DNA from: Bradyrhizobium sp. CCBAU 53351 | GTDB lineage: Bacteria > Pseudomonadota > Alphaproteobacteria > Rhizobiales > Xanthobacteraceae | Length of the DNA stretch: 64,000 nt | NCBI RefSeq assembly: GCF_015291745.1 | Contig: NZ_CP030059.1 | Location: 6,103,501 to 6,167,500 of the forward strand | Reading direction: 5' to 3' | Shown here: positions 1 through 64,000 of the stretch, one piece after another | How positions within the stretch are numbered: position 1 is the first letter of the stretch | Layout of the letters: every line of letters starts with the position of its first letter | Position numbers and translations under genes: made by a program | Notes under the pieces: generated by a model | The model's input: the letters and a program-made list of their open reading frames with translations, nothing else | Database searches by the model: none | What the model was told of the DNA's origin: nothing

Positions 1-202
1 GCTCGCCGATCACCGAGGGTTGGCCGATCCGCTGCATGATCTCGCCAAGACCGCGGCCCACCGCGATCAGCAGCACGATCTGCGCCACCAGCAGGAATTC
101 GGACGGGCCGGCCGGTTTGCCCGTTTCAGCGCCGGCCGCAATGGTGGTGAGGACGAGCGCCGCGAAGGCAAGGCTGGCCGATCCGAGCAGGCGCCATGGC
201 AT
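1..202 (-). CDS. Kef-type cation:proton antiporter, N-terminal fragment
   Basis: This is the first 67 codons of a gene that runs off the left edge. The start ATG (complement of 200-202) follows an AGGGGG ribosome site. The protein opens with a hydrophobic leader (MPWRLLGSASLAFAALVL), then a polar stretch, then FLLVAQIVLLIAVGRGLGEIMQRIGQPSVIGE. A first membrane helix leading into GRGLGEIMQRIGQPSVIGE is typical of the CPA2 (KefB/KefC, NapA-like) monovalent cation/proton antiporters, where RIGQPxVIGEI is a conserved block near the end of helix 1. It would act in the inner membrane. The substrate (Na+ or K+) cannot be told from this fragment. Confidence 0.75.
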   Translation of the reverse strand, partial: MPWRLLGSASLAFAALVLTTIAAGAETGKPAGPSEFLLVAQIVLLIAVGRGLGEIMQRIGQPSVIGE

Positions 203-573
203 GCAGATGTCTTTCCCCCTTTGCCCCGGTGTCGGGGCCACGGGGATAGAACCCGCGGGAGGTGGCGCGGGTTCCCGGCAGAGGAGGCTGCCGGCGGCAA
301 CAAAAAGTCGAAAACAACCCCATGCACAGTAGGGATGGAGTTGAAAAGGCTCGGGAAAATTTTGGCGTTACCGAAGCGCTTTGCTCCGTCGGGCAAAACA
401 GGAGTTGGAGCGGGATCATGGACGGTGCGAGCGTGCCCCCGGACGCAGCGCAGCGTCTTTTCGACGAGGCGCTGCAGAGCCGGGGCCCATCTCGCCGCAT
501 GCCATGTCGCTTCTGGGTCCGGCTCTGCGCGGCAACGCTCGCGCGTTGCAGCTTGTCCGGGACACGAGGCCCC
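203..573. other. Intergenic region without a convincing gene
   Basis: About 370 bp lie between the start of the antiporter gene and the stop of the MFS gene, both on the minus strand. Open frames here are only continuations of frames antisense to the MFS gene. The left part holds GC-rich inverted segments (CGGTGTCGGGGCCACGGGG; CCCGCGGGAGGTGGCGCGGG), which could be leader structure of the antiporter mRNA. Around 313-410 there is a less GC-rich stretch containing AACAACCCCATGCACAGTA and CGTCGGGCAAAACAGGAG. From memory these words recur in Bradyrhizobium intergenic DNA, but no second copy is in this window. Confidence 0.5.
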
Positions 574-1746
574 TCACACGGGCTGCGGCGTCCGGATCTC
601 GCGGGGCAGGATGATCGCGGCTGCGATGGCGAGCAGGCAGAGGCCGGCGAAGGCGTGCAGCATGGTGACGAAGCCGCCCTGCTCGTAGAGCCAGGCAACC
701 AGGCCGACCGAAGCACCCGCCGCGGTGAAGCCGATGAAGTAACGCACGGCGTAGGCGCGCGAGCGCCATTCCTCGCTGGTGTATTTGCCGACCATGGCGT
801 CGTTGACCGTGACCTGGCCGAACGCGCCCATGACGATGCCGATCGACACCAGGATCAGCGGCAGATTGTTCAGGGTCGCGGCGAGATAGAGGAACGGCGC
901 CAGCATGAAGGACAGCGGCAACGCCACCGTCTTCAGCGAGTAGCGGTCGAGCAGCCGGCCGATCGTGTACTGCGTCATCGCGCCGAACACGTAGACGCAG
1001 GCGGCGATGACGCCGAGCAGCGCCGGGCTTCTCGTCAAGTCCGCCAGCCGCTCCGCGAACAGCTTCGGCAGCGCCACGGTGACGGCGTTGAACGTCGTGG
1101 AGATCGCGATCACCACGATCAGCAGCGACAGCACCACGCGCCACATGTCCTGCTTGGCCACCCGCGCCTGCGCCGCCGCCTGCTTGGCGCCCTTGCGGTC
1201 CTCGTGCACGACCATCATCGCAAAGGCGAGGCCGATCAGGATCGTGACCACGCCGGGAACGATGAAGGCAAAACGCCAGCCGAGATATTGCCCGATCACG
1301 CCGGTGACCAGCGCCGAGGAGGCGACGCCGAGATTGCCCCAGACGCCGTTGATGCCCATCTCGCGGCCGAGCCGGTCGGCATAGGACACGATCATTGCGG
1401 TGCCGACCGGATGATAGATCGAGCCAAAGATGCCGATCGAAAGCAGCGCGGCGCCGAGCTGCGCCGGGGTCTGCACGAAGCCGACCGCGATCATGGACAG
1501 ACCGATGCCGACGAAGAAGATCAGCATCATGTGGCGGCGGCTCCAGCGGTCCCCCAGCCAGCCGGTGAGCAGCGAGCCGGCGCCGAAGGCGACGAAGCCC
1601 GGCGTCGCGTAAGGCAAAAGTTCCGAATAGGCCATGCCGAGCGCCGGGCCCATGATGATGACGGCGGCGGCGAAGATCAGCATCGAATAATGGTCGATGA
1701 AATGGCCTGCGTTGACGAAACTGATCACCCGGCTGGGGCTGTTCAT
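574..1746 (-). CDS. MFS transporter
   Basis: This is a 390-residue inner-membrane protein of the major facilitator superfamily with about twelve hydrophobic segments. The loop between helices 2 and 3 carries GWLGDRWSRRHMM, a good version of the MFS signature GxLxDRxGRR. A helix-4 block IGIFGSIYHPVGTAMIVSYADR is like that of fosmidomycin-resistance-type and related exporters. I chose ATG at 1746 because AGGAGAGGA lies just upstream and the protein then begins MNSPSRVISFVNAGHF, running straight into helix 1; a further 40 in-frame codons upstream would overlap the divergent regulator. Its substrate is unknown. It is divergent from an AraC-family gene about 50 bp away, which is the likely regulator. 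Confidence 0.85.
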   Translation of the reverse strand: MNSPSRVISFVNAGHFIDHYSMLIFAAAVIIMGPALGMAYSELLPYATPGFVAFGAGSLLTGWLGDRWSRRHMMLIFFVGIGLSMIAVGFVQTPAQLGAALLSIGIFGSIYHPVGTAMIVSYADRLGREMGINGVWGNLGVASSALVTGVIGQYLGWRFAFIVPGVVTILIGLAFAMMVVHEDRKGAKQAAAQARVAKQDMWRVVLSLLIVVIAISTTFNAVTVALPKLFAERLADLTRSPALLGVIAACVYVFGAMTQYTIGRLLDRYSLKTVALPLSFMLAPFLYLAATLNNLPLILVSIGIVMGAFGQVTVNDAMVGKYTSEEWRSRAYAVRYFIGFTAAGASVGLVAWLYEQGGFVTMLHAFAGLCLLAIAAAIILPREIRTPQPV

Positions 1747-1798
1747 TCCCGAATCCTCTCCTGCTCCGAAATGAGTTATATGTCCTCCCCATGACGGG

Positions 1799-2620
1799 AT
1801 GCCGCCAATGACTGTCTTGGAAAGGCCAAACTTGGAAACGCCTATCCTCCGGGAGGTCCGGAGCAACCACCGCTCGCCCGCCGGCGTGCACCTGGTCGCG
1901 CGCGACTATCCCAAGGGGATGCGGATCGATCCGCATTTGCACCGCGAGGCCCAGCTGATCTATGCGGCCAAGGGCACCATGCAGGTGACGACGCCCGGGG
2001 GACGCTGGCTGGTGCCGCCGGACCGGGCGGTGTGGGTCCCGGCCGGGCTCGATCATGCCCTCGACCTGCTCGCCGATATCGAGATGCGCACGCTGTATTT
2101 CGACCTGTCCTGGCTGAAGCGCGAAAAGCGCTATGAGGGATTGACCAGGGAATTCGTGGTCCGGGTCTCGCCGCTGCTCAACCAGGCGATCCTCGCGCTG
2201 TTCGACACTGGCAATACCGAGGAGCGCGCCGAGCTGCTGGTGCGCCTCGTCATGCTGGAATTGCACCAGGCCGAGGATTCCGCGACCTTCGTACCGCTGC
2301 CGCATGAGCCGCGCTGCCGCCGCGCCGCGATGATCGTGCTCGACGACCCAACCGGCCTGCACGACATCGACACGCTGGCGCGCGAAGTCGGAACCTCCGC
2401 GCGCACGTTGTCACGGCTGTTTTCCGCGGAGACACAGCTGAGCTTCAAGAGCTGGTGCCAGCGCGCGCGGATTGCCGCGGCAATCCAGCGGCTGTCGACA
2501 GATGCAAATGTCTCCGTGAAGCAGCTCGCGACCCAGCTCGGCTATGCCAGCGTGCCGGCATTCTCGGCCGCGTTCCGGCAAGTGACGGGACGGACGCCGA
2601 CGGAGTTTGCGGGGAAGTAG
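1799..2620 (+). CDS. AraC-family transcriptional regulator with cupin sensor domain
   Basis: The protein has 273 residues. Residues about 25-110 form a cupin-like ligand domain (YPKGMRIDPHLHREAQLIYAA, then a WLVPPDRAVWVPAGLDH block). The last 100 residues are a double helix-turn-helix of the AraC/XylS type, with DTLAREVGTSARTLSRLF as the first HTH and QLATQLGYASVPAFSAAFRQ plus GRTPTEF as the second. It is expected to bind the 50-bp region shared with the divergent MFS gene and control its expression in response to a small molecule. A second in-frame ATG at 1808 has a slightly better placed GGGAT ribosome site and may be the true start. No inducer can be inferred. Confidence 0.85.
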   Translation: MPPMTVLERPNLETPILREVRSNHRSPAGVHLVARDYPKGMRIDPHLHREAQLIYAAKGTMQVTTPGGRWLVPPDRAVWVPAGLDHALDLLADIEMRTLYFDLSWLKREKRYEGLTREFVVRVSPLLNQAILALFDTGNTEERAELLVRLVMLELHQAEDSATFVPLPHEPRCRRAAMIVLDDPTGLHDIDTLAREVGTSARTLSRLFSAETQLSFKSWCQRARIAAAIQRLSTDANVSVKQLATQLGYASVPAFSAAFRQVTGRTPTEFAGK

Positions 2621-2851
2621 GCTGCTCGCATTCACAGGTCGTCGTGCCCAAGCTTGTCCCGGCCATGACGATGCGGAAACTGGAATGCCTCAAATGGCCA
2701 TATGCGATCGCCCTCGCCTCGCCCAGCATGCCTGCATTCTCCAAACGCACGGCCCGACTAAAGTTGCCGCATTCCTCCGCTTGATTGTGATCGGTTTCCG
2801 CCCAAATCCCGTGTAAGCTTCCGCAACGCACAAACTGACACGAAAGCCCCG
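2621..2851. other. Intergenic region upstream of malonyl-CoA decarboxylase
   Basis: This 231-bp gap holds GTCGTGCCCAAGCTTGTCCC followed by GGCCATGACG, which looks like a decayed half of the dispersed palindromic repeat seen intact at 4250-4363. No small gene or clear promoter was recognised. Confidence 0.4.
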
Positions 2852-4204
2852 ATGGCCAACGCCTTCTTCTCCGACTTGCTCGCCACCATCTCCGAGCGCG
2901 GCCGCACGCTGCTTCGTCGCGGCGAGTCCGCCGACACTAGACGGGATGCTGATGGGCTGATCGAGCTCTGTGATGCGTTGCTGTCGGGCCGGGGCGAAGC
3001 ATCGGGCATCGCCATCGCCCGCGAGGTGCTCGACATCTACCGTGAGCTGGATGCGGCGGGACGCCGCGCCTTCTTCGACGGACTGGTGCGCGATTTCGGC
3101 CCGGACCGGGAGCGTCTGTCGAAAGCAATCGAGAAATGGCGTGCCGCCCCGAGCGACGAGGACGCGAGCTCGCTGCATTTCGCTTCGGAGCCGCGGCGGC
3201 AGGAGCTGATCCGCCGGCTCAACCGCGCGCCCGGCGGCACCGGTGAGCTCGTGAACATGCGTGCCGATCTGCTCGGCATGATGAACGGACACAGCGATCT
3301 CGCCGCGCTCGATCGCGACGTCTCGCATCTGCTTTCTTCGTGGTTCAACAGGGGGTTTCTCGTGCTGCGCAGGATCGACTGGTCGACCCCGGCCAACATC
3401 CTCGAAAAGATCATCCGTTACGAGGCCGTGCACGAGATCTCCGACTGGGACGATCTGCGCCGCCGCATCGATCCGGTCGACCGCCGCTGCTATGCGTTCT
3501 TCCACCCCGCGATGGTGGACGAGCCCCTGATCTTCGTCGAGGTGGCGCTGACCGAGACGATTCCGGGCGCGATCGCGCCGCTGCTTGCGGTCGACCGCCA
3601 GCATCTGCCGATCGAGCGCGCGCGCACCGCCGTGTTTTATTCGATCTCGAATACCCAACGTGGCCTTGGCGGCATCTCCTTCGGCAGCTTCCTGATCAAG
3701 CAGGTGGTCGAGGAGCTGCGCCGCGAGACGCCGAAGCTCGACACTTTCGTGACGCTGTCGCCGGTGCCGGGCTTCATGGCCTGGGTGAAGCAGGACAGGG
3801 ACTTGCCGCTTTCGGACGAGGACCGCGAGGTGCTGAAGCGCCTCGACGATCCCAAATGGTTCGAGAACCCCGAGACGACCTCGCTGCTCCGCGCCGTGAT
3901 CGAGCCGCTCGCCGCGCATTATTTCCTCAAGGCGCGCACGCCGAAGGGCAAGCTGATCGATTCCGTCGCCCGCTTCCATCTCGGGAACGGTGCAAGGCTT
4001 GAACGCATCAACTGGCTGGGCGACCTCTCGCCGAAGGGATTGCGGGAATCGGCCGGCGTGATGGTCAACTACCTCTACCGCCTCGACGACATCGAGAAGA
4101 ACCACGAAGCCTATGCCAATGACGGCGAGGTCGTGGCGTCCAGCGCGGTGAAGAAGCTGCTGAAGGGCGAAGGGCGACGGCTGCTGGATATGCGGCTGTC
4201 GTAA
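2852..4204 (+). CDS. Malonyl-CoA decarboxylase
   Basis: This 450-residue protein of the MCD family converts malonyl-CoA to acetyl-CoA and CO2, and is expected to be cytosolic. The N-terminal helical domain (1-130) precedes a catalytic domain of the acetyltransferase fold. The family blocks FYSISNTQRGLGGISFGSFL (around 262-281), TLSPVPGFMAWV and EPLAAHYFLKAR are all present. The Ser of the SISNTQ block and the His of AAHYF fit the catalytic pair known for MCDs. In rhizobia such enzymes serve malonate use, usually beside matB/matC. Here neither malonyl-CoA synthetase nor a malonate carrier is adjacent, so it may act on endogenous malonyl-CoA. It appears monocistronic, with a palindromic repeat following. 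Confidence 0.9.
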   Translation: MANAFFSDLLATISERGRTLLRRGESADTRRDADGLIELCDALLSGRGEASGIAIAREVLDIYRELDAAGRRAFFDGLVRDFGPDRERLSKAIEKWRAAPSDEDASSLHFASEPRRQELIRRLNRAPGGTGELVNMRADLLGMMNGHSDLAALDRDVSHLLSSWFNRGFLVLRRIDWSTPANILEKIIRYEAVHEISDWDDLRRRIDPVDRRCYAFFHPAMVDEPLIFVEVALTETIPGAIAPLLAVDRQHLPIERARTAVFYSISNTQRGLGGISFGSFLIKQVVEELRRETPKLDTFVTLSPVPGFMAWVKQDRDLPLSDEDREVLKRLDDPKWFENPETTSLLRAVIEPLAAHYFLKARTPKGKLIDSVARFHLGNGARLERINWLGDLSPKGLRESAGVMVNYLYRLDDIEKNHEAYANDGEVVASSAVKKLLKGEGRRLLDMRLS

Positions 4205-4249
4205 CCGGCGACAACGGTGGCTAGCGCCGTTTGCAGCGACAACCTCGGT

Positions 4250-4363
4250 GTCATCGCCCGGCTTGACCGGGCGATCCAGTATTCCAGAGGCCCGGGTTAA
4301 AGAGCTCGCTCTATCCACGTCCGCCGCGGCGTACTGGATGCCCCGGTCAAGCCGGGGCATGAC
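4250..4363. repeat. Dispersed palindromic intergenic repeat, GTCAT/ATGAC type
   Basis: The two ends form a nearly perfect inverted repeat of about 32 nt. The left arm begins GTCATCGCCCGGCTTGACCG and ends ATCCAGTA; the right arm begins TACTGGAT and ends GGGGCATGAC. About 50 nt of loop lies between them. It sits between the convergent stops of the malonyl-CoA decarboxylase and tarD genes, where it could act as a bidirectional transcription terminator or RNA stabiliser. Elements of this look are common between genes in Bradyrhizobium-like genomes. Confidence 0.75.
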
Positions 4364-4408
4364 AGCGGAGGGTTTGGCGCAGCCTTCGAACCCGCAGTAC
4401 GGCCTACC

Positions 4409-5578
4409 CTATTCCGCCAGCGCCTTCATCTCCTTGTAGAGATCCGACTTGCCCTCGAAGCCGATGCCGGGGAGATCGGGCATCGTGATGTGTCCGTTCT
4501 CGACGCGGACGCCGTCGGGGAAGCCGCCATAGGGCTGGAACAGGTCGGGGTAGCTCTCATTGCCGCCGAGGCCGAGGCCCGCGGCGATGTTGAGCGACAT
4601 CTGGTGGCCGCCGTGCGGGATGCAGCGGCTGGGCGACCAGCCGTAAGTTTTCAGCACTTCCAGCGTGCGCTGGTATTCGCAGAGACCGTAAGACAGCGCG
4701 CAGTCGAATTGCAGCCAGTCGCGGTCGGGGCGCATGCCGCCGTAGCGGATTAGGTTGCGGGCGTCCTGGTGGCTGAAGAGGTTTTCGCCCGTCGCCATCG
4801 GTCCCGGATAGAATTCGGCGAGCGCGGCCTGCAGCGCGTAGTCGAGGGGATCGCCGACCTCCTCGTACCAGAACAAGGGATAGTCGCGCAGCATCTTGGC
4901 GTAGGCGATGCCGGTCTCCAGGTTGAAACGGCCGTTGGCATCGACGGCGAGCTGCGCGTCCTTGCCGATCTCCTTGAGCACCGCCTCGATCCGCGTGCGG
5001 TCCTCTTCGATCGGCGCGCCGCCGATCTTCATCTTCACGACGTTGTAGCCGCGATCGAGATAGCCGCGCATCTCACCGCGCAGCATCGAGAGGTCCTTGC
5101 CGGGATAATAGTAGCCGCCGGCGGCGTAGACGAAGACGCGCGGATTGGCTTTGACGCCGTGGCGCTCGGCGAGCAGACGGAACAGCGGTTGGCCGGCGAT
5201 CTTGGCCACCGCATCCCACACCGCCATGTCGATGGTGCCGACCGCGACCGAGCGCTCGCCATGGCCGCCGGGCTTCTCGTTGGTCATCATCGCGGCCCAG
5301 ACCTTGTCGGGGTCGAGATTGTCGCCGGCGCCATTGAGCAGCGACGTCGGATCGGCCTCCGTGATGCGCGAGGCAAAGCGTTCGCGGATCAGGCCGCCCT
5401 GCCCGTAGCGGCCGTTGGAGTTGAAGCCGTAGCCGACGACGCGCTTGCCGTCGCGCACGACGTCAGTGACGACGGCGACGAGGCTCGTCGTCATCTTGGT
5501 GAAGTCGATATAGGCGTTACGGATCGGGGACGAGATCGGCTTGGTGATCTCGCGGACGTCGACGATGCGGACGGACAT
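4409..5578 (-). CDS. tarD: D(-)-tartrate dehydratase, enolase superfamily
   Basis: This 389-residue member of the mandelate racemase group of the enolase superfamily has the length and active-site layout of the D(-)-tartrate dehydratase characterised from Bradyrhizobium japonicum. It has the KMK motif with Lys184, Mg2+ ligands Asp213 (AVDANGRF), Glu239 (FWYEEVGDP) and Glu265 (MATGENLFS), and His322 (IPHGGHQM) as the second acid/base. The enzyme dehydrates D-tartrate to oxaloacetate in the cytosol. Residues 1-130 form the capping domain and the rest the beta-barrel. The gene seems to stand alone: no tartrate transporter or regulator is adjacent, and palindromic repeats lie at both ends. Confidence 0.92.
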   Translation of the reverse strand: MSVRIVDVREITKPISSPIRNAYIDFTKMTTSLVAVVTDVVRDGKRVVGYGFNSNGRYGQGGLIRERFASRITEADPTSLLNGAGDNLDPDKVWAAMMTNEKPGGHGERSVAVGTIDMAVWDAVAKIAGQPLFRLLAERHGVKANPRVFVYAAGGYYYPGKDLSMLRGEMRGYLDRGYNVVKMKIGGAPIEEDRTRIEAVLKEIGKDAQLAVDANGRFNLETGIAYAKMLRDYPLFWYEEVGDPLDYALQAALAEFYPGPMATGENLFSHQDARNLIRYGGMRPDRDWLQFDCALSYGLCEYQRTLEVLKTYGWSPSRCIPHGGHQMSLNIAAGLGLGGNESYPDLFQPYGGFPDGVRVENGHITMPDLPGIGFEGKSDLYKEMKALAE

Positions 5579-5598
5579 GGGGCAGGCTTTCTCTTGGC

Positions 5599-5702
5599 GT
5601 CATTCCGGGAGGGTCGGAAGGACCAGACCTCAGGTGCGCAATTGCGCACCGGGGAATCTCGAAATTCCGGGTTCGATGCTTCGCATCGCCCCGGAATGAC
5701 GG
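5599..5702. repeat. Palindromic intergenic repeat, CGTCATTCCGGG type
   Basis: The element starts with CGTCATTCCGGG and ends with CCCCGGAATGACG, which are complementary. Inside are a perfect 18-bp palindrome, GGTGCGCAATTGCGCACC (5633-5650), and a GATGCTTCGCATC hairpin. A 25-nt stretch (5666-5690) is the exact reverse complement of 59925-59949 in the repeat behind ku, so both belong to one family. It lies between tarD and the DUF3297 gene. Confidence 0.85.
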
Positions 5703-5705
5703 TGA

Positions 5706-5948
5706 CTATTTCTTATCCCTGAAGTACGGCTCGACGGGTCCGTGCACCTTGATGGTCAGCGGGTTGCCGTGGCGGTCTTTGGCGTTCCCTGCGGTGACGC
5801 GGACCCAGCCCTCGCTGATGCAGTACTCCTCGACATTGGTCTTCTCGACACCCTTGAAGCGGATGCCGACGTCGCGCGACAGGATGTCCGCGTTGTAATA
5901 CGGGCTGTTCGGATCGACCGACAGGCGGTCCGGAAATTCGTCGCTCAT
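5706..5948 (-). CDS. DUF3297 family protein
   Basis: This small soluble protein of 80 residues begins MSDEFPDRLSVDPNSPYYN and contains the conserved GIRFKGVEKTNVEEYC and GNPLTIKVHGPVEPYF blocks of DUF3297. Its function is unknown. The ATG at 5948 was preferred over an upstream in-frame ATG because it gives the usual family length and N-terminus. It starts 11 nt after the glutathione peroxidase stop and is the last gene of an amidase-gpx-DUF3297 run. Confidence 0.85.
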   Translation of the reverse strand: MSDEFPDRLSVDPNSPYYNADILSRDVGIRFKGVEKTNVEEYCISEGWVRVTAGNAKDRHGNPLTIKVHGPVEPYFRDKK

Positions 5949-5959
5949 GATTGTCTCGC

Positions 5960-6436
5960 TCACAGCAGTGTTTCGATTTGATTGCGCAATCCTTCGGGCC
6001 GTGCGGTCGGCGCGTAGCGCGCGACCACCTTGCCCGCTCGGTCCACCAGGAATTTGGTGAAATTCCATTTGATGGAGGCACCGAGAAGCCCGGATTGCTG
6101 GCGTTTCAGGTACTCATACAGGGGGTGCGCATTGGCGCCGTTGACGTCGATCTTCTCGAACAGGGGAAAGGTGACGTCGTAATTGGTCGAGCAGAACGCC
6201 TGGATCTCGCTTGCCTGGCCCGGCTCCTGCGCGCCGAACTGGTTGCAGGGAAAGCCGAGCACGGCAAAGCCGCGCGGCGACAGATCGCGATGCAGATCTT
6301 CCAGTCCGCGATATTGCGGCGTGAAGCCGCATTTGCTCGCGGTGTTGACGATCAGCAGCACCTGCCCTTCGAAGCGGCGCATCGGGACCTCCTCGCCGGC
6401 CAGCGAGTTGGCTTTGAAGTCGTAGATCACCGACAT
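5960..6436 (-). CDS. Glutathione peroxidase (thiol type)
   Basis: The 158-residue protein reduces hydroperoxides with glutathione or thioredoxin as donor. The peroxidatic cysteine is Cys36 in NTASKCGFTPQY; the codon is ordinary TGC, so this is the Cys rather than the selenocysteine form. The other family blocks GFPCNQFGAQEPG and IKWNFTKFLVD supply the Gln and Trp/Asn of the active site. The length is usual for a bacterial BtuE/Gpx. The start at 6436 lies 2 nt after the amidase stop, indicating translational coupling. No signal peptide is seen, so the protein is cytosolic. Confidence 0.92.
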   Translation of the reverse strand: MSVIYDFKANSLAGEEVPMRRFEGQVLLIVNTASKCGFTPQYRGLEDLHRDLSPRGFAVLGFPCNQFGAQEPGQASEIQAFCSTNYDVTFPLFEKIDVNGANAHPLYEYLKRQQSGLLGASIKWNFTKFLVDRAGKVVARYAPTARPEGLRNQIETLL

Positions 6437-6438
6437 CG

Positions 6439-7839
6439 CTAGCCCACGGGATCGATCGGCGACGGCGGCACGCCGCCCGCCTCGATCGCCTCGCCTGCGA
6501 GCAGGCAGAGATCCTCGCGATAGCGGCCGGACACGACATGCACGCCCACCGGCGCCTTGCCGACGAGACCTGTGGAGACCACGAGGCCGGGCAATCCCAT
6601 GAAGGGAATCGCGATCTGCGGCAGCTGCGCTTCCCACACCCGCTTGAAGGACTCGTCGTCCTTGCGGTCGAGATGATCCGGGAATGGCAACTCGCCCGAG
6701 ACCGGCGTCAACAGCACGGCGTATTTCTCGAAGAACAGCATCCAGTCGCGGGTCAGCGTGGCCCGCCGCGTCAGCGCCTTGGCGTAATTGGCCTGGTCCA
6801 TCGGCGTGACCCTGGCGCGGTTGCCGCGCAGGCAGGCCAGCGCACCGGGATCGCCTTCGCGTTCGGCCGCCTCGAGCTGCGCCTCATAGCCATCGCCGAG
6901 CCAGAGCTTGATCTGCCACTCGACCGCCTCGCGCATCGGCGGCGTGTCCTCGATGATATCGACGGTCCACCCCGCCCGCTCCAGCCGCTTGCCGGCGTCG
7001 CTCACCGCCGCCTTCACCTCGGGCGTGGTGGCAAGGCCGCCCGGATTGAGGCAGAGCGCGGCGCGCTTGTCTCGCGCCGGGCCTTGCAGCGGCGCCGGCA
7101 CGAACCAGGGATCGCGGATGTCGCGCGCCGACATGGCTTCGAGCGAGATGCGCAAATCGTTGACGGTGCGCGCCAGCGGACCCGACACCGCCATGATCTG
7201 CGGCCCGATCGGGCGCTCCGGCAGCGCGGGGTTGAAGGCGGGGATGCGCCCCAGCGTGGGGCGCAGACCGTGCACGCCGCAGGCGTAGGCGGGATAACGG
7301 ATCGAGCCGGCAATGTCGGTGCCGTGGGCGATGTGGCCGATGCCGGCCGCGACCGCCGAACCGGCGCCGCCGGAGGAGCCGCCCGGCGTCAGCGAGGCAT
7401 CGCGCGGGTTCTTGGTGTCGCCATGGATGAGGTTGGTGGTGAACCAGCGATAGGAAAAGGCCGGGCAATTGGTACGGCCGAGCAGGATGGCGCCGGCTTT
7501 GCGGAAATTGGCGACGACCGGATTGTCCTCGCGCGCGATCACGTCGCGCTGCAGCTTCAGGCCATTGGTGGTGGCAAAGCCCTCCTGGTCGACATTGGCC
7601 TTGATGGTGACGGGCACACCGGCGAGCACGCCCGGATCCTCGCCCCGCGCGATGGCGGCATCGACGGCATCGGCCTGCTTGAGCACGTCGTCCGGCCGGT
7701 GGTCGATCACCGCATTGAGCTTGGGATTGACGGCATCGAGCCGGGCGAGACCGGCCTTGGCAGCCTCCCTGGCGGACACCTTTTTGGACTTGACGAGGGT
7801 GGCGAGGTCGGCAGCCGACAGGCGCCAGAGATCTTGCAT
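6439..7839 (-). CDS. Amidase, amidase-signature family
   Basis: This 466-residue hydrolase has the Ser-cisSer-Lys fold shared by GatA, fatty-acid amide hydrolase and bacterial amidases. The catalytic Lys is in GVPVTIKANVDQEG and the nucleophile block is GGSSGGAGSAVAAG, followed by GTDIAGSIRYPA. It hydrolyses an amide bond, but the substrate cannot be read from the sequence. It is not the tRNA amidotransferase subunit in an obvious gatCAB setting, since no gatB or gatC is adjacent. The ATG at 7839 gives the N-terminus MQDLWRLSAADLATLVKSKK, typical of the family. It leads the operon with glutathione peroxidase and DUF3297. Confidence 0.88.
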   Translation of the reverse strand: MQDLWRLSAADLATLVKSKKVSAREAAKAGLARLDAVNPKLNAVIDHRPDDVLKQADAVDAAIARGEDPGVLAGVPVTIKANVDQEGFATTNGLKLQRDVIAREDNPVVANFRKAGAILLGRTNCPAFSYRWFTTNLIHGDTKNPRDASLTPGGSSGGAGSAVAAGIGHIAHGTDIAGSIRYPAYACGVHGLRPTLGRIPAFNPALPERPIGPQIMAVSGPLARTVNDLRISLEAMSARDIRDPWFVPAPLQGPARDKRAALCLNPGGLATTPEVKAAVSDAGKRLERAGWTVDIIEDTPPMREAVEWQIKLWLGDGYEAQLEAAEREGDPGALACLRGNRARVTPMDQANYAKALTRRATLTRDWMLFFEKYAVLLTPVSGELPFPDHLDRKDDESFKRVWEAQLPQIAIPFMGLPGLVVSTGLVGKAPVGVHVVSGRYREDLCLLAGEAIEAGGVPPSPIDPVG

Positions 7840-7904
7840 GGCTTGCTCCGTGTAACCGGCGTCTTTTAGCGCCGGGAACGCGGCAAAGCCATGCGGATTT
7901 CGCG

Positions 7905-8042
7905 GGGGTGAAGGGCGGGAGCTCAGCGCGTAATCGCGCCGAAGGCGCGGGTGAGGGCTCTGTCCCCTGGGGGTTCTCGCTTGCGGAGACACCCTCTCCC
8001 CAGCTCTCCCCCGCAAGTGGGGGAGGCAGCGCACCTCGCGTG
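7905..8042. repeat. Dispersed repeat with strong hairpin
   Basis: A GC-rich intergenic repeat upstream of the amidase contains the hairpin CTCCCCCGCAAGTGGGGGAG (8006-8025) and a GCGCCGAAGGCGC stem near 7940. Related words (CCTCTCCCGCTTGCGGAAGAGG; CCCTTCTCCCCTTGTCGAAG) appear at 37355-37415 and 23560-23720, so this is a repeat family. It separates the amidase promoter region from the DUF6894 gene. Confidence 0.6.
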
Positions 8043-8045
8043 GCT

Positions 8046-8303
8046 CTAATGCCTTGTCGCGGACGGATCCGGGATGTCCAGCAGCGCCTCAGTGAAGGGA
8101 AACTCCAGCACGACCTCGCCTTCGGTGTCGGTCACCTCGATCACCGCCTCGAGCAGGGCCCGTTGAGTGCCCTCGGACTTCACCACCTCCAGGATCATCT
8201 GGCGGGCGACCTCCCAGGCGCGATCGGGGTTGCGCAGGTCCTCGCCGTCAGGATCCACGATCAGTTCGTCGCCGATACGGGTGTTGAAGAAATATCTGGG
8301 CAT
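8046..8303 (-). CDS. DUF6894 family protein
   Basis: An 85-residue acidic soluble protein that starts MPRYFFNTRIGDELIVDPDG and has the ARxMILEVVKSEG helix. This pattern (short, PRYFF start, DPDGEDL) is that of the DUF6894 proteins, which are abundant in Bradyrhizobium and have no known function. It is a single gene, divergent from the pqq operon. Confidence 0.8.
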   Translation of the reverse strand: MPRYFFNTRIGDELIVDPDGEDLRNPDRAWEVARQMILEVVKSEGTQRALLEAVIEVTDTEGEVVLEFPFTEALLDIPDPSATRH

Positions 8304-8467
8304 GCCTGATCCAATGGGGTCGCCTGTAGCCGATTGGAAGCCGTTGCAAACTCACAACTCGTTTATCCCGACAGGGATCACGACCTATCGGCATTTTGCG
8401 TGTGTCATTCGCGCATCTTTGCGGCCGGAATGCGCTCTCTCGCAGTGCAGCATTCGGGAGGCCTACT

Positions 8468-8475
8468 ACCTAGGT
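8468..8475. promoter_or_regulatory. ACCTAGGT palindrome upstream of pqqA
   Basis: A perfect 8-bp palindrome sits in CTACTACCTAGGTCCGGG about 90 bp before the pqqA start, in the only intergenic space (8304-8564) able to carry the pqq promoter. It could be the site of a LuxR-type activator such as those that control quinoprotein dehydrogenases, but that link is inference. No good -35/-10 pair was identified. Confidence 0.3.
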
Positions 8476-8564
8476 CCGGGAAAATTTCACTAGCGAACTT
8501 CTCGGCGCGCATTAACTTAGAGGGTGGGCGGATACGTCCGAATTCGCAAAAATGGAGAGCCAAA

Positions 8565-8645
8565 ATGGCATGGAAAGCCCCGAAGATCGTCGAAGTGCCC
8601 TGTGGCATGGAAATCAACATGTATGTGAGCGCCACCCGCAAGTAA
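8565..8645 (+). CDS. pqqA: PQQ precursor peptide PqqA
   Basis: This is a 26-residue peptide, MAWKAPKIVEVPCGMEINMY followed by VSATRK. It is the substrate from which pyrroloquinoline quinone is made: Glu16 and Tyr20 (ExxxY) are crosslinked by PqqE, then cut out and cyclised. Both residues are exactly in place and the MEINMY core is canonical. A GGAGA ribosome site lies 8 nt upstream. It is the first gene of pqqABCDE, followed by a 131-bp gap with a long-range hairpin before pqqB. Longer in-frame extensions upstream are not needed. Confidence 0.97.
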   Translation: MAWKAPKIVEVPCGMEINMYVSATRK

Positions 8646-8671
8646 GCCGGTTGGCGATTTCGCGTTCTGCG

Positions 8672-8750
8672 GCGGTGGATCTTTCGGTCACGACGCGTTT
8701 CCGAAGGAAAGAATCCGTGTCGGCATTTGCGTCGGCCTGAGATCCACCGC
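8672..8750 (+). promoter_or_regulatory. Long-range hairpin between pqqA and pqqB
   Basis: GCGGTGGATCT (8672-8682) and AGATCCACCGC (8740-8750) are perfectly complementary over 11 bp, enclosing 57 nt. A second stem, TTCGG (8683-8687) with CCGAA (8701-8705), stacks directly on the first. It begins 26 nt after the pqqA stop and ends about 17 nt before the pqqB ribosome site. There is no T-run, so it is not a classic terminator. It may limit read-through or protect the pqqA message, giving more precursor peptide than enzymes. Confidence 0.6.
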
Positions 8751-8776
8751 GCGTGTTCCTTTCCAGGAGACGGATC

Positions 8777-9706
8777 ATGCTTCGCGTCGTCGTCCTGGGT
8801 GCCGCAGCCGGCGGCGGGGTTCCCCAGTGGAATTGCGGCTGCGAGGGCTGCCGGGCGGCCCGCAATGGCGGGAATGAGCTGCACCGGACGCAAGCCTCGA
8901 TCGCCTTCAGCGGCGACGGCGAGAACTGGTTCCTGATCAACGCCTCCCCCGACCTGCGCCAGCAATTGAATGCCACGCCGCAGCTGCACCCCAAGGCCGG
9001 GGCGCTACGCCATACGCCTGTCGCGGGCGTGGTCCTGACCAACAGCGAAGTGGATGCGGTGGCGGGCCTGCTATCGATGCGCGAGAGCTCGCCGTTCACG
9101 ATCTATGCACATGAGAAAGTGCTGGCGATCCTGGCCAGCAACAGCATCTTCAACGTGCTGAACGAGAAGCACGTGCGGCGCCAGCCGATCGGCATCCATG
9201 AGCCGTTCGAGCCGCGCCTTCCCGATGGTGCGCGTTCAGGGCTCGAAATGCTGCCGTTCGCGGTCTCGGGCAAGTCGGCCTGGTATCTGGAAGGCAAGGC
9301 GCATCCCGGCGGCGAGAGCGGCGACGGCGATACGCTGGGCCTGAAGATCACCGACAAGTCGACCGGCAAATATTTCTACTTCATCGCCGCCTGCGCCGAA
9401 ATCACCGACGCGCTCAAGGCCGAGATCGACGGCGCTTCGCTGGTGTTCTTCGACGGCACGGTCTGGCGCGACGACGAGATGATCAGGGCCGGGCTCGGCC
9501 ACAAGACCGGCAGGAGCATGGGACACGTCGCCATGTCCGGTGACGACGGCGCCATCGCGCGCCTCGCCGACCTCAATATCGACAGGAAGATATTTCTGCA
9601 TATCAACAACTCGAACCCGGCGCTGCTGCCTGCCTCACCCGAGCGCAAGACGGCTGAAGCGGCGGGCTGGCAGATACCGGCGGATGGAACGGAGATCGTG
9701 CTGTGA
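8777..9706 (+). CDS. pqqB: PQQ biosynthesis protein PqqB
   Basis: A 309-residue metallo-beta-lactamase-fold protein of the PQQ pathway. It begins MLRVVVLGAAAGGGVPQWNCGC, with the zinc-site cysteines of PqqB in NCGCEGC. Other family blocks are LINASPDLRQQL and ILINNSNP-like FLHINNSNPAL near the end. In current models PqqB is an oxygenase/hydroxylase acting on the excised Glu-Tyr product before PqqC. The ATG at 8777 with an upstream GGAGACGG was preferred to one 8 codons earlier. The stop overlaps the pqqC start. Confidence 0.95.
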   Translation: MLRVVVLGAAAGGGVPQWNCGCEGCRAARNGGNELHRTQASIAFSGDGENWFLINASPDLRQQLNATPQLHPKAGALRHTPVAGVVLTNSEVDAVAGLLSMRESSPFTIYAHEKVLAILASNSIFNVLNEKHVRRQPIGIHEPFEPRLPDGARSGLEMLPFAVSGKSAWYLEGKAHPGGESGDGDTLGLKITDKSTGKYFYFIAACAEITDALKAEIDGASLVFFDGTVWRDDEMIRAGLGHKTGRSMGHVAMSGDDGAIARLADLNIDRKIFLHINNSNPALLPASPERKTAEAAGWQIPADGTEIVL

Positions 9707-10482
9707 CTACGGCGTCAATGACGGGAATGACTGCACTCTCGATCGGCAGGGATATCAGGCTCAACTCCGCCGAGGAGCTCGAGGCGACGCTGCGCCATAT
9801 CGGGGCAACGCGCTATCACAGCCTGCATCCGTTCCATAAGCTCTTGCACGGCGGCAAGCTGAACAAGGGCCAGGTGCAGGCCTGGGCGCTGAACCGCTAC
9901 TATTACCAGAGCACGATCCCGATCAAGGACGCGGTGGTGATCTCGCGCTTCCGCGACCGCGCCACGCGCGTGGAATGGCGCCACCGCATCGAGGACCATG
10001 ACGGCGATGTCGGCAGCGAAGGCGGCATCGAGCGCTGGATCAAGCTGACCGAAGGCCTCGGCCTCGACACGGCCTACGTGGAATCCACCGAAGGCATCCT
10101 GCCGGCGACGCGCTTCGCGGTGGAGGCTTACGTGCACTATTGCCGCGAAAAGAGCCCGCTGGAGGCGATCGCCTCCTCGCTGACCGAGCTGTTTGCGCCC
10201 AACCTGCACGAAGAGCGCATCGCCGGCATGCTGGAGCATTACGACTTCGTCAATCCCGACATCATGAGCTACTTCAAGCGCCGCCTGACGCAGGCGCCGC
10301 GCGATGCCAATTTCGCGCTGGACTATGTCAGGACGCATGCGAGGACGCCGGAAGAGCGCGCTTCGGTCTGCAACGCGCTGATCTTCAAGACCAACGTGCT
10401 GTGGGTGCAGCTGGACGCGCTCCAGCACGCCTATGTCGAGGGCAACATTCCGCCGGGCGCGTTCGTGCCCAAGGCGGGCTGA
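9703..10482 (+). CDS. pqqC: Pyrroloquinoline-quinone synthase PqqC
   Basis: This cofactor-free oxidase catalyses the last ring closure and eight-electron oxidation to PQQ. The 259-residue protein is all-helical, with the PqqC blocks YHSLHPFHKLLHGGKL, ALNRYYYQSTIPIKDA and WRHRIEDHDG that shape the active site. The GTG start at 9703 overlaps the pqqB stop (GTGA). In-frame ATGs at 9718 and 9727 are alternatives that would remove a few unconserved residues. Confidence 0.95.
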   Translation: MTTASMTGMTALSIGRDIRLNSAEELEATLRHIGATRYHSLHPFHKLLHGGKLNKGQVQAWALNRYYYQSTIPIKDAVVISRFRDRATRVEWRHRIEDHDGDVGSEGGIERWIKLTEGLGLDTAYVESTEGILPATRFAVEAYVHYCREKSPLEAIASSLTELFAPNLHEERIAGMLEHYDFVNPDIMSYFKRRLTQAPRDANFALDYVRTHARTPEERASVCNALIFKTNVLWVQLDALQHAYVEGNIPPGAFVPKAG

Positions 10483-10494
10483 AGAGGAGCAGCA

Positions 10495-10806
10495 ATGGCC
10501 GGGCCGCGCAACATCAGCGTCAGCGAGGCGAGCCGCCCCGTGCTGCCGCGGCATGCCAAGCTGAAATATGACGAGACCCGCAAGGTCTGGGTGATCCTGG
10601 CCCCGGAACGCGTGCTGGCCCCGGACGAGATCGCTGTCGAGGTCTTGCAGCTCTGCGACGGCAAGCGCAGTGTCGGCGACGTATCCGATCAGCTGGCGGC
10701 GAAATACGCAGCTCCCCGCGAGGCGATCCTGGCCGACGTCATCGTCATGCTGCAGGACCTCGCCGACAAGGGCTTTCTGACGGAGATCAGGGAGAAGACG
10801 TCATGA
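10495..10806 (+). CDS. pqqD: PqqA binding chaperone PqqD
   Basis: A 103-residue RiPP recognition element. PqqD binds the PqqA peptide and presents it to PqqE. The family winged-helix signature is visible in LRYDETRK-like LKYDETRKVWVILAPERV, then EVLQLCDGKRSVGDVSDQLA and DVIVMLQDLADKGFL. It is a separate protein here, not fused to pqqC or pqqE as in some species. AGAGGAG precedes the start, and the stop overlaps the pqqE ATG (ATGA). Confidence 0.95.
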   Translation: MAGPRNISVSEASRPVLPRHAKLKYDETRKVWVILAPERVLAPDEIAVEVLQLCDGKRSVGDVSDQLAAKYAAPREAILADVIVMLQDLADKGFLTEIREKTS

Positions 10807-11984
10807 GCGACGTGACCATCCCACCCAGCGACAGCCTGGCGGTGCTGGAGAAGCAGCGCTCGACGGCGGAGACCTTCGGCATCCCCCTTGCCGTGCTGCT
10901 CGAGATCACCCATCGCTGCCCGCTGCAATGCCCCTATTGCTCCAACCCGGTCGAGCTCGACCGCTCGGGCAAGGAGCTGACCACCGAGGAATGGAAGAAA
11001 GTCTTGAGCGAGCTCGCCGAGATCGGCGTGCTCCAGGTGCATTTCTCCGGCGGCGAGCCGACGGCGCGCAAGGACCTGGTCGAGCTGGTCAAGCACGCCA
11101 GCGATGTCGGGCTCTACACCAATCTCATCACCTCGGCCGTGCTGCTGACGCGCGAGCGGCTGAGCGAGCTTGCGGACGCCGGGCTTTGCCATGTGCAGAT
11201 CTCTTTCCAGGGCATCGAAGAGGGCCTCTCCGACCGCGTTGCCGGCTACAAGGGCGGCCATCGCAAGAAGCTCGAAGTGGCGAAATGGACGCGCGAGCTG
11301 GATTTGCCGCTCACCGTTAACGCGGTGATGCACCGGCAGAATTTGCACCAGCTGCCTGACATCATCCAGATGTCCGTCGATCTCGACGCCGATCGCCTGG
11401 AGGTCGCCAATGTCCAGTATTACGGCTGGGCGCTGAAGAACCGCGCTGCCCTGATGCCGACCGTCGCGCAGCTCGACGAATGCACGCGCATTGTCGAGGA
11501 GGCGCGCGAACGGCTCAAGGGCACGCTCGCGATCGACTATGTCGTTCCCGACTATTACGCGCTGCGGCCGAAGAAATGCATGGGCGGCTGGGGCCGGCAG
11601 TTCTTCAACATCTCGCCGGCCGGCAAGGTGCTGCCCTGCCACGCCGCCGAGAGCATCACCGGGCTCGAGTTCGAATCGGTGCGCTCCAACCATTCGATCG
11701 CCTGGATCTGGCAGAACTCGGAGGCCTTCAACCGCTATCGCGGCACCGGCTGGATGAAGGAGCCGTGCAAATCCTGCGAATTCCGCGAGATCGATTTCGG
11801 CGGCTGCCGCTGCCAGGCCTTTGCTCTGACGGGCGACGCCGCCAACACCGATCCGGCCTGCGCGCTGTCGCCGCTGCACGAGACCATCTTCAAGCAGGCG
11901 GAAGCCGAGGCCGAGGGCGAGACCAGCCGCTTCCTCTATCGGAATTTTGCCGGCGGCACCCTGGAATCCGAGAATGGGACCTGA
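10803..11984 (+). CDS. pqqE: PqqA peptide cyclase PqqE (radical SAM)
   Basis: This radical SAM enzyme (393 residues) forms the Glu16-Tyr20 carbon-carbon crosslink in PqqA. The SAM cluster motif is CPLQCPYC (Cys39, Cys43, Cys46). A GGEPTARKD block and a C-terminal SPASM domain with KCMGGWGRQ, VLPCHAA and CKSCEFREIDFGGCRC ligate the auxiliary clusters. The length is typical. It overlaps pqqD by 4 nt and ends inside the start of the next gene, so the operon continues past pqqE. Confidence 0.96.
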   Translation: MSDVTIPPSDSLAVLEKQRSTAETFGIPLAVLLEITHRCPLQCPYCSNPVELDRSGKELTTEEWKKVLSELAEIGVLQVHFSGGEPTARKDLVELVKHASDVGLYTNLITSAVLLTRERLSELADAGLCHVQISFQGIEEGLSDRVAGYKGGHRKKLEVAKWTRELDLPLTVNAVMHRQNLHQLPDIIQMSVDLDADRLEVANVQYYGWALKNRAALMPTVAQLDECTRIVEEARERLKGTLAIDYVVPDYYALRPKKCMGGWGRQFFNISPAGKVLPCHAAESITGLEFESVRSNHSIAWIWQNSEAFNRYRGTGWMKEPCKSCEFREIDFGGCRCQAFALTGDAANTDPACALSPLHETIFKQAEAEAEGETSRFLYRNFAGGTLESENGT

Positions 11985-12960
11985 CGCCGACGCGGCCGCT
12001 TCCGCCAGGCGTGCCGATCCTTTTGCGCCGCTGACCTCCGACATGCTCGACGTCGGCGACGGCCATGAGCTCTATGTCGAGAGCGTCGGCCGCAGCGACG
12101 GCATTCCGGCGATCTATCTGCATGGCGGGCCCGGCAGCGGCTGCCAGCCGGACCATCGCCGGCTGTTCGATCCCGACCGCTTCTGCGCCGTGCTGTTCGA
12201 CCAGCGCGGCTGCGGCCGCAGCCGGCCCAAGGGCTCGCGCGAGCACAACACCACGGCGCATCTGATCGCGGACATGGAGAGAATCCGCGAGAAGTTCGGC
12301 TTCGAACGCTGGATGGTGGTCGGCGGCTCCTGGGGCGCGACATTGGCGCTGGCTTACGCAGAGGCACATCCCGAGCGCGTCTCCGGCATTGCGCTGCGCG
12401 CGACGTTCCTCGGCACCCGGGCGGAGGTCGAGACGGCGTTCACGGTGCGCCTGGCGCAATTCTATCCCGCACTGTACGAGGATTTTCTCAGCGTGCTGCC
12501 GCCTGAAAAGCGGGCGCAGCCGGTGGACGCCTATTGGCGCCGCATCCTCGATGCCGATCCGGCCGTGCACGGCCCTGCGGCGCGGGCCTGGCACGACACC
12601 GAGCGCGCTCTGTCGGAGCACAAGCCCGGCAAGACGCGGCTCGACCTCGCGTCGCTGAACGTCTGGCGCACGCTGCCGGCGACACCGTTCATGGAAGCGC
12701 ATTATTTCGTCAACAATTCCTTCATGAGCGAAGACCAGTTGTTGCGGAACGCGGGCCGGCTCGCGGGCATTCCCGGCATGATCGTGCAGGGCCGCTACGA
12801 TCTGTTGTGTCCTCCCGAGACATCCCACGCGCTCGCAAAAGTTTGGTCCACGTCCGAGCTTCGCGTCGTGGAAGAAGCCGGGCATTCGCTCTATGATGCC
12901 GGCGTGAGGGACGCGGTGATGAAGTCGATCGCCGACCTCGCATCGAAGATCGGGCGATGA
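11974..12960 (+). CDS. Alpha/beta hydrolase, prolyl-aminopeptidase-like
   Basis: This 328-residue alpha/beta hydrolase belongs to the proline iminopeptidase group (S33). The oxyanion block is HGGPGSGC, with FDQRGCGRSRP, nucleophile elbow GGSWGATLAL, acid in QGRYDLLCPP and His in AGHSLYD, so the triad is complete. It releases N-terminal residues, classically proline, from peptides, and is probably cytosolic. The ATG at 11974 lies inside the last 11 nt of pqqE, showing translational coupling with the pqq operon; an ATG at 11947 would add nine residues. No pqqF/pqqG-type M16 protease is in the window, so a role in trimming crosslinked PqqA is possible but unproven. Confidence 0.85.
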   Translation: MGPDADAAASARRADPFAPLTSDMLDVGDGHELYVESVGRSDGIPAIYLHGGPGSGCQPDHRRLFDPDRFCAVLFDQRGCGRSRPKGSREHNTTAHLIADMERIREKFGFERWMVVGGSWGATLALAYAEAHPERVSGIALRATFLGTRAEVETAFTVRLAQFYPALYEDFLSVLPPEKRAQPVDAYWRRILDADPAVHGPAARAWHDTERALSEHKPGKTRLDLASLNVWRTLPATPFMEAHYFVNNSFMSEDQLLRNAGRLAGIPGMIVQGRYDLLCPPETSHALAKVWSTSELRVVEEAGHSLYDAGVRDAVMKSIADLASKIGR

Positions 12961-12973
12961 GAGGACAAGAAGA

Positions 12974-13651
12974 ATGCCGCTCGCCGGGAAAGGCATGCTG
13001 CTGACGTCGATGAATATCGACGCAGCCGATGAGGACGATTTCAACCGCTGGTACGATCGCGAGCATCTGGAAGAGCGCGTCGCGATCGAGGGTTTCCTGG
13101 AGGCGCGGCGCTATGTCGCGCATGCCGCCAGTCCCAAATATCTCTCGCTGTACTCGACGGAAACGATCGACGTGCTGGACAGCCCCGCCTATCGCGCGCG
13201 GCTCGCCAATCAGACCGAATGGTCCCGGCGGTCCATGGCGCGTTTCAAGGACATGCTGCGCGTCGTGGCGCGCATCACGCTCAGCAAGGGCACCGGCCGG
13301 GGCGCTGCGCTCGGCCTGGTGCGGCTGCGTCCCGCCGCGGACAATGCGGCCGCGTGGCGTGACGCACTGCAAGACAAGCTGGCGCCGCAAGAGCGTGACG
13401 GCATCATCTCGATGCACCTGCTCGAAAGCGAGCCGGAATTGTCCGGCGCAAAGGCGGACATGCCCGCGATCCGCAACGAAGGCGCGCGCGACTGGTTCGT
13501 GCTGATCGACGGCACCCATGTCGGCGCGGTCTCGGCCGTGATCGCCGAACGTTTCACCGGCCCGGCGGCTGCGCCCTTCCCGCCCCCCGTCTCCGTCGGC
13601 ACGTACAGCCTGATGTGGGACCTCGCGAAGAGCGACATCGCGCAGAGTTGA
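12974..13651 (+). CDS. Conserved hypothetical protein in the pqq transcription unit
   Basis: A 225-residue soluble protein that I do not recognise with certainty. The start MLLTSMNIDAADEDDFNRWYDREHLEER has the look of a dimeric alpha/beta-barrel (EthD/antibiotic-monooxygenase-like) unit with the (N)xWYDxEHxxER signature, and residues about 105-220 look like a second, weaker repeat. It starts 13 nt after the hydrolase stop with AGAGGACAAGAAGA as ribosome site. The context suggests co-expression with PQQ genes, but no function can be assigned. Confidence 0.6.
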   Translation: MPLAGKGMLLTSMNIDAADEDDFNRWYDREHLEERVAIEGFLEARRYVAHAASPKYLSLYSTETIDVLDSPAYRARLANQTEWSRRSMARFKDMLRVVARITLSKGTGRGAALGLVRLRPAADNAAAWRDALQDKLAPQERDGIISMHLLESEPELSGAKADMPAIRNEGARDWFVLIDGTHVGAVSAVIAERFTGPAAAPFPPPVSVGTYSLMWDLAKSDIAQS

Positions 13652-13753
13652 CGCGCTCGCGCGCATCGCAACATGCTGCACCGCACGCGCATCACGCGCC
13701 GCCGTTAATGCTGTGCGCGCTTGGCTCCCATGAAAGCCGGTGATCCCGCAAAT

Positions 13754-13782
13754 TTGCCGTTGTACTTCGGAGCCGTTCTAAT
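13754..13782 (+). promoter_or_regulatory. Candidate sigma-70 promoter of the kor operon
   Basis: TTGCCG (13754-13759), 17 bp, then TCTAAT (13777-13782). This is the best -35/-10 pair in the 240-bp gap before the flavoprotein gene and gives a leader of about 100 nt. Confidence 0.4.
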
Positions 13783-13793
13783 AAGCTAACCCA

Positions 13794-13803
13794 ATGACGT
13801 CAT
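13794..13803. promoter_or_regulatory. ATGACGTCAT palindrome near the kor promoter start site
   Basis: A perfect 10-bp palindrome just downstream of the candidate -10, where a repressor would block initiation. Another symmetric motif, AGCGCGTTAAGCGCT, follows about 20 bp later. The regulator is unknown. Confidence 0.35.
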
Positions 13804-13891
13804 TCAGAAACCAGATCGAAGCGCGTTAAGCGCTCGCCATGCTCACAAAAAAAGGCCGCGGGGTCTTTGGGCCTGCGCGGACAGGGTAGGA

Positions 13892-15691
13892 ATGAAACCG
13901 ACCGATATCGCGGCCCCCGACTACTTTCACAAAGTGGTCGATTGCCAATGGGCCTGTCCTGCACACACTCCGGTTCCCGAATACATCCGACTGATCGCAC
14001 AAGGCCGCTACAGCGACGCCTACATGATCAATTGGAAATCGAACGTGTTTCCCGGCATCCTGGGACGCACCTGCGATCGTCCGTGCGAGCCGGCGTGCCG
14101 GCGCGGACGCGTCGAGGAAACTCCGGTTGCGATCTGCCGCTTGAAGCGCGTCGCCGCGGACTTCAAGGACGACATCAGGCAGCGCCTGCCGCGCCCCGCA
14201 GCGAAGAACGGCAAGCGCGTCGCCTTCGTCGGTGGCGGCCCGGCCTCGCTGACCGTGGCGCGTGATCTGGCGCCGCTCGGCTATCACTGCACCGTGTTCG
14301 ATGCCGATCCGGAAGCCGGCGGCATGATGCGGTCGCAGATTCCCAAATTCCGACTGCCCAATTCGGTGATCGACGAGGAGACCGGCTACATCCTGGGTCT
14401 TGGCGTCGAATTCAAGGGCGGCCACCGCATCGAGAGCATGAAGGCGCTGCTCGCGGAGAAATATGACGCGATCTTCGTCGGCTCCGGCGCGCCGCGCGGC
14501 CGCGAGCTCGACATTCCCGGCCGCAAAGAAGCAGCCGGCAACATCCATATCGGCATCGAATGGCTGGCCAACGTGTCGTTCGGCCATGTCGACAAGATCG
14601 GCAAGCGCGTGATCGTGCTCGGCGGCGGCAACACCGCGATGGATTGCTGCCGCACCGCGCGCCGCCTCGGCGGCGAAGAGGTGAAGGTCGTAGTGCGCTC
14701 CGGCTTCGAGGAGATGAAGGCCTCGCCCTGGGAGAAGGAGGATGCGCTCCACGAGGATATTCCGATCCTCAATTTCATGGTCCCCGTCGCTTTCGTTCAC
14801 GACAATGGCAAGCTCACCGGCGTCACCTTCCAGAAGGTGAAGGCCGAATACGACGCCAAGGGCCGCCGCAACCTCGTTCCCTCCGGCGAGCCGGACCAGA
14901 CCATCGAATGCGACGACGTGCTGGTCGCGGTCGGCCAGGAGAACGCCTTCCCCTGGATCGAGCAGGATTGCGGCATCGAGTTCGACAAATGGCACATGCC
15001 CAAGGTCGATCCCAAGACATTCGTCTCGACCAATCCAAAGGTGTTCTTCGGCGGCGACGCCGCGTTCGGCCCGAAGAACATCATCTGGGCGGTGGCGCAC
15101 GGCCACGACGCCGCGCTGTCGATCCACAAGATGCTGTCGGGCGAGGACATTACCGAACGTCCGCTGCCGGACGTGCATGTCTCGTCGCAGAAGATGGGCA
15201 TCCACGAATGGAGCTATGACAACGACATCTCCGTCGACAAGCGCTACAAGGTGCCGCATCGCGACAAGGTGATCGCGCTGAAAGATATCCGCGCCGAGGT
15301 CGAGCTCGGCTATGACGTCAAGCTGGCGCTCGGCGAGGCCGAACGCTGCCTGAACTGCGACGTGCAGACCGTGTTCTCGACCTCGCTCTGCATCGAGTGC
15401 GATGCCTGCGCCGACATCTGCCCGATGGATTGCATCACCTTCACCGACAACGGCGAAGAAGGCGATCTGCGCCAGCGGCTCAAGGCACCCTCGGCGCATC
15501 CCGACCAGGACCTCTACGTCTCCTCGGACCTCAAGACCGGACGCGTGATGGTCAAGGACGAGGACGTCTGCCTGCATTGCGGGCTGTGCGCCGAACGTTG
15601 TCCCACCGGCGCCTGGGACATGCAGAAATATTTCATCGAGATGACCCACGCAGGTTCGACATGTCCGACAAAAAGCCGATCAGCAGCGTAA
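13892..15691 (+). CDS. GltD-like FAD oxidoreductase fused to a 2x[4Fe-4S] ferredoxin domain
   Basis: A 599-residue electron-transfer subunit. The N-terminal Fe-S domain has CQWACPAHTPVPEYI and CDRPCEPACRRG as in the small subunit of glutamate synthase. It is followed by FAD (FVGGGPASLTVARDL) and NAD(P)H (IVLGGGNTAMDCCRTARRLG) Rossmann folds. The C-terminus is a bacterial-type ferredoxin with CIECDACADICPMDC and CLHCGLCAERCPTGA. It should pass electrons between NAD(P) and the KorAB 2-oxoacid oxidoreductase encoded immediately downstream; the next gene overlaps by 31 nt. AGGGTAGGA precedes the start. It is not glutamate synthase itself, since no gltB is present. Confidence 0.85.
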   Translation: MKPTDIAAPDYFHKVVDCQWACPAHTPVPEYIRLIAQGRYSDAYMINWKSNVFPGILGRTCDRPCEPACRRGRVEETPVAICRLKRVAADFKDDIRQRLPRPAAKNGKRVAFVGGGPASLTVARDLAPLGYHCTVFDADPEAGGMMRSQIPKFRLPNSVIDEETGYILGLGVEFKGGHRIESMKALLAEKYDAIFVGSGAPRGRELDIPGRKEAAGNIHIGIEWLANVSFGHVDKIGKRVIVLGGGNTAMDCCRTARRLGGEEVKVVVRSGFEEMKASPWEKEDALHEDIPILNFMVPVAFVHDNGKLTGVTFQKVKAEYDAKGRRNLVPSGEPDQTIECDDVLVAVGQENAFPWIEQDCGIEFDKWHMPKVDPKTFVSTNPKVFFGGDAAFGPKNIIWAVAHGHDAALSIHKMLSGEDITERPLPDVHVSSQKMGIHEWSYDNDISVDKRYKVPHRDKVIALKDIRAEVELGYDVKLALGEAERCLNCDVQTVFSTSLCIECDACADICPMDCITFTDNGEEGDLRQRLKAPSAHPDQDLYVSSDLKTGRVMVKDEDVCLHCGLCAERCPTGAWDMQKYFIEMTHAGSTCPTKSRSAA

Positions 15692-17508
15692 ACGACTTCG
15701 TCGTCCGTTTCGCCAACGTCAACGGTTCGGGCTCGGCCAGCGCCAACGAGATGTTCGCACGCGCGATCCTGCGTCATGGCGTGCCGGTATCCCCCCGCAA
15801 CATCTTCCCCTCCAACATCCAGGGCCTGCCGACCTGGTACGAGGTGCGGGTGACCGAAGAAGGCCATCTCGGCGCCCGCGGCGGCGTCGACATGATGGTC
15901 GCCATGAATCCGCAGACCTGGGACAAGGACGTCGCCGGCATCGAGCCGGGCGGCTATCTGTTCTACGATTCCACCAAGCCGATGCCGTCGACCAAGTTCC
16001 GCGACGACATCACCGTGATCGGCGTGCCCTTAACCGCCATCACCAACTCGACCTACACCGATCCGCGCCAGCGCCAGCTGTTCAAGAACATCATCTATCT
16101 GGGCGCTCTCTCGGCGCTGCTCGACATGGACCCCAAGCTGATCGAGCAGCTGATCGGCGAGCAGTACAAGGGCAAGGAGAAGCTGCTCTCCTCCAACGTC
16201 CACGCGCTGCATCTCGGCCGCGACTGGGCGCTGCAGAATTTGAAATGTCCGATCGGGCTGCGGGTGAAGAAATCCGACAAGGTCGGCGACCGCATCTTCA
16301 TCGAGGGCAACAGCGCCGCCGCTCTTGGCGCCGTCTATGGCGGCGCTACGGTGTGCGCCTGGTATCCGATCACGCCGTCATCGTCGGTGGCGGAGGCTTT
16401 CACGGCCCATTGCAAGAAGTACCGGCACGACCCTGAAACGGGCAAGGCGAAATACGCCATCGTGCAGGGCGAGGACGAGCTCGCCTCGATCGGCATCGTA
16501 ATCGGCGCCTCCTGGAACGGCGCCCGCGCCTTCACCGCGACCTCCGGCCCCGGCATCTCCTTGATGACCGAGTTCATCGGCCTCTCCTATTTCGCCGAGA
16601 TTCCGGCCGTGATCATGAACATCCAGCGCGCCGGCCCCTCGACGGGCATGCCGACCCGCACCCAGCAATGCGACATCATCGCCTGCGCCTATGCTTCGCA
16701 CGGCGATACCAAGCACGTGCTGCTGTTCCCGGAAGACCCGGCCGAGGCCTTCGAGTTCGCGGCGGCCGCCTTCGATCTCGCCGAGCGGCTGCAGACCACG
16801 ATCTTCCTGATGCTCGATCTCGACATCGGCATGAACCACCGGCTCTGCCGGCCGCTGAAGTGGGACGATGCCAAGCAATATGATCGCGGCAAGGTGATGA
16901 CCGCGGAGATGCTGGAAGAGGGCCGCGACTTCGGCCGCTATCTCGACGTCGACGGCGACGGCATCCCCTACCGCACCTATCCCGGCACGCATCCGACCAA
17001 GGGCTCCTACTTCACCCGCGGCACCTCGCGTGATCGCTATGCGCGCTACTCCGAGGAAGGCTCGGTTTACGCCGACAACATGCAGCGCCTGATGCGCAAG
17101 TTCGAGACCGCGCAGGACCTGGTGCCGCGGCCGCTGCAGGCCAATGCAGAGCGGCCGACCAAATACGGCGTGATCTATTTCGGCTCGACGTCGCCGGCGA
17201 TGGACGAGGCGATCGGCCTGTTGGAAGCGCGCGGGCATCAGCTCGACCGGATGCGCATCCGCGCCTTCCCGTTCCACTCGAGCGTCGCAAGCTTCCTCGC
17301 CGAGCACGACTTCGTCTACGTGGTCGAGCAGAACCGCGACAGCCAGCTGCGCCAGCTCATCGTCAACGAGAACGGCATCGACCCGGTGCGTCTGGTGCCG
17401 ATCGTGCATTATGACGGCTCGCCGATCACCGCCCGTTTCATCGCAAAAGCCATTGGCGATCACCAGGATCACCTCAAGGTGACCCCGCTCCGCAAGGCCG
17501 TGTCATGA
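15661..17508 (+). CDS. 2-oxoacid:acceptor oxidoreductase, alpha subunit (fused gamma-alpha)
   Basis: This 615-residue subunit resembles 2-oxoglutarate:ferredoxin oxidoreductase KorA. Residues 1-190 form the gamma domain (VNGSGSASANEMFARAILRHGVPV). The alpha (pyrimidine-binding) domain starts near 205 (GNSAAALGAVYGGATVCAWYPITPSSSVAEAF) and includes GEDELASIGIVIGASWNGAR and TATSGPGISLMTEF; a transketolase C-terminal domain ends it. With KorB it would oxidatively decarboxylate a 2-oxoacid, probably 2-oxoglutarate, to the acyl-CoA. The ATG at 15661 overlaps the flavoprotein gene; the stop overlaps korB by 4 nt. Confidence 0.88.
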   Translation: MSDKKPISSVNDFVVRFANVNGSGSASANEMFARAILRHGVPVSPRNIFPSNIQGLPTWYEVRVTEEGHLGARGGVDMMVAMNPQTWDKDVAGIEPGGYLFYDSTKPMPSTKFRDDITVIGVPLTAITNSTYTDPRQRQLFKNIIYLGALSALLDMDPKLIEQLIGEQYKGKEKLLSSNVHALHLGRDWALQNLKCPIGLRVKKSDKVGDRIFIEGNSAAALGAVYGGATVCAWYPITPSSSVAEAFTAHCKKYRHDPETGKAKYAIVQGEDELASIGIVIGASWNGARAFTATSGPGISLMTEFIGLSYFAEIPAVIMNIQRAGPSTGMPTRTQQCDIIACAYASHGDTKHVLLFPEDPAEAFEFAAAAFDLAERLQTTIFLMLDLDIGMNHRLCRPLKWDDAKQYDRGKVMTAEMLEEGRDFGRYLDVDGDGIPYRTYPGTHPTKGSYFTRGTSRDRYARYSEEGSVYADNMQRLMRKFETAQDLVPRPLQANAERPTKYGVIYFGSTSPAMDEAIGLLEARGHQLDRMRIRAFPFHSSVASFLAEHDFVYVVEQNRDSQLRQLIVNENGIDPVRLVPIVHYDGSPITARFIAKAIGDHQDHLKVTPLRKAVS

Positions 17509-18560
17509 CCTACATCGCAAAACCGAAATTCCATCATCCGGGCCTGAAGAAGAACGAGCTCGGCTACACGCATCGCGACTACGAGGGCAAGATCTCGACG
17601 CTGTGCGCGGGCTGCGGCCACGATTCGATCACCGCCTCGATCATCGAGGCCTGCTACGAATTGTCGATCGAGCCGCACCGGGTGGCAAAGATCTCCGGCA
17701 TCGGCTGCTCCTCGAAGACGCCGGACTATTTCCTCGGCAATTCGCACGGCTTCAACTCCGTGCATGGCCGCATGCCATCAGTGCTGACCGGCGCCAACCT
17801 CGCCAATCGCGACCTGATCTATCTAGGCGTGTCCGGCGACGGCGATTCCGCCTCGATCGGCTTCGGCCAGTTCGCGCATTCGATCCGGCGCGGCGTCAAC
17901 ATGACCTATATCGTCGAGAACAACGGCGTCTACGGCCTGACCAAGGGCCAGTTCTCGGCGACCGCCGACCGCGGCTCGAAGAGCAAGAAGGGCGTGACCA
18001 ACACCGACAACGCCATCGACCTCGTCGCCATCGCGCTGCAGCTCGGGGCCACCTTCGTCGCGCGTAGCTTCTCCGGCGACAAGACCCAGCTGGTGCCGCT
18101 GATCGCGGCCGCGATCCGCCACAAGGGCGCGTCCTTCATCGACGTCATCAGCCCCTGCATCGCCTTCAACAACCACGCCGGCTCGACCAAGAGCTTTGAT
18201 TATGTCCGCGAGCACAATGACGCCGTGAACCGGCTCGATGTGCTGGTCGGCCGCGATCCCATCGCCGTCGATTACGCGCCCGGCACGGTGCAGATGGTCG
18301 AGCAGCATGACGGCAGCAAGATCGCGCTGCGCAAGATCGACGCCGACTACGATCCGCATGACCGGCTGGGCGCCCAGACCTTCCTCGCGAAGCACGCCGC
18401 CAAGGGGCAGATCGTCACAGGCCTCCTCTACGTCGACCCCGACGCGGAAGATCTGCACGAGCACCTCAACACGGTCGAGACGCCGCTCAACACGCTGGAG
18501 GCGGATACGCTGTGCCCGGGCTCGGCCGTGCTGGACAAGATCAACGCCAGCCTGCGGTGA
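17505..18560 (+). CDS. 2-oxoacid:acceptor oxidoreductase, beta subunit (TPP-binding)
   Basis: This 351-residue KorB-type subunit carries thiamine diphosphate and one [4Fe-4S] cluster. TLCAGCGHDSI and GIGCSSKTPDYF provide cluster cysteines, and GVSGDGDSASIG with ENNGVYGLTKGQ is the TPP/Mg2+ motif. INPCIAFN-like ISPCIAFNNH supplies another conserved Cys. It pairs with the upstream alpha subunit to form a CoA-dependent 2-oxoacid oxidoreductase. Its TGA stop directly abuts the stop of the convergent DUF4399 gene, leaving no room for a separate terminator. Confidence 0.9.
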   Translation: MTYIAKPKFHHPGLKKNELGYTHRDYEGKISTLCAGCGHDSITASIIEACYELSIEPHRVAKISGIGCSSKTPDYFLGNSHGFNSVHGRMPSVLTGANLANRDLIYLGVSGDGDSASIGFGQFAHSIRRGVNMTYIVENNGVYGLTKGQFSATADRGSKSKKGVTNTDNAIDLVAIALQLGATFVARSFSGDKTQLVPLIAAAIRHKGASFIDVISPCIAFNNHAGSTKSFDYVREHNDAVNRLDVLVGRDPIAVDYAPGTVQMVEQHDGSKIALRKIDADYDPHDRLGAQTFLAKHAAKGQIVTGLLYVDPDAEDLHEHLNTVETPLNTLEADTLCPGSAVLDKINASLR

Positions 18561-19010
18561 TCATTTGCTCCGCGCCGAAGCCGACGACCTGACTCGGATC
18601 GTTATCTTCTCCGACACGATGGGCGGTTGAAACGGATAGTGCTTGGCGTCGCCGAGCACCAGCTGGAGCGTGTGCGTGCCCGGCGCAAGCTCAAGCATGG
18701 TTTCGGTCTGCCCTGCGCCGAAATGCAGGTGCGACTTGTCTTGCGGGATCGGCTCATTCGGATCGATGGGGTCGTTGACGTCGACCAGCAGGTGATGATG
18801 GCCGGCGTTCTGGTAGTCGTCGCCAGCATGCGTCACACCCATGTTACGCAAGCCGAACCGGACCCAGACCCCACCGCGAACCTTCTGCCCGTCATGCGGC
18901 GTGATGAAATAGAGCTTGGCGTCCTTGGGCGCAGCCTTGCCCTGCGAACAGGCCGGGCCCGGTAGCAATGCGATCGCGACTACCAGCGCGACACAGCCAA
19001 TGATCTTCAT
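18561..19010 (-). CDS. DUF4399 domain protein, exported
   Basis: This 149-residue protein has an N-terminal signal peptide (MKIIGCVALVVAIALLPGPACSQG); a Cys near the cleavage point could also make it a lipoprotein. The mature part holds the DUF4399 pattern FITPHDGQKVRGGVWVRFGL, HAGDDYQNAGHHHLLVD and SHLHFGAGQTET, with clustered His that suggest metal binding. The function is unknown. The start at 19010 was chosen for the clean signal peptide and a GGAG 10 nt upstream. It follows the cyclase gene by 16 nt and is probably co-transcribed with it. Confidence 0.8.
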   Translation of the reverse strand: MKIIGCVALVVAIALLPGPACSQGKAAPKDAKLYFITPHDGQKVRGGVWVRFGLRNMGVTHAGDDYQNAGHHHLLVDVNDPIDPNEPIPQDKSHLHFGAGQTETMLELAPGTHTLQLVLGDAKHYPFQPPIVSEKITIRVRSSASARSK

Positions 19011-19026
19011 CAAACTACTCCAGCAC

Positions 19027-20535
19027 TTACGGACTGAGTGCGACACGGAATCCATGTGTAGGGTAGCGAACATTAGTGTCGTAACCATCGCGATTTGACG
19101 GCCGCACATATCTCGAATCGTTCTTCCAGGACCCCGAGCGCAGGACATGAGAGCTGCAGTCGCCGCTGCTCCATGCCGAGCCGTCACCCGGCGCGCCCTG
19201 ATAGGTCTTATGCCAGCAGTCCTCGACCCACTGATCGATGCCGCCGCCCATGTCATAAAGCCCGAATGGATTGGGCCTGAAGCTGCCGACCTTGGCCGGC
19301 TGCTCAGCCGCAAGATCACCGCAATCCTTGCACCCGGCCATGCCCGGCTGGAGCTTGTCGCCCCACCAGTATTTGGTCTGCGTTCCGCCGCGCGCGGCAT
19401 ATTCCCATTCGGCCTCGCTCGGTAGGCGGTAAGGCTTCTTCGTCGTCTGCGCGAGCCAGGCGGCATATTGTTGCGCATCGGCCCAGCTCACGTTGCTGAC
19501 GGGGGCATCGTCCTTGCCGGTGGCCGTAAATCCGCACGCCCCGGCGGCGGCGCACTCGTTCCACTCCCGCACGGTTACCGGAAATTTTCCGATCGAGAAC
19601 GGCTTGACCGCGACCTGGTGGACAGGCCGTTCGGTCGGGTCGTCATTGTTTCCCATCGCGAAGCTTCCGCCGCGAATGGCGATCATCTCGGGTTCGCGAG
19701 GCGGCGTCGCCGATGGGCTGGGCGCCGGCGACGGCGACGGAGGGGCGGAAGCCAATGATGGGGAGGGTTGTGGCGTCTGCGTCGCTGCCTCCTGCGGCAG
19801 CGCGGCCGGGGCGGCGGTGGGCGTGGCGGCCTGCTCGTTGATCCTGCCGGGCTGCACCAGCAAATACCAGAGCACGCCGGTCGCGATAATCAGCACCGTG
19901 ATGGCCAAAAGGAAGATAAGGGTATTTTCGCGCCGCCCTCGCGTCCTGCCGACCGCATCTGCATCCGGCAGCACGCGATAGACACGCACCGGATCGGTGA
20001 TGTTCTTGACTTTGCGGTCTCCGAGCGACTCATAGCCGCACACCACCTTGTGCTTGATCTGCTCGTAGATCGCGCCTGAGATATAGACCTGACCAGGCTC
20101 CGCAATGCCTTCGATACGTGTGGCGATATTGACGCCATCGCCGTAGATATCGTCCGGCTCCACGATCACGTCGCCGAGATTGACGCCAATCCGGTATTCG
20201 AGCCGCGAATGCTTTGGAAGCGAGGCATTGCGGCCGATGAGGTTCTGCTGGATCACGATGCTGCAGCGAACGGCCTCAACGGGGCTGTCGAAGATGGCGA
20301 TGAAGCCATCGCCCGTGGTCTTCACCAGACTTCCATGGTGCTCGATGATGCTGGGCTGGATGATATCGCGCTCGATCCGCTTGACGCGGACATGCGTTCC
20401 CTCCTCGTCCGCTTGCATGATGCGGCTGTAGGAAGCGATGTCGCCGACAATGATCGCCGCGAGACGGCGAGGCATGGGGCCGTGTGGCGGCGGCTCATCC
20501 TGATTGCCGGATCTGAAGTTGCGAATTTCGCCCAT
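19027..20535 (-). CDS. Class III adenylate cyclase fused to a SUMF1/FGE-like domain
   Basis: A 502-residue membrane protein. Residues 20-190 are a cytosolic class III nucleotide cyclase domain with metal Asp32 (VGDIASYS) and Asp76 (KTTGDGF), and transition-state residues Asn136 and Arg140 (GVNIATRIEG), so catalysis looks intact; the product is presumably cAMP. One membrane helix (about 204-227) and a Pro/Ala/Ser linker (233-282) lead to a periplasmic sulfatase-modifying-factor domain (283-502: GGSFAMGNN, PVSNVSWADAQQYAAWL, LPSEAEWEYAARGG, HGFRVAL). The Cys pair of true formylglycine-generating enzymes is absent near RSGSWKNDSRYVR, so the domain is more likely a sensor than an enzyme. It is upstream of DUF4399 in the same orientation. 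Confidence 0.85.
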   Translation of the reverse strand: MGEIRNFRSGNQDEPPPHGPMPRRLAAIIVGDIASYSRIMQADEEGTHVRVKRIERDIIQPSIIEHHGSLVKTTGDGFIAIFDSPVEAVRCSIVIQQNLIGRNASLPKHSRLEYRIGVNLGDVIVEPDDIYGDGVNIATRIEGIAEPGQVYISGAIYEQIKHKVVCGYESLGDRKVKNITDPVRVYRVLPDADAVGRTRGRRENTLIFLLAITVLIIATGVLWYLLVQPGRINEQAATPTAAPAALPQEAATQTPQPSPSLASAPPSPSPAPSPSATPPREPEMIAIRGGSFAMGNNDDPTERPVHQVAVKPFSIGKFPVTVREWNECAAAGACGFTATGKDDAPVSNVSWADAQQYAAWLAQTTKKPYRLPSEAEWEYAARGGTQTKYWWGDKLQPGMAGCKDCGDLAAEQPAKVGSFRPNPFGLYDMGGGIDQWVEDCWHKTYQGAPGDGSAWSSGDCSSHVLRSGSWKNDSRYVRPSNRDGYDTNVRYPTHGFRVALSP

Positions 20536-20865
20536 GCGGGGGACTCCACACGCTTACAAGGCAGCCCCAGCTTACGACTGCCAAAGGCGGCCGTCTGTGA
20601 ACGCTACCACATTGTCGAACCGAGACAATGTCGCCGCCATCGCCGACATCGGGTTCCGGAGAAATCAAGGAGTGCATCAATTGAACCTTCTTGGTGCCAT
20701 CAATGACTAAGGCCCGGCCTGAGACGACGGCCCGAGTTCGTGCCGGGATAGTCGCACGGGTGACCGTGCCGAAGGCCTGAACGCAGTGCGCTGGCGCCGC
20801 GACTAATGGCAGGCCTGCGCCGCCCTGCCGCGGCGGGCTATTGCCGCCAAGCGCCCGGTGCGATC
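20536..20865. other. Intergenic region between cyclase and secreted-protein genes
   Basis: About 330 bp separate two divergent genes. Apart from the inverted repeat at 20609-20631 I see only a GC-rich hairpin region (GGCACGGTCACCCGTGCG-like symmetry around 20745-20775) and no credible small gene. Confidence 0.5.
20609..20631. promoter_or_regulatory. Inverted repeat upstream of the cyclase gene
   Basis: ACATTGTC (20609-20616) and GACAATGT (20624-20631) are perfectly complementary, 7 nt apart. The site is 74-96 bp before the cyclase ATG, in a good position for an operator. The regulator is unknown; spacing does not fit a FixK/CRP box. Confidence 0.4.
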
Positions 20866-21486
20866 ATGAAGCTTACTCTTGTCCTCCCGCTTGCCCTTGC
20901 CGCATTCATCGGCGCCGCCCAGGCCGAGGAAGGCGACGACATCCGTGAGGCCAGCAAGGCTGAAGCCGAGACCTTCAACGCGCGCATGTATGCGGGCGCC
21001 CCCGGCGCAAAAGCCTATGCCTGCTTCGTCCGCCGCTACGATGCCGACCATCTTGCGCGGCATCCGAAGCAGAAGGTCGCCTCGATGAAGCTGTTGATCT
21101 CGGCGGAACTGGACAAGGAGGACAAGGAGCTGCACAACTCCTTCCGGCTCGGCTTCAGGTACCGGCATCGCTCCGGCGACTTCGATTCGAGCGGTTCGTG
21201 CAATCACGCTGTGTTCACCAAGGGCGGCAACGAAGTCCGCCTGGGTTGCGGCGTCGACTGCGAGGGCGGCGGCATCGGCGTTGCACTCTCGAAGGACGAC
21301 AGGTCGGCGATCGTGCGGCTCGAGCGCGTCAGGGTCTGGCAGAACAACAAGCCGGACGACGACGCCGAGCGATCGCTCGTCGGCGGCGCCGACGACAGGA
21401 TTTTCCGGCTCGATCGCACCGATTCCAGCGAATGCGCTTCGCTGGTGACCGACCGCAAGGAACTCGCGGCACTGCGCCACAAGTGA
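20866..21486 (+). CDS. Exported protein of unknown function
   Basis: This 206-residue protein has a standard signal peptide (MKLTLVLPLALAAFIGAAQA, cleavage after AQA). The mature part is charged, with four to five Cys (YACFVRRY, SGSCNHAVF, VRLGCGVDCEGGG, SSECASL) that may form disulfides in the periplasm. No known family was recognised. The ATG at 20866 was chosen for the signal peptide, although its ribosome site is weak. A Tat-type DsrE gene follows 40 nt later. Confidence 0.65.
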   Translation: MKLTLVLPLALAAFIGAAQAEEGDDIREASKAEAETFNARMYAGAPGAKAYACFVRRYDADHLARHPKQKVASMKLLISAELDKEDKELHNSFRLGFRYRHRSGDFDSSGSCNHAVFTKGGNEVRLGCGVDCEGGGIGVALSKDDRSAIVRLERVRVWQNNKPDDDAERSLVGGADDRIFRLDRTDSSECASLVTDRKELAALRHK

Positions 21487-21526
21487 TATGTGTCCGGCGA
21501 ATCCAGGCCAGTCGAGGGAGATCGCC

Positions 21527-21976
21527 ATGAACCGCCGGAACATCCTGTGGAGCGCCGTCTCGGCGCTGGGCGCAGCGTTCGGCGCCTCGCGTGCGCAAGC
21601 CGCGACGGAAGCGGGCGCGGGCAACAAGCTGAAAGTGGTCTATCACCTCAGCGACGCCGAGAAGGTCAACTTCGTGCTCGGCAACATCCAGAACCACATC
21701 GACGGGGTCGGTGGCCCCGAACACGTCACGATAGCGCTGGTGATCCACGGTCCGGCGCTGAAAGCGTTTCACGCTGGCCAAGCCAACCCCGATCTCAGCA
21801 AGCGGATCGGCGAATTCTCCAAGGACGGCGTCGAGCTCGCCGCCTGCGGCAACACGATGAAGGCGCAGAACGTCACGCTGAAGGAGCTGCTGCCGGGCTT
21901 CGTCAGCGCGGAAAAGGGCGGCGTGGTTCGTTTGGCCGAGCTGCAGTCGCAGGGGTATCTGTACTTGCGGCCGTAG
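21527..21976 (+). CDS. DsrE-family protein with export signal
   Basis: A 149-residue protein. The leader MNRRNILWSAVSALGAAFGA has a twin arginine followed by a hydrophobic stretch and RAQA, fitting a Tat signal. The mature part (LKVVYHLSDAEKVNFVLGNIQNHIDGV, VIHGPALKAF, GVELAACGNTMKAQNV) is a DsrE/YchN fold with one conserved Cys in the AACGNT loop, as in sulfur-transfer or sulfur-binding relatives. Periplasmic DsrE-like proteins are poorly characterised. A GAGGGAG ribosome site supports ATG 21527. Confidence 0.75.
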   Translation: MNRRNILWSAVSALGAAFGASRAQAATEAGAGNKLKVVYHLSDAEKVNFVLGNIQNHIDGVGGPEHVTIALVIHGPALKAFHAGQANPDLSKRIGEFSKDGVELAACGNTMKAQNVTLKELLPGFVSAEKGGVVRLAELQSQGYLYLRP

Positions 21977-22012
21977 GGCGGCGCCGCGACGCGCCATGGC
22001 GTCCGACACCCC

Positions 22013-22046
22013 TTGACTTACCCATAACTCCACGGTTATGCATTAA
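22013..22046 (+). promoter_or_regulatory. Candidate promoter of the arsR operon
   Basis: TTGACT (22013-22018), 17 bp, TTATGC (22036-22041). The spacer contains most of the first operator palindrome, so repressor binding would exclude RNA polymerase. Confidence 0.55.
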
Positions 22047-22066
22047 TCCATAACTCCAAGGTTATG
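22023..22066. promoter_or_regulatory. Twin palindromic operator of the ArsR-type regulator
   Basis: Two nearly identical 18-bp palindromes, CATAACTCCACGGTTATG (22023-22040) and CATAACTCCAAGGTTATG (22049-22066), differ at one base. Their starts are 26 bp apart. The second ends 8 nt before the arsR ATG, so it also covers the ribosome-site region. Confidence 0.75.
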
Positions 22067-22074
22067 GATTTTCC

Positions 22075-22398
22075 ATGTCCCCCGCCCCCGATATCCTGTT
22101 CAGGACGCTCGCCGACCCCACGAGGCGGGCGATCTTCGAGCGGCTGTGCCGCGAGGGCGAGCAGACGGTCGGGGCATTGACGGTGCGATCCGGCGTTTCG
22201 CAGCCGGCGGTCTCAAAACATCTCGGTGCGCTGAAGCAGGCCGGCCTGGTGCGGGACCGCCATGAGGGACGCCAGACCCATTACAGCGCCCAGCCCGGCG
22301 CGCTCGATCCGCTGGTCGACTGGACCAGCCAGATGGCCGGCTTCTGGCAGAAGCGGCTCGACGCGCTCGATGATCTCCTGAAGAGGATGGACCAATGA
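22075..22398 (+). CDS. ArsR-family transcriptional repressor
   Basis: A 107-residue winged-helix regulator. FRTLADPTRRAIFERLC opens helix 1-2 as is usual, GVSQPAVSKHLGALKQAGLV is the recognition helix, and RDRHEGRQTHYSA the wing. No cysteine metal site (CxC) is present, so it is not a metal sensor of the ArsR/SmtB kind. It belongs to the subgroup commonly paired with an AHSA1 gene, which overlaps it here by 4 nt (ATGA). Twin palindromes over its own promoter point to autoregulation. Confidence 0.9.
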   Translation: MSPAPDILFRTLADPTRRAIFERLCREGEQTVGALTVRSGVSQPAVSKHLGALKQAGLVRDRHEGRQTHYSAQPGALDPLVDWTSQMAGFWQKRLDALDDLLKRMDQ

Positions 22399-22826
22399 CT
22401 GAAGCCTCAAGCCAGACGCGCTCCGTGGTCGTCGAACGCGAATTCGCGTTTCCGGCCGAACGGCTCTGGCGCGCGCTGACGCAGCCGCATCTGATCGAGG
22501 ACTGGCTGATGAAGAACGACTTCAAGCCCGAGGTAGGTCATCGCTTCAACCTGCGCGGCGAATGGGGCGGCGTGCTGGACTGCGAGGTGCTCACCCTCGA
22601 GCCGCAGAAGAGCCTCGCCTACACCTGGAATTTCTCGCATGAGGACGCCGCCTTCGACCTCAGAAGCGTCGTCACCTTCACGCTGACGCCGACCAGCAGC
22701 GGCACGCATCTGCGCGTCGAGCAGGCGGGCTTCAGCCCGACACAGAAGCAGGCTTTTGGCGGCGCGCAGGCCGGCTGGAAGCAGTTTTTGGCAAAACTGG
22801 ACGAGGTGCTGGCGCGAGGAGCCTAG
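22395..22826 (+). CDS. SRPBCC / AHSA1-family protein
   Basis: A 143-residue START-like (Bet v 1) fold: VVVEREFAFPAERLWRALTQPHLIEDWLM at the start, then a beta-rich middle (GHRFNLRGEWGGVLDCEVLTLEP, LAYTWNF) and a long C-terminal helix (KQAFGGAQAGWKQFLAKLDEVL). Such proteins bind hydrophobic ligands in a cavity; the role here is unknown. It is translated from an ATG overlapping the ArsR stop, so the two are a regulator/target pair. Confidence 0.88.
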   Translation: MTEASSQTRSVVVEREFAFPAERLWRALTQPHLIEDWLMKNDFKPEVGHRFNLRGEWGGVLDCEVLTLEPQKSLAYTWNFSHEDAAFDLRSVVTFTLTPTSSGTHLRVEQAGFSPTQKQAFGGAQAGWKQFLAKLDEVLARGA

Positions 22827-22871
22827 CTCTCCGCCCGCGCCTATTTCCGAACATTCTCAAGAGAGGACCCA

Positions 22872-23075
22872 ATGAGCACGCAGATGTGGATACGGCAAAT
22901 TCATCGTTGGCTGTCGATGGCTTTCACGCTTGCGGTCATCGCCAACATCGTCGCCATGATCATGCAGCTCCAGGCCGTGTGGATCGGCTTCCTGGCGCTC
23001 GTGCCGCTGATTCCGCTGCTCGCGACAGGGCTGTATCTGTTCGCGCAGCCCTATCTCAGCCGCAGCAACGCGTGA
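22872..23075 (+). CDS. Small two-helix membrane protein
   Basis: A 67-residue inner-membrane protein with helices at about 14-35 (LSMAFTLAVIANIVAMIM) and 37-58. It starts after a good AGAGAGGAC ribosome site, 45 nt downstream of the AHSA1 gene and 9 nt before the DUF1801 gene, and so is part of the ArsR operon. The function is unknown. Confidence 0.7.
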   Translation: MSTQMWIRQIHRWLSMAFTLAVIANIVAMIMQLQAVWIGFLALVPLIPLLATGLYLFAQPYLSRSNA

Positions 23076-23084
23076 GGCGAGAGC

Positions 23085-23528
23085 ATGAAAAAGACCGTGA
23101 CCGCGAAGAAGGCCGGCGCGTCGGACGCGAATGGAGCCTCCCCCTCCAAGCTGATCGACGGCAGGATCAAGGAGCTCGGAGACTGGCGCGGCGACATGCT
23201 GGCGCGGGTCCGCGGCCTGATCAAGGAGGCCGCCCCTGATGTCGTCGAGGAATGGAAATGGCGCGGCGTTCCGGTGTGGGAGCATGACGGCATCATCTGC
23301 ACCGGCGAGACCTACAAGGAAGTGGTGAAGCTGACCTTCGCCAAGGGCGCGGCGCTCGATGACCCCTCAGGCCTGTTCAATTCCAGCCTCGACGGCAATG
23401 TGCGGCGCGCGATCGATATTCGCGAGGGCGAGAAGGTCAACGAGAAGGCGTTGAAGGCGCTTATCCGCGCGGCGGTGGAGCTGAATGCGAGCAAGGCGAA
23501 GAAGAAGCCGGTGAAGCGATCGGGATAA
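23085..23528 (+). CDS. DUF1801 domain protein
   Basis: A 147-residue soluble protein. A low-complexity Lys/Ala-rich N-terminus is followed by the DUF1801 fold with VRGLIKEAAPDVVEEWKWRGVPVWEHDG and ETYKEVVKLTFAKGAALDDP. DUF1801 proteins resemble frataxin-like/YdhG folds and often accompany ArsR-AHSA1 operons. The basic tail KAKKKPVKRSG is unusual and could bind nucleic acid, but this is a guess. It is the last gene of the ArsR operon. Confidence 0.82.
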   Translation: MKKTVTAKKAGASDANGASPSKLIDGRIKELGDWRGDMLARVRGLIKEAAPDVVEEWKWRGVPVWEHDGIICTGETYKEVVKLTFAKGAALDDPSGLFNSSLDGNVRRAIDIREGEKVNEKALKALIRAAVELNASKAKKKPVKRSG

Positions 23529-23738
23529 AAGCGCGCGGTGGCGTAGCCGCAGCGGGAACAGCCCTTCTCCCCTTGTCGAAGAAGGTGGCGCGAAGCGCCG
23601 GATGGGAGTTCTGTCGACACGGAAGTTGCGGAGCGATACCCCTCACCCCAGTGCGCTTGCATCTACCGGCGTCGCTGCCCGCTCCCAAGGGGCGAGGGCA
23701 CATTAACGCGCCGCTGTATTGCTCACATCGGCAGGCCC
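23529..23738. repeat. Decayed dispersed repeat between convergent genes
   Basis: The gap contains CCCTTCTCCCCTTGTCGAAG, GGTGGCGCGAAGCGCCGGATG and CCCAAGGGGCGAGGG, the usual pieces of Bradyrhizobium-type intergenic repeats. GGCGCGAAGCGCC forms a short perfect stem. It lies between the DUF1801 and SpoVR stops and probably helps terminate both transcripts. Confidence 0.5.
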
Positions 23739-25277
23739 TCACGCCACCGCGGCTGCGATCGGGCGCGGGCTGACGACGTATTCGCGCAGGACCTTGTCGT
23801 TGGCATCGACCTCGATCAGCGCGACGTCGTAGGTCCAGAGATCGGCGAGGTGCTGCAGCACGCGCTTGGCGTCGGTCTCGTTCAGCTGCGAGCCCTTGAT
23901 GACGTGGTGATGCAGGATCAGGCGGCGGTCGCCGGAAAGATCGACGTCGACCACCTCGATATTGGCGTCGATGTAGCCGACATCGTGCTGCCGTGCCAGC
24001 TCGCGGCGAACGCGGCGGAAGCCGCGCTCGTCATGGATGGCGTCGACGCGGATGCCGGCACGCTCCTCCGGATCGTCGTGCAGATGGAACATGCGGAAGT
24101 GCCGCATCAATTTCGGGCTCAGGAACTGGCCGATGAAGCTTTCGTCGCGGTAGTTGGCCCAGACGTCGCGCAGCACGCCCATCACGTCGCCCTTGCCGGC
24201 GATGTCGGGGAACCACTCGCGGTCCTCGTCTTCCGGCTTGGTGACGATCCGCTCGATGTCCTGCATCACGGCAAAACCGAGCGCGTAAGGGTTGAATCCG
24301 GAGAACCGCCGGTCGTCGAATTCGGGCTGGAACACCACGTTGGTGTGCGAGCCCAGGAATTCGAGGAAATTGCCGTCGCTGATGCGGCCCTGCTCGTGCA
24401 GCTTGGTCATGATGCGATAGTGGACGTAGGTCGCCGTCCCCTCGTTCATCACCTTGGTCTGGCTCTGCGGATAGAAATATTGCGCGATGTGGCGGACGAT
24501 GCGCAGCAACTCGCGCTGCCACGGAGCCAGGCGCGGCGCGCTCTTTTCCAGGAAGTAGAGCAGGTTTTCCTGCGGCAGCCCGAGCAGCTTGCGGCGGCGC
24601 TCGATGCTGAGCGCGGACCGGCTCTTGGCGGCGCCCTTGGGGACGGTGCGCCAGAGGTCGTTGAACACCTCCTCCTCGTGCTGGCGGCGGCGCCCTGCCC
24701 GCTTCTCCTCGACGCGCAAATCCAGCTTCTTCTTGCCGGGATAGCGGTCGATGCCGTGCGACATCAACGCGTGCGCGGCGTCCAGCGTGCGCTCGACCTC
24801 GACGCGGCCGTAGCGCTCCTCGCATTGCATGACATAGGTCTTGGCGAAGTCGAGATAATCGAGGATGCCGTCGGCGTCGGTCCACTGCTTGAACAGGTAA
24901 TTGTTCTTGAAGAAGTGGTTGTGGCCGAAAGCGGCGTGCGCGATCACCAGGGTCTGCATCGTCGCCGTGTTCTCCTCCATCAGATAGGAGATGCAGGGCG
25001 AGGAGTTGATCACGATCTCGTAGGCGAGTCCCATCAGGCCCTTGCGATAGGACGCCTCGTGATAGGCGAATTGCTTGCCGAACGACCAATGCTTGTAGAA
25101 CAGCGGCATGCCGACCGACGAATACGCGTCCAGCATCTGCTCGGCGGTGATCACCTCGATCTGGTTCGGATAGACGTCGAGCCCGAGATCCTTCAACGCC
25201 ACCGCCTCGCAGGCATCGGTGATGCGCTGCAAGGTGTGGAAATCCCAATCCGCGCCTTCGAACAATCGTTCAGTCAT
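23739..25277 (-). CDS. SpoVR family protein (YcgB-like)
   Basis: A 512-residue protein with the SpoVR pattern throughout: LGLDVYPNQIEVITAEQMLDAYSSVGMP, YKHWSFGKQFAYHE, LAYEIVINSSPCISYLMEENT, HAAFGHNHFFKNNYLF and ATYVHYRIMTKLHEQG. The biochemical role is unknown. In Escherichia coli the homologue YcgB is induced with YeaG (PrkA) and YeaH under nitrogen starvation and stationary phase. Here it is last in prkA-yeaH-spoVR, overlapping yeaH by 4 nt. The His-rich blocks suggest a metal site. Confidence 0.92.
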   Translation of the reverse strand: MTERLFEGADWDFHTLQRITDACEAVALKDLGLDVYPNQIEVITAEQMLDAYSSVGMPLFYKHWSFGKQFAYHEASYRKGLMGLAYEIVINSSPCISYLMEENTATMQTLVIAHAAFGHNHFFKNNYLFKQWTDADGILDYLDFAKTYVMQCEERYGRVEVERTLDAAHALMSHGIDRYPGKKKLDLRVEEKRAGRRRQHEEEVFNDLWRTVPKGAAKSRSALSIERRRKLLGLPQENLLYFLEKSAPRLAPWQRELLRIVRHIAQYFYPQSQTKVMNEGTATYVHYRIMTKLHEQGRISDGNFLEFLGSHTNVVFQPEFDDRRFSGFNPYALGFAVMQDIERIVTKPEDEDREWFPDIAGKGDVMGVLRDVWANYRDESFIGQFLSPKLMRHFRMFHLHDDPEERAGIRVDAIHDERGFRRVRRELARQHDVGYIDANIEVVDVDLSGDRRLILHHHVIKGSQLNETDAKRVLQHLADLWTYDVALIEVDANDKVLREYVVSPRPIAAAVA

Positions 25278-26557
25278 GGAGCGGCCTTCTCCTGGGCAGT
25301 TTCGCGGCGCTGGAACAGATCGTGGAACACCGGAAAGATCTCGCTGCGCTCGGAGACCTTGCGCATCGAGAGCGGTGCGCCGCCGTTGCGCAGGCGCTCA
25401 TAGAGGGTCCAGAGCGAGGAGTCGGAGAGATCGAAGGCGCTGCCGCCGGACTCCCCGACCTCGAGATAGGCAAAGAACTGGCAGACCGGCAGGATCTTGT
25501 CGGTCAGCAGCATGCCCGTCAGCTCGCCGTCGGAATAGGAATTGTCGCCGTCGGAGGCCTGCGCGGCATAGATGTTCCAGTCCGACGGGTTGAAGCGCTC
25601 GCGCACGATCTCGTGCATCGCCTGCAGCGCGCTGGAGACCAGCGTGCCGCCCGAGGCCGGGCCGTAGAAGAAGGTCTGCTCGTCGACCTCCTCGGCGCGG
25701 TCGGTGTGGCGGATGAAGACGATCTCGACGTGCTTGTAGCGGCGCTTCAGGAACACGTAGAGCAGCATGTAGAAGCGCTTGGCGAGATCCTTCATGTGCT
25801 CGGACATCGAGCCGGAAACGTCCATCAGGCAGAACATCACCGCCTGCGCCACCGGCCGCGGCACCTTCTCGTAGCGGCGATAACGGATGTCGAGCGGGTC
25901 GATGAAGGGAATGCGTTTCGATTTCGCCTTCAGTTTTTCGAGCCGAGCCATGAGCTCCACGCGCTCGTCCTCGTCGGTGCAGGCGGCGATCGCGGCCTCC
26001 AGCTCCTCGATCTCGTCCTTGCTGGGACGCTTGAGCGCGATGCGGCGGGCGAGCGCGAGCTTCACCGTCCGGCTCACCGAGATGTTGGCGGGCGAGCCCG
26101 AGGTGGTGTAGCCGGCGCGCTGGATGCCCTCGCTCTCGGTCTGCGCGATCTTGCGCTTGGCGAGATCCGGCAGCTCAAGATCGTCGAGGAAGAGATCGAC
26201 GAACTCGTCGCGGGAGAGCACGAAGCGGAACGCGTCCTCGCTGTCGCCTTCGCCCGGGCCGGAATCCTTGGCACTGCCCTGGCCGGAGCGCTGCAGATAG
26301 TCGCCCTCGATGAACTTCTTGTTGCCGGGCAGCACCATGTCGCGCGTACCGCCTTCGCGGCGAAAGCGCGGCTCGTGCATGCCGTCGAGGGGGATCGTGA
26401 CTTCGCCCCCCTCCAGGACGTCCTTGATGTCGCGTTCCTGCGAGGTCTTCTTGACGGCGCCCTGCACCAGGGATTTGGCCCGACGCAAGAACCGCTGGCG
26501 GTTCTCAAGACTCTTGCCGCCTGGATTCAGGCGCCTGTCAATAATGTGAATGGGCAC
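25274..26557 (-). CDS. YeaH/YhbH family protein (DUF444)
   Basis: A 427-residue protein of the DUF444 family. The start MPIHIIDRRLNPGGKSLENRQRFLRR is a hallmark. The C-terminal half is a von Willebrand A-like domain with the metal-site motif MDVSGSMSEHMKDLAKRF, then FIRHTDRAEEVDEQTFF and GGTLVSSAL. It is known as a partner of the PrkA kinase and is presumably cytosolic. It sits between prkA (24-nt gap) and spoVR (4-nt overlap). Confidence 0.92.
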   Translation of the reverse strand: MPIHIIDRRLNPGGKSLENRQRFLRRAKSLVQGAVKKTSQERDIKDVLEGGEVTIPLDGMHEPRFRREGGTRDMVLPGNKKFIEGDYLQRSGQGSAKDSGPGEGDSEDAFRFVLSRDEFVDLFLDDLELPDLAKRKIAQTESEGIQRAGYTTSGSPANISVSRTVKLALARRIALKRPSKDEIEELEAAIAACTDEDERVELMARLEKLKAKSKRIPFIDPLDIRYRRYEKVPRPVAQAVMFCLMDVSGSMSEHMKDLAKRFYMLLYVFLKRRYKHVEIVFIRHTDRAEEVDEQTFFYGPASGGTLVSSALQAMHEIVRERFNPSDWNIYAAQASDGDNSYSDGELTGMLLTDKILPVCQFFAYLEVGESGGSAFDLSDSSLWTLYERLRNGGAPLSMRKVSERSEIFPVFHDLFQRRETAQEKAAP

Positions 26558-26581
26558 TTTACCATTCGCCTCCCATCCGCC

Positions 26582-28525
26582 TCAACCGGCCTGCTTCACG
26601 CGCATGTACCATTCGACGAGCCGGCGAACCTGACGCTCGGTGTAGCCACGCTCCACCATGCGAGCGACGAACTCGCCATGCTTCTTCTCCGTTTCGCCGT
26701 CCTTCTTCGATCCGAAGGAGATGACCGGAAGCAGGTCCTCGACCTGGGAGAATATCCTCTTTTCGATCACGTCGCGAATCTTCTCGTAGGAGGTCCAGGT
26801 CGGATTCTTGCCGCCGTTCTGGGCCCGCGACCGTAACGAGAATTTGACGACCTCGTTGCGGAAGTCCTTGGGGTTGGCGATGCCCGCCGGCTTCTCGATT
26901 TTCGTCAGTTCCTGGTTCAAAAGCTCGCGATCGAGCAGTTGGCCGGTGTCGGGATCCTTGAAGTCCTGGTCCTCGATCCAGGCGTCGGCATAGTCGACGT
27001 AGCGATCGAACAGGTTCTGGCCGTAATCCGAGTAGGATTCCAGATAGGCCTTCTGGATCTCGTTGCCGATGAACTCGGCATAACGCGGCGCCAGATCCGC
27101 CTTGATGAATTCGAGATAGCGCTTCTCGACTTCCTCCGGCAGCTGCTCGCGGCGGATCGACTGCTCCAGCGCGTACATCAGATGCACGGCGTCGGCGGCG
27201 ACCTCCTGCGGGTCGTGGTTGAAGGTCGCGGCCAGGATCTTGAACGCGAAACGGGTCGAGACGCCGTCCATGCCCTCGTCGACGCCGGCGGCGTCGCGAT
27301 ATTCCTGGACGCTGCGCGCTTTCGGATCGGATTCCTTCAGGCTCTCGCCGTCGTAGACCCGCATCTTGGCGAACACGGTGGAATTCTCGTGCTTGCGCAG
27401 GCGCGACATCACCGAGAACCGTGCCAGGGTCTCCAGAGTCGAGGGCGCGCAAGGCGCCGAGGCCAGCTCGGAACCCTGAATCAGCTTTTCATAGATCTTC
27501 TGCTCTTCGGTGATCCGCAGGCAGTAAGGCACCTTGATCACGCAGATGCGGTCGATGAAGGCTTCGTTGTTCTTGTTGGACTTGAAGCTCGCCCACTCGG
27601 CTTCGTTGGAGTGCGCGAGGATCACGCCGGTGAACGGGATCGCGCCGATGTTCTCGGTGCCGATGTAGTTGCCTTCCTGCGTCGCGGTGAGCAGCGGGTG
27701 CAGCATCTTGATCGGGGCCTTGAACATCTCGACGAACTCGAGCACGCCCTGGTTGGCGCGGTTGAGGCCGCCGGAATAGCTGTAGGCGTCGGGATCGTTC
27801 TGCGCGTAGGTCTCCAGCTTGCGGATGTCGACCTTGCCGACCAGCGAGGAGATGTCCTGGTTGTTCTCGTCACCGGGCTCGGTCTTGGCGATTGCGATCT
27901 GGCGCAGCCGCGACGGCTGGATCTTGGCGACCCGGAACTGGGAGATGTCGCCGCCGAAGGCTTCCAGCCGCTTGTAGCACCACGGGCTCATCAAGCCGGT
28001 GAGACGCCGGCGCGGAATGCCGTATTTCTCTTCCAGCATCGGGCCGAGCTGATCGGGATCGAACAGGCTGAGCGGGCTCTCGAACACCGGGGAGAGTTCG
28101 TCGCCGGCCTTGAGCACGTAGATCGGATGCACTTCCATCAGCGACTTCAGCCGCTCGGCGAGCGAAGACTTGCCGCCGCCGACAGGTCCGAGCAGATAGA
28201 GGATCTGTTTGCGTTCCTCGAGGCCCTGCGCCGCATGCCGGAAGAAACCAACGATGCGCTCGATCGTTTCTTCCATGCCGTAGAAGCCGGCGAAGGCCGG
28301 ATAGGTCCGGATCGTGCGGTTCAAAAAAATACGGCCAAGGCGTGGGTCCTTGGCCGTGTCAATCGTCTGAGGTTCACCGATCGCTGCTAGCAGTCGTTCG
28401 GCCGCGTTCGCGTATTTCATGGGATCGCTTCGACACGATTCCAGATATTCCGCCATCGACATGTCGTGCTGGCTTCTCGCCTCGAACGACCGAGCGAAAG
28501 CGTTGAATAGAGAATCGTTGTACAT
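26582..28525 (-). CDS. prkA: PrkA family serine protein kinase
   Basis: A 647-residue AAA+ protein with an N-terminal ATPase core (Walker A LLGPVGGGKSSLAERLK; EWASFKSNKNNEAFIDRICVIKVPY) and a C-terminal PrkA kinase-like region ending in ERGYTERQVRRLVEWYMRVKQ. Homologues (Bacillus PrkA, E. coli YeaG) act in stationary-phase and starvation adaptation. A good ribosome site (GGAGAGGGATC) precedes the start. An EcfG-type promoter motif lies 35-60 bp upstream, so the three-gene operon is probably part of the general stress regulon. Confidence 0.93.
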   Translation of the reverse strand: MYNDSLFNAFARSFEARSQHDMSMAEYLESCRSDPMKYANAAERLLAAIGEPQTIDTAKDPRLGRIFLNRTIRTYPAFAGFYGMEETIERIVGFFRHAAQGLEERKQILYLLGPVGGGKSSLAERLKSLMEVHPIYVLKAGDELSPVFESPLSLFDPDQLGPMLEEKYGIPRRRLTGLMSPWCYKRLEAFGGDISQFRVAKIQPSRLRQIAIAKTEPGDENNQDISSLVGKVDIRKLETYAQNDPDAYSYSGGLNRANQGVLEFVEMFKAPIKMLHPLLTATQEGNYIGTENIGAIPFTGVILAHSNEAEWASFKSNKNNEAFIDRICVIKVPYCLRITEEQKIYEKLIQGSELASAPCAPSTLETLARFSVMSRLRKHENSTVFAKMRVYDGESLKESDPKARSVQEYRDAAGVDEGMDGVSTRFAFKILAATFNHDPQEVAADAVHLMYALEQSIRREQLPEEVEKRYLEFIKADLAPRYAEFIGNEIQKAYLESYSDYGQNLFDRYVDYADAWIEDQDFKDPDTGQLLDRELLNQELTKIEKPAGIANPKDFRNEVVKFSLRSRAQNGGKNPTWTSYEKIRDVIEKRIFSQVEDLLPVISFGSKKDGETEKKHGEFVARMVERGYTERQVRRLVEWYMRVKQAG

Positions 28526-28559
28526 GATCCCTCTCCGCGTGAGTTCCGCTACAAGCTGA

Positions 28560-28585
28560 AACGAAAGCAGTTACCGGACCGTTCC
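28560..28585 (-). promoter_or_regulatory. EcfG (general stress sigma) promoter of prkA
   Basis: Read on the minus strand: GGAAC (complement of 28581-28585), 17 bp, CGTT (complement of 28560-28563). This is an exact match to the alphaproteobacterial general-stress consensus. The predicted start gives a leader of roughly 30 nt to the prkA ATG. Confidence 0.7.
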
Positions 28586-28820
28586 TCAGGCCGTTTCGAA
28601 TCAGCGTGAGCACATGACGATCATTGGACACCCGGGTGCCAACACGACGCAACGCACAACGTAGGCACTCGTTGAGTTACGAACAGGCACATGCCCGTAA
28701 TTTGTGCGAATCTCTGTCTATATTGGCTCATTTCCAAAAAATGTCACTCGGTCGCAACATCCGGGCATTACCGGGGATGCGTTCATCCGGCGTTGCAGCA
28801 TAGCGATCCCGGCGGCGATC
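28586..28820. other. Intergenic region upstream of the prkA promoter
   Basis: No credible gene seen. The stretch 28690-28750 is AT-richer than its surroundings (CTGTCTATATTGGCTCATTT) and may hold further regulatory sites for the prkA operon or the end of the neighbouring membrane-protein transcript. Confidence 0.4.
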
Positions 28821-29474
28821 TTATGACGCTTGTACGGCGAAGCCTTGGGCACTGTCTTGAGCATCGCCTTGGGTGCCGCGTTCATCTTCCTGCTGCAATG
28901 CGGTGCGCGGCGTGCTGGCTGCGTGCGCGTCGCGGCAAGCACGCAGCACTGTATCAAAATCGGTCGCCAGGCCCTCTGCCCGGATGACGATACGATCGTT
29001 CTGCGCATGACGGGCCAGGTTGCGCATGCTGCGGAGGTGCCGCTGCAAGTCCGGCGTCGGCGTCAGCACGATCATCTCGCGGCCGCGACACTGTTCGGCA
29101 GAAATCCGCGCGATCGAATCCCACGGCAGAAATTCATTGCCGAGGCGGAGATCGCGGATGCCGTAGCGATTGACGATGAGAACCGGGCCCCGCTCGGTGG
29201 GAAGCATCCAGATCAGCCGGATCGTCACCAAGGCGAACACCACGACGCCGGCATATCCGACCATCGTGTTGTAATCGCCAAGACCATCCCACCAGTGGAA
29301 GGCAAGGGTCGCACTGAACAGGGTCATCGCAAAGCCCGCCGCAACCAGCAGTCGCAGCAAGGTCCTACATGGGCTGATTTCGAGATCCTGCGATCCGTCG
29401 ACGGATCCGGCCTGCGCGCCCGGCGGCGCACTATTGGCGACGGCGAACGCCATGCCTTCATGACGAGCGTGCAT
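28821..29474 (-). CDS. Membrane protein with PH-like cytosolic domain, unknown function
   Basis: A 217-residue protein. Two membrane helices (about residues 38-60 and 68-90: LLRLLVAAGFAMTLFSATLAF and MVGYAGVVVFALVTIRLIWML) are followed by a domain reading VLIVNRYGIRDLRLGNEFLPWDSIARISAEQ. That is the pattern of bacterial PH-like membrane-anchored domains ("I-x-W-x-x-I"). The tail is hydrophilic. The ATG at 29474 has GGGGG just upstream; ATGs at 29495 and 29489 are alternatives. No function is known. Confidence 0.6.
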   Translation of the reverse strand: MHARHEGMAFAVANSAPPGAQAGSVDGSQDLEISPCRTLLRLLVAAGFAMTLFSATLAFHWWDGLGDYNTMVGYAGVVVFALVTIRLIWMLPTERGPVLIVNRYGIRDLRLGNEFLPWDSIARISAEQCRGREMIVLTPTPDLQRHLRSMRNLARHAQNDRIVIRAEGLATDFDTVLRACRDAHAASTPRTALQQEDERGTQGDAQDSAQGFAVQAS

Positions 29475-29844
29475 GCTTTCCCCCAGCATGGCCATTTGCG
29501 ACCGAGCTATTCACCAGATGCACTGGAATCAGCCGATGGCATCCGCACAGCCACTGGTTGATAGCGAAGCGGCCGACATTACACAACCAGACTTGACGCA
29601 ACCAGACTTGGCCGAACTTTCGGCCAACGACCTTTTACGCAACTCAAAGATTACGCAACTCAAGGACTTTTTCGCAACAACCCTGCTGCCGCCCGGATCG
29701 CCATGATCGCGACGGAGTTACACTGGAGGGTATGACGCCTGTACCCTTGATTGGTTCCCTCCCGGGAGCATGTAAGCTAGAGGATAGCGCGTCAGGACCG
29801 GCGCGGAAACCCCTCGCCCGCAGGCTTGGAGATAAATAAGCATC
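29475..29844. other. Intergenic region with mosaic short repeats upstream of tal-pgi
   Basis: A 370-bp region with an unusual repeat mosaic: CAACCAGACTTG twice (29584-29595, 29599-29610, period 15), a palindrome GGCCGAACTTTCGGCC (29610-29625), and TTACGCAACTCAA twice (29635-29647, 29651-29663, period 16). The differing periods argue against a coding repeat. A weak promoter-like pair TTGATT (29747-29752) and TGTAAG (29771-29776) precedes tal-pgi. Confidence 0.5.
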
Positions 29845-32694
29845 ATGAATCCCGTCAAAGAACTGGAAAAGCACGGACAAGCCGTCTGGCTGGACTTCCT
29901 GGCCCGTGGCTTCATCGCCAAGGGCGACCTGAAGCGGCTGATCGACACCGATGGCGTCAAGGGCGTCACCTCCAATCCCTCGATCTTCGAGAAGGCGATC
30001 GGCAGCTCGGACGAATACGATGCCCCGATCGGCAAGGCGCTGAAGCGCGGCGACCGGACCGTGGCCGATCTGTTCGAGGCCGTCGCCGTCGAGGATATCC
30101 AGGCCGCCGCCGACGTGCTCCGCCCGGTCTATGACCGCCTCAAAGGCGGCGACGGCTATGTCAGCCTGGAAGTCTCGCCCTATCTCGCCATGGACACATC
30201 AGGCACGGTCGCCGAAGCACGGCGGCTCTGGAAGGACGTTGGTCGCAAGAACCTGATGGTGAAGGTGCCGGCAACGCCCGAGGGCCTGCCGGCGATCGAG
30301 ACGCTGATCGGCGACGGCATCAGCATCAACATCACGCTGCTATTCTCCAAAGCGGTTTACCTCCAGGTGGCCGAAGCCTACATCGCCGGCCTGGAAAAAT
30401 ACGTCGCCGGCGGCGGCGATCCCTCGCATGTCGCGAGCGTGGCGAGCTTCTTCGTCAGCCGCATCGACTCCGTAGTCGACAAGCAGCTCGACGAAAAGAT
30501 CGCCCGCGCCAACGACCCGTCCGAGAAGGAGCGGCTCGCCGCGCTGAAGGGCAAGGTCGCGATCGCCAACGCCAAGGTTGCCTACCAGGATTACAAGCGC
30601 CTGTTCTCGGGCCCCCGCTGGGACAAGCTCGCCGCCAAGGGCGCCAAGCCGCAGCGCATGCTGTGGGCCTCGACCGGCACCAAGAACAAGGATTACAGCG
30701 ACGTCCTCTATGTCGAGGAGCTGATCGGCCCCGACACCATCAACACGGTGCCGCCGGCGACGCTGGACGCGTTCCGCGACCACGGCAAGCCGCGCGACAG
30801 CCTGGAGGAGAACGTCGACGACGCAAGGCGCGTGCTCGAAGAGCTGGAGCGCTCCGGGATCTCGCTCGACGCCATCACCGAGGAACTGGTCAAGGACGGC
30901 GTCAAGCTGTTCGCCGACGCCGCCGACAAGCTCTACGGCGCCGTCGCCCACAAGCGCGCGACCGTGCTCGCGCCCGCGCTCGATGGTCAGGAGCTCTCGC
31001 TCGGCGACGGCCTCGGCAAGGCCGTGGCCAAGAGCACCGAGGAATGGCGGGCGTCCGCCAAGATCCGCCGGCTGTGGCAGCGCGACAAGTCGGTCTGGAC
31101 CGGCACTGATGAGGACAAATGGCTCGGCTGGCTCGACAGCGCGGCCAAGGCCGACGTCGCCGATTACGAGGATTATGCGGGCCGCGTGAAGGGCCAGAAA
31201 TTCTCCGACGCCGTCGTGCTCGGCATGGGCGGATCGAGCCTCGGCCCCGAGGTGCTGGCCGAGACCTTTGGCAAGAAGCCCGGCTTCCCGAAGCTGCATG
31301 TGCTTGATTCCACCGACCCGGCGCAGGTGCGGGCGATGGAGGCGAAGATCGACATCGCGAGCACCGTGTTCATCGTCTCGAGCAAGTCGGGCGGCACCAC
31401 CGAGCCGAACGCGATGAAGGACTATTTCCACGAGCAGGTTGCCAAGGCGGTGGGTGCGAAGGTGAAGACCGGCCATCGCTTCATCGCTGTGACCGATCCC
31501 GGCTCGTCGCTGGAGAAGGCCGCCAAGAAGCTGAACTACGCCCGCATCTTCCATGGCGAGCCCTCGATCGGGGGCCGTTATTCGGTGCTGTCGCCGTTCG
31601 GCCTGGTGCCGGCGGCAACCGCCGGCATCGACGTCAAGACCTTCGTCAAGCACGCGCTCGCCATGGCCCGCTCCTGCGGGCCGGACGTGCCGCCGAGCGA
31701 AAACCCGGGCGTGCAGCTCGGCCTCGCCCTGGGCCATGCCGGCCTCGAAGGTCGCGACAAGGTGACGATCCTGGCCTCGAAGAAGATCGCCGATTTCGGC
31801 GCCTGGGCCGAGCAACTCATCGCGGAATCGACCGGCAAGGAAGGCAAGGGCCTGATCCCGATCGAGGGCGAGCCGCTGGGCGATCCCGCGGTCTACGGCA
31901 ACGACCGGTTCTTCATCGACATCCGCATCGAAGGCGAAGCGGACGCCGCCCACGATTCCAAGCTCGCCGCGATCGAAGCGGCCGGCCATCCCGTGGTTCG
32001 CATCGTCATGAAGTCGATCGACCATCTCGGCCAGGAATTCTTCCGCTTCGAGATGGCGACCGCAGTCGCGGGCTCGATCCTCGGCATCAACCCGTTCGAC
32101 CAGCCGGACGTGGAAGCGGCCAAGATCAAGACTCGCGAGCTGACGGCGTCGTTCGAGAAGACCGGCGCGCTGCCGGAAGAGGAGCCGGTGGTCAGCACTG
32201 ATGAGGCCGATCTCTATACCGACGAGGCCAACGCCACGGCGCTGCGCGCCGCCGGCGCCAATGGCGATCTCACCTCCTGGCTGAAGGCGCATCTGTCGCG
32301 CTCGGGCGATGGCGACTATGTCGCCCTGCTCGGCTATGTCGCGCGCGACAAGGCGACAATCGACGCGCTCCAGGCCATGCGGCTCGAGGTGCGCGAGAAG
32401 CGGCATGTCGCAACCTGCGCCGAGTTCGGACCGCGCTTCCTGCACTCCACGGGGCAGGCCTACAAGGGCGGACCCGACAGCGGCGTGTTCCTCCAGATCA
32501 CGGCCGACGATGCCAAGGACCTCAAGGTGCCGGGCCAGAAGGCCAGCTTCGGCGTGATCAAGGCGGCGCAGGCGCGCGGCGATTTCGACGTGCTCACCGA
32601 GCGTGGCCGGCGCGCGTTGCGCGTCCACCTCAAGGGCGGGCTCAAGAAGGGTCTTGCCGCTCTCAACGCGGCGCTCACCGACGCGCTCACTTAA
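29845..32694 (+). CDS. Bifunctional transaldolase / glucose-6-phosphate isomerase
   Basis: A 949-residue fusion. Residues 1-370 are transaldolase (GVTSNPSIFEKAI at the front; Schiff-base Lys in NLMVKVPATPEGLPAI; RMLWASTGTKNKDYSDVLYVEELIG). Residues about 400-949 are phosphoglucose isomerase (GMGGSSLGPEVLAETF, VSSKSGGTTEPNAMKDYF, EPSIGGRYSVLSPFG). It links the non-oxidative pentose phosphate branch with glucose-6-phosphate. The same fusion is found in many Bradyrhizobium genomes. It leads the operon tal-pgi, gnd, zwf, pgl, gntK, HAD. Both active-site sets appear intact. Confidence 0.94.
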   Translation: MNPVKELEKHGQAVWLDFLARGFIAKGDLKRLIDTDGVKGVTSNPSIFEKAIGSSDEYDAPIGKALKRGDRTVADLFEAVAVEDIQAAADVLRPVYDRLKGGDGYVSLEVSPYLAMDTSGTVAEARRLWKDVGRKNLMVKVPATPEGLPAIETLIGDGISINITLLFSKAVYLQVAEAYIAGLEKYVAGGGDPSHVASVASFFVSRIDSVVDKQLDEKIARANDPSEKERLAALKGKVAIANAKVAYQDYKRLFSGPRWDKLAAKGAKPQRMLWASTGTKNKDYSDVLYVEELIGPDTINTVPPATLDAFRDHGKPRDSLEENVDDARRVLEELERSGISLDAITEELVKDGVKLFADAADKLYGAVAHKRATVLAPALDGQELSLGDGLGKAVAKSTEEWRASAKIRRLWQRDKSVWTGTDEDKWLGWLDSAAKADVADYEDYAGRVKGQKFSDAVVLGMGGSSLGPEVLAETFGKKPGFPKLHVLDSTDPAQVRAMEAKIDIASTVFIVSSKSGGTTEPNAMKDYFHEQVAKAVGAKVKTGHRFIAVTDPGSSLEKAAKKLNYARIFHGEPSIGGRYSVLSPFGLVPAATAGIDVKTFVKHALAMARSCGPDVPPSENPGVQLGLALGHAGLEGRDKVTILASKKIADFGAWAEQLIAESTGKEGKGLIPIEGEPLGDPAVYGNDRFFIDIRIEGEADAAHDSKLAAIEAAGHPVVRIVMKSIDHLGQEFFRFEMATAVAGSILGINPFDQPDVEAAKIKTRELTASFEKTGALPEEEPVVSTDEADLYTDEANATALRAAGANGDLTSWLKAHLSRSGDGDYVALLGYVARDKATIDALQAMRLEVREKRHVATCAEFGPRFLHSTGQAYKGGPDSGVFLQITADDAKDLKVPGQKASFGVIKAAQARGDFDVLTERGRRALRVHLKGGLKKGLAALNAALTDALT

Positions 32695-32706
32695 GGAATA
32701 TCGCCA

Positions 32707-33705
32707 ATGCAACTCGGCATGATCGGCCTCGGCCGGATGGGCGGCAACATCGTTCGCCGCCTGATGCGCCACGGACATTCGACCGTGGTCTACGACAAGG
32801 ACGCCAAGGCCGTAGCCGGCCTTGCCGCCGACGGCGCAGTCGGCTCGGCGACGCTCGAGGACTTCATCTCGAAACTCGAGCGTCCCCGCACGGCCTGGGT
32901 GATGCTGCCGGCCGGCCACATCACCGAAACGACGATCGACATGATCGCCGGCGTGATGCAGGACGGCGACGTCATCATCGACGGCGGCAACACTTTCTGG
33001 CAGGACGACGTCCGCCGCGGCAAGGCGCTGAAAGCCCGCGGCATCCACTATGTCGACGTCGGCACCTCCGGCGGCGTCTGGGGCCTCGACCGCGGCTATT
33101 GCATGATGATCGGCGGCGAGAAACAGGTGGTCGACCGGCTCGACCCGATCTTCGCCGCGCTCGCGCCCGGCGCCGGCGACATTCCGCGCACCGAGGGACG
33201 CGAGGGACGCGATCCCCGCATCGAGCAGGGTTACATCCATGCCGGCCCCGTCGGCGCCGGCCACTTCGTCAAGATGATCCATAACGGCATCGAATACGGC
33301 CTGATGCAGGCCTATGCCGAAGGTTTCGACATTCTCAAGAACGCCAACATCGAGGCCCTGCCGGCGGACCATCGCTACGATTTCGATCTCGCCGACATTG
33401 CGGAAGTGTGGCGGCGCGGCTCGGTGATCCCGTCCTGGCTGCTCGACCTCACCTCGACCGCGCTCGCCGACAGCCCGCAGCTCGCCGAATATTCCGGCTT
33501 CGTCGAGGATTCCGGCGAGGGACGCTGGACCGTGAATGCCGCCATCGACGAGGCCGTGCCGGCTGAAGTGCTGACCGCGGCGCTCTACACACGTTTCCGT
33601 TCCCGCCGGGAACACACCTTCGCCGAAAAAATTCTCTCCGCAATGCGCGCGGGATTCGGCGGCCACAGGGAGCCGAAGCAGCCGGGCGCTGCGAAGTCGA
33701 AATAG
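32707..33705 (+). CDS. gnd: 6-phosphogluconate dehydrogenase (decarboxylating), short form
   Basis: A 332-residue enzyme that oxidises 6-phosphogluconate to ribulose-5-phosphate and CO2. The nucleotide-binding motif is [14 protein letters not shown], the substrate block [12 protein letters not shown], and the catalytic Lys lies in [22 protein letters not shown]. At about 330 residues it belongs to the short GndA/YqeC class, often NAD-preferring, rather than the 470-residue enterobacterial form. It starts 12 nt after tal-pgi. Confidence 0.94.
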
Positions 33706-33733
33706 CAAGTAGCGAAGCGAAGGCCAACAATTC

Positions 33734-35245
33734 GTGACAAAAGACCCGCAAGCCAAGCGCAAGCCGGAAAATTGCGCCTTCGTCATTTTCGGCGTGACCG
33801 GCGACCTCACCCATCGGCTGGTGATGCCATCGCTCTACAATCTCGCCGCCGAGCACCTGCTGCCTGAAAAGTTCTGTGTCGTCGGCGTGGCCCGCAAGAG
33901 CCAGTCGGATGACGAGCTGCGCGACAGCCTGATGAAGGGCCTGCGCAAGTTCGCGACGCGGCCGGTCGACGACGACATCGCAAAGCAGCTGCTGCAATGC
34001 GTCACCTTCGTCGAGGCCGATCCGAAGGACCCGCCGTCGTTCGATCGCCTGCGCGAACACCTGGATTCGCTGGAATGCGCGCAGGAAACCGGCGGCAACC
34101 GCCTGTTCTACCTGGCCACGCCGCCGGCCGCGTTCGCGCCGACCGCGCGTGAGCTCGGCCGCACCGGCATGATGAAGGAGAACGGCGCCTGGCGCCGCCT
34201 CGTGATCGAAAAGCCGTTCGGCACCGATCTCGCGTCGGCCAAGGCGCTGAATGCCGACCTTTTGAAGATCATGGACGAGCACCAGATCTACCGGATCGAT
34301 CATTATCTCGGCAAGGAGACGGTGCAGAACATCCTGGTGCTGCGCTTCGCCAACGGCATGTTCGAGCCGATCTGGAATCGCAACCACATCGACCATATCC
34401 AGATCACGGTGGAGGAGAAGCTCGGCGTCGGCCATCGCGGCGGCTTCTACGATGCGACCGGCGCGCTGCGCGACATGGTGCCGAACCATCTGTTCCAGTT
34501 GATGTCGCTGGTCGCGATGGAGCCGCCGGCGCGCTTCGACGCCCATTCGGTCCGCTCCGAAAAGGCCGAGGTGCTGACGTCGATCCAGCTGCCGAGCCGG
34601 GAGGATGCGCTGAAAAACTCGGTCCGCGCGCAATATCTCGCAGGCCGCGTCGGCGACGACGATGTCCCGGACTATCGCAAGACCGAGGATGTCAAACCCG
34701 GCAGCACCACCGAGACCTTCGTTGCGCTGAAGCTAATGATCGACAATTGGCGCTGGGCCGGCGTCCCCTTCTATTTGCGGACCGGCAAGGCGCTGGGCCA
34801 CAAGCGCACCGAGGTCGCGATCAAGTTCAAGCAGGCACCGTTGTCCATGTTCTCGGGGACCGACGTCGACCGCCTGTCGCAGAACTTCCTCACCATCGGT
34901 ATCGCGCCGACTGAAACCATCGAGCTTCAGTTCAACGCCAAGATCCCGGGACCGAGCATCACGATCGACGGCGTCGAGATGAAATTCAAGTACGGCGACT
35001 ATTTCCAGGCCGACCCCTCGACCGGCTACGAGACGCTGATCTACGACTGCATGATCGGCGACAACATCCTGTTCCAGCGCGCCGACGGCATCGAGGCTGG
35101 ATGGCAGGCCGTGCAGCCGTTCCTGGACGCCTGGAAGAGTGAAGGCACCAACGGCATCGAGACCTATGAAGCCGGCAGCGACGGGCCGAAATGCGCCGAC
35201 GAGCTGCTGCGGCGCGACGGGCGAAGCTGGCGGAAGTTCTCGTGA
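33734..35245 (+). CDS. zwf: Glucose-6-phosphate 1-dehydrogenase
   Basis: A 503-residue enzyme converting glucose-6-phosphate to 6-phosphogluconolactone with NAD(P)+. FGVTGDLTHRLVMPSLYNL is the coenzyme motif, with Thr-His instead of the more common Ser-Lys. RIDHYLGKETVQNILVLRFAN contains the signature catalytic His. Start GTG at 33734. The TGA stop overlaps the pgl ATG (TGATG). Confidence 0.95.
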   Translation: MTKDPQAKRKPENCAFVIFGVTGDLTHRLVMPSLYNLAAEHLLPEKFCVVGVARKSQSDDELRDSLMKGLRKFATRPVDDDIAKQLLQCVTFVEADPKDPPSFDRLREHLDSLECAQETGGNRLFYLATPPAAFAPTARELGRTGMMKENGAWRRLVIEKPFGTDLASAKALNADLLKIMDEHQIYRIDHYLGKETVQNILVLRFANGMFEPIWNRNHIDHIQITVEEKLGVGHRGGFYDATGALRDMVPNHLFQLMSLVAMEPPARFDAHSVRSEKAEVLTSIQLPSREDALKNSVRAQYLAGRVGDDDVPDYRKTEDVKPGSTTETFVALKLMIDNWRWAGVPFYLRTGKALGHKRTEVAIKFKQAPLSMFSGTDVDRLSQNFLTIGIAPTETIELQFNAKIPGPSITIDGVEMKFKYGDYFQADPSTGYETLIYDCMIGDNILFQRADGIEAGWQAVQPFLDAWKSEGTNGIETYEAGSDGPKCADELLRRDGRSWRKFS

Positions 35246-35994
35246 TGGCCGCAGCGGGCCAGCCGAAGCTGATCGTCGCGGCCGACGCCGAAGCCCTGGC
35301 GCAGGCCGCGGCCGAGCGGGTGATGGCACGGATCGCGGCCAATCCCGGCCGCATCGCGATCTGCCTGACCGGTGGCTCCAGCCCGAAGAAGCTCTATCAA
35401 TTGCTCGGCAGCGACGCATATCGCTACAAGATCCCGTGGCAGCGCGTGCATTGGTTCATCGGCGACGAGCGCTTCGTCGGCGAGAGCGATCCCCTCAACA
35501 ACATGGCGGTCGCGCGCACGACGTTTCTCGATCGCAATGCGGCCTCGAGCCATATCCACCCGATTCCGACCAAAACTGAATCTCCCGAGGAAAGCGCCGA
35601 AGCCTACGCGCGCGAGCTGCAGGCCTTCTACGGCTCTGGACGCCTCGATCCGTCGCGTCCGCTGTTCGACATGGTCCTGATGGGCGCGGGCCCGGACGGC
35701 CACACAGCTTCGCTGTTTCCCGGCTTCCCCGAGGTCGAGGAGAGCGAGCGCTGGGTCGTCGGGGTGCCCAAGGCCAATGTCGCGCCTTTCGTGCCGCGGG
35801 TCTCGCTTACCCTGCCCGTCCTTGCGTCGTGCTACGAAATGCTGTTCGAGATGGCCGGGCACGACAAGCAACCGATCTTGACGCGCCTCCTCAATGGCGA
35901 GACTCTGCCGGCGTTACGCGCGCGCTCGAAGGGTGAGACCGTCTGGCTGGTCGACCAAGCCGCGCTTCCGGAGGGCATTCGTGGCGGGCGTTGA
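35245..35994 (+). CDS. pgl: 6-phosphogluconolactonase
   Basis: A 249-residue member of the NagB/Pgl fold that hydrolyses 6-phosphogluconolactone. Motifs: CLTGGSSPKKLYQLLG, WFIGDERFV and MGAGPDGHTASLFPGFPEV, as in DevB-type lactonases. The ATG at 35245 shares a base with the zwf stop. Its last 14 nt overlap gntK. The order zwf-pgl-gntK gives a direct route from glucose-6-phosphate or gluconate to 6-phosphogluconate. Confidence 0.93.
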   Translation: MAAAGQPKLIVAADAEALAQAAAERVMARIAANPGRIAICLTGGSSPKKLYQLLGSDAYRYKIPWQRVHWFIGDERFVGESDPLNNMAVARTTFLDRNAASSHIHPIPTKTESPEESAEAYARELQAFYGSGRLDPSRPLFDMVLMGAGPDGHTASLFPGFPEVEESERWVVGVPKANVAPFVPRVSLTLPVLASCYEMLFEMAGHDKQPILTRLLNGETLPALRARSKGETVWLVDQAALPEGIRGGR

Positions 35995-36511
35995 AGCACC
36001 TTGTGCATTGATCGTGATGGGCGTGTCGGGGTCGGGCAAGAGTACGATCGCGGCAGCGCTCGGCCAGCGGCTCGGCTGGCGTTTCGAGGACGGCGACAGC
36101 TTTCATCCCGCCAGCAATGTCGAGAAGATGCGCGCCGGCCACCCGCTCACCGACGAGGACCGCTGGCCCTGGCTCAACGCCATCGCCGATGAGATTGCGC
36201 GGGTTTGCGACGAGGGCGAGCACGTCATCATCGCCTGCTCGGCGCTGAAGCACACCTACCGCGACGTCCTGCTGCGCGGGCGCGACGATGTCCGCTTCGT
36301 CTTCCTGAAGGGTACGAAAGAGCTGATCGCCGAGCGGCTCGCCCAGCGCAAGGGCCATTTCATGCCGCCGGGGTTGCTGACGAGCCAGTTCGAGACGCTG
36401 GAGCCGCCGGAAGCCGGCGAGCACGTCATCACCGTCTCGATCGATGAAACGGTCGAAGCGATCGTGGACGGCATCGTACGGCAGTTGAAGCTGGGCGGGG
36501 CGAAGCGCTGA
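35981..36511 (+). CDS. Gluconokinase
   Basis: A 176-residue P-loop kinase of the GntK/IdnK family, making 6-phosphogluconate from gluconate and ATP. Walker A is GVSGSGKSTIAAAL. EDGDSFHPASNVEKM and GHPLTDEDRWPWL bind gluconate, and KGHFMPPGLLTSQFETLEPP is a family block. The GTG start at 35981 with an upstream GGAGGG overlaps pgl by 14 nt. A PQQ-dependent glucose dehydrogenase would supply gluconate, a possible link to the pqq genes elsewhere in the window. Confidence 0.93.
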   Translation: MAGVEAPCALIVMGVSGSGKSTIAAALGQRLGWRFEDGDSFHPASNVEKMRAGHPLTDEDRWPWLNAIADEIARVCDEGEHVIIACSALKHTYRDVLLRGRDDVRFVFLKGTKELIAERLAQRKGHFMPPGLLTSQFETLEPPEAGEHVITVSIDETVEAIVDGIVRQLKLGGAKR

Positions 36512-36537
36512 GACCTGAAAAACCTGAAGGTTCTGCC

Positions 36538-37350
36538 ATGACGCAAATCTCACTGGTCGTATCCGACGTCGACGGCACGCTGCTGACCAAGGACAAGACC
36601 CTGACCGAGCGCGCGAGAAGCGCAGTGCAGCGGCTGCATAAGGCCGGCATCGGCTTCACCATCACCTCCAGCCGTCCCGCCATCGGCATGCGCTTTTTGA
36701 TCGAGCCGCTGGCGCTGTGGCTGCCGGTCGGCCCGTTCAACGGCTCCTCGATCGTCGATCCCGAGATGCGGCCGGTCGAGCAGCACCTGATCCCGGCCGG
36801 CGCGGCCGAGCGCGCCTTGCAGATCCTTCGCGAGTTCGGCGCCGACATCTGGCTGTTTACCACCGACAAATGGCTGATCGACAATCCCGACGGCAAGTAC
36901 GTCGCGCACGAGCAGCACACGATCCGCTCCGATCCCACCATTGTGACGGATTTCTCGCCGTATCTCGCCAGTGCCTGCAAGATCGTCGGCGCCAGTGCCG
37001 ATGCCGCGGGCCTCGAGGCTTGCGAAAAGGCGATGCAGGAGGCGCTCGGCGTCGAGGCCACCGCCGTGCGCTCGCAGACCTATTATCTCGACATCACCCC
37101 GCCCGGCTTCAACAAGGGCACCTTCGTCGAGGCAATGGCCAGGCGGCTCGGCATCGCGACCAGCGCCGTCGCCACTATTGGCGACATGCAGAACGACCTC
37201 GCGATGTTCGCCGTCAGCGGCACCTCGATCGCCATGGGCAACGCCACCGACAACGTCAAGGACCAGGCGACGCACGTCACCGCGAGCAACGAGCAGGACG
37301 GTTTTGCGGAAGCGATGGAGATGATCCTGAAGCGGAATGGAGTGGGGTGA
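36538..37350 (+). CDS. Cof-type HAD-IIB phosphatase
   Basis: A 270-residue HAD hydrolase of the Cof subfamily. The nucleophile is the first Asp of VVSDVDGTLLTKDKTL; TSSRPAIGMRF is motif II, and TIGDMQNDLAMFAVSG is the Mg2+ motif IV. The cap is of type IIB. These enzymes dephosphorylate sugar phosphates or nucleotides; the placement after gntK suggests a sugar-phosphate role. It is the last gene of the operon, followed by a short hairpin repeat. Confidence 0.9.
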   Translation: MTQISLVVSDVDGTLLTKDKTLTERARSAVQRLHKAGIGFTITSSRPAIGMRFLIEPLALWLPVGPFNGSSIVDPEMRPVEQHLIPAGAAERALQILREFGADIWLFTTDKWLIDNPDGKYVAHEQHTIRSDPTIVTDFSPYLASACKIVGASADAAGLEACEKAMQEALGVEATAVRSQTYYLDITPPGFNKGTFVEAMARRLGIATSAVATIGDMQNDLAMFAVSGTSIAMGNATDNVKDQATHVTASNEQDGFAEAMEMILKRNGVG

Positions 37351-37354
37351 GGTG

Positions 37355-37415
37355 TTTCAACCTCTCCCGCTTGCGGAAGAGGTCGCCGCGCAGCGCGGGA
37401 GCGCACCTCTCCTCC
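37355..37415. repeat. Short hairpin repeat between convergent genes
   Basis: CCTCTCCCGCTTGCGGAAGAGG and CGCCGCGCAGCGCGGGAGC-like stems lie between the HAD and GH15 stops and probably terminate transcription from both sides. It is related in sequence to the repeat at 7905-8042. Confidence 0.45.
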
Positions 37416-39218
37416 TCACTTCGACCGCTGCATCGCCGGCTTTTCGCTCTTCTGCCTTGCCGCGGACAGATTGTGTGCGGTGTTGATCAGCGCGATGTGG
37501 GTCAGCGCCTGCGGGAAATTGCCGGTCTGGCGCCGGGTCACGGAATCATATTCCTCGGCCAGGAGACCAACGTCATTCGCGATGCCGGCCACGCGATCGA
37601 GCAAGGCTTGCGCCTTGTCGAGATCGCCCGCCAGCACATGGGCATCGGCGAGCCACAATGTGCAGGCCAGGAACGCACCTTCGAGCGGCGGCTGGTCCGC
37701 GGGCAGCTCGCGCGGATCGTGCCGCAGCACGAAGCCGTCGCGCATCAGGCGGGCCTCGACGGCCGCGATGGTGCCGCGGATCCGCGGATCGTCCGCCGGC
37801 AGAAAACCGACGGCCGGCAGCAGCAGCACGGATGCATCGAGCAGCTTCGCGCCATAGGATTCGACGAAGGCGTTTTCCTCGGCGTCAAATCCCCTGTTGC
37901 AGACATCGCGATGAATGGCCTCGCGCAAGGTGCGCCAGTGCAGCAGCGGCGCCTTGAAGCCGAACGTCTCGGCGCTCTTGATGCCACGGTCGAAGGCGAC
38001 CCAGGTCATGACCTTGGAGAAGACGTAGTGCCTGGGCTCGCCCCGGCGCTCCCAGATGCCGTGATCGGGCCGGTCCCAGACCTCGGCGAGATGATTGAGC
38101 ACGGCGCATTCCAGCGCCCATGTCGTTTCATCGTCGAGCTTGAGCTTGGCCATGCGCGACTGGTGGAATGCGTCGATCAATTCGCCGTAGACGTCGAGCT
38201 GAAGCTGCGCATGCGCCGCATTGCCGACGCGCACCGGCTTTGCGCCCTCATAGCCGTCGAGCCAGCCGGCCTCCCATTCCAGGAGCCGCCGCTGGCCCCA
38301 GATGCCGTACATGATTTGCATGTTCGCCGGCGAACCTGCGGCGGCGCGCAGCAGCCAATTGTGCCAAGCCAGGGCTTCCTCGGTGTAGCCCGAGTTCATC
38401 AGCGCCAGCAGCGTGAAGGTGGCATCGCGCAGCCAGCAGAAGCGGTAGTCCCAGTTCCTGCTGCCGCCGAGCTTTTCCGGCAGTGACGTGGTCGGTGCTG
38501 CGACGATGCCGCCCGTCGGGCCGAAGGTCAGCGCCTTCAGCGTGATCAGCGAGCGCATGATGAGATCGCGATAGTCGCCGTCGCGGGTGCAATGGCCACA
38601 CCAGTCCTTCCAGAACTCCTCGGTGTCCCGGAGCGCGGTCTCGGGATCGATCGGCGCGGGCGGCTCGAGATGCGAGGGGCCGTAGGTCAGGACGAACGGC
38701 ACGGTCTCGCCTGCCCTCACCTCGAAATCGGAGACCGTGGTCAGATCCTCGCCGCGGGTCCCGACCGGCGTGCGCAACACCGTCATGTCCTGGCCGGCAA
38801 TGGCCATCAGCGAATGGTCGATCCGCCGCACCCAGGGAATGTCGATGCCGAAGCCGAAGCGGATCACGAGCTCCATCCGCATTTTCACTGAGCCCTCGAT
38901 GCCGCGCACCAGCCGGACGATGTCCGACGCCTTGCCGCGCGGCGGCATGAAGTCGATCAGCGCGATGGTGCCGCTCTTGGTCTCAAAACGCGTTTCGAGG
39001 ATGAGGGTATCGCCGAGATAACGTCGCGATGTCCCGATGACGTCCTCGTTCGGCGCGATCAGCCAGCGGCCGTTCTTATGGGTGCCGAGGATGGCGGCAA
39101 AGCACGCGTCGGAATCGAAGGCCGGCCAGCACAGCCAATCGATTGAGCCGTTGCGCCCGACCAGCGCGGCGGTCTCGCAATCACCGATCAGCGCATAGTC
39201 TTCGATCTTCTGTGACAA
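37416..39218 (-). CDS. Glycoside hydrolase family 15 protein
   Basis: A 600-residue (alpha/alpha)6-barrel protein related to glucoamylase and to GH15 trehalases. The N-terminal beta domain (IEDYALIGDCETAALVGRNGSIDWLCWPAFDSDACFA-type start) is followed by the catalytic barrel with GGSRNWDYRFCWLRDATFTLLAL, QLDVYGELIDAFH and GIWERRGEPRHYVFSKVM-type blocks. It could cleave alpha-1,4-glucan ends or trehalose; GH15 members with this N-terminus include the mycobacterial trehalase. Its place 31 nt after malQ fits glycogen/trehalose turnover. No signal peptide is seen, so it acts in the cytosol. Confidence 0.88.
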   Translation of the reverse strand: MSQKIEDYALIGDCETAALVGRNGSIDWLCWPAFDSDACFAAILGTHKNGRWLIAPNEDVIGTSRRYLGDTLILETRFETKSGTIALIDFMPPRGKASDIVRLVRGIEGSVKMRMELVIRFGFGIDIPWVRRIDHSLMAIAGQDMTVLRTPVGTRGEDLTTVSDFEVRAGETVPFVLTYGPSHLEPPAPIDPETALRDTEEFWKDWCGHCTRDGDYRDLIMRSLITLKALTFGPTGGIVAAPTTSLPEKLGGSRNWDYRFCWLRDATFTLLALMNSGYTEEALAWHNWLLRAAAGSPANMQIMYGIWGQRRLLEWEAGWLDGYEGAKPVRVGNAAHAQLQLDVYGELIDAFHQSRMAKLKLDDETTWALECAVLNHLAEVWDRPDHGIWERRGEPRHYVFSKVMTWVAFDRGIKSAETFGFKAPLLHWRTLREAIHRDVCNRGFDAEENAFVESYGAKLLDASVLLLPAVGFLPADDPRIRGTIAAVEARLMRDGFVLRHDPRELPADQPPLEGAFLACTLWLADAHVLAGDLDKAQALLDRVAGIANDVGLLAEEYDSVTRRQTGNFPQALTHIALINTAHNLSAARQKSEKPAMQRSK

Positions 39219-39249
39219 TGTCGTGCGAGCCTGAGAAGCCCCCTTCCGA

Positions 39250-41211
39250 TCAACTTCCGCCGTTCAACGAACGTTCCCGGGTTGCCGCTCGCAAGGCCGT
39301 GAGGTCGACCTTGGAGGCGATCTTGTCGAGCGCGACGGGAAGACGCTGGCGCCAGTTCGGGTGCTCGTCGATCGTGCCGGGAATATTGGGCTGGTCGATG
39401 ACGCCGAGCAGATCCTCCATCGACACCGCGAGCAGCCGCGACGGCGTGCGCGACAGGAAGGCGAGCACCGAATAGAGGTCGTTGGCCTTGATGCCGTTCT
39501 GACGCAGGATCTCGTCGAGGGCGCCGAGCGCATCCCAGCGCGCCTGGTCGTTCTCGCCGGGATCGAGCCCGAGCGATCGCTTCATCTTGAGATCGCCAAA
39601 GGAGCGCCAACCGGCATAGGTCGACAGGTCATGCGTGTTCAGCGTGACCAGCGCATTGGGCCTGTAGTGGTCGACGGGGCGGAAATGACCGGCATCGTCG
39701 CGCTCGAACATCATGACGAGATAGGACCAGATGCCGAAATCCTGCATCATCTCGCGGAAACCCTCCGGCACGGTACCGAGATCCTCGCCGATCACGATGC
39801 ATTTGTGGGCCGCGCTCTCGCGCGCCACGGCGCCAAGCAGCGCCTCGAACGGCATCTGCACATAGGCGCCGTTATCGGGCTTGAAGCCGCGCGGCACGAG
39901 ATAAAGCCGCTTCAGCCCGAGCACGTGGTCGAGGCGGATGGCGCCGGCATGGCGCATCGAGGCTGCCAGCATGTCGGCGAACGGCACGAAAGATTGCGCT
40001 TCCAGGCCGCCGGCGTTGAAGCCGGCAAGGCCCCAATCCTGGCCGACGGTGTTGAGCACGTCGGGCGGCGCGCCGACGGCGAGATGGCGCGAGATCGCCA
40101 TCTGCTCGTTCCAGGCATCGAAGCCATTGGACTGCACCCCGACGGCGACATCGAGATAGAGCCCGACCCGCATGCCGAGCTGGCTGGCGAGCTGCTTGGC
40201 GGCATGCAGCTGGCTGTCCGCCGTCCATTGCACGAACTCGACGAATTCGACCTCGCGCTTGTCGGGTCCGTTGCGCAGCCCGGCGCATTTCGCCTCGTCC
40301 GGCTGCTGCCATTCCGCCGGCCATTCCCACCACGGCACATTGAAACGATGCCGCAGCACCTCGAAACAGGCAAAGCGCGACAGCAATGGCGCGCGCTCGG
40401 CGCGGAAGGCGTCAAATTCCTTGCGGCGCGCTTGGCTCGCGCTCGTCACGAAGCTGTTGAAGGCAGCGCGCAAGGCCAGCCATTTCAGCGCGGCCATGTC
40501 GGCGTAAGGCACGCGATCGCCTTCGCGCAGACGGACGGCGGTCGCGGCTGCGTCGGGCACGAGATCAGCCGCGAATTCGGGAATGGCCTCGACATCGATA
40601 TAGAGCGGATTGAGGAACAGCCGGCTGTTCGGCGAATAGGGGCTGCAATCCGAGGGGTGGTCGTCGAACAGAACGTGCAGCGGATTGAGCCCGACGCCGT
40701 CGGCCCCGAGCTGCTTGGCGAGCCTGACCAGATCGGCGAGGTCAGTGAAATCGCCGATGCCCCAGTTGCGGTTGGAGCGGACGCTGTAGAGCTGCACGGC
40801 GAGCAGCCAGCCGCGGTCGAAATCGCCGCCGAAGGCCCGCTCCGGCGCCACGATCATCGGCACCTCTTCCGTCACGCCTTGGGCATCGGTCAGCGTCAGG
40901 CGGTGATAACCGAGCGGCAGGTCGGCCGGCCAGGCGATCACGGGCTCGCGGGTCTCCCCCTGGGCGATCGATTTGCTGGTTGCGGTCAACGTCCATTGCA
41001 GCGGCGGCGCGCCGATCGCCGCCAATTCCGTGCGCGGATGTCCGAGTGCGCGAACCACGACCGGCCCGCTCACGAAGCGGTAAACCCGTTTCTCCGGCAG
41101 GGCGTCGAGGATGGACTTCAGGGCCACGGGGTCAGTGACCCGCAGCTTTCCGAGGGCGTCAACGAATTCGGATTGAACGCCCTTGATGCGGGCTTGAGCT
41201 AAAAGATCCAT
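39250..41211 (-). CDS. malQ: 4-alpha-glucanotransferase (amylomaltase)
   Basis: A 653-residue GH77 enzyme that disproportionates maltooligosaccharides. The N-terminal extension of about 150 residues matches the enterobacterial-size MalQ. Catalytic residues lie in AIRLDHVLGLKRLY (Asp nucleophile), VIGEDLGTVPEGF (Glu acid/base) and LNTHDLSTYAGW (Asp). GNWGIGDFTDL-like NWGIGDFTDLADL and DGVGLNPLH are typical. It is first in the malQ-GH15 minus operon, divergent from the glgE-like operon. An EcfG-like promoter candidate lies about 80-100 bp upstream. Confidence 0.94.
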   Translation of the reverse strand: MDLLAQARIKGVQSEFVDALGKLRVTDPVALKSILDALPEKRVYRFVSGPVVVRALGHPRTELAAIGAPPLQWTLTATSKSIAQGETREPVIAWPADLPLGYHRLTLTDAQGVTEEVPMIVAPERAFGGDFDRGWLLAVQLYSVRSNRNWGIGDFTDLADLVRLAKQLGADGVGLNPLHVLFDDHPSDCSPYSPNSRLFLNPLYIDVEAIPEFAADLVPDAAATAVRLREGDRVPYADMAALKWLALRAAFNSFVTSASQARRKEFDAFRAERAPLLSRFACFEVLRHRFNVPWWEWPAEWQQPDEAKCAGLRNGPDKREVEFVEFVQWTADSQLHAAKQLASQLGMRVGLYLDVAVGVQSNGFDAWNEQMAISRHLAVGAPPDVLNTVGQDWGLAGFNAGGLEAQSFVPFADMLAASMRHAGAIRLDHVLGLKRLYLVPRGFKPDNGAYVQMPFEALLGAVARESAAHKCIVIGEDLGTVPEGFREMMQDFGIWSYLVMMFERDDAGHFRPVDHYRPNALVTLNTHDLSTYAGWRSFGDLKMKRSLGLDPGENDQARWDALGALDEILRQNGIKANDLYSVLAFLSRTPSRLLAVSMEDLLGVIDQPNIPGTIDEHPNWRQRLPVALDKIASKVDLTALRAATRERSLNGGS

Positions 41212-41289
41212 TCGGCACGCAGCTTGCAGGCCACCCTTGGGCCGGGGGCATCGATTTTAACGAGGCAGCGGAAGACGTTAGTCTGGCTC

Positions 41290-41314
41290 AACTCAAAACC
41301 ATGCCTGCCGTTCC
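41290..41314 (-). promoter_or_regulatory. EcfG-like promoter candidate for malQ
   Basis: On the minus strand: GGAAC (complement of 41310-41314), 16 bp, AGTT (complement of 41290-41293). One mismatch to GGAAC-N16/17-CGTT. It would give a leader of about 70 nt for malQ. Confidence 0.45.
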
Positions 41315-41415
41315 CGGGCGGAACTAATGACACACAAGCGGCTTTCTATATAGGTACCAAGGGTAGGTTCCCGACAAGGGAAACGGGCCCCTGCTTTCTT
41401 GTCAATGGCATCACC

Positions 41416-43362
41416 GTGAACAAGACAATTCAAACTGTCGAAAGTGCCGCAGCCGGCAGCGCTTTCCTCATCGAAGACGTCTATCCCGCGATCGATGGCG
41501 GCCGCTTCGCCGTGAAGCGGATCGCGGGCGAGAGGGTCGAGGTATGGGCTGATGTCTATCGCGATGGCGAGGCCGTGGTCGGGGCCGCGCTGCTCTGGCG
41601 CCCCGAGCAGGACCGGGATTGGCGGCGCGAGCCGATGATCCATCACAGCAATGACCGCTGGTCCGGCGCTTTCACGCCGGCGGAGCCCGGCCAATATGCC
41701 TATGCGATCGAGGCCTGGACCGACGAGTTCGCCACCTGGTCCCACGCCGTCGCACGCAAGCAGCGAACCGGGGCCGATGTCAGCCTCGATGCGCTCGAGG
41801 GGGCCGGCCTCCTGACCAAGGCGCATGGCGCGCCGCAGGCCGCCGCGGCTGTCATCGTCAGACAATGCGAGGATTATCTGCAGACCGGCGATGTCACCTC
41901 GCTGCTGGCGAGCGAGCTCAGCGATGCCATGGCCGAGAGCCAGTCCCGACCCGATTTGACCCGCTCACCGTCCTTCCCGCTGACCATTGACCGCGACAGG
42001 GCGCGGTTCGGCGCCTGGTATCAGATGATGCCACGCAGCCAGAGCCGGATCCCCGGCCAGCACGGCACGCTGCGCGACTGCATCGCGCGCGTGCCTGATA
42101 TCGCGGCGATGGGTTTTGACGTGCTCTACTTCACGCCGATCCACCCGATCGGCCACAGCCGCCGCAAGGGCCGCAACAACGCGCCGGTGGCGAGCGACGG
42201 CGAACCCGGCTCGCCCTACGCGATCGGCGCCGCCGAGGGCGGCCACGATGCACTGCATCCGGAGCTCGGCACCATCGAGGATTTTCGCGCGCTGGTCGCG
42301 ACGTGCCTCGAATATGGTCTCGAGCTTGCACTGGACTTCGCCGTGCAGTGCTCGCCGGACCATCCCTGGCTGACGGAGCATCCGGAATGGTTCAAATGGC
42401 GGCCCGACCGCTCGGTGCGGACCGCGGACGGCCGCTATTCCGACATCGTGATTCCCGATTTCGCCTCGGTCGACCGCATCGGCCTGTGGAACGCCTTTCG
42501 CGACGCCATGCTGTTCTGGATCGACCATGGTGTCACCATCTTCGCCATCGACAACCACGACACCGCGCCGCTGGCATTCTGGGACTGGCTGATCCGCGAC
42601 ATCCGCCGCCGGCATCCCGAGGTGATCCTGTTCTCCAAGACGTTTGCGCGGCCGAAGCTGATGAAGGGCCTAGCCAAGCTCGGCTTTGCGCAGTCCTTCA
42701 CCTATTTCCCCTGGCGCACCTCGCGCTGGGAGCTGGAGCAATATCTCGGCGAGCTGACGCGCTATCCCGAGCGCGACTTCTATCGTCCGAATCTGTTCGT
42801 CAACACGCCCGATCTGCTGCCCTATCATCTCCAGGGCGGCGAAGCCTGGGCGTTCAAATCGCGCCTCGCACTGGCGGCGACGTTGTCGGGCAGCTACGGC
42901 GTTTACAGCGGGTTCGAACTGCTGGAGCACGAGGCGATCCCCGGCCGCGAGGAATATCAGGATTCCGAGAAGTACCAGATCAAGCAGCGCGACTGGGACC
43001 AGCCCGGCAACATCAAGGCCTATATTGCAGCACTCAACCGCATCCGCAACGACAACGCCGCGCTCCAGCAAACGGCGAATTTGCGTTTTCTGGACGTCGA
43101 AGACGGCGAGACCATCGCCTTCGTCAAGGAGGCGGCTGAGCCCGCCAACATTGTCGTCATCGTGATCGCACTTTCCGGCCACGTGCGCGAATGCTGGCTG
43201 CCGCTCGGCGACGTCACCGTTGACGCCGGCGGGCAGCGTCACCATGTGACGACACTCGAAAACCTCCTCACCGGCGAACAGTCCCGCATCGAATGGGGCG
43301 GGATCAGGTTGCGTATCGATCCCGACCGCGATCCGGCGCATTTGTTCCGCTGCCTGGCGTAA
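41416..43362 (+). CDS. GlgE-like GH13 protein with altered active site
   Basis: A 648-residue protein with the GlgE architecture: N/S domain ([19 protein letters not shown]), GH13 barrel from about 195 ([20 protein letters not shown]) and C-terminal beta domain. True GlgE adds maltose from maltose-1-phosphate to alpha-1,4-glucan. Here the nucleophile Asp379 ([10 protein letters not shown]) and Asp466 (VNTPDLL) remain. The general acid/base Glu of the family SEAF motif is Lys408 (SKTF), the RVDNPHTKP block is AIDNHDTAP, and the phosphate-binding segment ENPPKKYQD is replaced by the shorter ADGRYSD (337-343). Canonical activity is therefore doubtful. GTG 41416 was chosen because it gives the family N-terminus and leaves room for the divergent promoters; 64 in-frame codons precede it. 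Confidence 0.85.
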
Positions 43363-43373
43363 AGGGGCACGCC

Positions 43374-46300
43374 ATGAACGTTCTATCTTCCGTCGACACC
43401 AAGAAGGCTGAGGCTGCCGAGATCGTGGACGAGCTGTGGTACAAGGACGCCATCATCTATCAGCTCCACGTCAAGGCCTTCGCCGACAGCAACAATGACG
43501 GCATCGGCGACTTCGCCGGGCTGACCGAGAAGCTGCCCTATCTGCAGGAGCTCGGCGTCACCGCGCTGTGGCTGTTGCCGTTTTATCCCTCGCCCGGTCG
43601 CGACGACGGCTACGACATCGCCGATTACGGTTCGGTCAATCCCGATTTCGGGACGATGAAGGACTTCAAGCGCTTCATCCAGGAAGCGCAGAAGCGGGGC
43701 TTGCGCGTCATCACCGAGCTCGTCGTCAATCACACCTCGGACCAGCACAAATGGTTCAAGCGCGCGCGCCGCAGCCATCCCGGCTCGAGCGCCCGCAACT
43801 GGTATGTCTGGAGCGACACCGACCAGAAGTACCAGGGCACGCGCATCATCTTCACCGACACGGAAAAGTCGAACTGGACCTGGGATCACGAGGCCGGCGC
43901 GTTCTACTGGCACCGCTTCTTCTCGCACCAGCCGGACCTCAATTTCGACAATCCGCGCGTGGTCAGCGCGCTGATCCAGGTGATGAAGCGCTGGCTGGAT
44001 GCCGGCGTCGACGGCTTCCGGTTGGACGCCATCCCCTATCTCTGCGAGCGCGACGGCACCAACAACGAGAACCTTCCCGAGACGCATGCGATCATCAAGC
44101 GCCTGCGCCAGGAGCTCGATTCATACTCCAAGGGCAAGCTGCTGCTCGCCGAGGCCAACCAATGGCCAGAGGACGTGCAGGAATATTTCGGCCGTGGCGA
44201 CGAGTGCCACATGGCCTATCACTTCCCGCTGATGCCGCGCATCTACATGGCGATCGCGCAGGAGGACCGTTTTCCGATCACCGACATCCTGCGTCAGACG
44301 CCGGACATTCCGGCGAGCTGCCAATGGGCGCTGTTCCTGCGCAATCATGACGAGCTGACGCTGGAGATGGTCACCGACGTCGAGCGCGACTATCTCTGGA
44401 CCACCTACGCCAACGATCCCCGCGCCCGCATCAATGTCGGCATCCGCCGGCGCCTCGCGCCGCTCATGGACAACGACCGGCGCAAGATCGAACTGATGAA
44501 CTCGCTGCTGCTGTCCTTCCCCGGAACGCCGATCATCTATTACGGCGACGAGATCGGGATGGGCGACAACATCTATCTCGGCGACCGCAACGGCGTGCGC
44601 ACGCCGATGCAGTGGAGCCCGGACCGCAACGGCGGCTTCTCGCGCTGCGACCCCGCCCGCCTCTACGCGCCGCTGATCATGGATCCGGTCTACGGCTACG
44701 AATCGGTCAACGTGGAGGCGCAGTCGCGCAGCCTGTCGTCGCTGCTCAGCGCCACCAAGCGCCTGATTTCGGTGCGCAAGTCGACGCTCGCCTTCGGCCG
44801 CGGCACGATGACCTTCATCCGCCCGGCCAACCGCGCCGTGCTGGCCTATGTCCGGCAGTATCGCGACGAGGTAATCCTGTGCGTCGCCAATCTGTCGCGC
44901 GCCGCGCAGGCCACCGAGCTCGATTTGTCGCCGTGGAAGGACCGCATCCCGCAGGAGATGCTCGGCCGCACGCGATTCCCCGCGATCGGCGAACTGCCCT
45001 ACATGATCACGCTGGGGCCCTACGGCTTCTACTGGTTCCAGCTTCAGGAGCGCGACAAGTCCGAGCCGGTGACGCCGCGCGCGGTGCCGGAATTCGAGAC
45101 GCTGGTGGTGCCGGTGAATTCCAACTGGGTGTCACTGGCCCGCGAGCGCGGCGTCTTCGAGCGCGACGTGCTGCCGGGATTCCTGTCGCGGACCCGCTGG
45201 TATCCCGAGCACAATCCCAAGCAGATCAAGACCACGCTGACGTCGGCGGTGCCTTTCAGCGACATCGGTGACAACAGGCCGTGGATTGCGTTCTTCGAGA
45301 CGGCGCGGGACGACGTTACTACGCGATACGTGCTGCCCATGCAGATCGAATGGGTGCGCTTCGACCGCGAACGCTTCAACCCAAAGGCGCTCGCCGCCGT
45401 CCGCCAGGGCGCGCGCGAGGGCACTCTGCTTGACGTTGCCACCGATCCGATATTCATCGGCCTGTTCTTGCGAGGTCTGTCGCAACACCTGGTCGTGGAC
45501 GAGAACAATCTGCGGCTGGAATTCAAGGCGACCAGCAAGTTCTCCGACTATACCGTCAAGGAGCCCGAACGTATCCGCACCATCGAGCAATCGAACAGCA
45601 CCGCGCTGGTCGACAACCAATACGTCGCCAAGATCTACCGCCGGCTCGAAAGCGGCGTCAGTCCCGAGATCGAGATCGGCCATTATCTCACCGAGGTCGC
45701 GCGCTTCGCCAACACGCCGGCGCTGCTCGGCAGCGTCGAGCTGGTCGAGGGCGGACAGCGCAGCGCGCTCGGCGTGCTGCATGCCTATGTCGAGAACCAG
45801 GGCGACGGCTGGACCGTGACCACGGGTTATCTCGATCGCTATATCGACGAGCAGCGCGTGTTGTCGGCCGATGAAATGCCGCGCGAGACCCAGGAGCAGG
45901 CGCCCTATCTGCATTTCATCGCGCAGATCGGCCGCAGGCTCGCCGAGCTGCACCTCGCTCTCGCCGCGGCCAAGTCCGACGATCTCGCCCCGGTGCCGAT
46001 CGAGACTGCCCAGGTCAAGGCCTGGGTGTCCGACCTCAAAGCGCGGGCCCAGCGGGTTCTCGATCGGCTGGCCGATAGCCGCGACGGTCTGCGGGAGGCG
46101 GACCGCCCCCTGATCGACCGCCTCACCGCGATGCGGGCGAGCCTGTCCGACGCCCTGAATGCGCTATTGCCTTCGGGGATCGGCGGGTTGAACATCCGTC
46201 ATCATGGCGACTTCCGCCTCGGGCAAACTCTGATCGTGAAGGACGATATCTTCATCATCGACTTCGACGGCGATCCGCGCCAGCCGCTGGCCGACAAGCG

Positions 46301-46664
46301 GCGCAAGCTGCCTGCCGCGCGCGACGTCGCCGGCCTGATCCGCTCGATCGATGCCTCGGTCAACGCGGCGCTGGGCCGCGCGCTGACGGGGGTTTCCGAC
46401 GAGCAGGGCCGGCTCGCGGCCGCGCTCGACGAATGGCGCGAGCGAGCCGGTTCGACCTTCCTGTCCGCCTATCGCGAAGCCATGACCGATCGCCGGCTGT
46501 GGCCGGAGGACCGGCAGTCCGCGGAAGGCCTGATAAGATTTTTCCTGCTTGATCAGGCCTTCAATGAATTAGAGTACGAGCTGTCCCACCGGCCTGAGGG
46601 GCTCCATGCGCCGCTGACCGGACTGCTTCGCATTCTGTCCAATGAGAGCGAAGCCCATGCCTAA
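43374..46664 (+). CDS. treS: Trehalose synthase fused to maltokinase (TreS-Mak)
   Basis: A 1096-residue fusion. Residues 1-560 are GH13 trehalose synthase (interconverts maltose and trehalose): [19 protein letters not shown], nucleophile Asp218 in [10 protein letters not shown], acid in [12 protein letters not shown], and [11 protein letters not shown]. Residues about 590-1096 are a maltokinase (Pep2/Mak) of the aminoglycoside-kinase fold that makes maltose-1-phosphate: [14 protein letters not shown] at the front, Asp946 in HGDFRLGQ and Asp963 in [17 protein letters not shown]. Compared with the usual HGDxHLGQ and DFEGEP, the His and both Glu are changed. Start ATG 43374 with AAAGGGG upstream, 11 nt after the glgE-like stop. 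Confidence 0.93.
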
Positions 46665-48795
46665 ACTGCCTGCCGAGGCCTATGCGATCATCGAGGGCCG
46701 CCACTCCGACCCCTTCCACTATCTCGGGCTGCACCCTGAGGGCAGCAAAAGCGTGGTGCGCGCGTTTCTGCCCGAGGCCTCCAACGTCGAGGCGGTCGGC
46801 GAACATGGCGAGGTCGCCTCGCTCGACCGCGTGCACGATGCCGGACTGTTCATCGGTGCGCTGCCCAACGGCTCGAAGCACTATCAACTGCGCGCGAAAT
46901 TCGGCGGCAACGTCGTTGAGTTCGAGGATGCCTATCGCTTTCCGCCGATCCTGACCGATTTCGACCTCTATTTGCTCGGCGAGGGCACCCACCAGCGCCT
47001 TTACGACAAGCTCGGCGCCCATCCGATGCGTCATGAAGGCGTCGACGGCATCGGCTTCGTGGTGCTGGCGCCGAATGCACGGCGCGTGTCCGTGGTCGGC
47101 GATTTCAATTTCTGGGACGGACGGCGCCATCCCATGCGGGTGCGCGGCGCCGGCTATTGGGAATTGTTCATCCCGCACGCCAAGGCCGGCGATCACTACA
47201 AATTCGAGATCATCGGACCGCATGGCCATCTGTTGCCGCTGAAGTCCGATCCGATGGCGTTTGCGAGCGAAGTCCGTCCGAAGACGGCTTCGATCGTGTT
47301 CGACGAGGCTCATCTGCCGAGGCCGCGCCCGTCACCTGACGGCATCAACGCGCTGTCGGCGCCGATGTCGATCTACGAGGTTCATCTCGGCTCATGGCGT
47401 CGCAAGAACGGCGATGAATGGCTGACCTATCGCGAGCTGGCCGAGCAGCTGCCGGCCTACGCCCGCGACATGGGCTTCACCCATCTGGAATTCCTGCCCG
47501 TCAGCGAGCATCCGTTCGACGGCTCGTGGGGCTATCAGCCGACCGGCCTCTACGCGCCGACCAGCCGCTTCGGAAGCCCTGAGGATTTCGCCGCCCTCGT
47601 CGATGCCTGCCACCGCGAGGGCGTCGGCGTACTGCTCGACTGGGTGCCGGGTCATTTCCCCGACGATCCGCACGGGCTCGGCAGCTTCGACGGCACCGCG
47701 CTGTACGAGCACGCCAACCCGCTGCAGGGCCGCCACCTCGACTGGGGCACACTGATCTATAATTACGGCCGCACCGAAGTGACGAACTTCCTGGTGTCGA
47801 ACGCGCTGTTCTGGATGGAGCGTTACGCGATCGACGGCCTGCGTGTCGATGCCGTCGCGTCCATGCTCTATCTCGACTACAGCCGGCCACCCGGCGCATG
47901 GATCCCGAACCAGTATGGCGGCCGCGAAAACATCGAGGCGATCAACTTCCTTCGCCGCTTCAACACCGAGGTCTTCGCCCGCTTTCCGCAGGCGACCACG
48001 GCTGCCGAAGAATCCACCGCCTGGCCTCAGGTGTCGCGGCCGGTCGAATTCGGCGGGCTCGGCTTCGGCTACAAGTGGAACATGGGCTGGATGCACGACA
48101 CGCTGAACTACATCAGCAAGGATCCGATCCACCGCAAATACCATCACGACGAGATCCTGTTCGGCCTGCACTACGCGTTCTCGGAAAACTTCATCCTGCC
48201 GCTGTCTCATGACGAGGTCGTGCACGGCAAGCGCTCGATTCTCGGCCGCATGCCCGGCGACGAGTGGCAGCGTTTTGCGAATCTGCGCGCCTATTACAGC
48301 TTCATGTTCGGCCATCCCGGCAAGAAGCTGCTGTTCATGGGCGCGGAAATCGCGCAGAGCCGCGAATGGAATCACGACCAGTCGCTCGACTGGCACCTGC
48401 TCGAATACAAGTACCATTCCGGCACCCAGGCACTGATCCGGGACCTCAACCGGCTCTACCGCGCGGTGCCGGCGCTGCACCAGATGGACTGCGACCCCGC
48501 CGGCTTCGAATGGCTGATCACGGACGACGCCGGCCGCAACGTGTTCGCCTGGCTGCGCAAGGGATTCGACGAGCACGCGCGGTGCCTCGTCATCGTCAAC
48601 TTCTCGCCGAACGTCTATCAGAACTACCGCGTTCGCGTGCCCTTCGGCGGCAAATGGAAGGAAGTGCTCAACTCGGATTCCGCCCATTATGGCGGCAGCA
48701 ATGTCGGCAATATCGGCGAGGTCAATGCCGAGGGCGGCGAGCTTCGCCTCGCCATTCCGCCGCTCGCCGCGATCTTCCTCGTTCCGGAAAGCTGA
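46657..48795 (+). CDS. glgB: 1,4-alpha-glucan branching enzyme
   Basis: A 712-residue GH13 enzyme introducing alpha-1,6 branches into glycogen. N-terminal CBM48 domains ([28 protein letters not shown]) precede the barrel with [43 protein letters not shown], nucleophile in [19 protein letters not shown], Glu in AAEESTAWP and [11 protein letters not shown]. All catalytic residues are present. The ATG at 46657 overlaps the treS stop by 8 nt; an upstream ATG at 46642 is possible. glgX starts 3 nt after the stop. Confidence 0.95.
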
Positions 48796-48798
48796 CAC

Positions 48799-50873
<2,075 letters not shown>

Positions 50874-50877
<4 letters not shown>

Positions 50878-52628
50878 GGCCGTCCTTCGGGGCGAGGCCG
50901 ACGAAGGACGGCGTGTCGTTCCGCCTGTGGGCGCCCGCCGCGCGCCGTGTCGACCTTCTGCTCGACCGACGACATGCGATGCAGCGCCGGCAGGATGGCT
51001 GGTACGTGGCCGAGATTGCCGGTCTCACCGCCGGCAGCTCCTACAAATTCAGGATCGACGACGACATCGACGTGCCGGATCCGGCCTCGGCTTTCCAGCC
51101 CGACGACGTGTTCGGCCCGAGCGAGGTGATCGATCACGACGCCTTTCCGTGGCGCGCGCGCGATTGGCGCGGCCGGCCCTGGGAAGAGACGGTGCTGATC
51201 GAGACCCATGTCGGCACCTTCACGTCGAAAGGCACTTACCACGCCATGATCGACAAGCTGGATCATCTCGCGGCAACCGGCATCACCGCGCTGGAGCTGA
51301 TGCCGCTGGCCGATTTCGCGGGACGCCGCGGCTGGGGCTATGACGGCGTGCTGTGGTATGCGCCAGACAGCGCCTATGGCCGCCCCGAGGACCTGAAGAC
51401 GCTGATCGACGAGGCGCATCTGCGCGGGCTGATGGTGTTCCTCGACGTCGTCTACAACCATTTCGGCCCCGAGGGGAATTATCTCGGCCGCTACGCGCCG
51501 GCCTTCTTCACCGATGCGCATACGCCCTGGGGCAGCGCGATCGACTATCGCGTGCCGCAGGTGCGCGCGTTCGCGGTCGAGAATGCGCTGTCTTGGCTGA
51601 CCGATTACCGTTTCGACGGATTGCGGCTGGATGCCGCCAATCACATCATGGCGATCCCCGGCGAGATATCGATGCTGCATGATCTCAGCGCCGCTGTCGG
51701 CGAGCTCTCGAAGGCGACGGGTCGGCACATCCATCTCGTGCTCGAGAATGGCGACAACCGGGCTAGCTTGCTCGACGCGGCGCAGGAGCCGCCGAACGGC
51801 AAGTATCGCGCGCAGTGGAACGACGATTATCACCATGCCTGGCATGTGATGCTGACCGGGGAGCATGCCGGCTATTACGGCGACTACCAGACGCCGCGCA
51901 TGGACCTCGCACGCGCACTTGCCTCGGGCTTCGTCTATCAGGGCGAGGTTTCGGAGTTCTGGGGCAAGAAGCCGCGCGGCGAGCCGAGCAGTCAGCTGCC
52001 ACCTGCGACGTTCGTCAATTTCCTGCAAAACCACGACCAGATCGGCAACCGCCCGCTCGGCGACCGACTCGAAAGCCTGGCATCGCCGCAGCAAATCGAG
52101 GCCGCGCTCGCGGTGACCCTGCTCGCGCCGATGGTGCCGATGCTGTTTCAGGGTGAGGAATGGGGCTCGACGGTGCCCTTCCCGTTCTTCTGCGATTTCC
52201 AGGGCGGGCTCGCCGATGCCGTCCGCAAGGGGCGCAAGCAGGAATATGCTTGGGCCTACGAAAAATACGGCGACGAGGTGCCCGATCCGCTCGATCCCGC
52301 AACGCTGCAATCGGCCGCGCTCGACTGGACCGGCCGCACGCCGCTGCAGGACGCCCGGCTCGCGTTGGTCCGACAGCTGCTTGCGCTGCGTCGCAAGGAG
52401 ATCGTGCCGCGGCTGAGGGGCGCAAGTTTCGGCGAGGCCGAGGCGGCAGACAACGGCCTGCTCACCGCTCATTGGCGGATGGGTGACGCCACGGCGCTGC
52501 GCCTGACCGCCAATCTATCGGACAAGGACATCGCGCGTCCCGACGGCGCGACGGGCGCTCCCATCTGGGGCGACGCGAGCGGCGAGCGGCTCGCGCCATG
52601 GTCGGTGATCTGGCATCTCGGAGGTTAA
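50874..52628 (+). CDS. treZ: Malto-oligosyltrehalose trehalohydrolase
   Basis: A 584-residue GH13 enzyme that releases trehalose from maltooligosyltrehalose made by TreY. The N-terminus MRPSFGARPTKDGVSFRLWAPAARRVDLLL is characteristic. Catalytic blocks: DGLRLDAANHIMAIPG, HLVLENGDNR (the Glu) and FLQNHDQIGNRPLG. AWNDDYHHAWHVMLTGE-like QWNDDYHHAWHV is diagnostic of TreZ. ATG 50874 overlaps the glgX stop by 4 nt; treY begins 1 nt after the stop. Confidence 0.95.
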
Positions 52629-52629
52629 C

Positions 52630-55416
52630 ATGCCTCCTGCCATTCCGCTCGCGACCTACCGGCTGCAGCTCACCGCGGATTTCGACTTCGACAAGGCCGC
52701 CGCCGTCGTGCCTTACCTCAAGGCGCTGGGAATCACGCATCTCTACGCCTCGCCGGTGATGAAGGCGCGCAAGGGCTCGACCCATGGCTACGATACCGTC
52801 GATCACAGCCAGTTCAATCCGGAGCTCGGCGGCGAATCCGGCTTCACACGGCTGAGCGACGCACTCGAGGCCCACGACATCGGCCTCGTCATCGACTTCG
52901 TCCCGAACCATGTCGGCGTGCATTTCGCGGACAATCCCTGGTGGCTCGACGTGCTCGAATGGGGCCAGGCCTCGCCGCACGCGGTCTCCTTCGACATCGA
53001 CTGGGACCTGTTGCCTTACCGCGCGCGCGGCGGCGTGCTGCTGCCGATCCTCGGCAAGTCCTACGGCGACGCACTGGAGAGCGGCGAGATCGAGCTGCGC
53101 TACGATCCCGACCAGGGCAGCTTCTCCGCCTGGTATTTCGAACATCGCTTGCCGATCGCGCCGGAGCGCTATGGCGAGATCCTGCGCATGACCGTGAAGG
53201 ACGCGGAAGCCGCCGAAACGGAGGCCGGCAAACGCCTGCTCTCGCTCGCGGCGCGCTACACCGGACTGCGCCGCCCCAACCGCAAGGAAGCCCCCGCTTT
53301 CAAGACCGAGCTCAGGGAGATCGCAGGTGGCGCCGATATCATCGCACGCGGCCTTGCTGCTTATCGTGCCGCCAAGGATCGTCCCGCGCAGACCCTGGCG
53401 CTGCATCATCTGCTGGAACGTCAGAACTACAAGCTCGGGCACTGGCGGCTCGCCTCCAGCGATATCAACTACCGCCGCTTCTTCGACGTCAACGGACTTG
53501 CGGGCCTGCGTGTCGAGGACGCGACCACTTTCGCCGCCACGCACCGGCTGGTGAAGCAGCTCATCGCTGGCGGCAGGCTACAGGGCATCCGGCTCGATCA
53601 CATCGACGGCCTGCGCGATCCCGCGCAATATTGCCAGCGGCTGCGCCGCCTGGTGCGCGATGCGCAAGGAAACAGCAAGCCGTTCTACACGGTGATCGAA
53701 AAGATCCTGTGCGAGCACGAACGCCTGCCGCACTTCGCCGGCGTTCAGGGCACCACCGGTTATGAATGGATGAACGTCATCACCCAGGTCCTGGTCGACA
53801 CCAAGGGCCTGGCGGCGCTGGACGAGACCTGGCGGCAGATCAGCAACCGTCCGCCACAGCTTGCGCCTTACGTCAAGGAGGCCAAGCGGCGCGTGCTGGA
53901 GACGCTGCTCACCAGCGAATTCACGGTGCTGACGCGCCTGCTCGCGCGCATCGCCAACGGGCATTACTCGACCCGGGATTTCTCCGCGGACAGCCTGCGG
54001 CAGGCACTGGAACTCTATGTGCTGCATTTCCCGGTGTACCGTACCTATTTGACCAACAGCGGCGCGACGGCCGCCGACCGCAAGCTGATCGACGACACCA
54101 TCGCGCGCGCCCGCTCCGAATGGTTCGCCGCGGACGAAGGCATCTTCGATTTCCTGCGCGACGCCCTGACCATGGATCTGCTCAAGCCCGGCCGCCCGCC
54201 ACACAGCGCCCCGCGCGTGCGCCGCTTCGCGCTGAAGGTGCAGCAATTCACCGGCCCGATGATGGCGAAGTCGCTGGAGGACACCGCGTTCTATCAATTC
54301 CACCGGCTGCTCGCCCTGAACGAGGTCGGCGGCGATCCCGCCAGCAACGGCCTCAACATTCCAGCTTTCCACGAGGCCATGCAGGCCCGCGCCAGGGAAT
54401 GGCCGCTGGGAATGACGGCGACCGCGACGCATGACACCAAACGCGCCGAGGATGCCCGGGCGCGCATCGCGGGCTTAAGCGAAATTCCCGGTGAATGGAC
54501 CAGCGCGGTTTCGCGCTGGAAGGTGTTGAACGCGCCGCATCTCACGCTCCAGGGCAATTTCCGCGCGCCGTCGGCGACCTTCGAATACATGCTCTACCAG
54601 ACGCTGCTTGGGGCTTGGCCGCTGCAGGGGCCGATCGATTCGGGCTTCGTCGAGCGCATCCAGGCCTACGCCCTGAAGGCCGCGCGCGAAGGCAAGGAGG
54701 AGACGAGTTGGCTTAACCCGCATGAAGCCTATGAGAACGGCATCAAGAGCTTCATCGACAAGATCCTCGATCCCACGCTGTCAGGTGAATTCCTGGAGGC
54801 GCTGCAGACGCTGGCCCGGCGCGTGGCGCTGCTGGGCGCACTGAACGCGCTGAGCCAGCTCACCCTCAAGGCGACGCTGCCCGGCGTGCCCGACTTCTAT
54901 CAGGGCACCGAGTTCTGGGACCTTTCATTGGTCGACCCCGACAACCGCCGCCCGATCGATTTTGGCGCGCGGCATGCGGCGCTGGGGTCGCTGGACGATC
55001 CGGACTGGGGCGGCCTTAAGAAGAGCTGGCCGGACGGCCTGATCAAGCTGGCCTGGACACGGCGTCTCCTACGGCTGCGCAACGAGCTCGCCGACGTCTT
55101 CGCGCAAGGCGACTACCAGCCGCTGGCGGTGCACGGCACACATGCCGACCACGTCATTGCCTTCGCCCGCCGCCACGGCCGCAGCGCGGCGATCGTCGTG
55201 GTCGGGCGTCACTTCGCGCCGTTCACGCAAGCGGGCCGGGAATGGCCAGCGCCCGACGGAGTCGACGCAACCATCGATATCACGGGCTATGCGGCGGCGG
55301 GCTTTGCAGGCAACGAACTGCCGCTCGCGCAGGCCTTCCGCGATTTTCCTGCTTTCGTCGTCGAAGCCCGCACGGCAAGCGCCGTCAGGCCGGCGCGGCC
55401 GCGTGCACGCGCCTGA
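52630..55416 (+). CDS. treY: Malto-oligosyltrehalose synthase
   Basis: A 928-residue GH13 enzyme that rearranges the reducing end of maltodextrins to a trehalose unit. It starts PLATYRLQLTADFDFDKAAAVVPYL, then SPVMKARKGSTHGYDTVDHSQFNPELGG. Catalytic Asp lies in GIRLDHIDGLRDP, Glu in TVIEKILCEHERLP and Asp in TATATHDTKRAEDARARI. VPDFYQGTEFWDLSLVDPDNRR is conserved in the family. With TreZ it gives an ATP-free route from glycogen to trehalose. It is last in the six-gene operon and ends 1 nt from the convergent PHA-protein stop. Confidence 0.95.
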   Translation: MPPAIPLATYRLQLTADFDFDKAAAVVPYLKALGITHLYASPVMKARKGSTHGYDTVDHSQFNPELGGESGFTRLSDALEAHDIGLVIDFVPNHVGVHFADNPWWLDVLEWGQASPHAVSFDIDWDLLPYRARGGVLLPILGKSYGDALESGEIELRYDPDQGSFSAWYFEHRLPIAPERYGEILRMTVKDAEAAETEAGKRLLSLAARYTGLRRPNRKEAPAFKTELREIAGGADIIARGLAAYRAAKDRPAQTLALHHLLERQNYKLGHWRLASSDINYRRFFDVNGLAGLRVEDATTFAATHRLVKQLIAGGRLQGIRLDHIDGLRDPAQYCQRLRRLVRDAQGNSKPFYTVIEKILCEHERLPHFAGVQGTTGYEWMNVITQVLVDTKGLAALDETWRQISNRPPQLAPYVKEAKRRVLETLLTSEFTVLTRLLARIANGHYSTRDFSADSLRQALELYVLHFPVYRTYLTNSGATAADRKLIDDTIARARSEWFAADEGIFDFLRDALTMDLLKPGRPPHSAPRVRRFALKVQQFTGPMMAKSLEDTAFYQFHRLLALNEVGGDPASNGLNIPAFHEAMQARAREWPLGMTATATHDTKRAEDARARIAGLSEIPGEWTSAVSRWKVLNAPHLTLQGNFRAPSATFEYMLYQTLLGAWPLQGPIDSGFVERIQAYALKAAREGKEETSWLNPHEAYENGIKSFIDKILDPTLSGEFLEALQTLARRVALLGALNALSQLTLKATLPGVPDFYQGTEFWDLSLVDPDNRRPIDFGARHAALGSLDDPDWGGLKKSWPDGLIKLAWTRRLLRLRNELADVFAQGDYQPLAVHGTHADHVIAFARRHGRSAAIVVVGRHFAPFTQAGREWPAPDGVDATIDITGYAAAGFAGNELPLAQAFRDFPAFVVEARTASAVRPARPRARA

Positions 55417-55417
55417 A

Positions 55418-55735
55418 TTACTTTCCGCCGTCCTTGGTCAGCAGCAGCTGCCCGCGCTTCTTGATCGTGGCCTGCGCCATCTCGGCGAAGCGCTGCAGCA
55501 GCCAGGGCAGCACCACCTCGACCCGAACCTGATCGTCGCCGACATCGACCTTCCCCGTTGCGACCTGCCCCATCGCGCGAATGCGAAAGGCCATGCTGTC
55601 GCCGCTCCAGCGCTCCTCCTCCACCTGCATCACGGGAATGCTGGCGGCCGCGCGGCCGAGCCCGGTCTTGAGCCGGCGCACCGCCTCCTCGCGGCCGAGA
55701 CGATGCGGGATTGAAACGACAAGCGGTGCTGACAT
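55418..55735 (-). CDS. Polyhydroxyalkanoic acid system family protein
   Basis: A 105-residue protein starting MSAPLVVSIPHRLGREEAVRRLKTGL and ending in a basic tail. SIPHxLGREEAxxRL with a following MAFRIRAMGQVATGKVDVGDD strand region matches the PHA-granule-region family (PF09650 type), of unknown mechanism. The ATG at 55735 was preferred to one four codons upstream. It stands alone and converges on treY. Confidence 0.8.
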   Translation of the reverse strand: MSAPLVVSIPHRLGREEAVRRLKTGLGRAAASIPVMQVEEERWSGDSMAFRIRAMGQVATGKVDVGDDQVRVEVVLPWLLQRFAEMAQATIKKRGQLLLTKDGGK

Positions 55736-55831
55736 GGCCCTGCCCAAATGACGATTGATCTCAACATAGTCATGCCAAGTACGGCCACAAAGGTTCCATG
55801 CAAGTTGATCCTCCCGCCGTGTTTCATCGCG

Positions 55832-55856
55832 GGAACTTTAAAACCTGCGGCAAGTT
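55832..55856 (+). promoter_or_regulatory. EcfG-like promoter candidate for the DUF3309 gene
   Basis: GGAAC (55832-55836), 16 bp, AGTT (55853-55856). One mismatch to the general-stress consensus; it would give a 5' leader of about 55 nt before the DUF3309 ATG. Confidence 0.45.
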
Positions 55857-55866
55857 GCCCCCGCAC

Positions 55867-55908
55867 AAAGGGACAGGGTGCAACGCCCTTTCTACAAAGG
55901 GCTGGAGG
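55867..55908 (+). promoter_or_regulatory. Alternative hairpins over the DUF3309 ribosome-site region
   Basis: GCCCTTT (55885-55891) can pair with AAAGGGC (55896-55902) around a CTAC loop, ending 2 nt before the GGAGG site (55904-55908). It can also pair with AAAGGG upstream (55867-55872). The two structures exclude each other. Confidence 0.4.
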
Positions 55909-55916
55909 ATTTTTGC

Positions 55917-56081
55917 ATGTCTATCGGTACGATCATTCTGATCATTCTCGTCATCGCCTTGCTCGGCGGCTTCAGCGGCATCGGCGGCGGCCCGTTCTAC
56001 GGGACCGGCTATTACGGCGGCGGCGGCCTCGGGCTCGTCATCGTCATCCTGCTGATCCTTCTGCTGCTCGGACGGATCTAG
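55917..56081 (+). CDS. DUF3309 family small membrane protein
   Basis: A 54-residue peptide: helix 1 (GTIILIILVIALLGG), a Gly/Tyr-rich loop (GGGPFYGTGYYGGGGLG) and helix 2 (LVIVILLILLLLGRI). This is the DUF3309 layout; function unknown, probably in the inner membrane. The GGAGG ribosome site is 8 nt before ATG 55917. Upstream lie an EcfG-like promoter and a hairpin pair. Confidence 0.85.
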   Translation: MSIGTIILIILVIALLGGFSGIGGGPFYGTGYYGGGGLGLVIVILLILLLLGRI

Positions 56082-56097
56082 CGGCATCCACGATGTC

Positions 56098-56208
56098 GGA
56101 GGGTGGGTTGGCCGCAAGGCATAACCCACCTCTTTGGTTTCCACGGAGGCGGAAGTGGTGGGTTACGCTCAGCGACGGTGCTTCGCGTCGTCGCCGGGCT
56201 GACCCACC
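56098..56208. repeat. GGTGGGTT/AACCCACC hairpin repeat, possible bidirectional terminator
   Basis: GGTGGGTT (56102-56109) pairs with AACCCACC (56123-56130), and a second half-element GGTGGGTTACGCTCAGCG with TGACCCACCC follows. It fills the gap between the convergent DUF3309 and ligD stops. Elements of this type are widespread in Bradyrhizobium-like genomes. Confidence 0.65.
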
Positions 56209-58908
56209 CTATTTCGTTTTCGCCGCAAGCTTCTTGATCGCGGCCTTGATCGACGTCGCCGCATCATCATAATCCTCCCACGCTTTCGATCGCCCGAGCA
56301 GGCCCGGCACGCTACGCACCGTATAGCGCTTCGGGTCGAGATCGCTCTTCACCTGAGCCCAGGTGACAGGCATCGAGACCGTCGCTCCAGCGCGGGCCCG
56401 CGGCGACAACGGCGCCACCGCCGTCGACATCCGGTCGTTGCGGAGATAGTCGAGGAAGATCTTCCCCTTGCGAAGTTTCTTGGACATGTTGAGCAGATAG
56501 CGCTCGGGATCGTCGTCAGCCATCCACTGGCAGACGCCCTGCGCGAAAGCCTTGGCTTCCTTCCAGCTCACCTTGTCGCGCGCGCCGTGAAGCAGCGGCA
56601 CCACCACGTGCAGGCCCTTGCCGCCCGTGGTCTTGCAGAAGCTCTCCATGCCGACGTCGGCCAGCCGCTGGCGCATGTCCTTGGCCGCGTCCACGACATC
56701 GGCGAAAGCGACATCCGGCGCCGGATCGAGGTCGAACACCAGCCGGCCCGGCGTATCATAGGCGTTTGGCGCGCAATTCCAGGGATGCAACTCGACGCCG
56801 CCGATCTGCGCGACGGCGGCAAGCCCTTCGACGCGGTCGATCTGCAAATACGGCTTACGATCGCCAGACACCTTAGCCAGTTCGAGCAGGTTCGAGCTGC
56901 CCTGCATGGCATGACGCTGAAAGAACGTTTCACCACCGATGCCGTCGGGTGCTCGCACGATCGAGCACGGGCGCCCCTTCAGATGTTCGATCATCCAGGC
57001 GCCGACCGCCTCGAAATAGCGGGCGAGATCAAGCTTCGTCACGCCCTCGCCGTCACCATCGTCCGGCCACAGCTCCTTGTCCGGCTTGGAGATGACGACG
57101 CCCATCACCTCGGCGGTGCCGGTATCTTTCGACCGCTTGGCCGTCTTCGCCACGCGCCTGCCGGCCGTGGGCGCGGCGAGCTCGGTGTCGACGGGCTTCT
57201 CCGCCTCCACCTCCTCGGCCGGCTTGTCCTGCCGCAGCCCCTTGAACGCGGCCTGGCGGATATTGCCGTCGGCGGTGAAGCCGGCGAACTCGATCTCGGC
57301 GACGAGCTCGGGCTTCAGCCAGTGCACCTCCCGGCTCTTCTTCGGGGCATTCTTGCCGCCGAAGGGGCTTTCCTTGGCTGCCATCGCCTTCAACGAAGGC
57401 ATGATGCGCTTGACCTTGTCGGCGCCGAAGCCGGTGCCGACCATGCCGACGAAAGCGAGATGATCGCCACGCTGCACGCCGGCCATCAGCGAGCGGAATT
57501 TGCCATTCGTGGTCTTGTAGCCGCCGATCACCACTTCGTGGCCGGCGCGACATTTCGACTTGACCCAGCTCTCGGTGCGTCCCGAACGATAGGGCGCATC
57601 CAGCTTCTTCGACACCACGCCTTCGAGCTCGAGCTTGCAGGCCGATTGCAGCACGGCATCGCCGCCGCTCTCGAAATGTTCGACATAGCGGATCTGGCTC
57701 GATTTCCGCTTCCGCGCCTCCAGCAATTCCTTCAGCTGCGCCTTGCGTTCGCCGAGTGGCAGCCGCCGGTAATCCTCACCTTCCGCGAACAGCAGGTCGA
57801 AGGCAAAGAAGATCAGCTCCTCGGTCTTGCCATCGGACAGCGCAGCCTGAAGCGAGGAGAAATTCGGCGCGCCATTGTGGTCGAGCGCAACGATCTCGCC
57901 GTCGATCATCACGTCCGGCAGCGTGGCTGCCTCCTTGGCGATGGCGCCGAACTTGCCGGTCCAGTCGAGACCCTTGCGCGTCTTCAACGTCGCTTCGCCG
58001 TCCCCGACCCGCAGCTGCACGCGATAGCCGTCGAACTTGATCTCATGGCACCAGCCCTCTCCGGCCGGCGGCCGCTCGACCAGCGTGCAGAGTTGCGGCG
58101 CCACGAAGTCCGGCATCTTCGCGACCTTCTTCGCATTCGTCGCTGTGGTGGCCTTCTTCTTTGCCGCCCTGCTCTTCGGGAACTTGGTCTTGGCGCTCTT
58201 GCCGGCCTTCAACGCCGCACGAGGTGCCGGCTTGACCGTTCGCCCCTTCGCCTCTTCGGCACGGTTGGACTGCCAGACCGCGTCAGCCTTGGTATTGGCG
58301 CCCTTCGCCAGCATGAACGGCTTTGGCGCGCGTCCCTTGCCTTCGGCAATCTGGTCCATCGCACGGCCGGAGGCGACCGACTTGTCCTCGTCGAGAATGT
58401 CATTGTCCTTGCCCTCGCGGGCATGTTCGTCGCGATGCTTGATCAGCAGCCAGTTGGTGCGCTTCTCGCCACCGCGGTTGCGCATGCGCACCAAGACCCA
58501 GCTGCCCTGCAGCTTTTCGCCATGCAGGGTGAACTTCAGATCGCCTTTCCTGAAGCCCGCTTCCGGATCGTCCGCTTCCCAGGTGCCGCGGTCCCACAGC
58601 ATCACCGTGCCGCCGCCATATTGCCCTTCCGGAATCGTGCCTTCGAAATCGCCATAGTCGAGCGGGTGGTCCTCCACTTCGACCGCCAGGCGCTTGTCGT
58701 GGGGATCGAGCGAGGGCCCCTTCGTCACGGCCCAAGACTTGAACACGCCGTCGAATTCAAGCCGGAGGTCGTAGTGCAGCCGTGACGCATCGTGCTTCTG
58801 GATGACGAAGCGCCGCTGCTTCGACGGCGCCACTGCGGATTTGCCCGACGGCTCGGGTGTCTTCTCGAAGTCTCGCTTCTGTCGGTAAGTGGAGAGTTTT
58901 TGCAGCAC
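56209..58908 (-). CDS. ligD: ATP-dependent DNA ligase LigD (PE-Lig-Pol)
   Basis: An 899-residue NHEJ enzyme. Domains in order: phosphoesterase (about 30-190: [40 protein letters not shown]), basic Lys/Ala linker (205-270), ligase (275-590: adenylated Lys in [34 protein letters not shown]) and polymerase/primase (about 625-890: [27 protein letters not shown] with metal Asp, [10 protein letters not shown]). It repairs double-strand breaks together with Ku. The start is a GTG at 58908, giving [13 protein letters not shown]. It is divergent from ku. Confidence 0.94.
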
Positions 58909-58964
58909 GAGCAGTCCCGCTTTTCTTCCGAGGATTCAAGCCTAACACGGCCAAAGTCCCATCC

Positions 58965-58989
58965 GGAACCAAAACCCTGTGGGAGGGTT
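58965..58989 (+). promoter_or_regulatory. EcfG-like promoter candidate for ku
   Basis: GGAAC (58965-58969), 16 bp, GGTT (58986-58989); one mismatch to GGAAC-N16/17-CGTT. The predicted start would lie near 58996, which favours ATG 59028 over ATG 59001 for ku. Confidence 0.45.
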
Positions 58990-59027
58990 GGGGTTCCAAA
59001 ATGCCTTTGAAAACGCTGGAGAATGGA

Positions 59028-59912
59028 ATGGCCCCGCGCGCCTATTGGAAGGGAACGTTGAAGCTGTCGCTGGTCAGCTGTCCGGTCGTGCTTTACCCGG
59101 CGACCACGGCGGCCGAGAAGACGCGGTTTCACCTGATCAATCGCGAAACCGGCAACCGGCTCAAGCAGCAGATGATCGATTCCGAGACCGGCGACGTCGT
59201 CGAGAGCGACCAGAAGGGCCGCGGCTATGAACTGCGCAAAGGCAAATATGTCGAGATCGAGCCGGAGGAGCTCGAGGCGGTCCAGATCGAGAGCAATCAC
59301 ACCATCGACATCGAGAGCTTCGTGCCGAGCGAGGAGATCGACCAGCGCTACCTCAACCATCCCTACTACATCGCGCCCGACGGCAAGGCCGCGGTCGACG
59401 CCTTCGCGGTGATCCGCGACGCCATGAAGGACCAGGACCGCGTGGCGCTCGCCAAGATCGTGCTCACCAACCGCGAGCACATGATCGCGATCGAACCGCT
59501 CGGCAAGGGCCTGCTCGGCACCACGCTGCGCTTCCCTTACGAGCTGCGCGACGAGGACCAGTTCTTCGACGACATCAAGAGCCCGAAGATCAGCAAGGAC
59601 ATGGTCGAGCTCGCCGGCCATATCCTCCACACCAAGGCCGCGCATTTCGACCCCGGCAAATTCAAGGACGACTATGAGACCGCGCTGAAGGCGCTAGTCA
59701 AACGCAAGGCCAGCGGCAAGAAGATCGAGCTGCCCGAGCCCGAGGAGCGGCCGAGCAACGTCGTCAGCCTGATGGACGCCCTGAAGCAGAGCCTGAAGGG
59801 CCGCGGCGGGAAGAAGACGACGGCGAAGTCTCACGCGCGGCGGACGTCCGGGCGGCAACGCGCCGCGCGAAAGACGCACCGGTCGACCGCGCGGCAGAGG
59901 AAGGCGGGATAG
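59028..59912 (+). CDS. ku: Ku DNA end-binding protein
   Basis: A 294-residue bacterial Ku. MAPRAYWKGTLKLSLVSCPV is the standard start; FHLINRETGNRL, KGRGYELRKGKYV, IDQRYLNHPYYIAPDG and KIVLTNREHMIAIEPLGKG follow the Ku core. A lysine/arginine-rich tail (KGRGGKKTTAKSHARRT onward) extends past the core and probably binds DNA. It forms a ring on broken ends and recruits LigD, encoded divergently. The ATG at 59028 (GGAG 7 nt upstream) is preferred; ATG 59001 would add nine residues. Confidence 0.94.
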   Translation: MAPRAYWKGTLKLSLVSCPVVLYPATTAAEKTRFHLINRETGNRLKQQMIDSETGDVVESDQKGRGYELRKGKYVEIEPEELEAVQIESNHTIDIESFVPSEEIDQRYLNHPYYIAPDGKAAVDAFAVIRDAMKDQDRVALAKIVLTNREHMIAIEPLGKGLLGTTLRFPYELRDEDQFFDDIKSPKISKDMVELAGHILHTKAAHFDPGKFKDDYETALKALVKRKASGKKIELPEPEERPSNVVSLMDALKQSLKGRGGKKTTAKSHARRTSGRQRAARKTHRSTARQRKAG

Positions 59913-59913
59913 C

Positions 59914-60023
59914 TCGTCATTCCGGGCGATGCGAAGCATCGAACCCGGATTCCATCATGCCGAATGCGCCGAGCAGAGAATTGGGATTCCGGGCTTGCGC
60001 CAAGGGCGCGCCCCGGAATGACA
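59914..60023. repeat. Palindromic intergenic repeat, CGTCATTCCGGG type (second copy)
   Basis: It begins CGTCATTCCGGG and ends CCCCGGAATGAC. It contains the GCGATGCGAAGCATCG hairpin and a 25-nt segment (59925-59949) that is the exact reverse complement of 5666-5690. It lies between the ku and kdpE stops. Confidence 0.85.
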
Positions 60024-60029
60024 GCGAGA

Positions 60030-60719
60030 CTAATCCCCCGCCCTCAACCGGTATCCGATCCCCGTCTCAGTCAGCACGTATTGCGGCCGTTCCGGATCGG
60101 CTTCGATCTTCTGGCGAAGCTGGCGGACGTAGACGCGTAAGTATTGCGCGTCGGTCAATTCGTCCCAGAGCTCCTTGAGCAGGAAGCGATGGGTCAGCAC
60201 CTTGCCGGCGTGCTGCACCAGCACGCGCAAAAGATCGTATTCCTTGGGCGACAGCTTGACCTCGCGTTCGCCGACCTTGACGATGCGGCGGACGAGATCG
60301 ACGGAGAGATCGCCGGTGCGGAACACCGGGCGTTCGCCCTGGACCTGGAGCTGGTGGCGCAGCGCCGCGCGCAGGCGGGCCAACAGCTCGTCCATCCCGA
60401 ACGGCTTGGTCAGATAATCGTCGGCGCCGAGATCGAGCGCCTGGACCTTGCCGGCCTCGTCGCCGCGGCTCGACAGCACCACGATCGGCACGGCCTCGTT
60501 GCGGGCGCGGATGGTGCGCAGCAATTCGTGTCCCTGAACGTCGGGAAGTCCGAGATCGAGAATGATCAACGCCGGCGCTTCCTCGAGCTTCTCCAGCGCG
60601 ATCTTGCCGTTCGACGCCTCCAGGATGTCGTAGCCTTGCGTCGACAACCCCATCCGCAGCAATTTGCGGATCGGCGGCTCGTCGTCGATGATCAGGACCT
60701 TGATCGGGGCGGCGCTCAT
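60030..60719 (-). CDS. kdpE: Response regulator KdpE
   Basis: A 229-residue OmpR-family response regulator. The receiver has the acid pair in LIIDDEPPI, the phosphorylated Asp in LIILDLGLPDVQG and Lys in DYLTKPFGMDEL. The C-terminal winged helix includes VKLSPKEYDLLRVLVQHAGKVLTHRFLL and QYLRVYVRQLRQKIEADP, close to KdpE. With KdpD it activates kdpFABC when K+ is scarce. ATG overlaps the kdpD stop (ATGA). Confidence 0.95.
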   Translation of the reverse strand: MSAAPIKVLIIDDEPPIRKLLRMGLSTQGYDILEASNGKIALEKLEEAPALIILDLGLPDVQGHELLRTIRARNEAVPIVVLSSRGDEAGKVQALDLGADDYLTKPFGMDELLARLRAALRHQLQVQGERPVFRTGDLSVDLVRRIVKVGEREVKLSPKEYDLLRVLVQHAGKVLTHRFLLKELWDELTDAQYLRVYVRQLRQKIEADPERPQYVLTETGIGYRLRAGD

Positions 60720-63433
60720 GCGGCGGTATCCAATGCGCGGCTCTCTGCCGGAACGGGAAGACGGATGGTGAGGACGGCGCCGCTCCGCTCGCTGCGGTTG
60801 GCGGCCGAGATCGTGCCGCGCATCGCCTCGACGAAGCCGCGGGAGATGGCAAGGCCGAGCCCGGTGCCGGGACGGACATGGTCGCCCTTCTGCACACGGT
60901 AGAACTTGTCGAACACGCTCTCGAGCTCGTCGGGCGGAATGCCGGCCCCCTCGTCCACGATCTCGAGCACGACATGATCGCGATCGCGCCGACTGCGGAT
61001 CGAGACCGTCGTGTTGGGTGGCGAATATTTGGCGGCGTTGTCGAGCAGGTTGAACAGCACCTGCTCGAACAGTACGGCATCGAGCTGGAGCATCGGCAGA
61101 TCGGCGGCCAGCACCAGCTCGACCTTATGGCCGCCAAGGATCTTGGCTGCGCGCCGCAGCGCGCTGCCCACGATCTCGCCGAGGTCATGCAGCGCCGTGT
61201 TGGGCACGATGGCGCCGGATTCGAGCTTGGTCATGTCGAGCAGATTGGCGATGAAGCGGTTGAGCCGTTCGGATTCATCGATGACGGTGGCCAGCAGGTC
61301 GCGCTTCTCCGTGTCGGACAAGGCCCCGGCGAGATCGCGCATGGTCGAGGCCGCTCCCAGCACCGAAGCGAGCGGCGTCTTCAGATCGTGCGAGATCGAA
61401 GTCAACAGTGCGGAGCGCAAGCGTTCGGATTCGACGGTGCGCTTGACGCGGTCCATATCCTCGACCAGCAGCACGCGCTCGATCGCCAGCGCGCCCTGGT
61501 CGACCAATGCGTCCAGCAGCCGGCGCTGGTCCGGCGTCAGCAGCGGCCCGGTGCGGTCATTGTCGATACCGATGACGCCGATCGGGCCGCGCCCGGTGCG
61601 CATCGGCAGGAACAGCCGTTTTGCGCCCGGCAGCGTATCCGAGCCACGGCCGGCGGGGCGGTCGTTGCTCCAGGCCCAGTTGGCGGCGGCGAGATCGGCC
61701 TGGTCGAGATCGTCTTCCGGCGGGTAGCCGGACTTCACCGTCAGCAAGCCGTCTTCCGGCAGCAGCAGCACGACGCGGACCTTCAGCATCAACGCGATCT
61801 GGTAGGCTGTTGCCCACAGCACGTCGTCGAGCGTCGCGGTGCCCGCGAGCTTGCGGCTGAAGGCGTGGAGCTGCTCGGTCATCCTGATCCGGCCAATGGC
61901 GGTATCGGCCTGGATGCGCACGCGCGCGGCGACGTTGGAGACCAGCATGGCCACCACCATGAACAGGAAAAATGCGGCGACGTTGGTCGGGTCGGTGATG
62001 GTGAAGGTGTAGATCGGCGGGATGAAGAAGAAATTGTAGCAGAGCGACGCCGCGACCGTCGCCAGCAAAGACGGCCACAGGCCATAGCGTACAGCAACCG
62101 CCACGACCGAGGTCAGCAGCACGAGATCGACGTTCTCGATGCCGAAATAGGGCTGGATCAACTTGGCGGCGCCAAGGCCGATCAGCACGATCCCGAGCGC
62201 GTAGAGATAAGGTCGGGCATCGAAAGGCTCGGATCGCGCGGCGGTCTGCACCGCCGTCTTGGATGCATCCTCGGCCGGAAGTTCGTCGCCGGGAATGACG
62301 TGAACGCTGATATTGCCCGCACGGCGGACCAGATCATGCACCACCGAGCCGCGCGTTAATTCGAACCAGCGCGAGCGCGTCGACTTGCCGATCACGATCT
62401 GGGTGACGTTGTTGCCTTGCGCGAAATTGACGACGTCATCGGCGATGCGGCGCCCGACCGCGGGGATGGTCAGCGCCTCGCCGCCGAGCGATTCCGCCAG
62501 CCGCAGCGTGTCGGCCAGCCGGTCGCGCTCCTCGTCGGACAATTGCAGCGAGCGCCGCGTCTCGATCGAGAGTGCGGTGAACGGCGCATGCAGCCGGTCG
62601 GCCAGCCGCTTGGTGTAGCGGACGAGGCCCGCCGCGCGAGGATCCTCGCTGACGCAGACCAGGATCCGCTCGCCCGCGGCCCAGGGCCCGGAAATCGCAT
62701 TCGCCTGCATATGAGTGAGCAGCTGCTCGTCGACCCGCTCGGCGGTGCGCCGCAGCGCGAGCTCACGCAAGGCAGTTAGATTGCCCGGCGAGAAATAGTG
62801 CTCCAGCGCCCGCTCGGCTTGGCGGGGCACGTAGACCTTGCCTTCTTTCAGCCGCTGGATGAGATCGTCGGGCGTGAGGTCGATCAGCTCGATGGCATCG
62901 GCGCGGTCGAACACGGAATCGGGCACCGTCTCGCGCACCCGGACATGGGTGATCTGGGCGACGACGTCGTTGAGGCTTTCGATGTGCTGGATGTTGACGG
63001 CGGTGTAGACGTCGATGCCGTGGGTCAGCAGCTCCTCGACGTCGAGATAGCGCTTGGGATGGCGACTACCTGCTGCGTTGGTGTGGGCGAGCTCGTCGAC
63101 CAGCGCAATCTGCGGCCGGCGCGCGATCACCGCATCGAGATCCATCTCCTCGACGATCTGGCCGCGGTACTCCAGCCGCTTGCGCGGGACCATTTCGAGC
63201 CCGCGCACCAGCGCCTCGGTCTCGGCGCGGCCGTGGGTCTCGACGAAGCCGACCACGACGTCGATGCCGGCCTTGCGCTTGGCGTGGGCGCTTTGCAGCA
63301 TCTCGTAGGTCTTGCCGACGCCGGGCGCGGCGCCGACGAAGATCTTCAGCTTGCCGCTCTCCTCCCGGCGCGCCGCTTCCAGCAGTGCTTCGGGGGACGG
63401 ACGTTGTTCGGGATCGCGGCGCTGTTGAACCAT
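60716..63433 (-). CDS. kdpD: Osmosensitive K+ channel histidine kinase KdpD
   Basis: A 905-residue sensor kinase. The N-terminal KdpD domain (KIFVGAAPGVGKTYEMLQ Walker A; VDELAHTNAAGSRHPKRYLDVEELL) is followed by a Usp-like domain (about 255-375), four membrane helices (about 400-505), a GAF domain and the kinase core (SISHDLKTPLASVLGAASTM with the phosphorylated His; NLLDNAAKYSPPNT; GLGLAISRGF). It senses K+ limitation. The ATG at 63433 gives the usual N-terminus; its ribosome site is weak, so translation may depend on kdpC, 40 nt upstream. Confidence 0.95.
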   Translation of the reverse strand: MVQQRRDPEQRPSPEALLEAARREESGKLKIFVGAAPGVGKTYEMLQSAHAKRKAGIDVVVGFVETHGRAETEALVRGLEMVPRKRLEYRGQIVEEMDLDAVIARRPQIALVDELAHTNAAGSRHPKRYLDVEELLTHGIDVYTAVNIQHIESLNDVVAQITHVRVRETVPDSVFDRADAIELIDLTPDDLIQRLKEGKVYVPRQAERALEHYFSPGNLTALRELALRRTAERVDEQLLTHMQANAISGPWAAGERILVCVSEDPRAAGLVRYTKRLADRLHAPFTALSIETRRSLQLSDEERDRLADTLRLAESLGGEALTIPAVGRRIADDVVNFAQGNNVTQIVIGKSTRSRWFELTRGSVVHDLVRRAGNISVHVIPGDELPAEDASKTAVQTAARSEPFDARPYLYALGIVLIGLGAAKLIQPYFGIENVDLVLLTSVVAVAVRYGLWPSLLATVAASLCYNFFFIPPIYTFTITDPTNVAAFFLFMVVAMLVSNVAARVRIQADTAIGRIRMTEQLHAFSRKLAGTATLDDVLWATAYQIALMLKVRVVLLLPEDGLLTVKSGYPPEDDLDQADLAAANWAWSNDRPAGRGSDTLPGAKRLFLPMRTGRGPIGVIGIDNDRTGPLLTPDQRRLLDALVDQGALAIERVLLVEDMDRVKRTVESERLRSALLTSISHDLKTPLASVLGAASTMRDLAGALSDTEKRDLLATVIDESERLNRFIANLLDMTKLESGAIVPNTALHDLGEIVGSALRRAAKILGGHKVELVLAADLPMLQLDAVLFEQVLFNLLDNAAKYSPPNTTVSIRSRRDRDHVVLEIVDEGAGIPPDELESVFDKFYRVQKGDHVRPGTGLGLAISRGFVEAMRGTISAANRSERSGAVLTIRLPVPAESRALDTAA

Positions 63434-63473
63434 CAGGCCAATATAATCATCGGGGCATTCCCAGCCTAGGCCG

Positions 63474-64000
63474 CTACTTCGCCGACGCACGATCCAGCGC
63501 GAGATTCAGCGCCAGAACGTTAACCCGGGGTTCGCCGAGCAAGCCGAGCACGCGGCCCTGAACGTTGGAAGCCACAAGCTGCCTCACGGCGTCTTCCTGC
63601 ATATTCCGCGCCTTCGCCACGCGCGGCACCTGGAATTGCGCCGCTTCCGGCGAGATGTCGGGATCGAGGCCGCTGGCCGAGGTCGTCACCATGTCAACCG
63701 GGACCGGCCCGCTCGGGTTCTCGGCCTTGAGCTTGTCCACGTCCTCCTTCAGCCGGTCGGCCAGCGCCTTGCTGGTCGGGCCGAGATTGGAGCCGCCGGA
63801 ATTGGCGGCATTGTAGGGTGCCGACACCGTCTTGGTCGAATCATTCGGGTCCGGGGCCAGCGTCGCCGAGGGACGGCCGTGGAAATATTTGTCGTCCTTG
63901 AACTCCTGTCCGATCAGGGCGGAGCCGATCACCTTGCCGTCCTTCTCGATCAGACTGCCTTGCGCTTGTTTCGGAAATAGCACACCGGCAATGCCGGTCA
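63474..64000 (-). CDS. kdpC: K+-transporting ATPase subunit KdpC, 5' end outside the window
   Basis: The visible 174 codons begin [17 protein letters not shown], just after the single N-terminal membrane helix, which lies beyond the right edge. Family blocks: [69 protein letters not shown] and [20 protein letters not shown]. KdpC is the periplasmic-facing accessory subunit of the high-affinity KdpFABC K+ pump. kdpA and kdpB are expected further right. Confidence 0.95.

Follow-up and report, generated by a model that had tools for sequence, protein, structure and literature searches.

A Bradyrhizobium clade with a lysine-type GlgE-like protein and an altered maltokinase partner

The window, a 64,000-nucleotide stretch of the Bradyrhizobium sp. 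CCBAU 53351 genome, encodes a protein with the architecture of the maltosyltransferase GlgE in which a lysine, Lys408, occupies the position of the general acid/base glutamate. The protein belongs to one Bradyrhizobium clade, in which the sugar pocket of the partner maltokinase (Mak) is altered as well, a change that was absent from the original prediction. Judged from its residues, the window protein is very unlikely to work as a normal maltose-1-phosphate maltosyltransferase. The best single account, which we consider somewhat more probable than all others together, is a GlgE pseudoenzyme kept as a non-catalytic, glucan-binding subunit.

The GlgE-like protein and its locus

The open reading frame starts with GTG, contains zero internal stops and forms a single contiguous frame, in agreement with the original prediction of a GlgE architecture without frameshift. 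Residues 18-645 were aligned by phmmer to S. coelicolor GlgE (E 1.6e-143), and Pfam placed the N/S, catalytic and C domains over the full length, with 183 bits for GlgE_dom_N_S and a GLGE_C score of 23.7, slightly below the cut-off of 27. Equivalent residues were assigned from the phmmer alignment, using S. coelicolor numbering for the reference. Structural statements combine alignment to the solved GlgE and Mak sequences with published contacts; the roles of GlgE residues were taken from passages of PMC5076824, PMC8238978 and PMC4663749, the last of which also supplied the maltose contacts.

The nucleophile D394 and the third Asp, D480, correspond to D379 and D466 and are both retained, as had been predicted. 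K408 is aligned at E423, again as predicted (codon AAG), and an alignment placing a conserved Glu at the acid/base position was looked for and not found. The predicted change of RVDNPHTKP to AIDNHDTAP is likewise seen, with A377 at R392 and D382 at the position of H397; the replacement of Arg392 in the -1 subsite is a further serious loss. The segment ENPPKKYQD, whose Asn, Lys and Tyr bind the phosphate of maltose-1-phosphate, had been described as reduced to ADGRYSD. A three-residue gap is indeed present, N352 is replaced by G339 and K355 is absent, but the Tyr is kept (Tyr357, here Y341), as is the ligand Asn395 (N380). Because these two ligands remain, the phosphate site is damaged but not entirely gone.

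The four key positions read R, D, E, D in 138/138 canonical GlgE rows among the relatives found in this analysis, and the other positions compared above do not vary in these rows either. The same residues occur in 75 of 80 GlgEs from a multi-phylum set (the best 80 of at least 595 matches), the other five being of the Bradyrhizobium Lys408 type; this set overlaps our genus sample, for example at L163 and G064. In S. coelicolor GlgE, mutation of E423 led to loss of activity and H397R decreased the kcat from 9.4 to 0.22 per second, according to passages of PMC5076824.

Downstream of glgE on the same strand follow the TreS-Mak fusion, glgB, glgX, treZ and treY, while malQ and a GH15 gene are divergently oriented (Table 1). 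The true start of TreZ probably lies further downstream than that of its open reading frame, since the match begins only at residue 111. Of the first 40 genus stretches retrieved, 37 conserve this order, including a few in which a gene is in two pieces; the exceptions are L036, which ends at a contig edge, and L059 and L060, which represent a different locus. As a separate matter, a general-stress sigma promoter upstream of the operon was considered and rejected: the motif for this factor, GGAAC-N15-18-CGTT, matched the window once, at 28560 (1.5 matches expected by chance), and not near 41416.

Table 1. Features of the glgE gene run in the window
Feature	Coordinates	Strand	Basis or remark
GH15 family protein, adjoins MalQ	37416..39218	-	
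MalQ, divergent neighbour of glgE	39250..41211	-	
GlgE-like protein (GH13_3), 648 aa, K408 type	41416..43362	+	ORF, Pfam, phmmer
Shortened phosphate loop (residues 335-346; canonical ENPPKKYED region)	42418..42453	+	alignment
AIDNHDTA motif (residues 377-384; canonical RVDNPHTK), A377 for R392, nucleophile D379 kept	42544..42567	+	
Lys408 codon AAG at acid/base Glu423 position	42637..42639	+	alignment
Asp466 codon, Asp480 equivalent, kept	42811..42813	+	
TreS domain of TreS-Mak fusion, active-site motifs intact	43374..45035	+	domain end approximate
Maltokinase (Mak) domain of fusion, sugar pocket altered	45084..46664	+	
Mak P-loop EQSN, intact	45585..45596	+	
Mak catalytic loop HGDFRLGQ (canonical HGDFHLGQ), Arg for sugar-pocket His307	46203..46226	+	
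Mak IDFDGD (canonical IDFEGE), E324 to D, E326 to D	46257..46274	+	
GlgB branching enzyme, same gene run	46642..48795	+	
GlgX debranching enzyme, same gene run	48799..50877	+	
ORF containing TreZ, match from residue 111	50586..52628	+	
TreY	52630..55416	+	

Distribution of the Lys408 type

Lys408 was found in 118 of the 120 homologues listed, the remaining two (P0120 and P0121) being canonical, and the species names on the Lys408-type matches include B. japonicum, B. diazoefficiens and B. liaoningense. Among 98 sampled genomes of the genus, 78 contain GlgE: 52 have the Lys408 type (clade I), 14 a canonical GlgE in the operon (clade II), 9 a third type (class III), one a diverged form (G083) and two a canonical GlgE at another locus (G052 and G054). 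None was found in the other 20, although absence is not certain in every case because four gave only weak matches and several assemblies are incomplete (G035, G074, G090 and G097 below 90%). No second full-length GlgE was found in the Lys408-type genomes of this sample. In the window genome (8.34 Mb, 99.99% complete), a second canonical glgE, which the original prediction had proposed to look for, was not found; the sole other match scored 30 bits and is confined to a small section of a different protein.

In a quick tree, the Lys408 sequences form a monophyletic clade (SH-aLRT 100) nested within the canonical Bradyrhizobium GlgEs, and its nearest outside rows (P0120, L047 and L048) are canonical. 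Clade I was monophyletic in all seven operon gene or domain trees tried, with 14 members each; therefore the Lys408 GlgE was inherited with the operon. Lys408 was also sought beyond the genus in 28 stretches from 23 other genera of the family, together with two from Bradyrhizobium, picked from a family search that gave a match in 74 of 149 genomes. All 30 encode a canonical GlgE, and Mak is canonical at six key residues in 28 of them, that is, wherever it was found.

Conservation within the clade was read from 170 rows (119 proteins and 51 loci), in which some proteins may count twice. K408 is present in 170/170 and A377 in 167/170, compared with E and R in all 138 canonical rows; in the genus sample only, the counts are 52/52 and 51/52. 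His381 (169/170) and Asp382 (168/170) are nearly invariant. The maltose contacts are largely kept as well: K251 in 169/169, and D343 and D466 (170 each), K519 and Y520 (169 each) and Q311 (167) of 170, with weaker conservation at N255 (159/170) and S266 (153/170). The nucleophile D379 is retained in 166/170 rows and was lost in four, on at least three branches (Ala in two, Gly and Val in one each); the Lys408-type GlgEs concerned are L119 (Val), L129 (Ala), P0044 (Ala) and P0114 (Gly). A check of Bradyrhizobium orthologues, as originally proposed, thus found Lys408 common to them and the short segment in nearly all. The Lys408-type L033 and L034 have a longer loop holding Lys and Tyr, which suggests that the loop was shortened after Lys408 arose. 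GlgE lies in one open frame in 51 of the 52 clade I genomes and is split in G078. At this locus (L062), glgE and treS-mak each occupy two frames, and at L097 (G016) treS-mak alone does so, through either assembly error or real damage.

Two other variants occur in the genus. Class III comprises L050-L058 (G042, G077, G044, G004, G049, G069, G010, G003 and G070) and L168 from B. uaiense. Its GlgE keeps the catalytic R, D and E, has the phosphate loop EHPPQRWDD in most members and carries Trp for Tyr357, and the Mak P-loop is altered; this variant may act as a glucanotransferase that has become independent of maltose-1-phosphate. The GlgE of L061 (G083) is fast-evolving and keeps the catalytic Asp and Glu, with the loop AENPSETCDD and the Mak motifs HGDFHLGE and IDLEGNP.

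The altered maltokinase partner

Mak residues were mapped via M. vanbaalenii Mak, with their roles taken from passages of PMC4306142. In the Lys408-type rows, the sugar-pocket His307 is replaced by Arg in 52/52 and E324 by D in 52/52 (DFDG in 52/52), and E326 is replaced by D, N or H. The ATP machinery is kept, with K149, D305, Q310 and D322 in 52/52 and the P-loop Ser in 47/52. As a member of the Mak family, the domain therefore has the P-loop and these four residues and lacks His307 and the DFEGE segment. Since its ATP machinery is intact, the clade I kinase may still act on something. Wherever a row covers the TreS active-site motifs, as 50 of the 52 clade I rows do, these motifs are intact.

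Within the genus sample, all 16 loci with a canonical GlgE carry H307, E324 and E326. Class III Mak (9/9) keeps H307 and carries S136P and N137H in the P-loop together with E324D and E326G. Twenty operon stretches are without GlgE, from 18 genomes in which none was found plus G052 and G054. Mak motifs are altered in 18/18 of the GlgE-less genomes for which Mak was fetched (of 20), and the changes in the GlgE-less operons are varied, affecting the P-loop, H307, E326 and in some cases D305 or D322. These stretches (L076-L095) encode a TreS-Mak fusion with Mak motifs such as HGDLDLSQ, HGN and IGF, among others, and intact TreS motifs. G054 and G052 each have a second locus (L059 and L060, respectively) with a canonical GlgE and a stand-alone canonical Mak. 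These two genomes serve as internal controls, in that the fused Mak of the GlgE-less main operon is altered while the Mak beside the canonical GlgE is canonical.

Canonical states of GlgE and Mak agree in 119/119 rows; 26 of these came from beyond Bradyrhizobium, were scored as canonical at entry and also read so. This agreement is a pattern that does not amount to a replicated test, because only two of the five changes on the tree fall on well-supported branches; a replicated statistical test of the link fails, as the two independent pairs on such branches are too few. Within clade I, the link between Lys408 and the Mak change has one origin. Among the 80 best-matching loci that make up the multi-phylum set, Mak was found at 71, of which 63 are canonical for both proteins, five are of the Lys408 type with a changed Mak, one is class III and two combine a canonical GlgE with a replaced Mak E326. 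The last are L224 (an Acetobacteraceae MAG, IDFENG) and L238 (Komagataeibacter rhaeticus, IDFEGQ), and owing to this mismatch the link is looser outside the genus.

Selection and evolutionary rates

By simple pairwise counting, not a codon-model fit, the median dN/dS of clade I GlgE is 0.21 (45 pairs from 10 genomes), which bears out the original view of a protein under selection. The corresponding medians are 0.27 for Mak, 0.05 for TreS and 0.10 for GlgB in clade I, compared with 0.18 (GlgE), 0.24 (Mak), 0.11 (TreS) and 0.14 (GlgB) in clade II. GlgE and Mak are thus constrained, yet relative to their neighbours less so than in clade II. Mean pairwise distances in clade I, divided by those in clade II, are 1.17 for GlgE, 0.93 for Mak and 0.46 to 0.70 for the other five, so that GlgE and Mak evolve about twofold faster relative to the other operon genes in clade I. 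Such a relative speed-up is expected if catalysis constrains them less. The sisters L119 and L129, in which Val and Ala replace the nucleophile, still show a dN/dS of 0.177 over a dS of 0.28. A missing catalytic residue and purifying selection are hence found in the same protein, the combination looked for in a non-catalytic GH13 subunit.

Across 51 clade I genomes, Lys408 has undergone zero amino-acid changes and two silent ones, and positions 381, 382 and 408 together show zero non-synonymous changes. The 13 canonical-invariant positions of GlgE that are fixed to another residue in clade I average 0.54 non-synonymous changes per site, whereas the mean over the gene is 2.96. This fixed, remodelled pocket counts against a pseudoenzyme, since a retired site need not show it. 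Special conservation of the pocket for ligand binding was also considered and rejected: 16 pocket sites average 0.75 non-synonymous changes and 251 other canonical-invariant sites 1.03 (p 0.90). Conservation of the pocket thus does not exceed that of other canonical-invariant positions, and these rates give glucan binding no specific support.

The GlgC-GlgA route and physiology

A glgC match was found in 70 of the 98 genomes, covering clade I (52/52, with one match, in G055, partial and below the cut-off), class III (9/9), clade II (2/14), the diverged genome (1/1), the second-locus genomes (1/2) and those without GlgE (5/20). No match was thus found in 12 of the 14 genomes of this sample with a canonical operon GlgE. 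glgA is present in 19/19 genomes checked, and the glgC-glgA pair of the window genome lies outside the window, at G000:C1:5821314-5823967. With glgC found in clade I and glgA in all genomes checked, clade I can form glycogen independently of GlgE. The converse does not always hold, as G051, G091 and G054 have both glgC and a canonical GlgE, and glgC is not independent evidence because it tracks the same clades.

For the presumed neighbours of treS in B. diazoefficiens, with the tags blr6765, blr6766 and blr6768, we found no papers that mention them by tag. For treS itself (blr6767), passages of PMC8092242 describe control by the general stress sigma factor and cite earlier work in which a treS mutant contained more trehalose and less maltose; this phenotype fits TreS sending trehalose to free maltose. 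In the same source, treZY and treS treZY mutants behaved like the wild type in symbiosis.

Interpretation

In the scenario that we infer, from the loss of activity through the order and reason of the changes to glucan binding and a partner role, the TreS-Mak-GlgE branch (trehalose to maltose to maltose-1-phosphate to alpha-glucan) would be closed at both of its last steps in one Bradyrhizobium clade. The Mak step would be closed by the replacement of the sugar-pocket His by Arg, and the GlgE step by the loss of the acid/base Glu, the -1 subsite Arg and part of the phosphate site. With both steps changed, the harmful build-up of maltose-1-phosphate that follows GlgE loss elsewhere, as described in PMC4663749 and PMC5042117, would be avoided. 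Glycogen would be made via GlgC-GlgA, which is present in clade I genomes. The fold and most maltose contacts are kept, in this scenario for a non-catalytic subunit with maltooligosaccharide or glycogen as its ligand. Plant ISA2 is a non-catalytic GH13 subunit serving ISA1; by analogy, the GlgE-like protein may position GlgB, GlgX, TreY/Z or TreS on the glucan.

The original reading, either changed chemistry or a non-catalytic role, is supported, and sequence alone does not separate the two. Changed chemistry could take the form of a re-tooled pair, in which the kinase phosphorylates another sugar and the GlgE-like protein uses the product, or another donor, in a pocket built around Lys408, His381 and Asp382. 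The near-invariance of these residues and the lack of non-synonymous change at them speak for this idea, as do the Mak ATP residues, which are intact in clade I while the P-loop is altered in class III (9/9) and in most GlgE-less operons. We nevertheless hold it to be unlikely, considering that the nucleophile is gone in 4/170 rows with selection continuing and that the constraint on GlgE and Mak is comparatively loose in clade I; moreover, we know of no GH13 enzyme with Lys as its acid/base. Slightly less probable still is the version in which clade I re-tooled the whole couple, so that an Arg-pocket kinase would make a different phosphosugar and the GlgE-derived protein would bind, sense or transfer it.

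Slow decay, with GlgE and Mak functionless and on their way out in GlgC-GlgA genomes, held only by folding needs or operon polarity, seems to us as unlikely as the re-tooled pair. It would account for the roughly twofold relative acceleration of both proteins, for the 20/98 genomes (several incomplete) in which a full GlgE was not found and for the altered Mak in 18/18. A dN/dS near 0.2 and persistence across many species argue against it, as does the open frame in 51/52 clade I genomes, the one split glgE being accompanied by a split treS-mak. That the protein is an ordinary GlgE, merely slower on maltose-1-phosphate and using Lys as its acid, is quite improbable: the nucleophile, D466, most maltose contacts and the operon context are kept, but mutation of E423 leads to loss of activity and H397R, at the position of Asp382, cuts kcat in S. 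coelicolor (passages of PMC5076824), R392, N352 and K355 are gone too, and Mak has changed as well. Sequencing error, a wrong frame or misalignment can be practically dismissed; we found no point in their favour, and the same lysine recurs in the homologues listed (118/120) and in 52 genus genomes, and the open reading frame in the window is contiguous.

Comparison with known systems and significance

The window protein resembles the GlgE (GH13_3) of S. coelicolor and mycobacteria in its full architecture, nucleophile, third Asp, most maltose contacts and gene run with treS-mak and glgB. It differs in having Lys for the acid/base Glu, Ala for Arg392 and Asp for His397 and in lacking N352 and K355, and with them the full set of phosphate ligands. 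The canonical GlgE of clade II (for example L047, L048 and P0120) is its orthologue, with loci in the same operon place; in contrast, it keeps the catalytic residues, has a canonical Mak partner in the 14 loci and comes without a glgC match in 12/14 genomes. The kinase is homologous to Mak/Pep2 and to TreS-Mak fusions across the domain, including the P-loop, catalytic Asp and Mg-binding residues, whereas clade I differs at His307, E324 and E326. Plant ISA2 may be alike in its working, as a GH13 fold without catalysis within a set of glucan enzymes (PMC12510319); ISA2 belongs to another GH13 subfamily, and we propose a likeness to it, not membership.

GlgE of M. tuberculosis is essential and a drug target, whose inhibition causes toxic build-up of maltose-1-phosphate (passages of PMC4663749). 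Among the open-licence papers listed on GlgE, maltosyltransferase, maltokinase or maltose 1-phosphate in Bradyrhizobium, or on GlgE and maltokinase as pseudoenzymes, we found none on the Lys408-type GlgE. Databases label many Lys408-type proteins maltosyltransferase, and for this reason metabolic models may credit such strains with an absent route. Should the couple be re-tooled instead, rhizobia would have a phosphosugar route or sensor that is so far undescribed. This genus of soil and root nodules offers a natural experiment: GlgE seems to have lost catalysis, and the partner that makes maltose-1-phosphate has changed too. The pattern points to a joint retirement of the pathway's two final steps, and canonical and non-canonical orthologues within one genus can be used for direct comparison.
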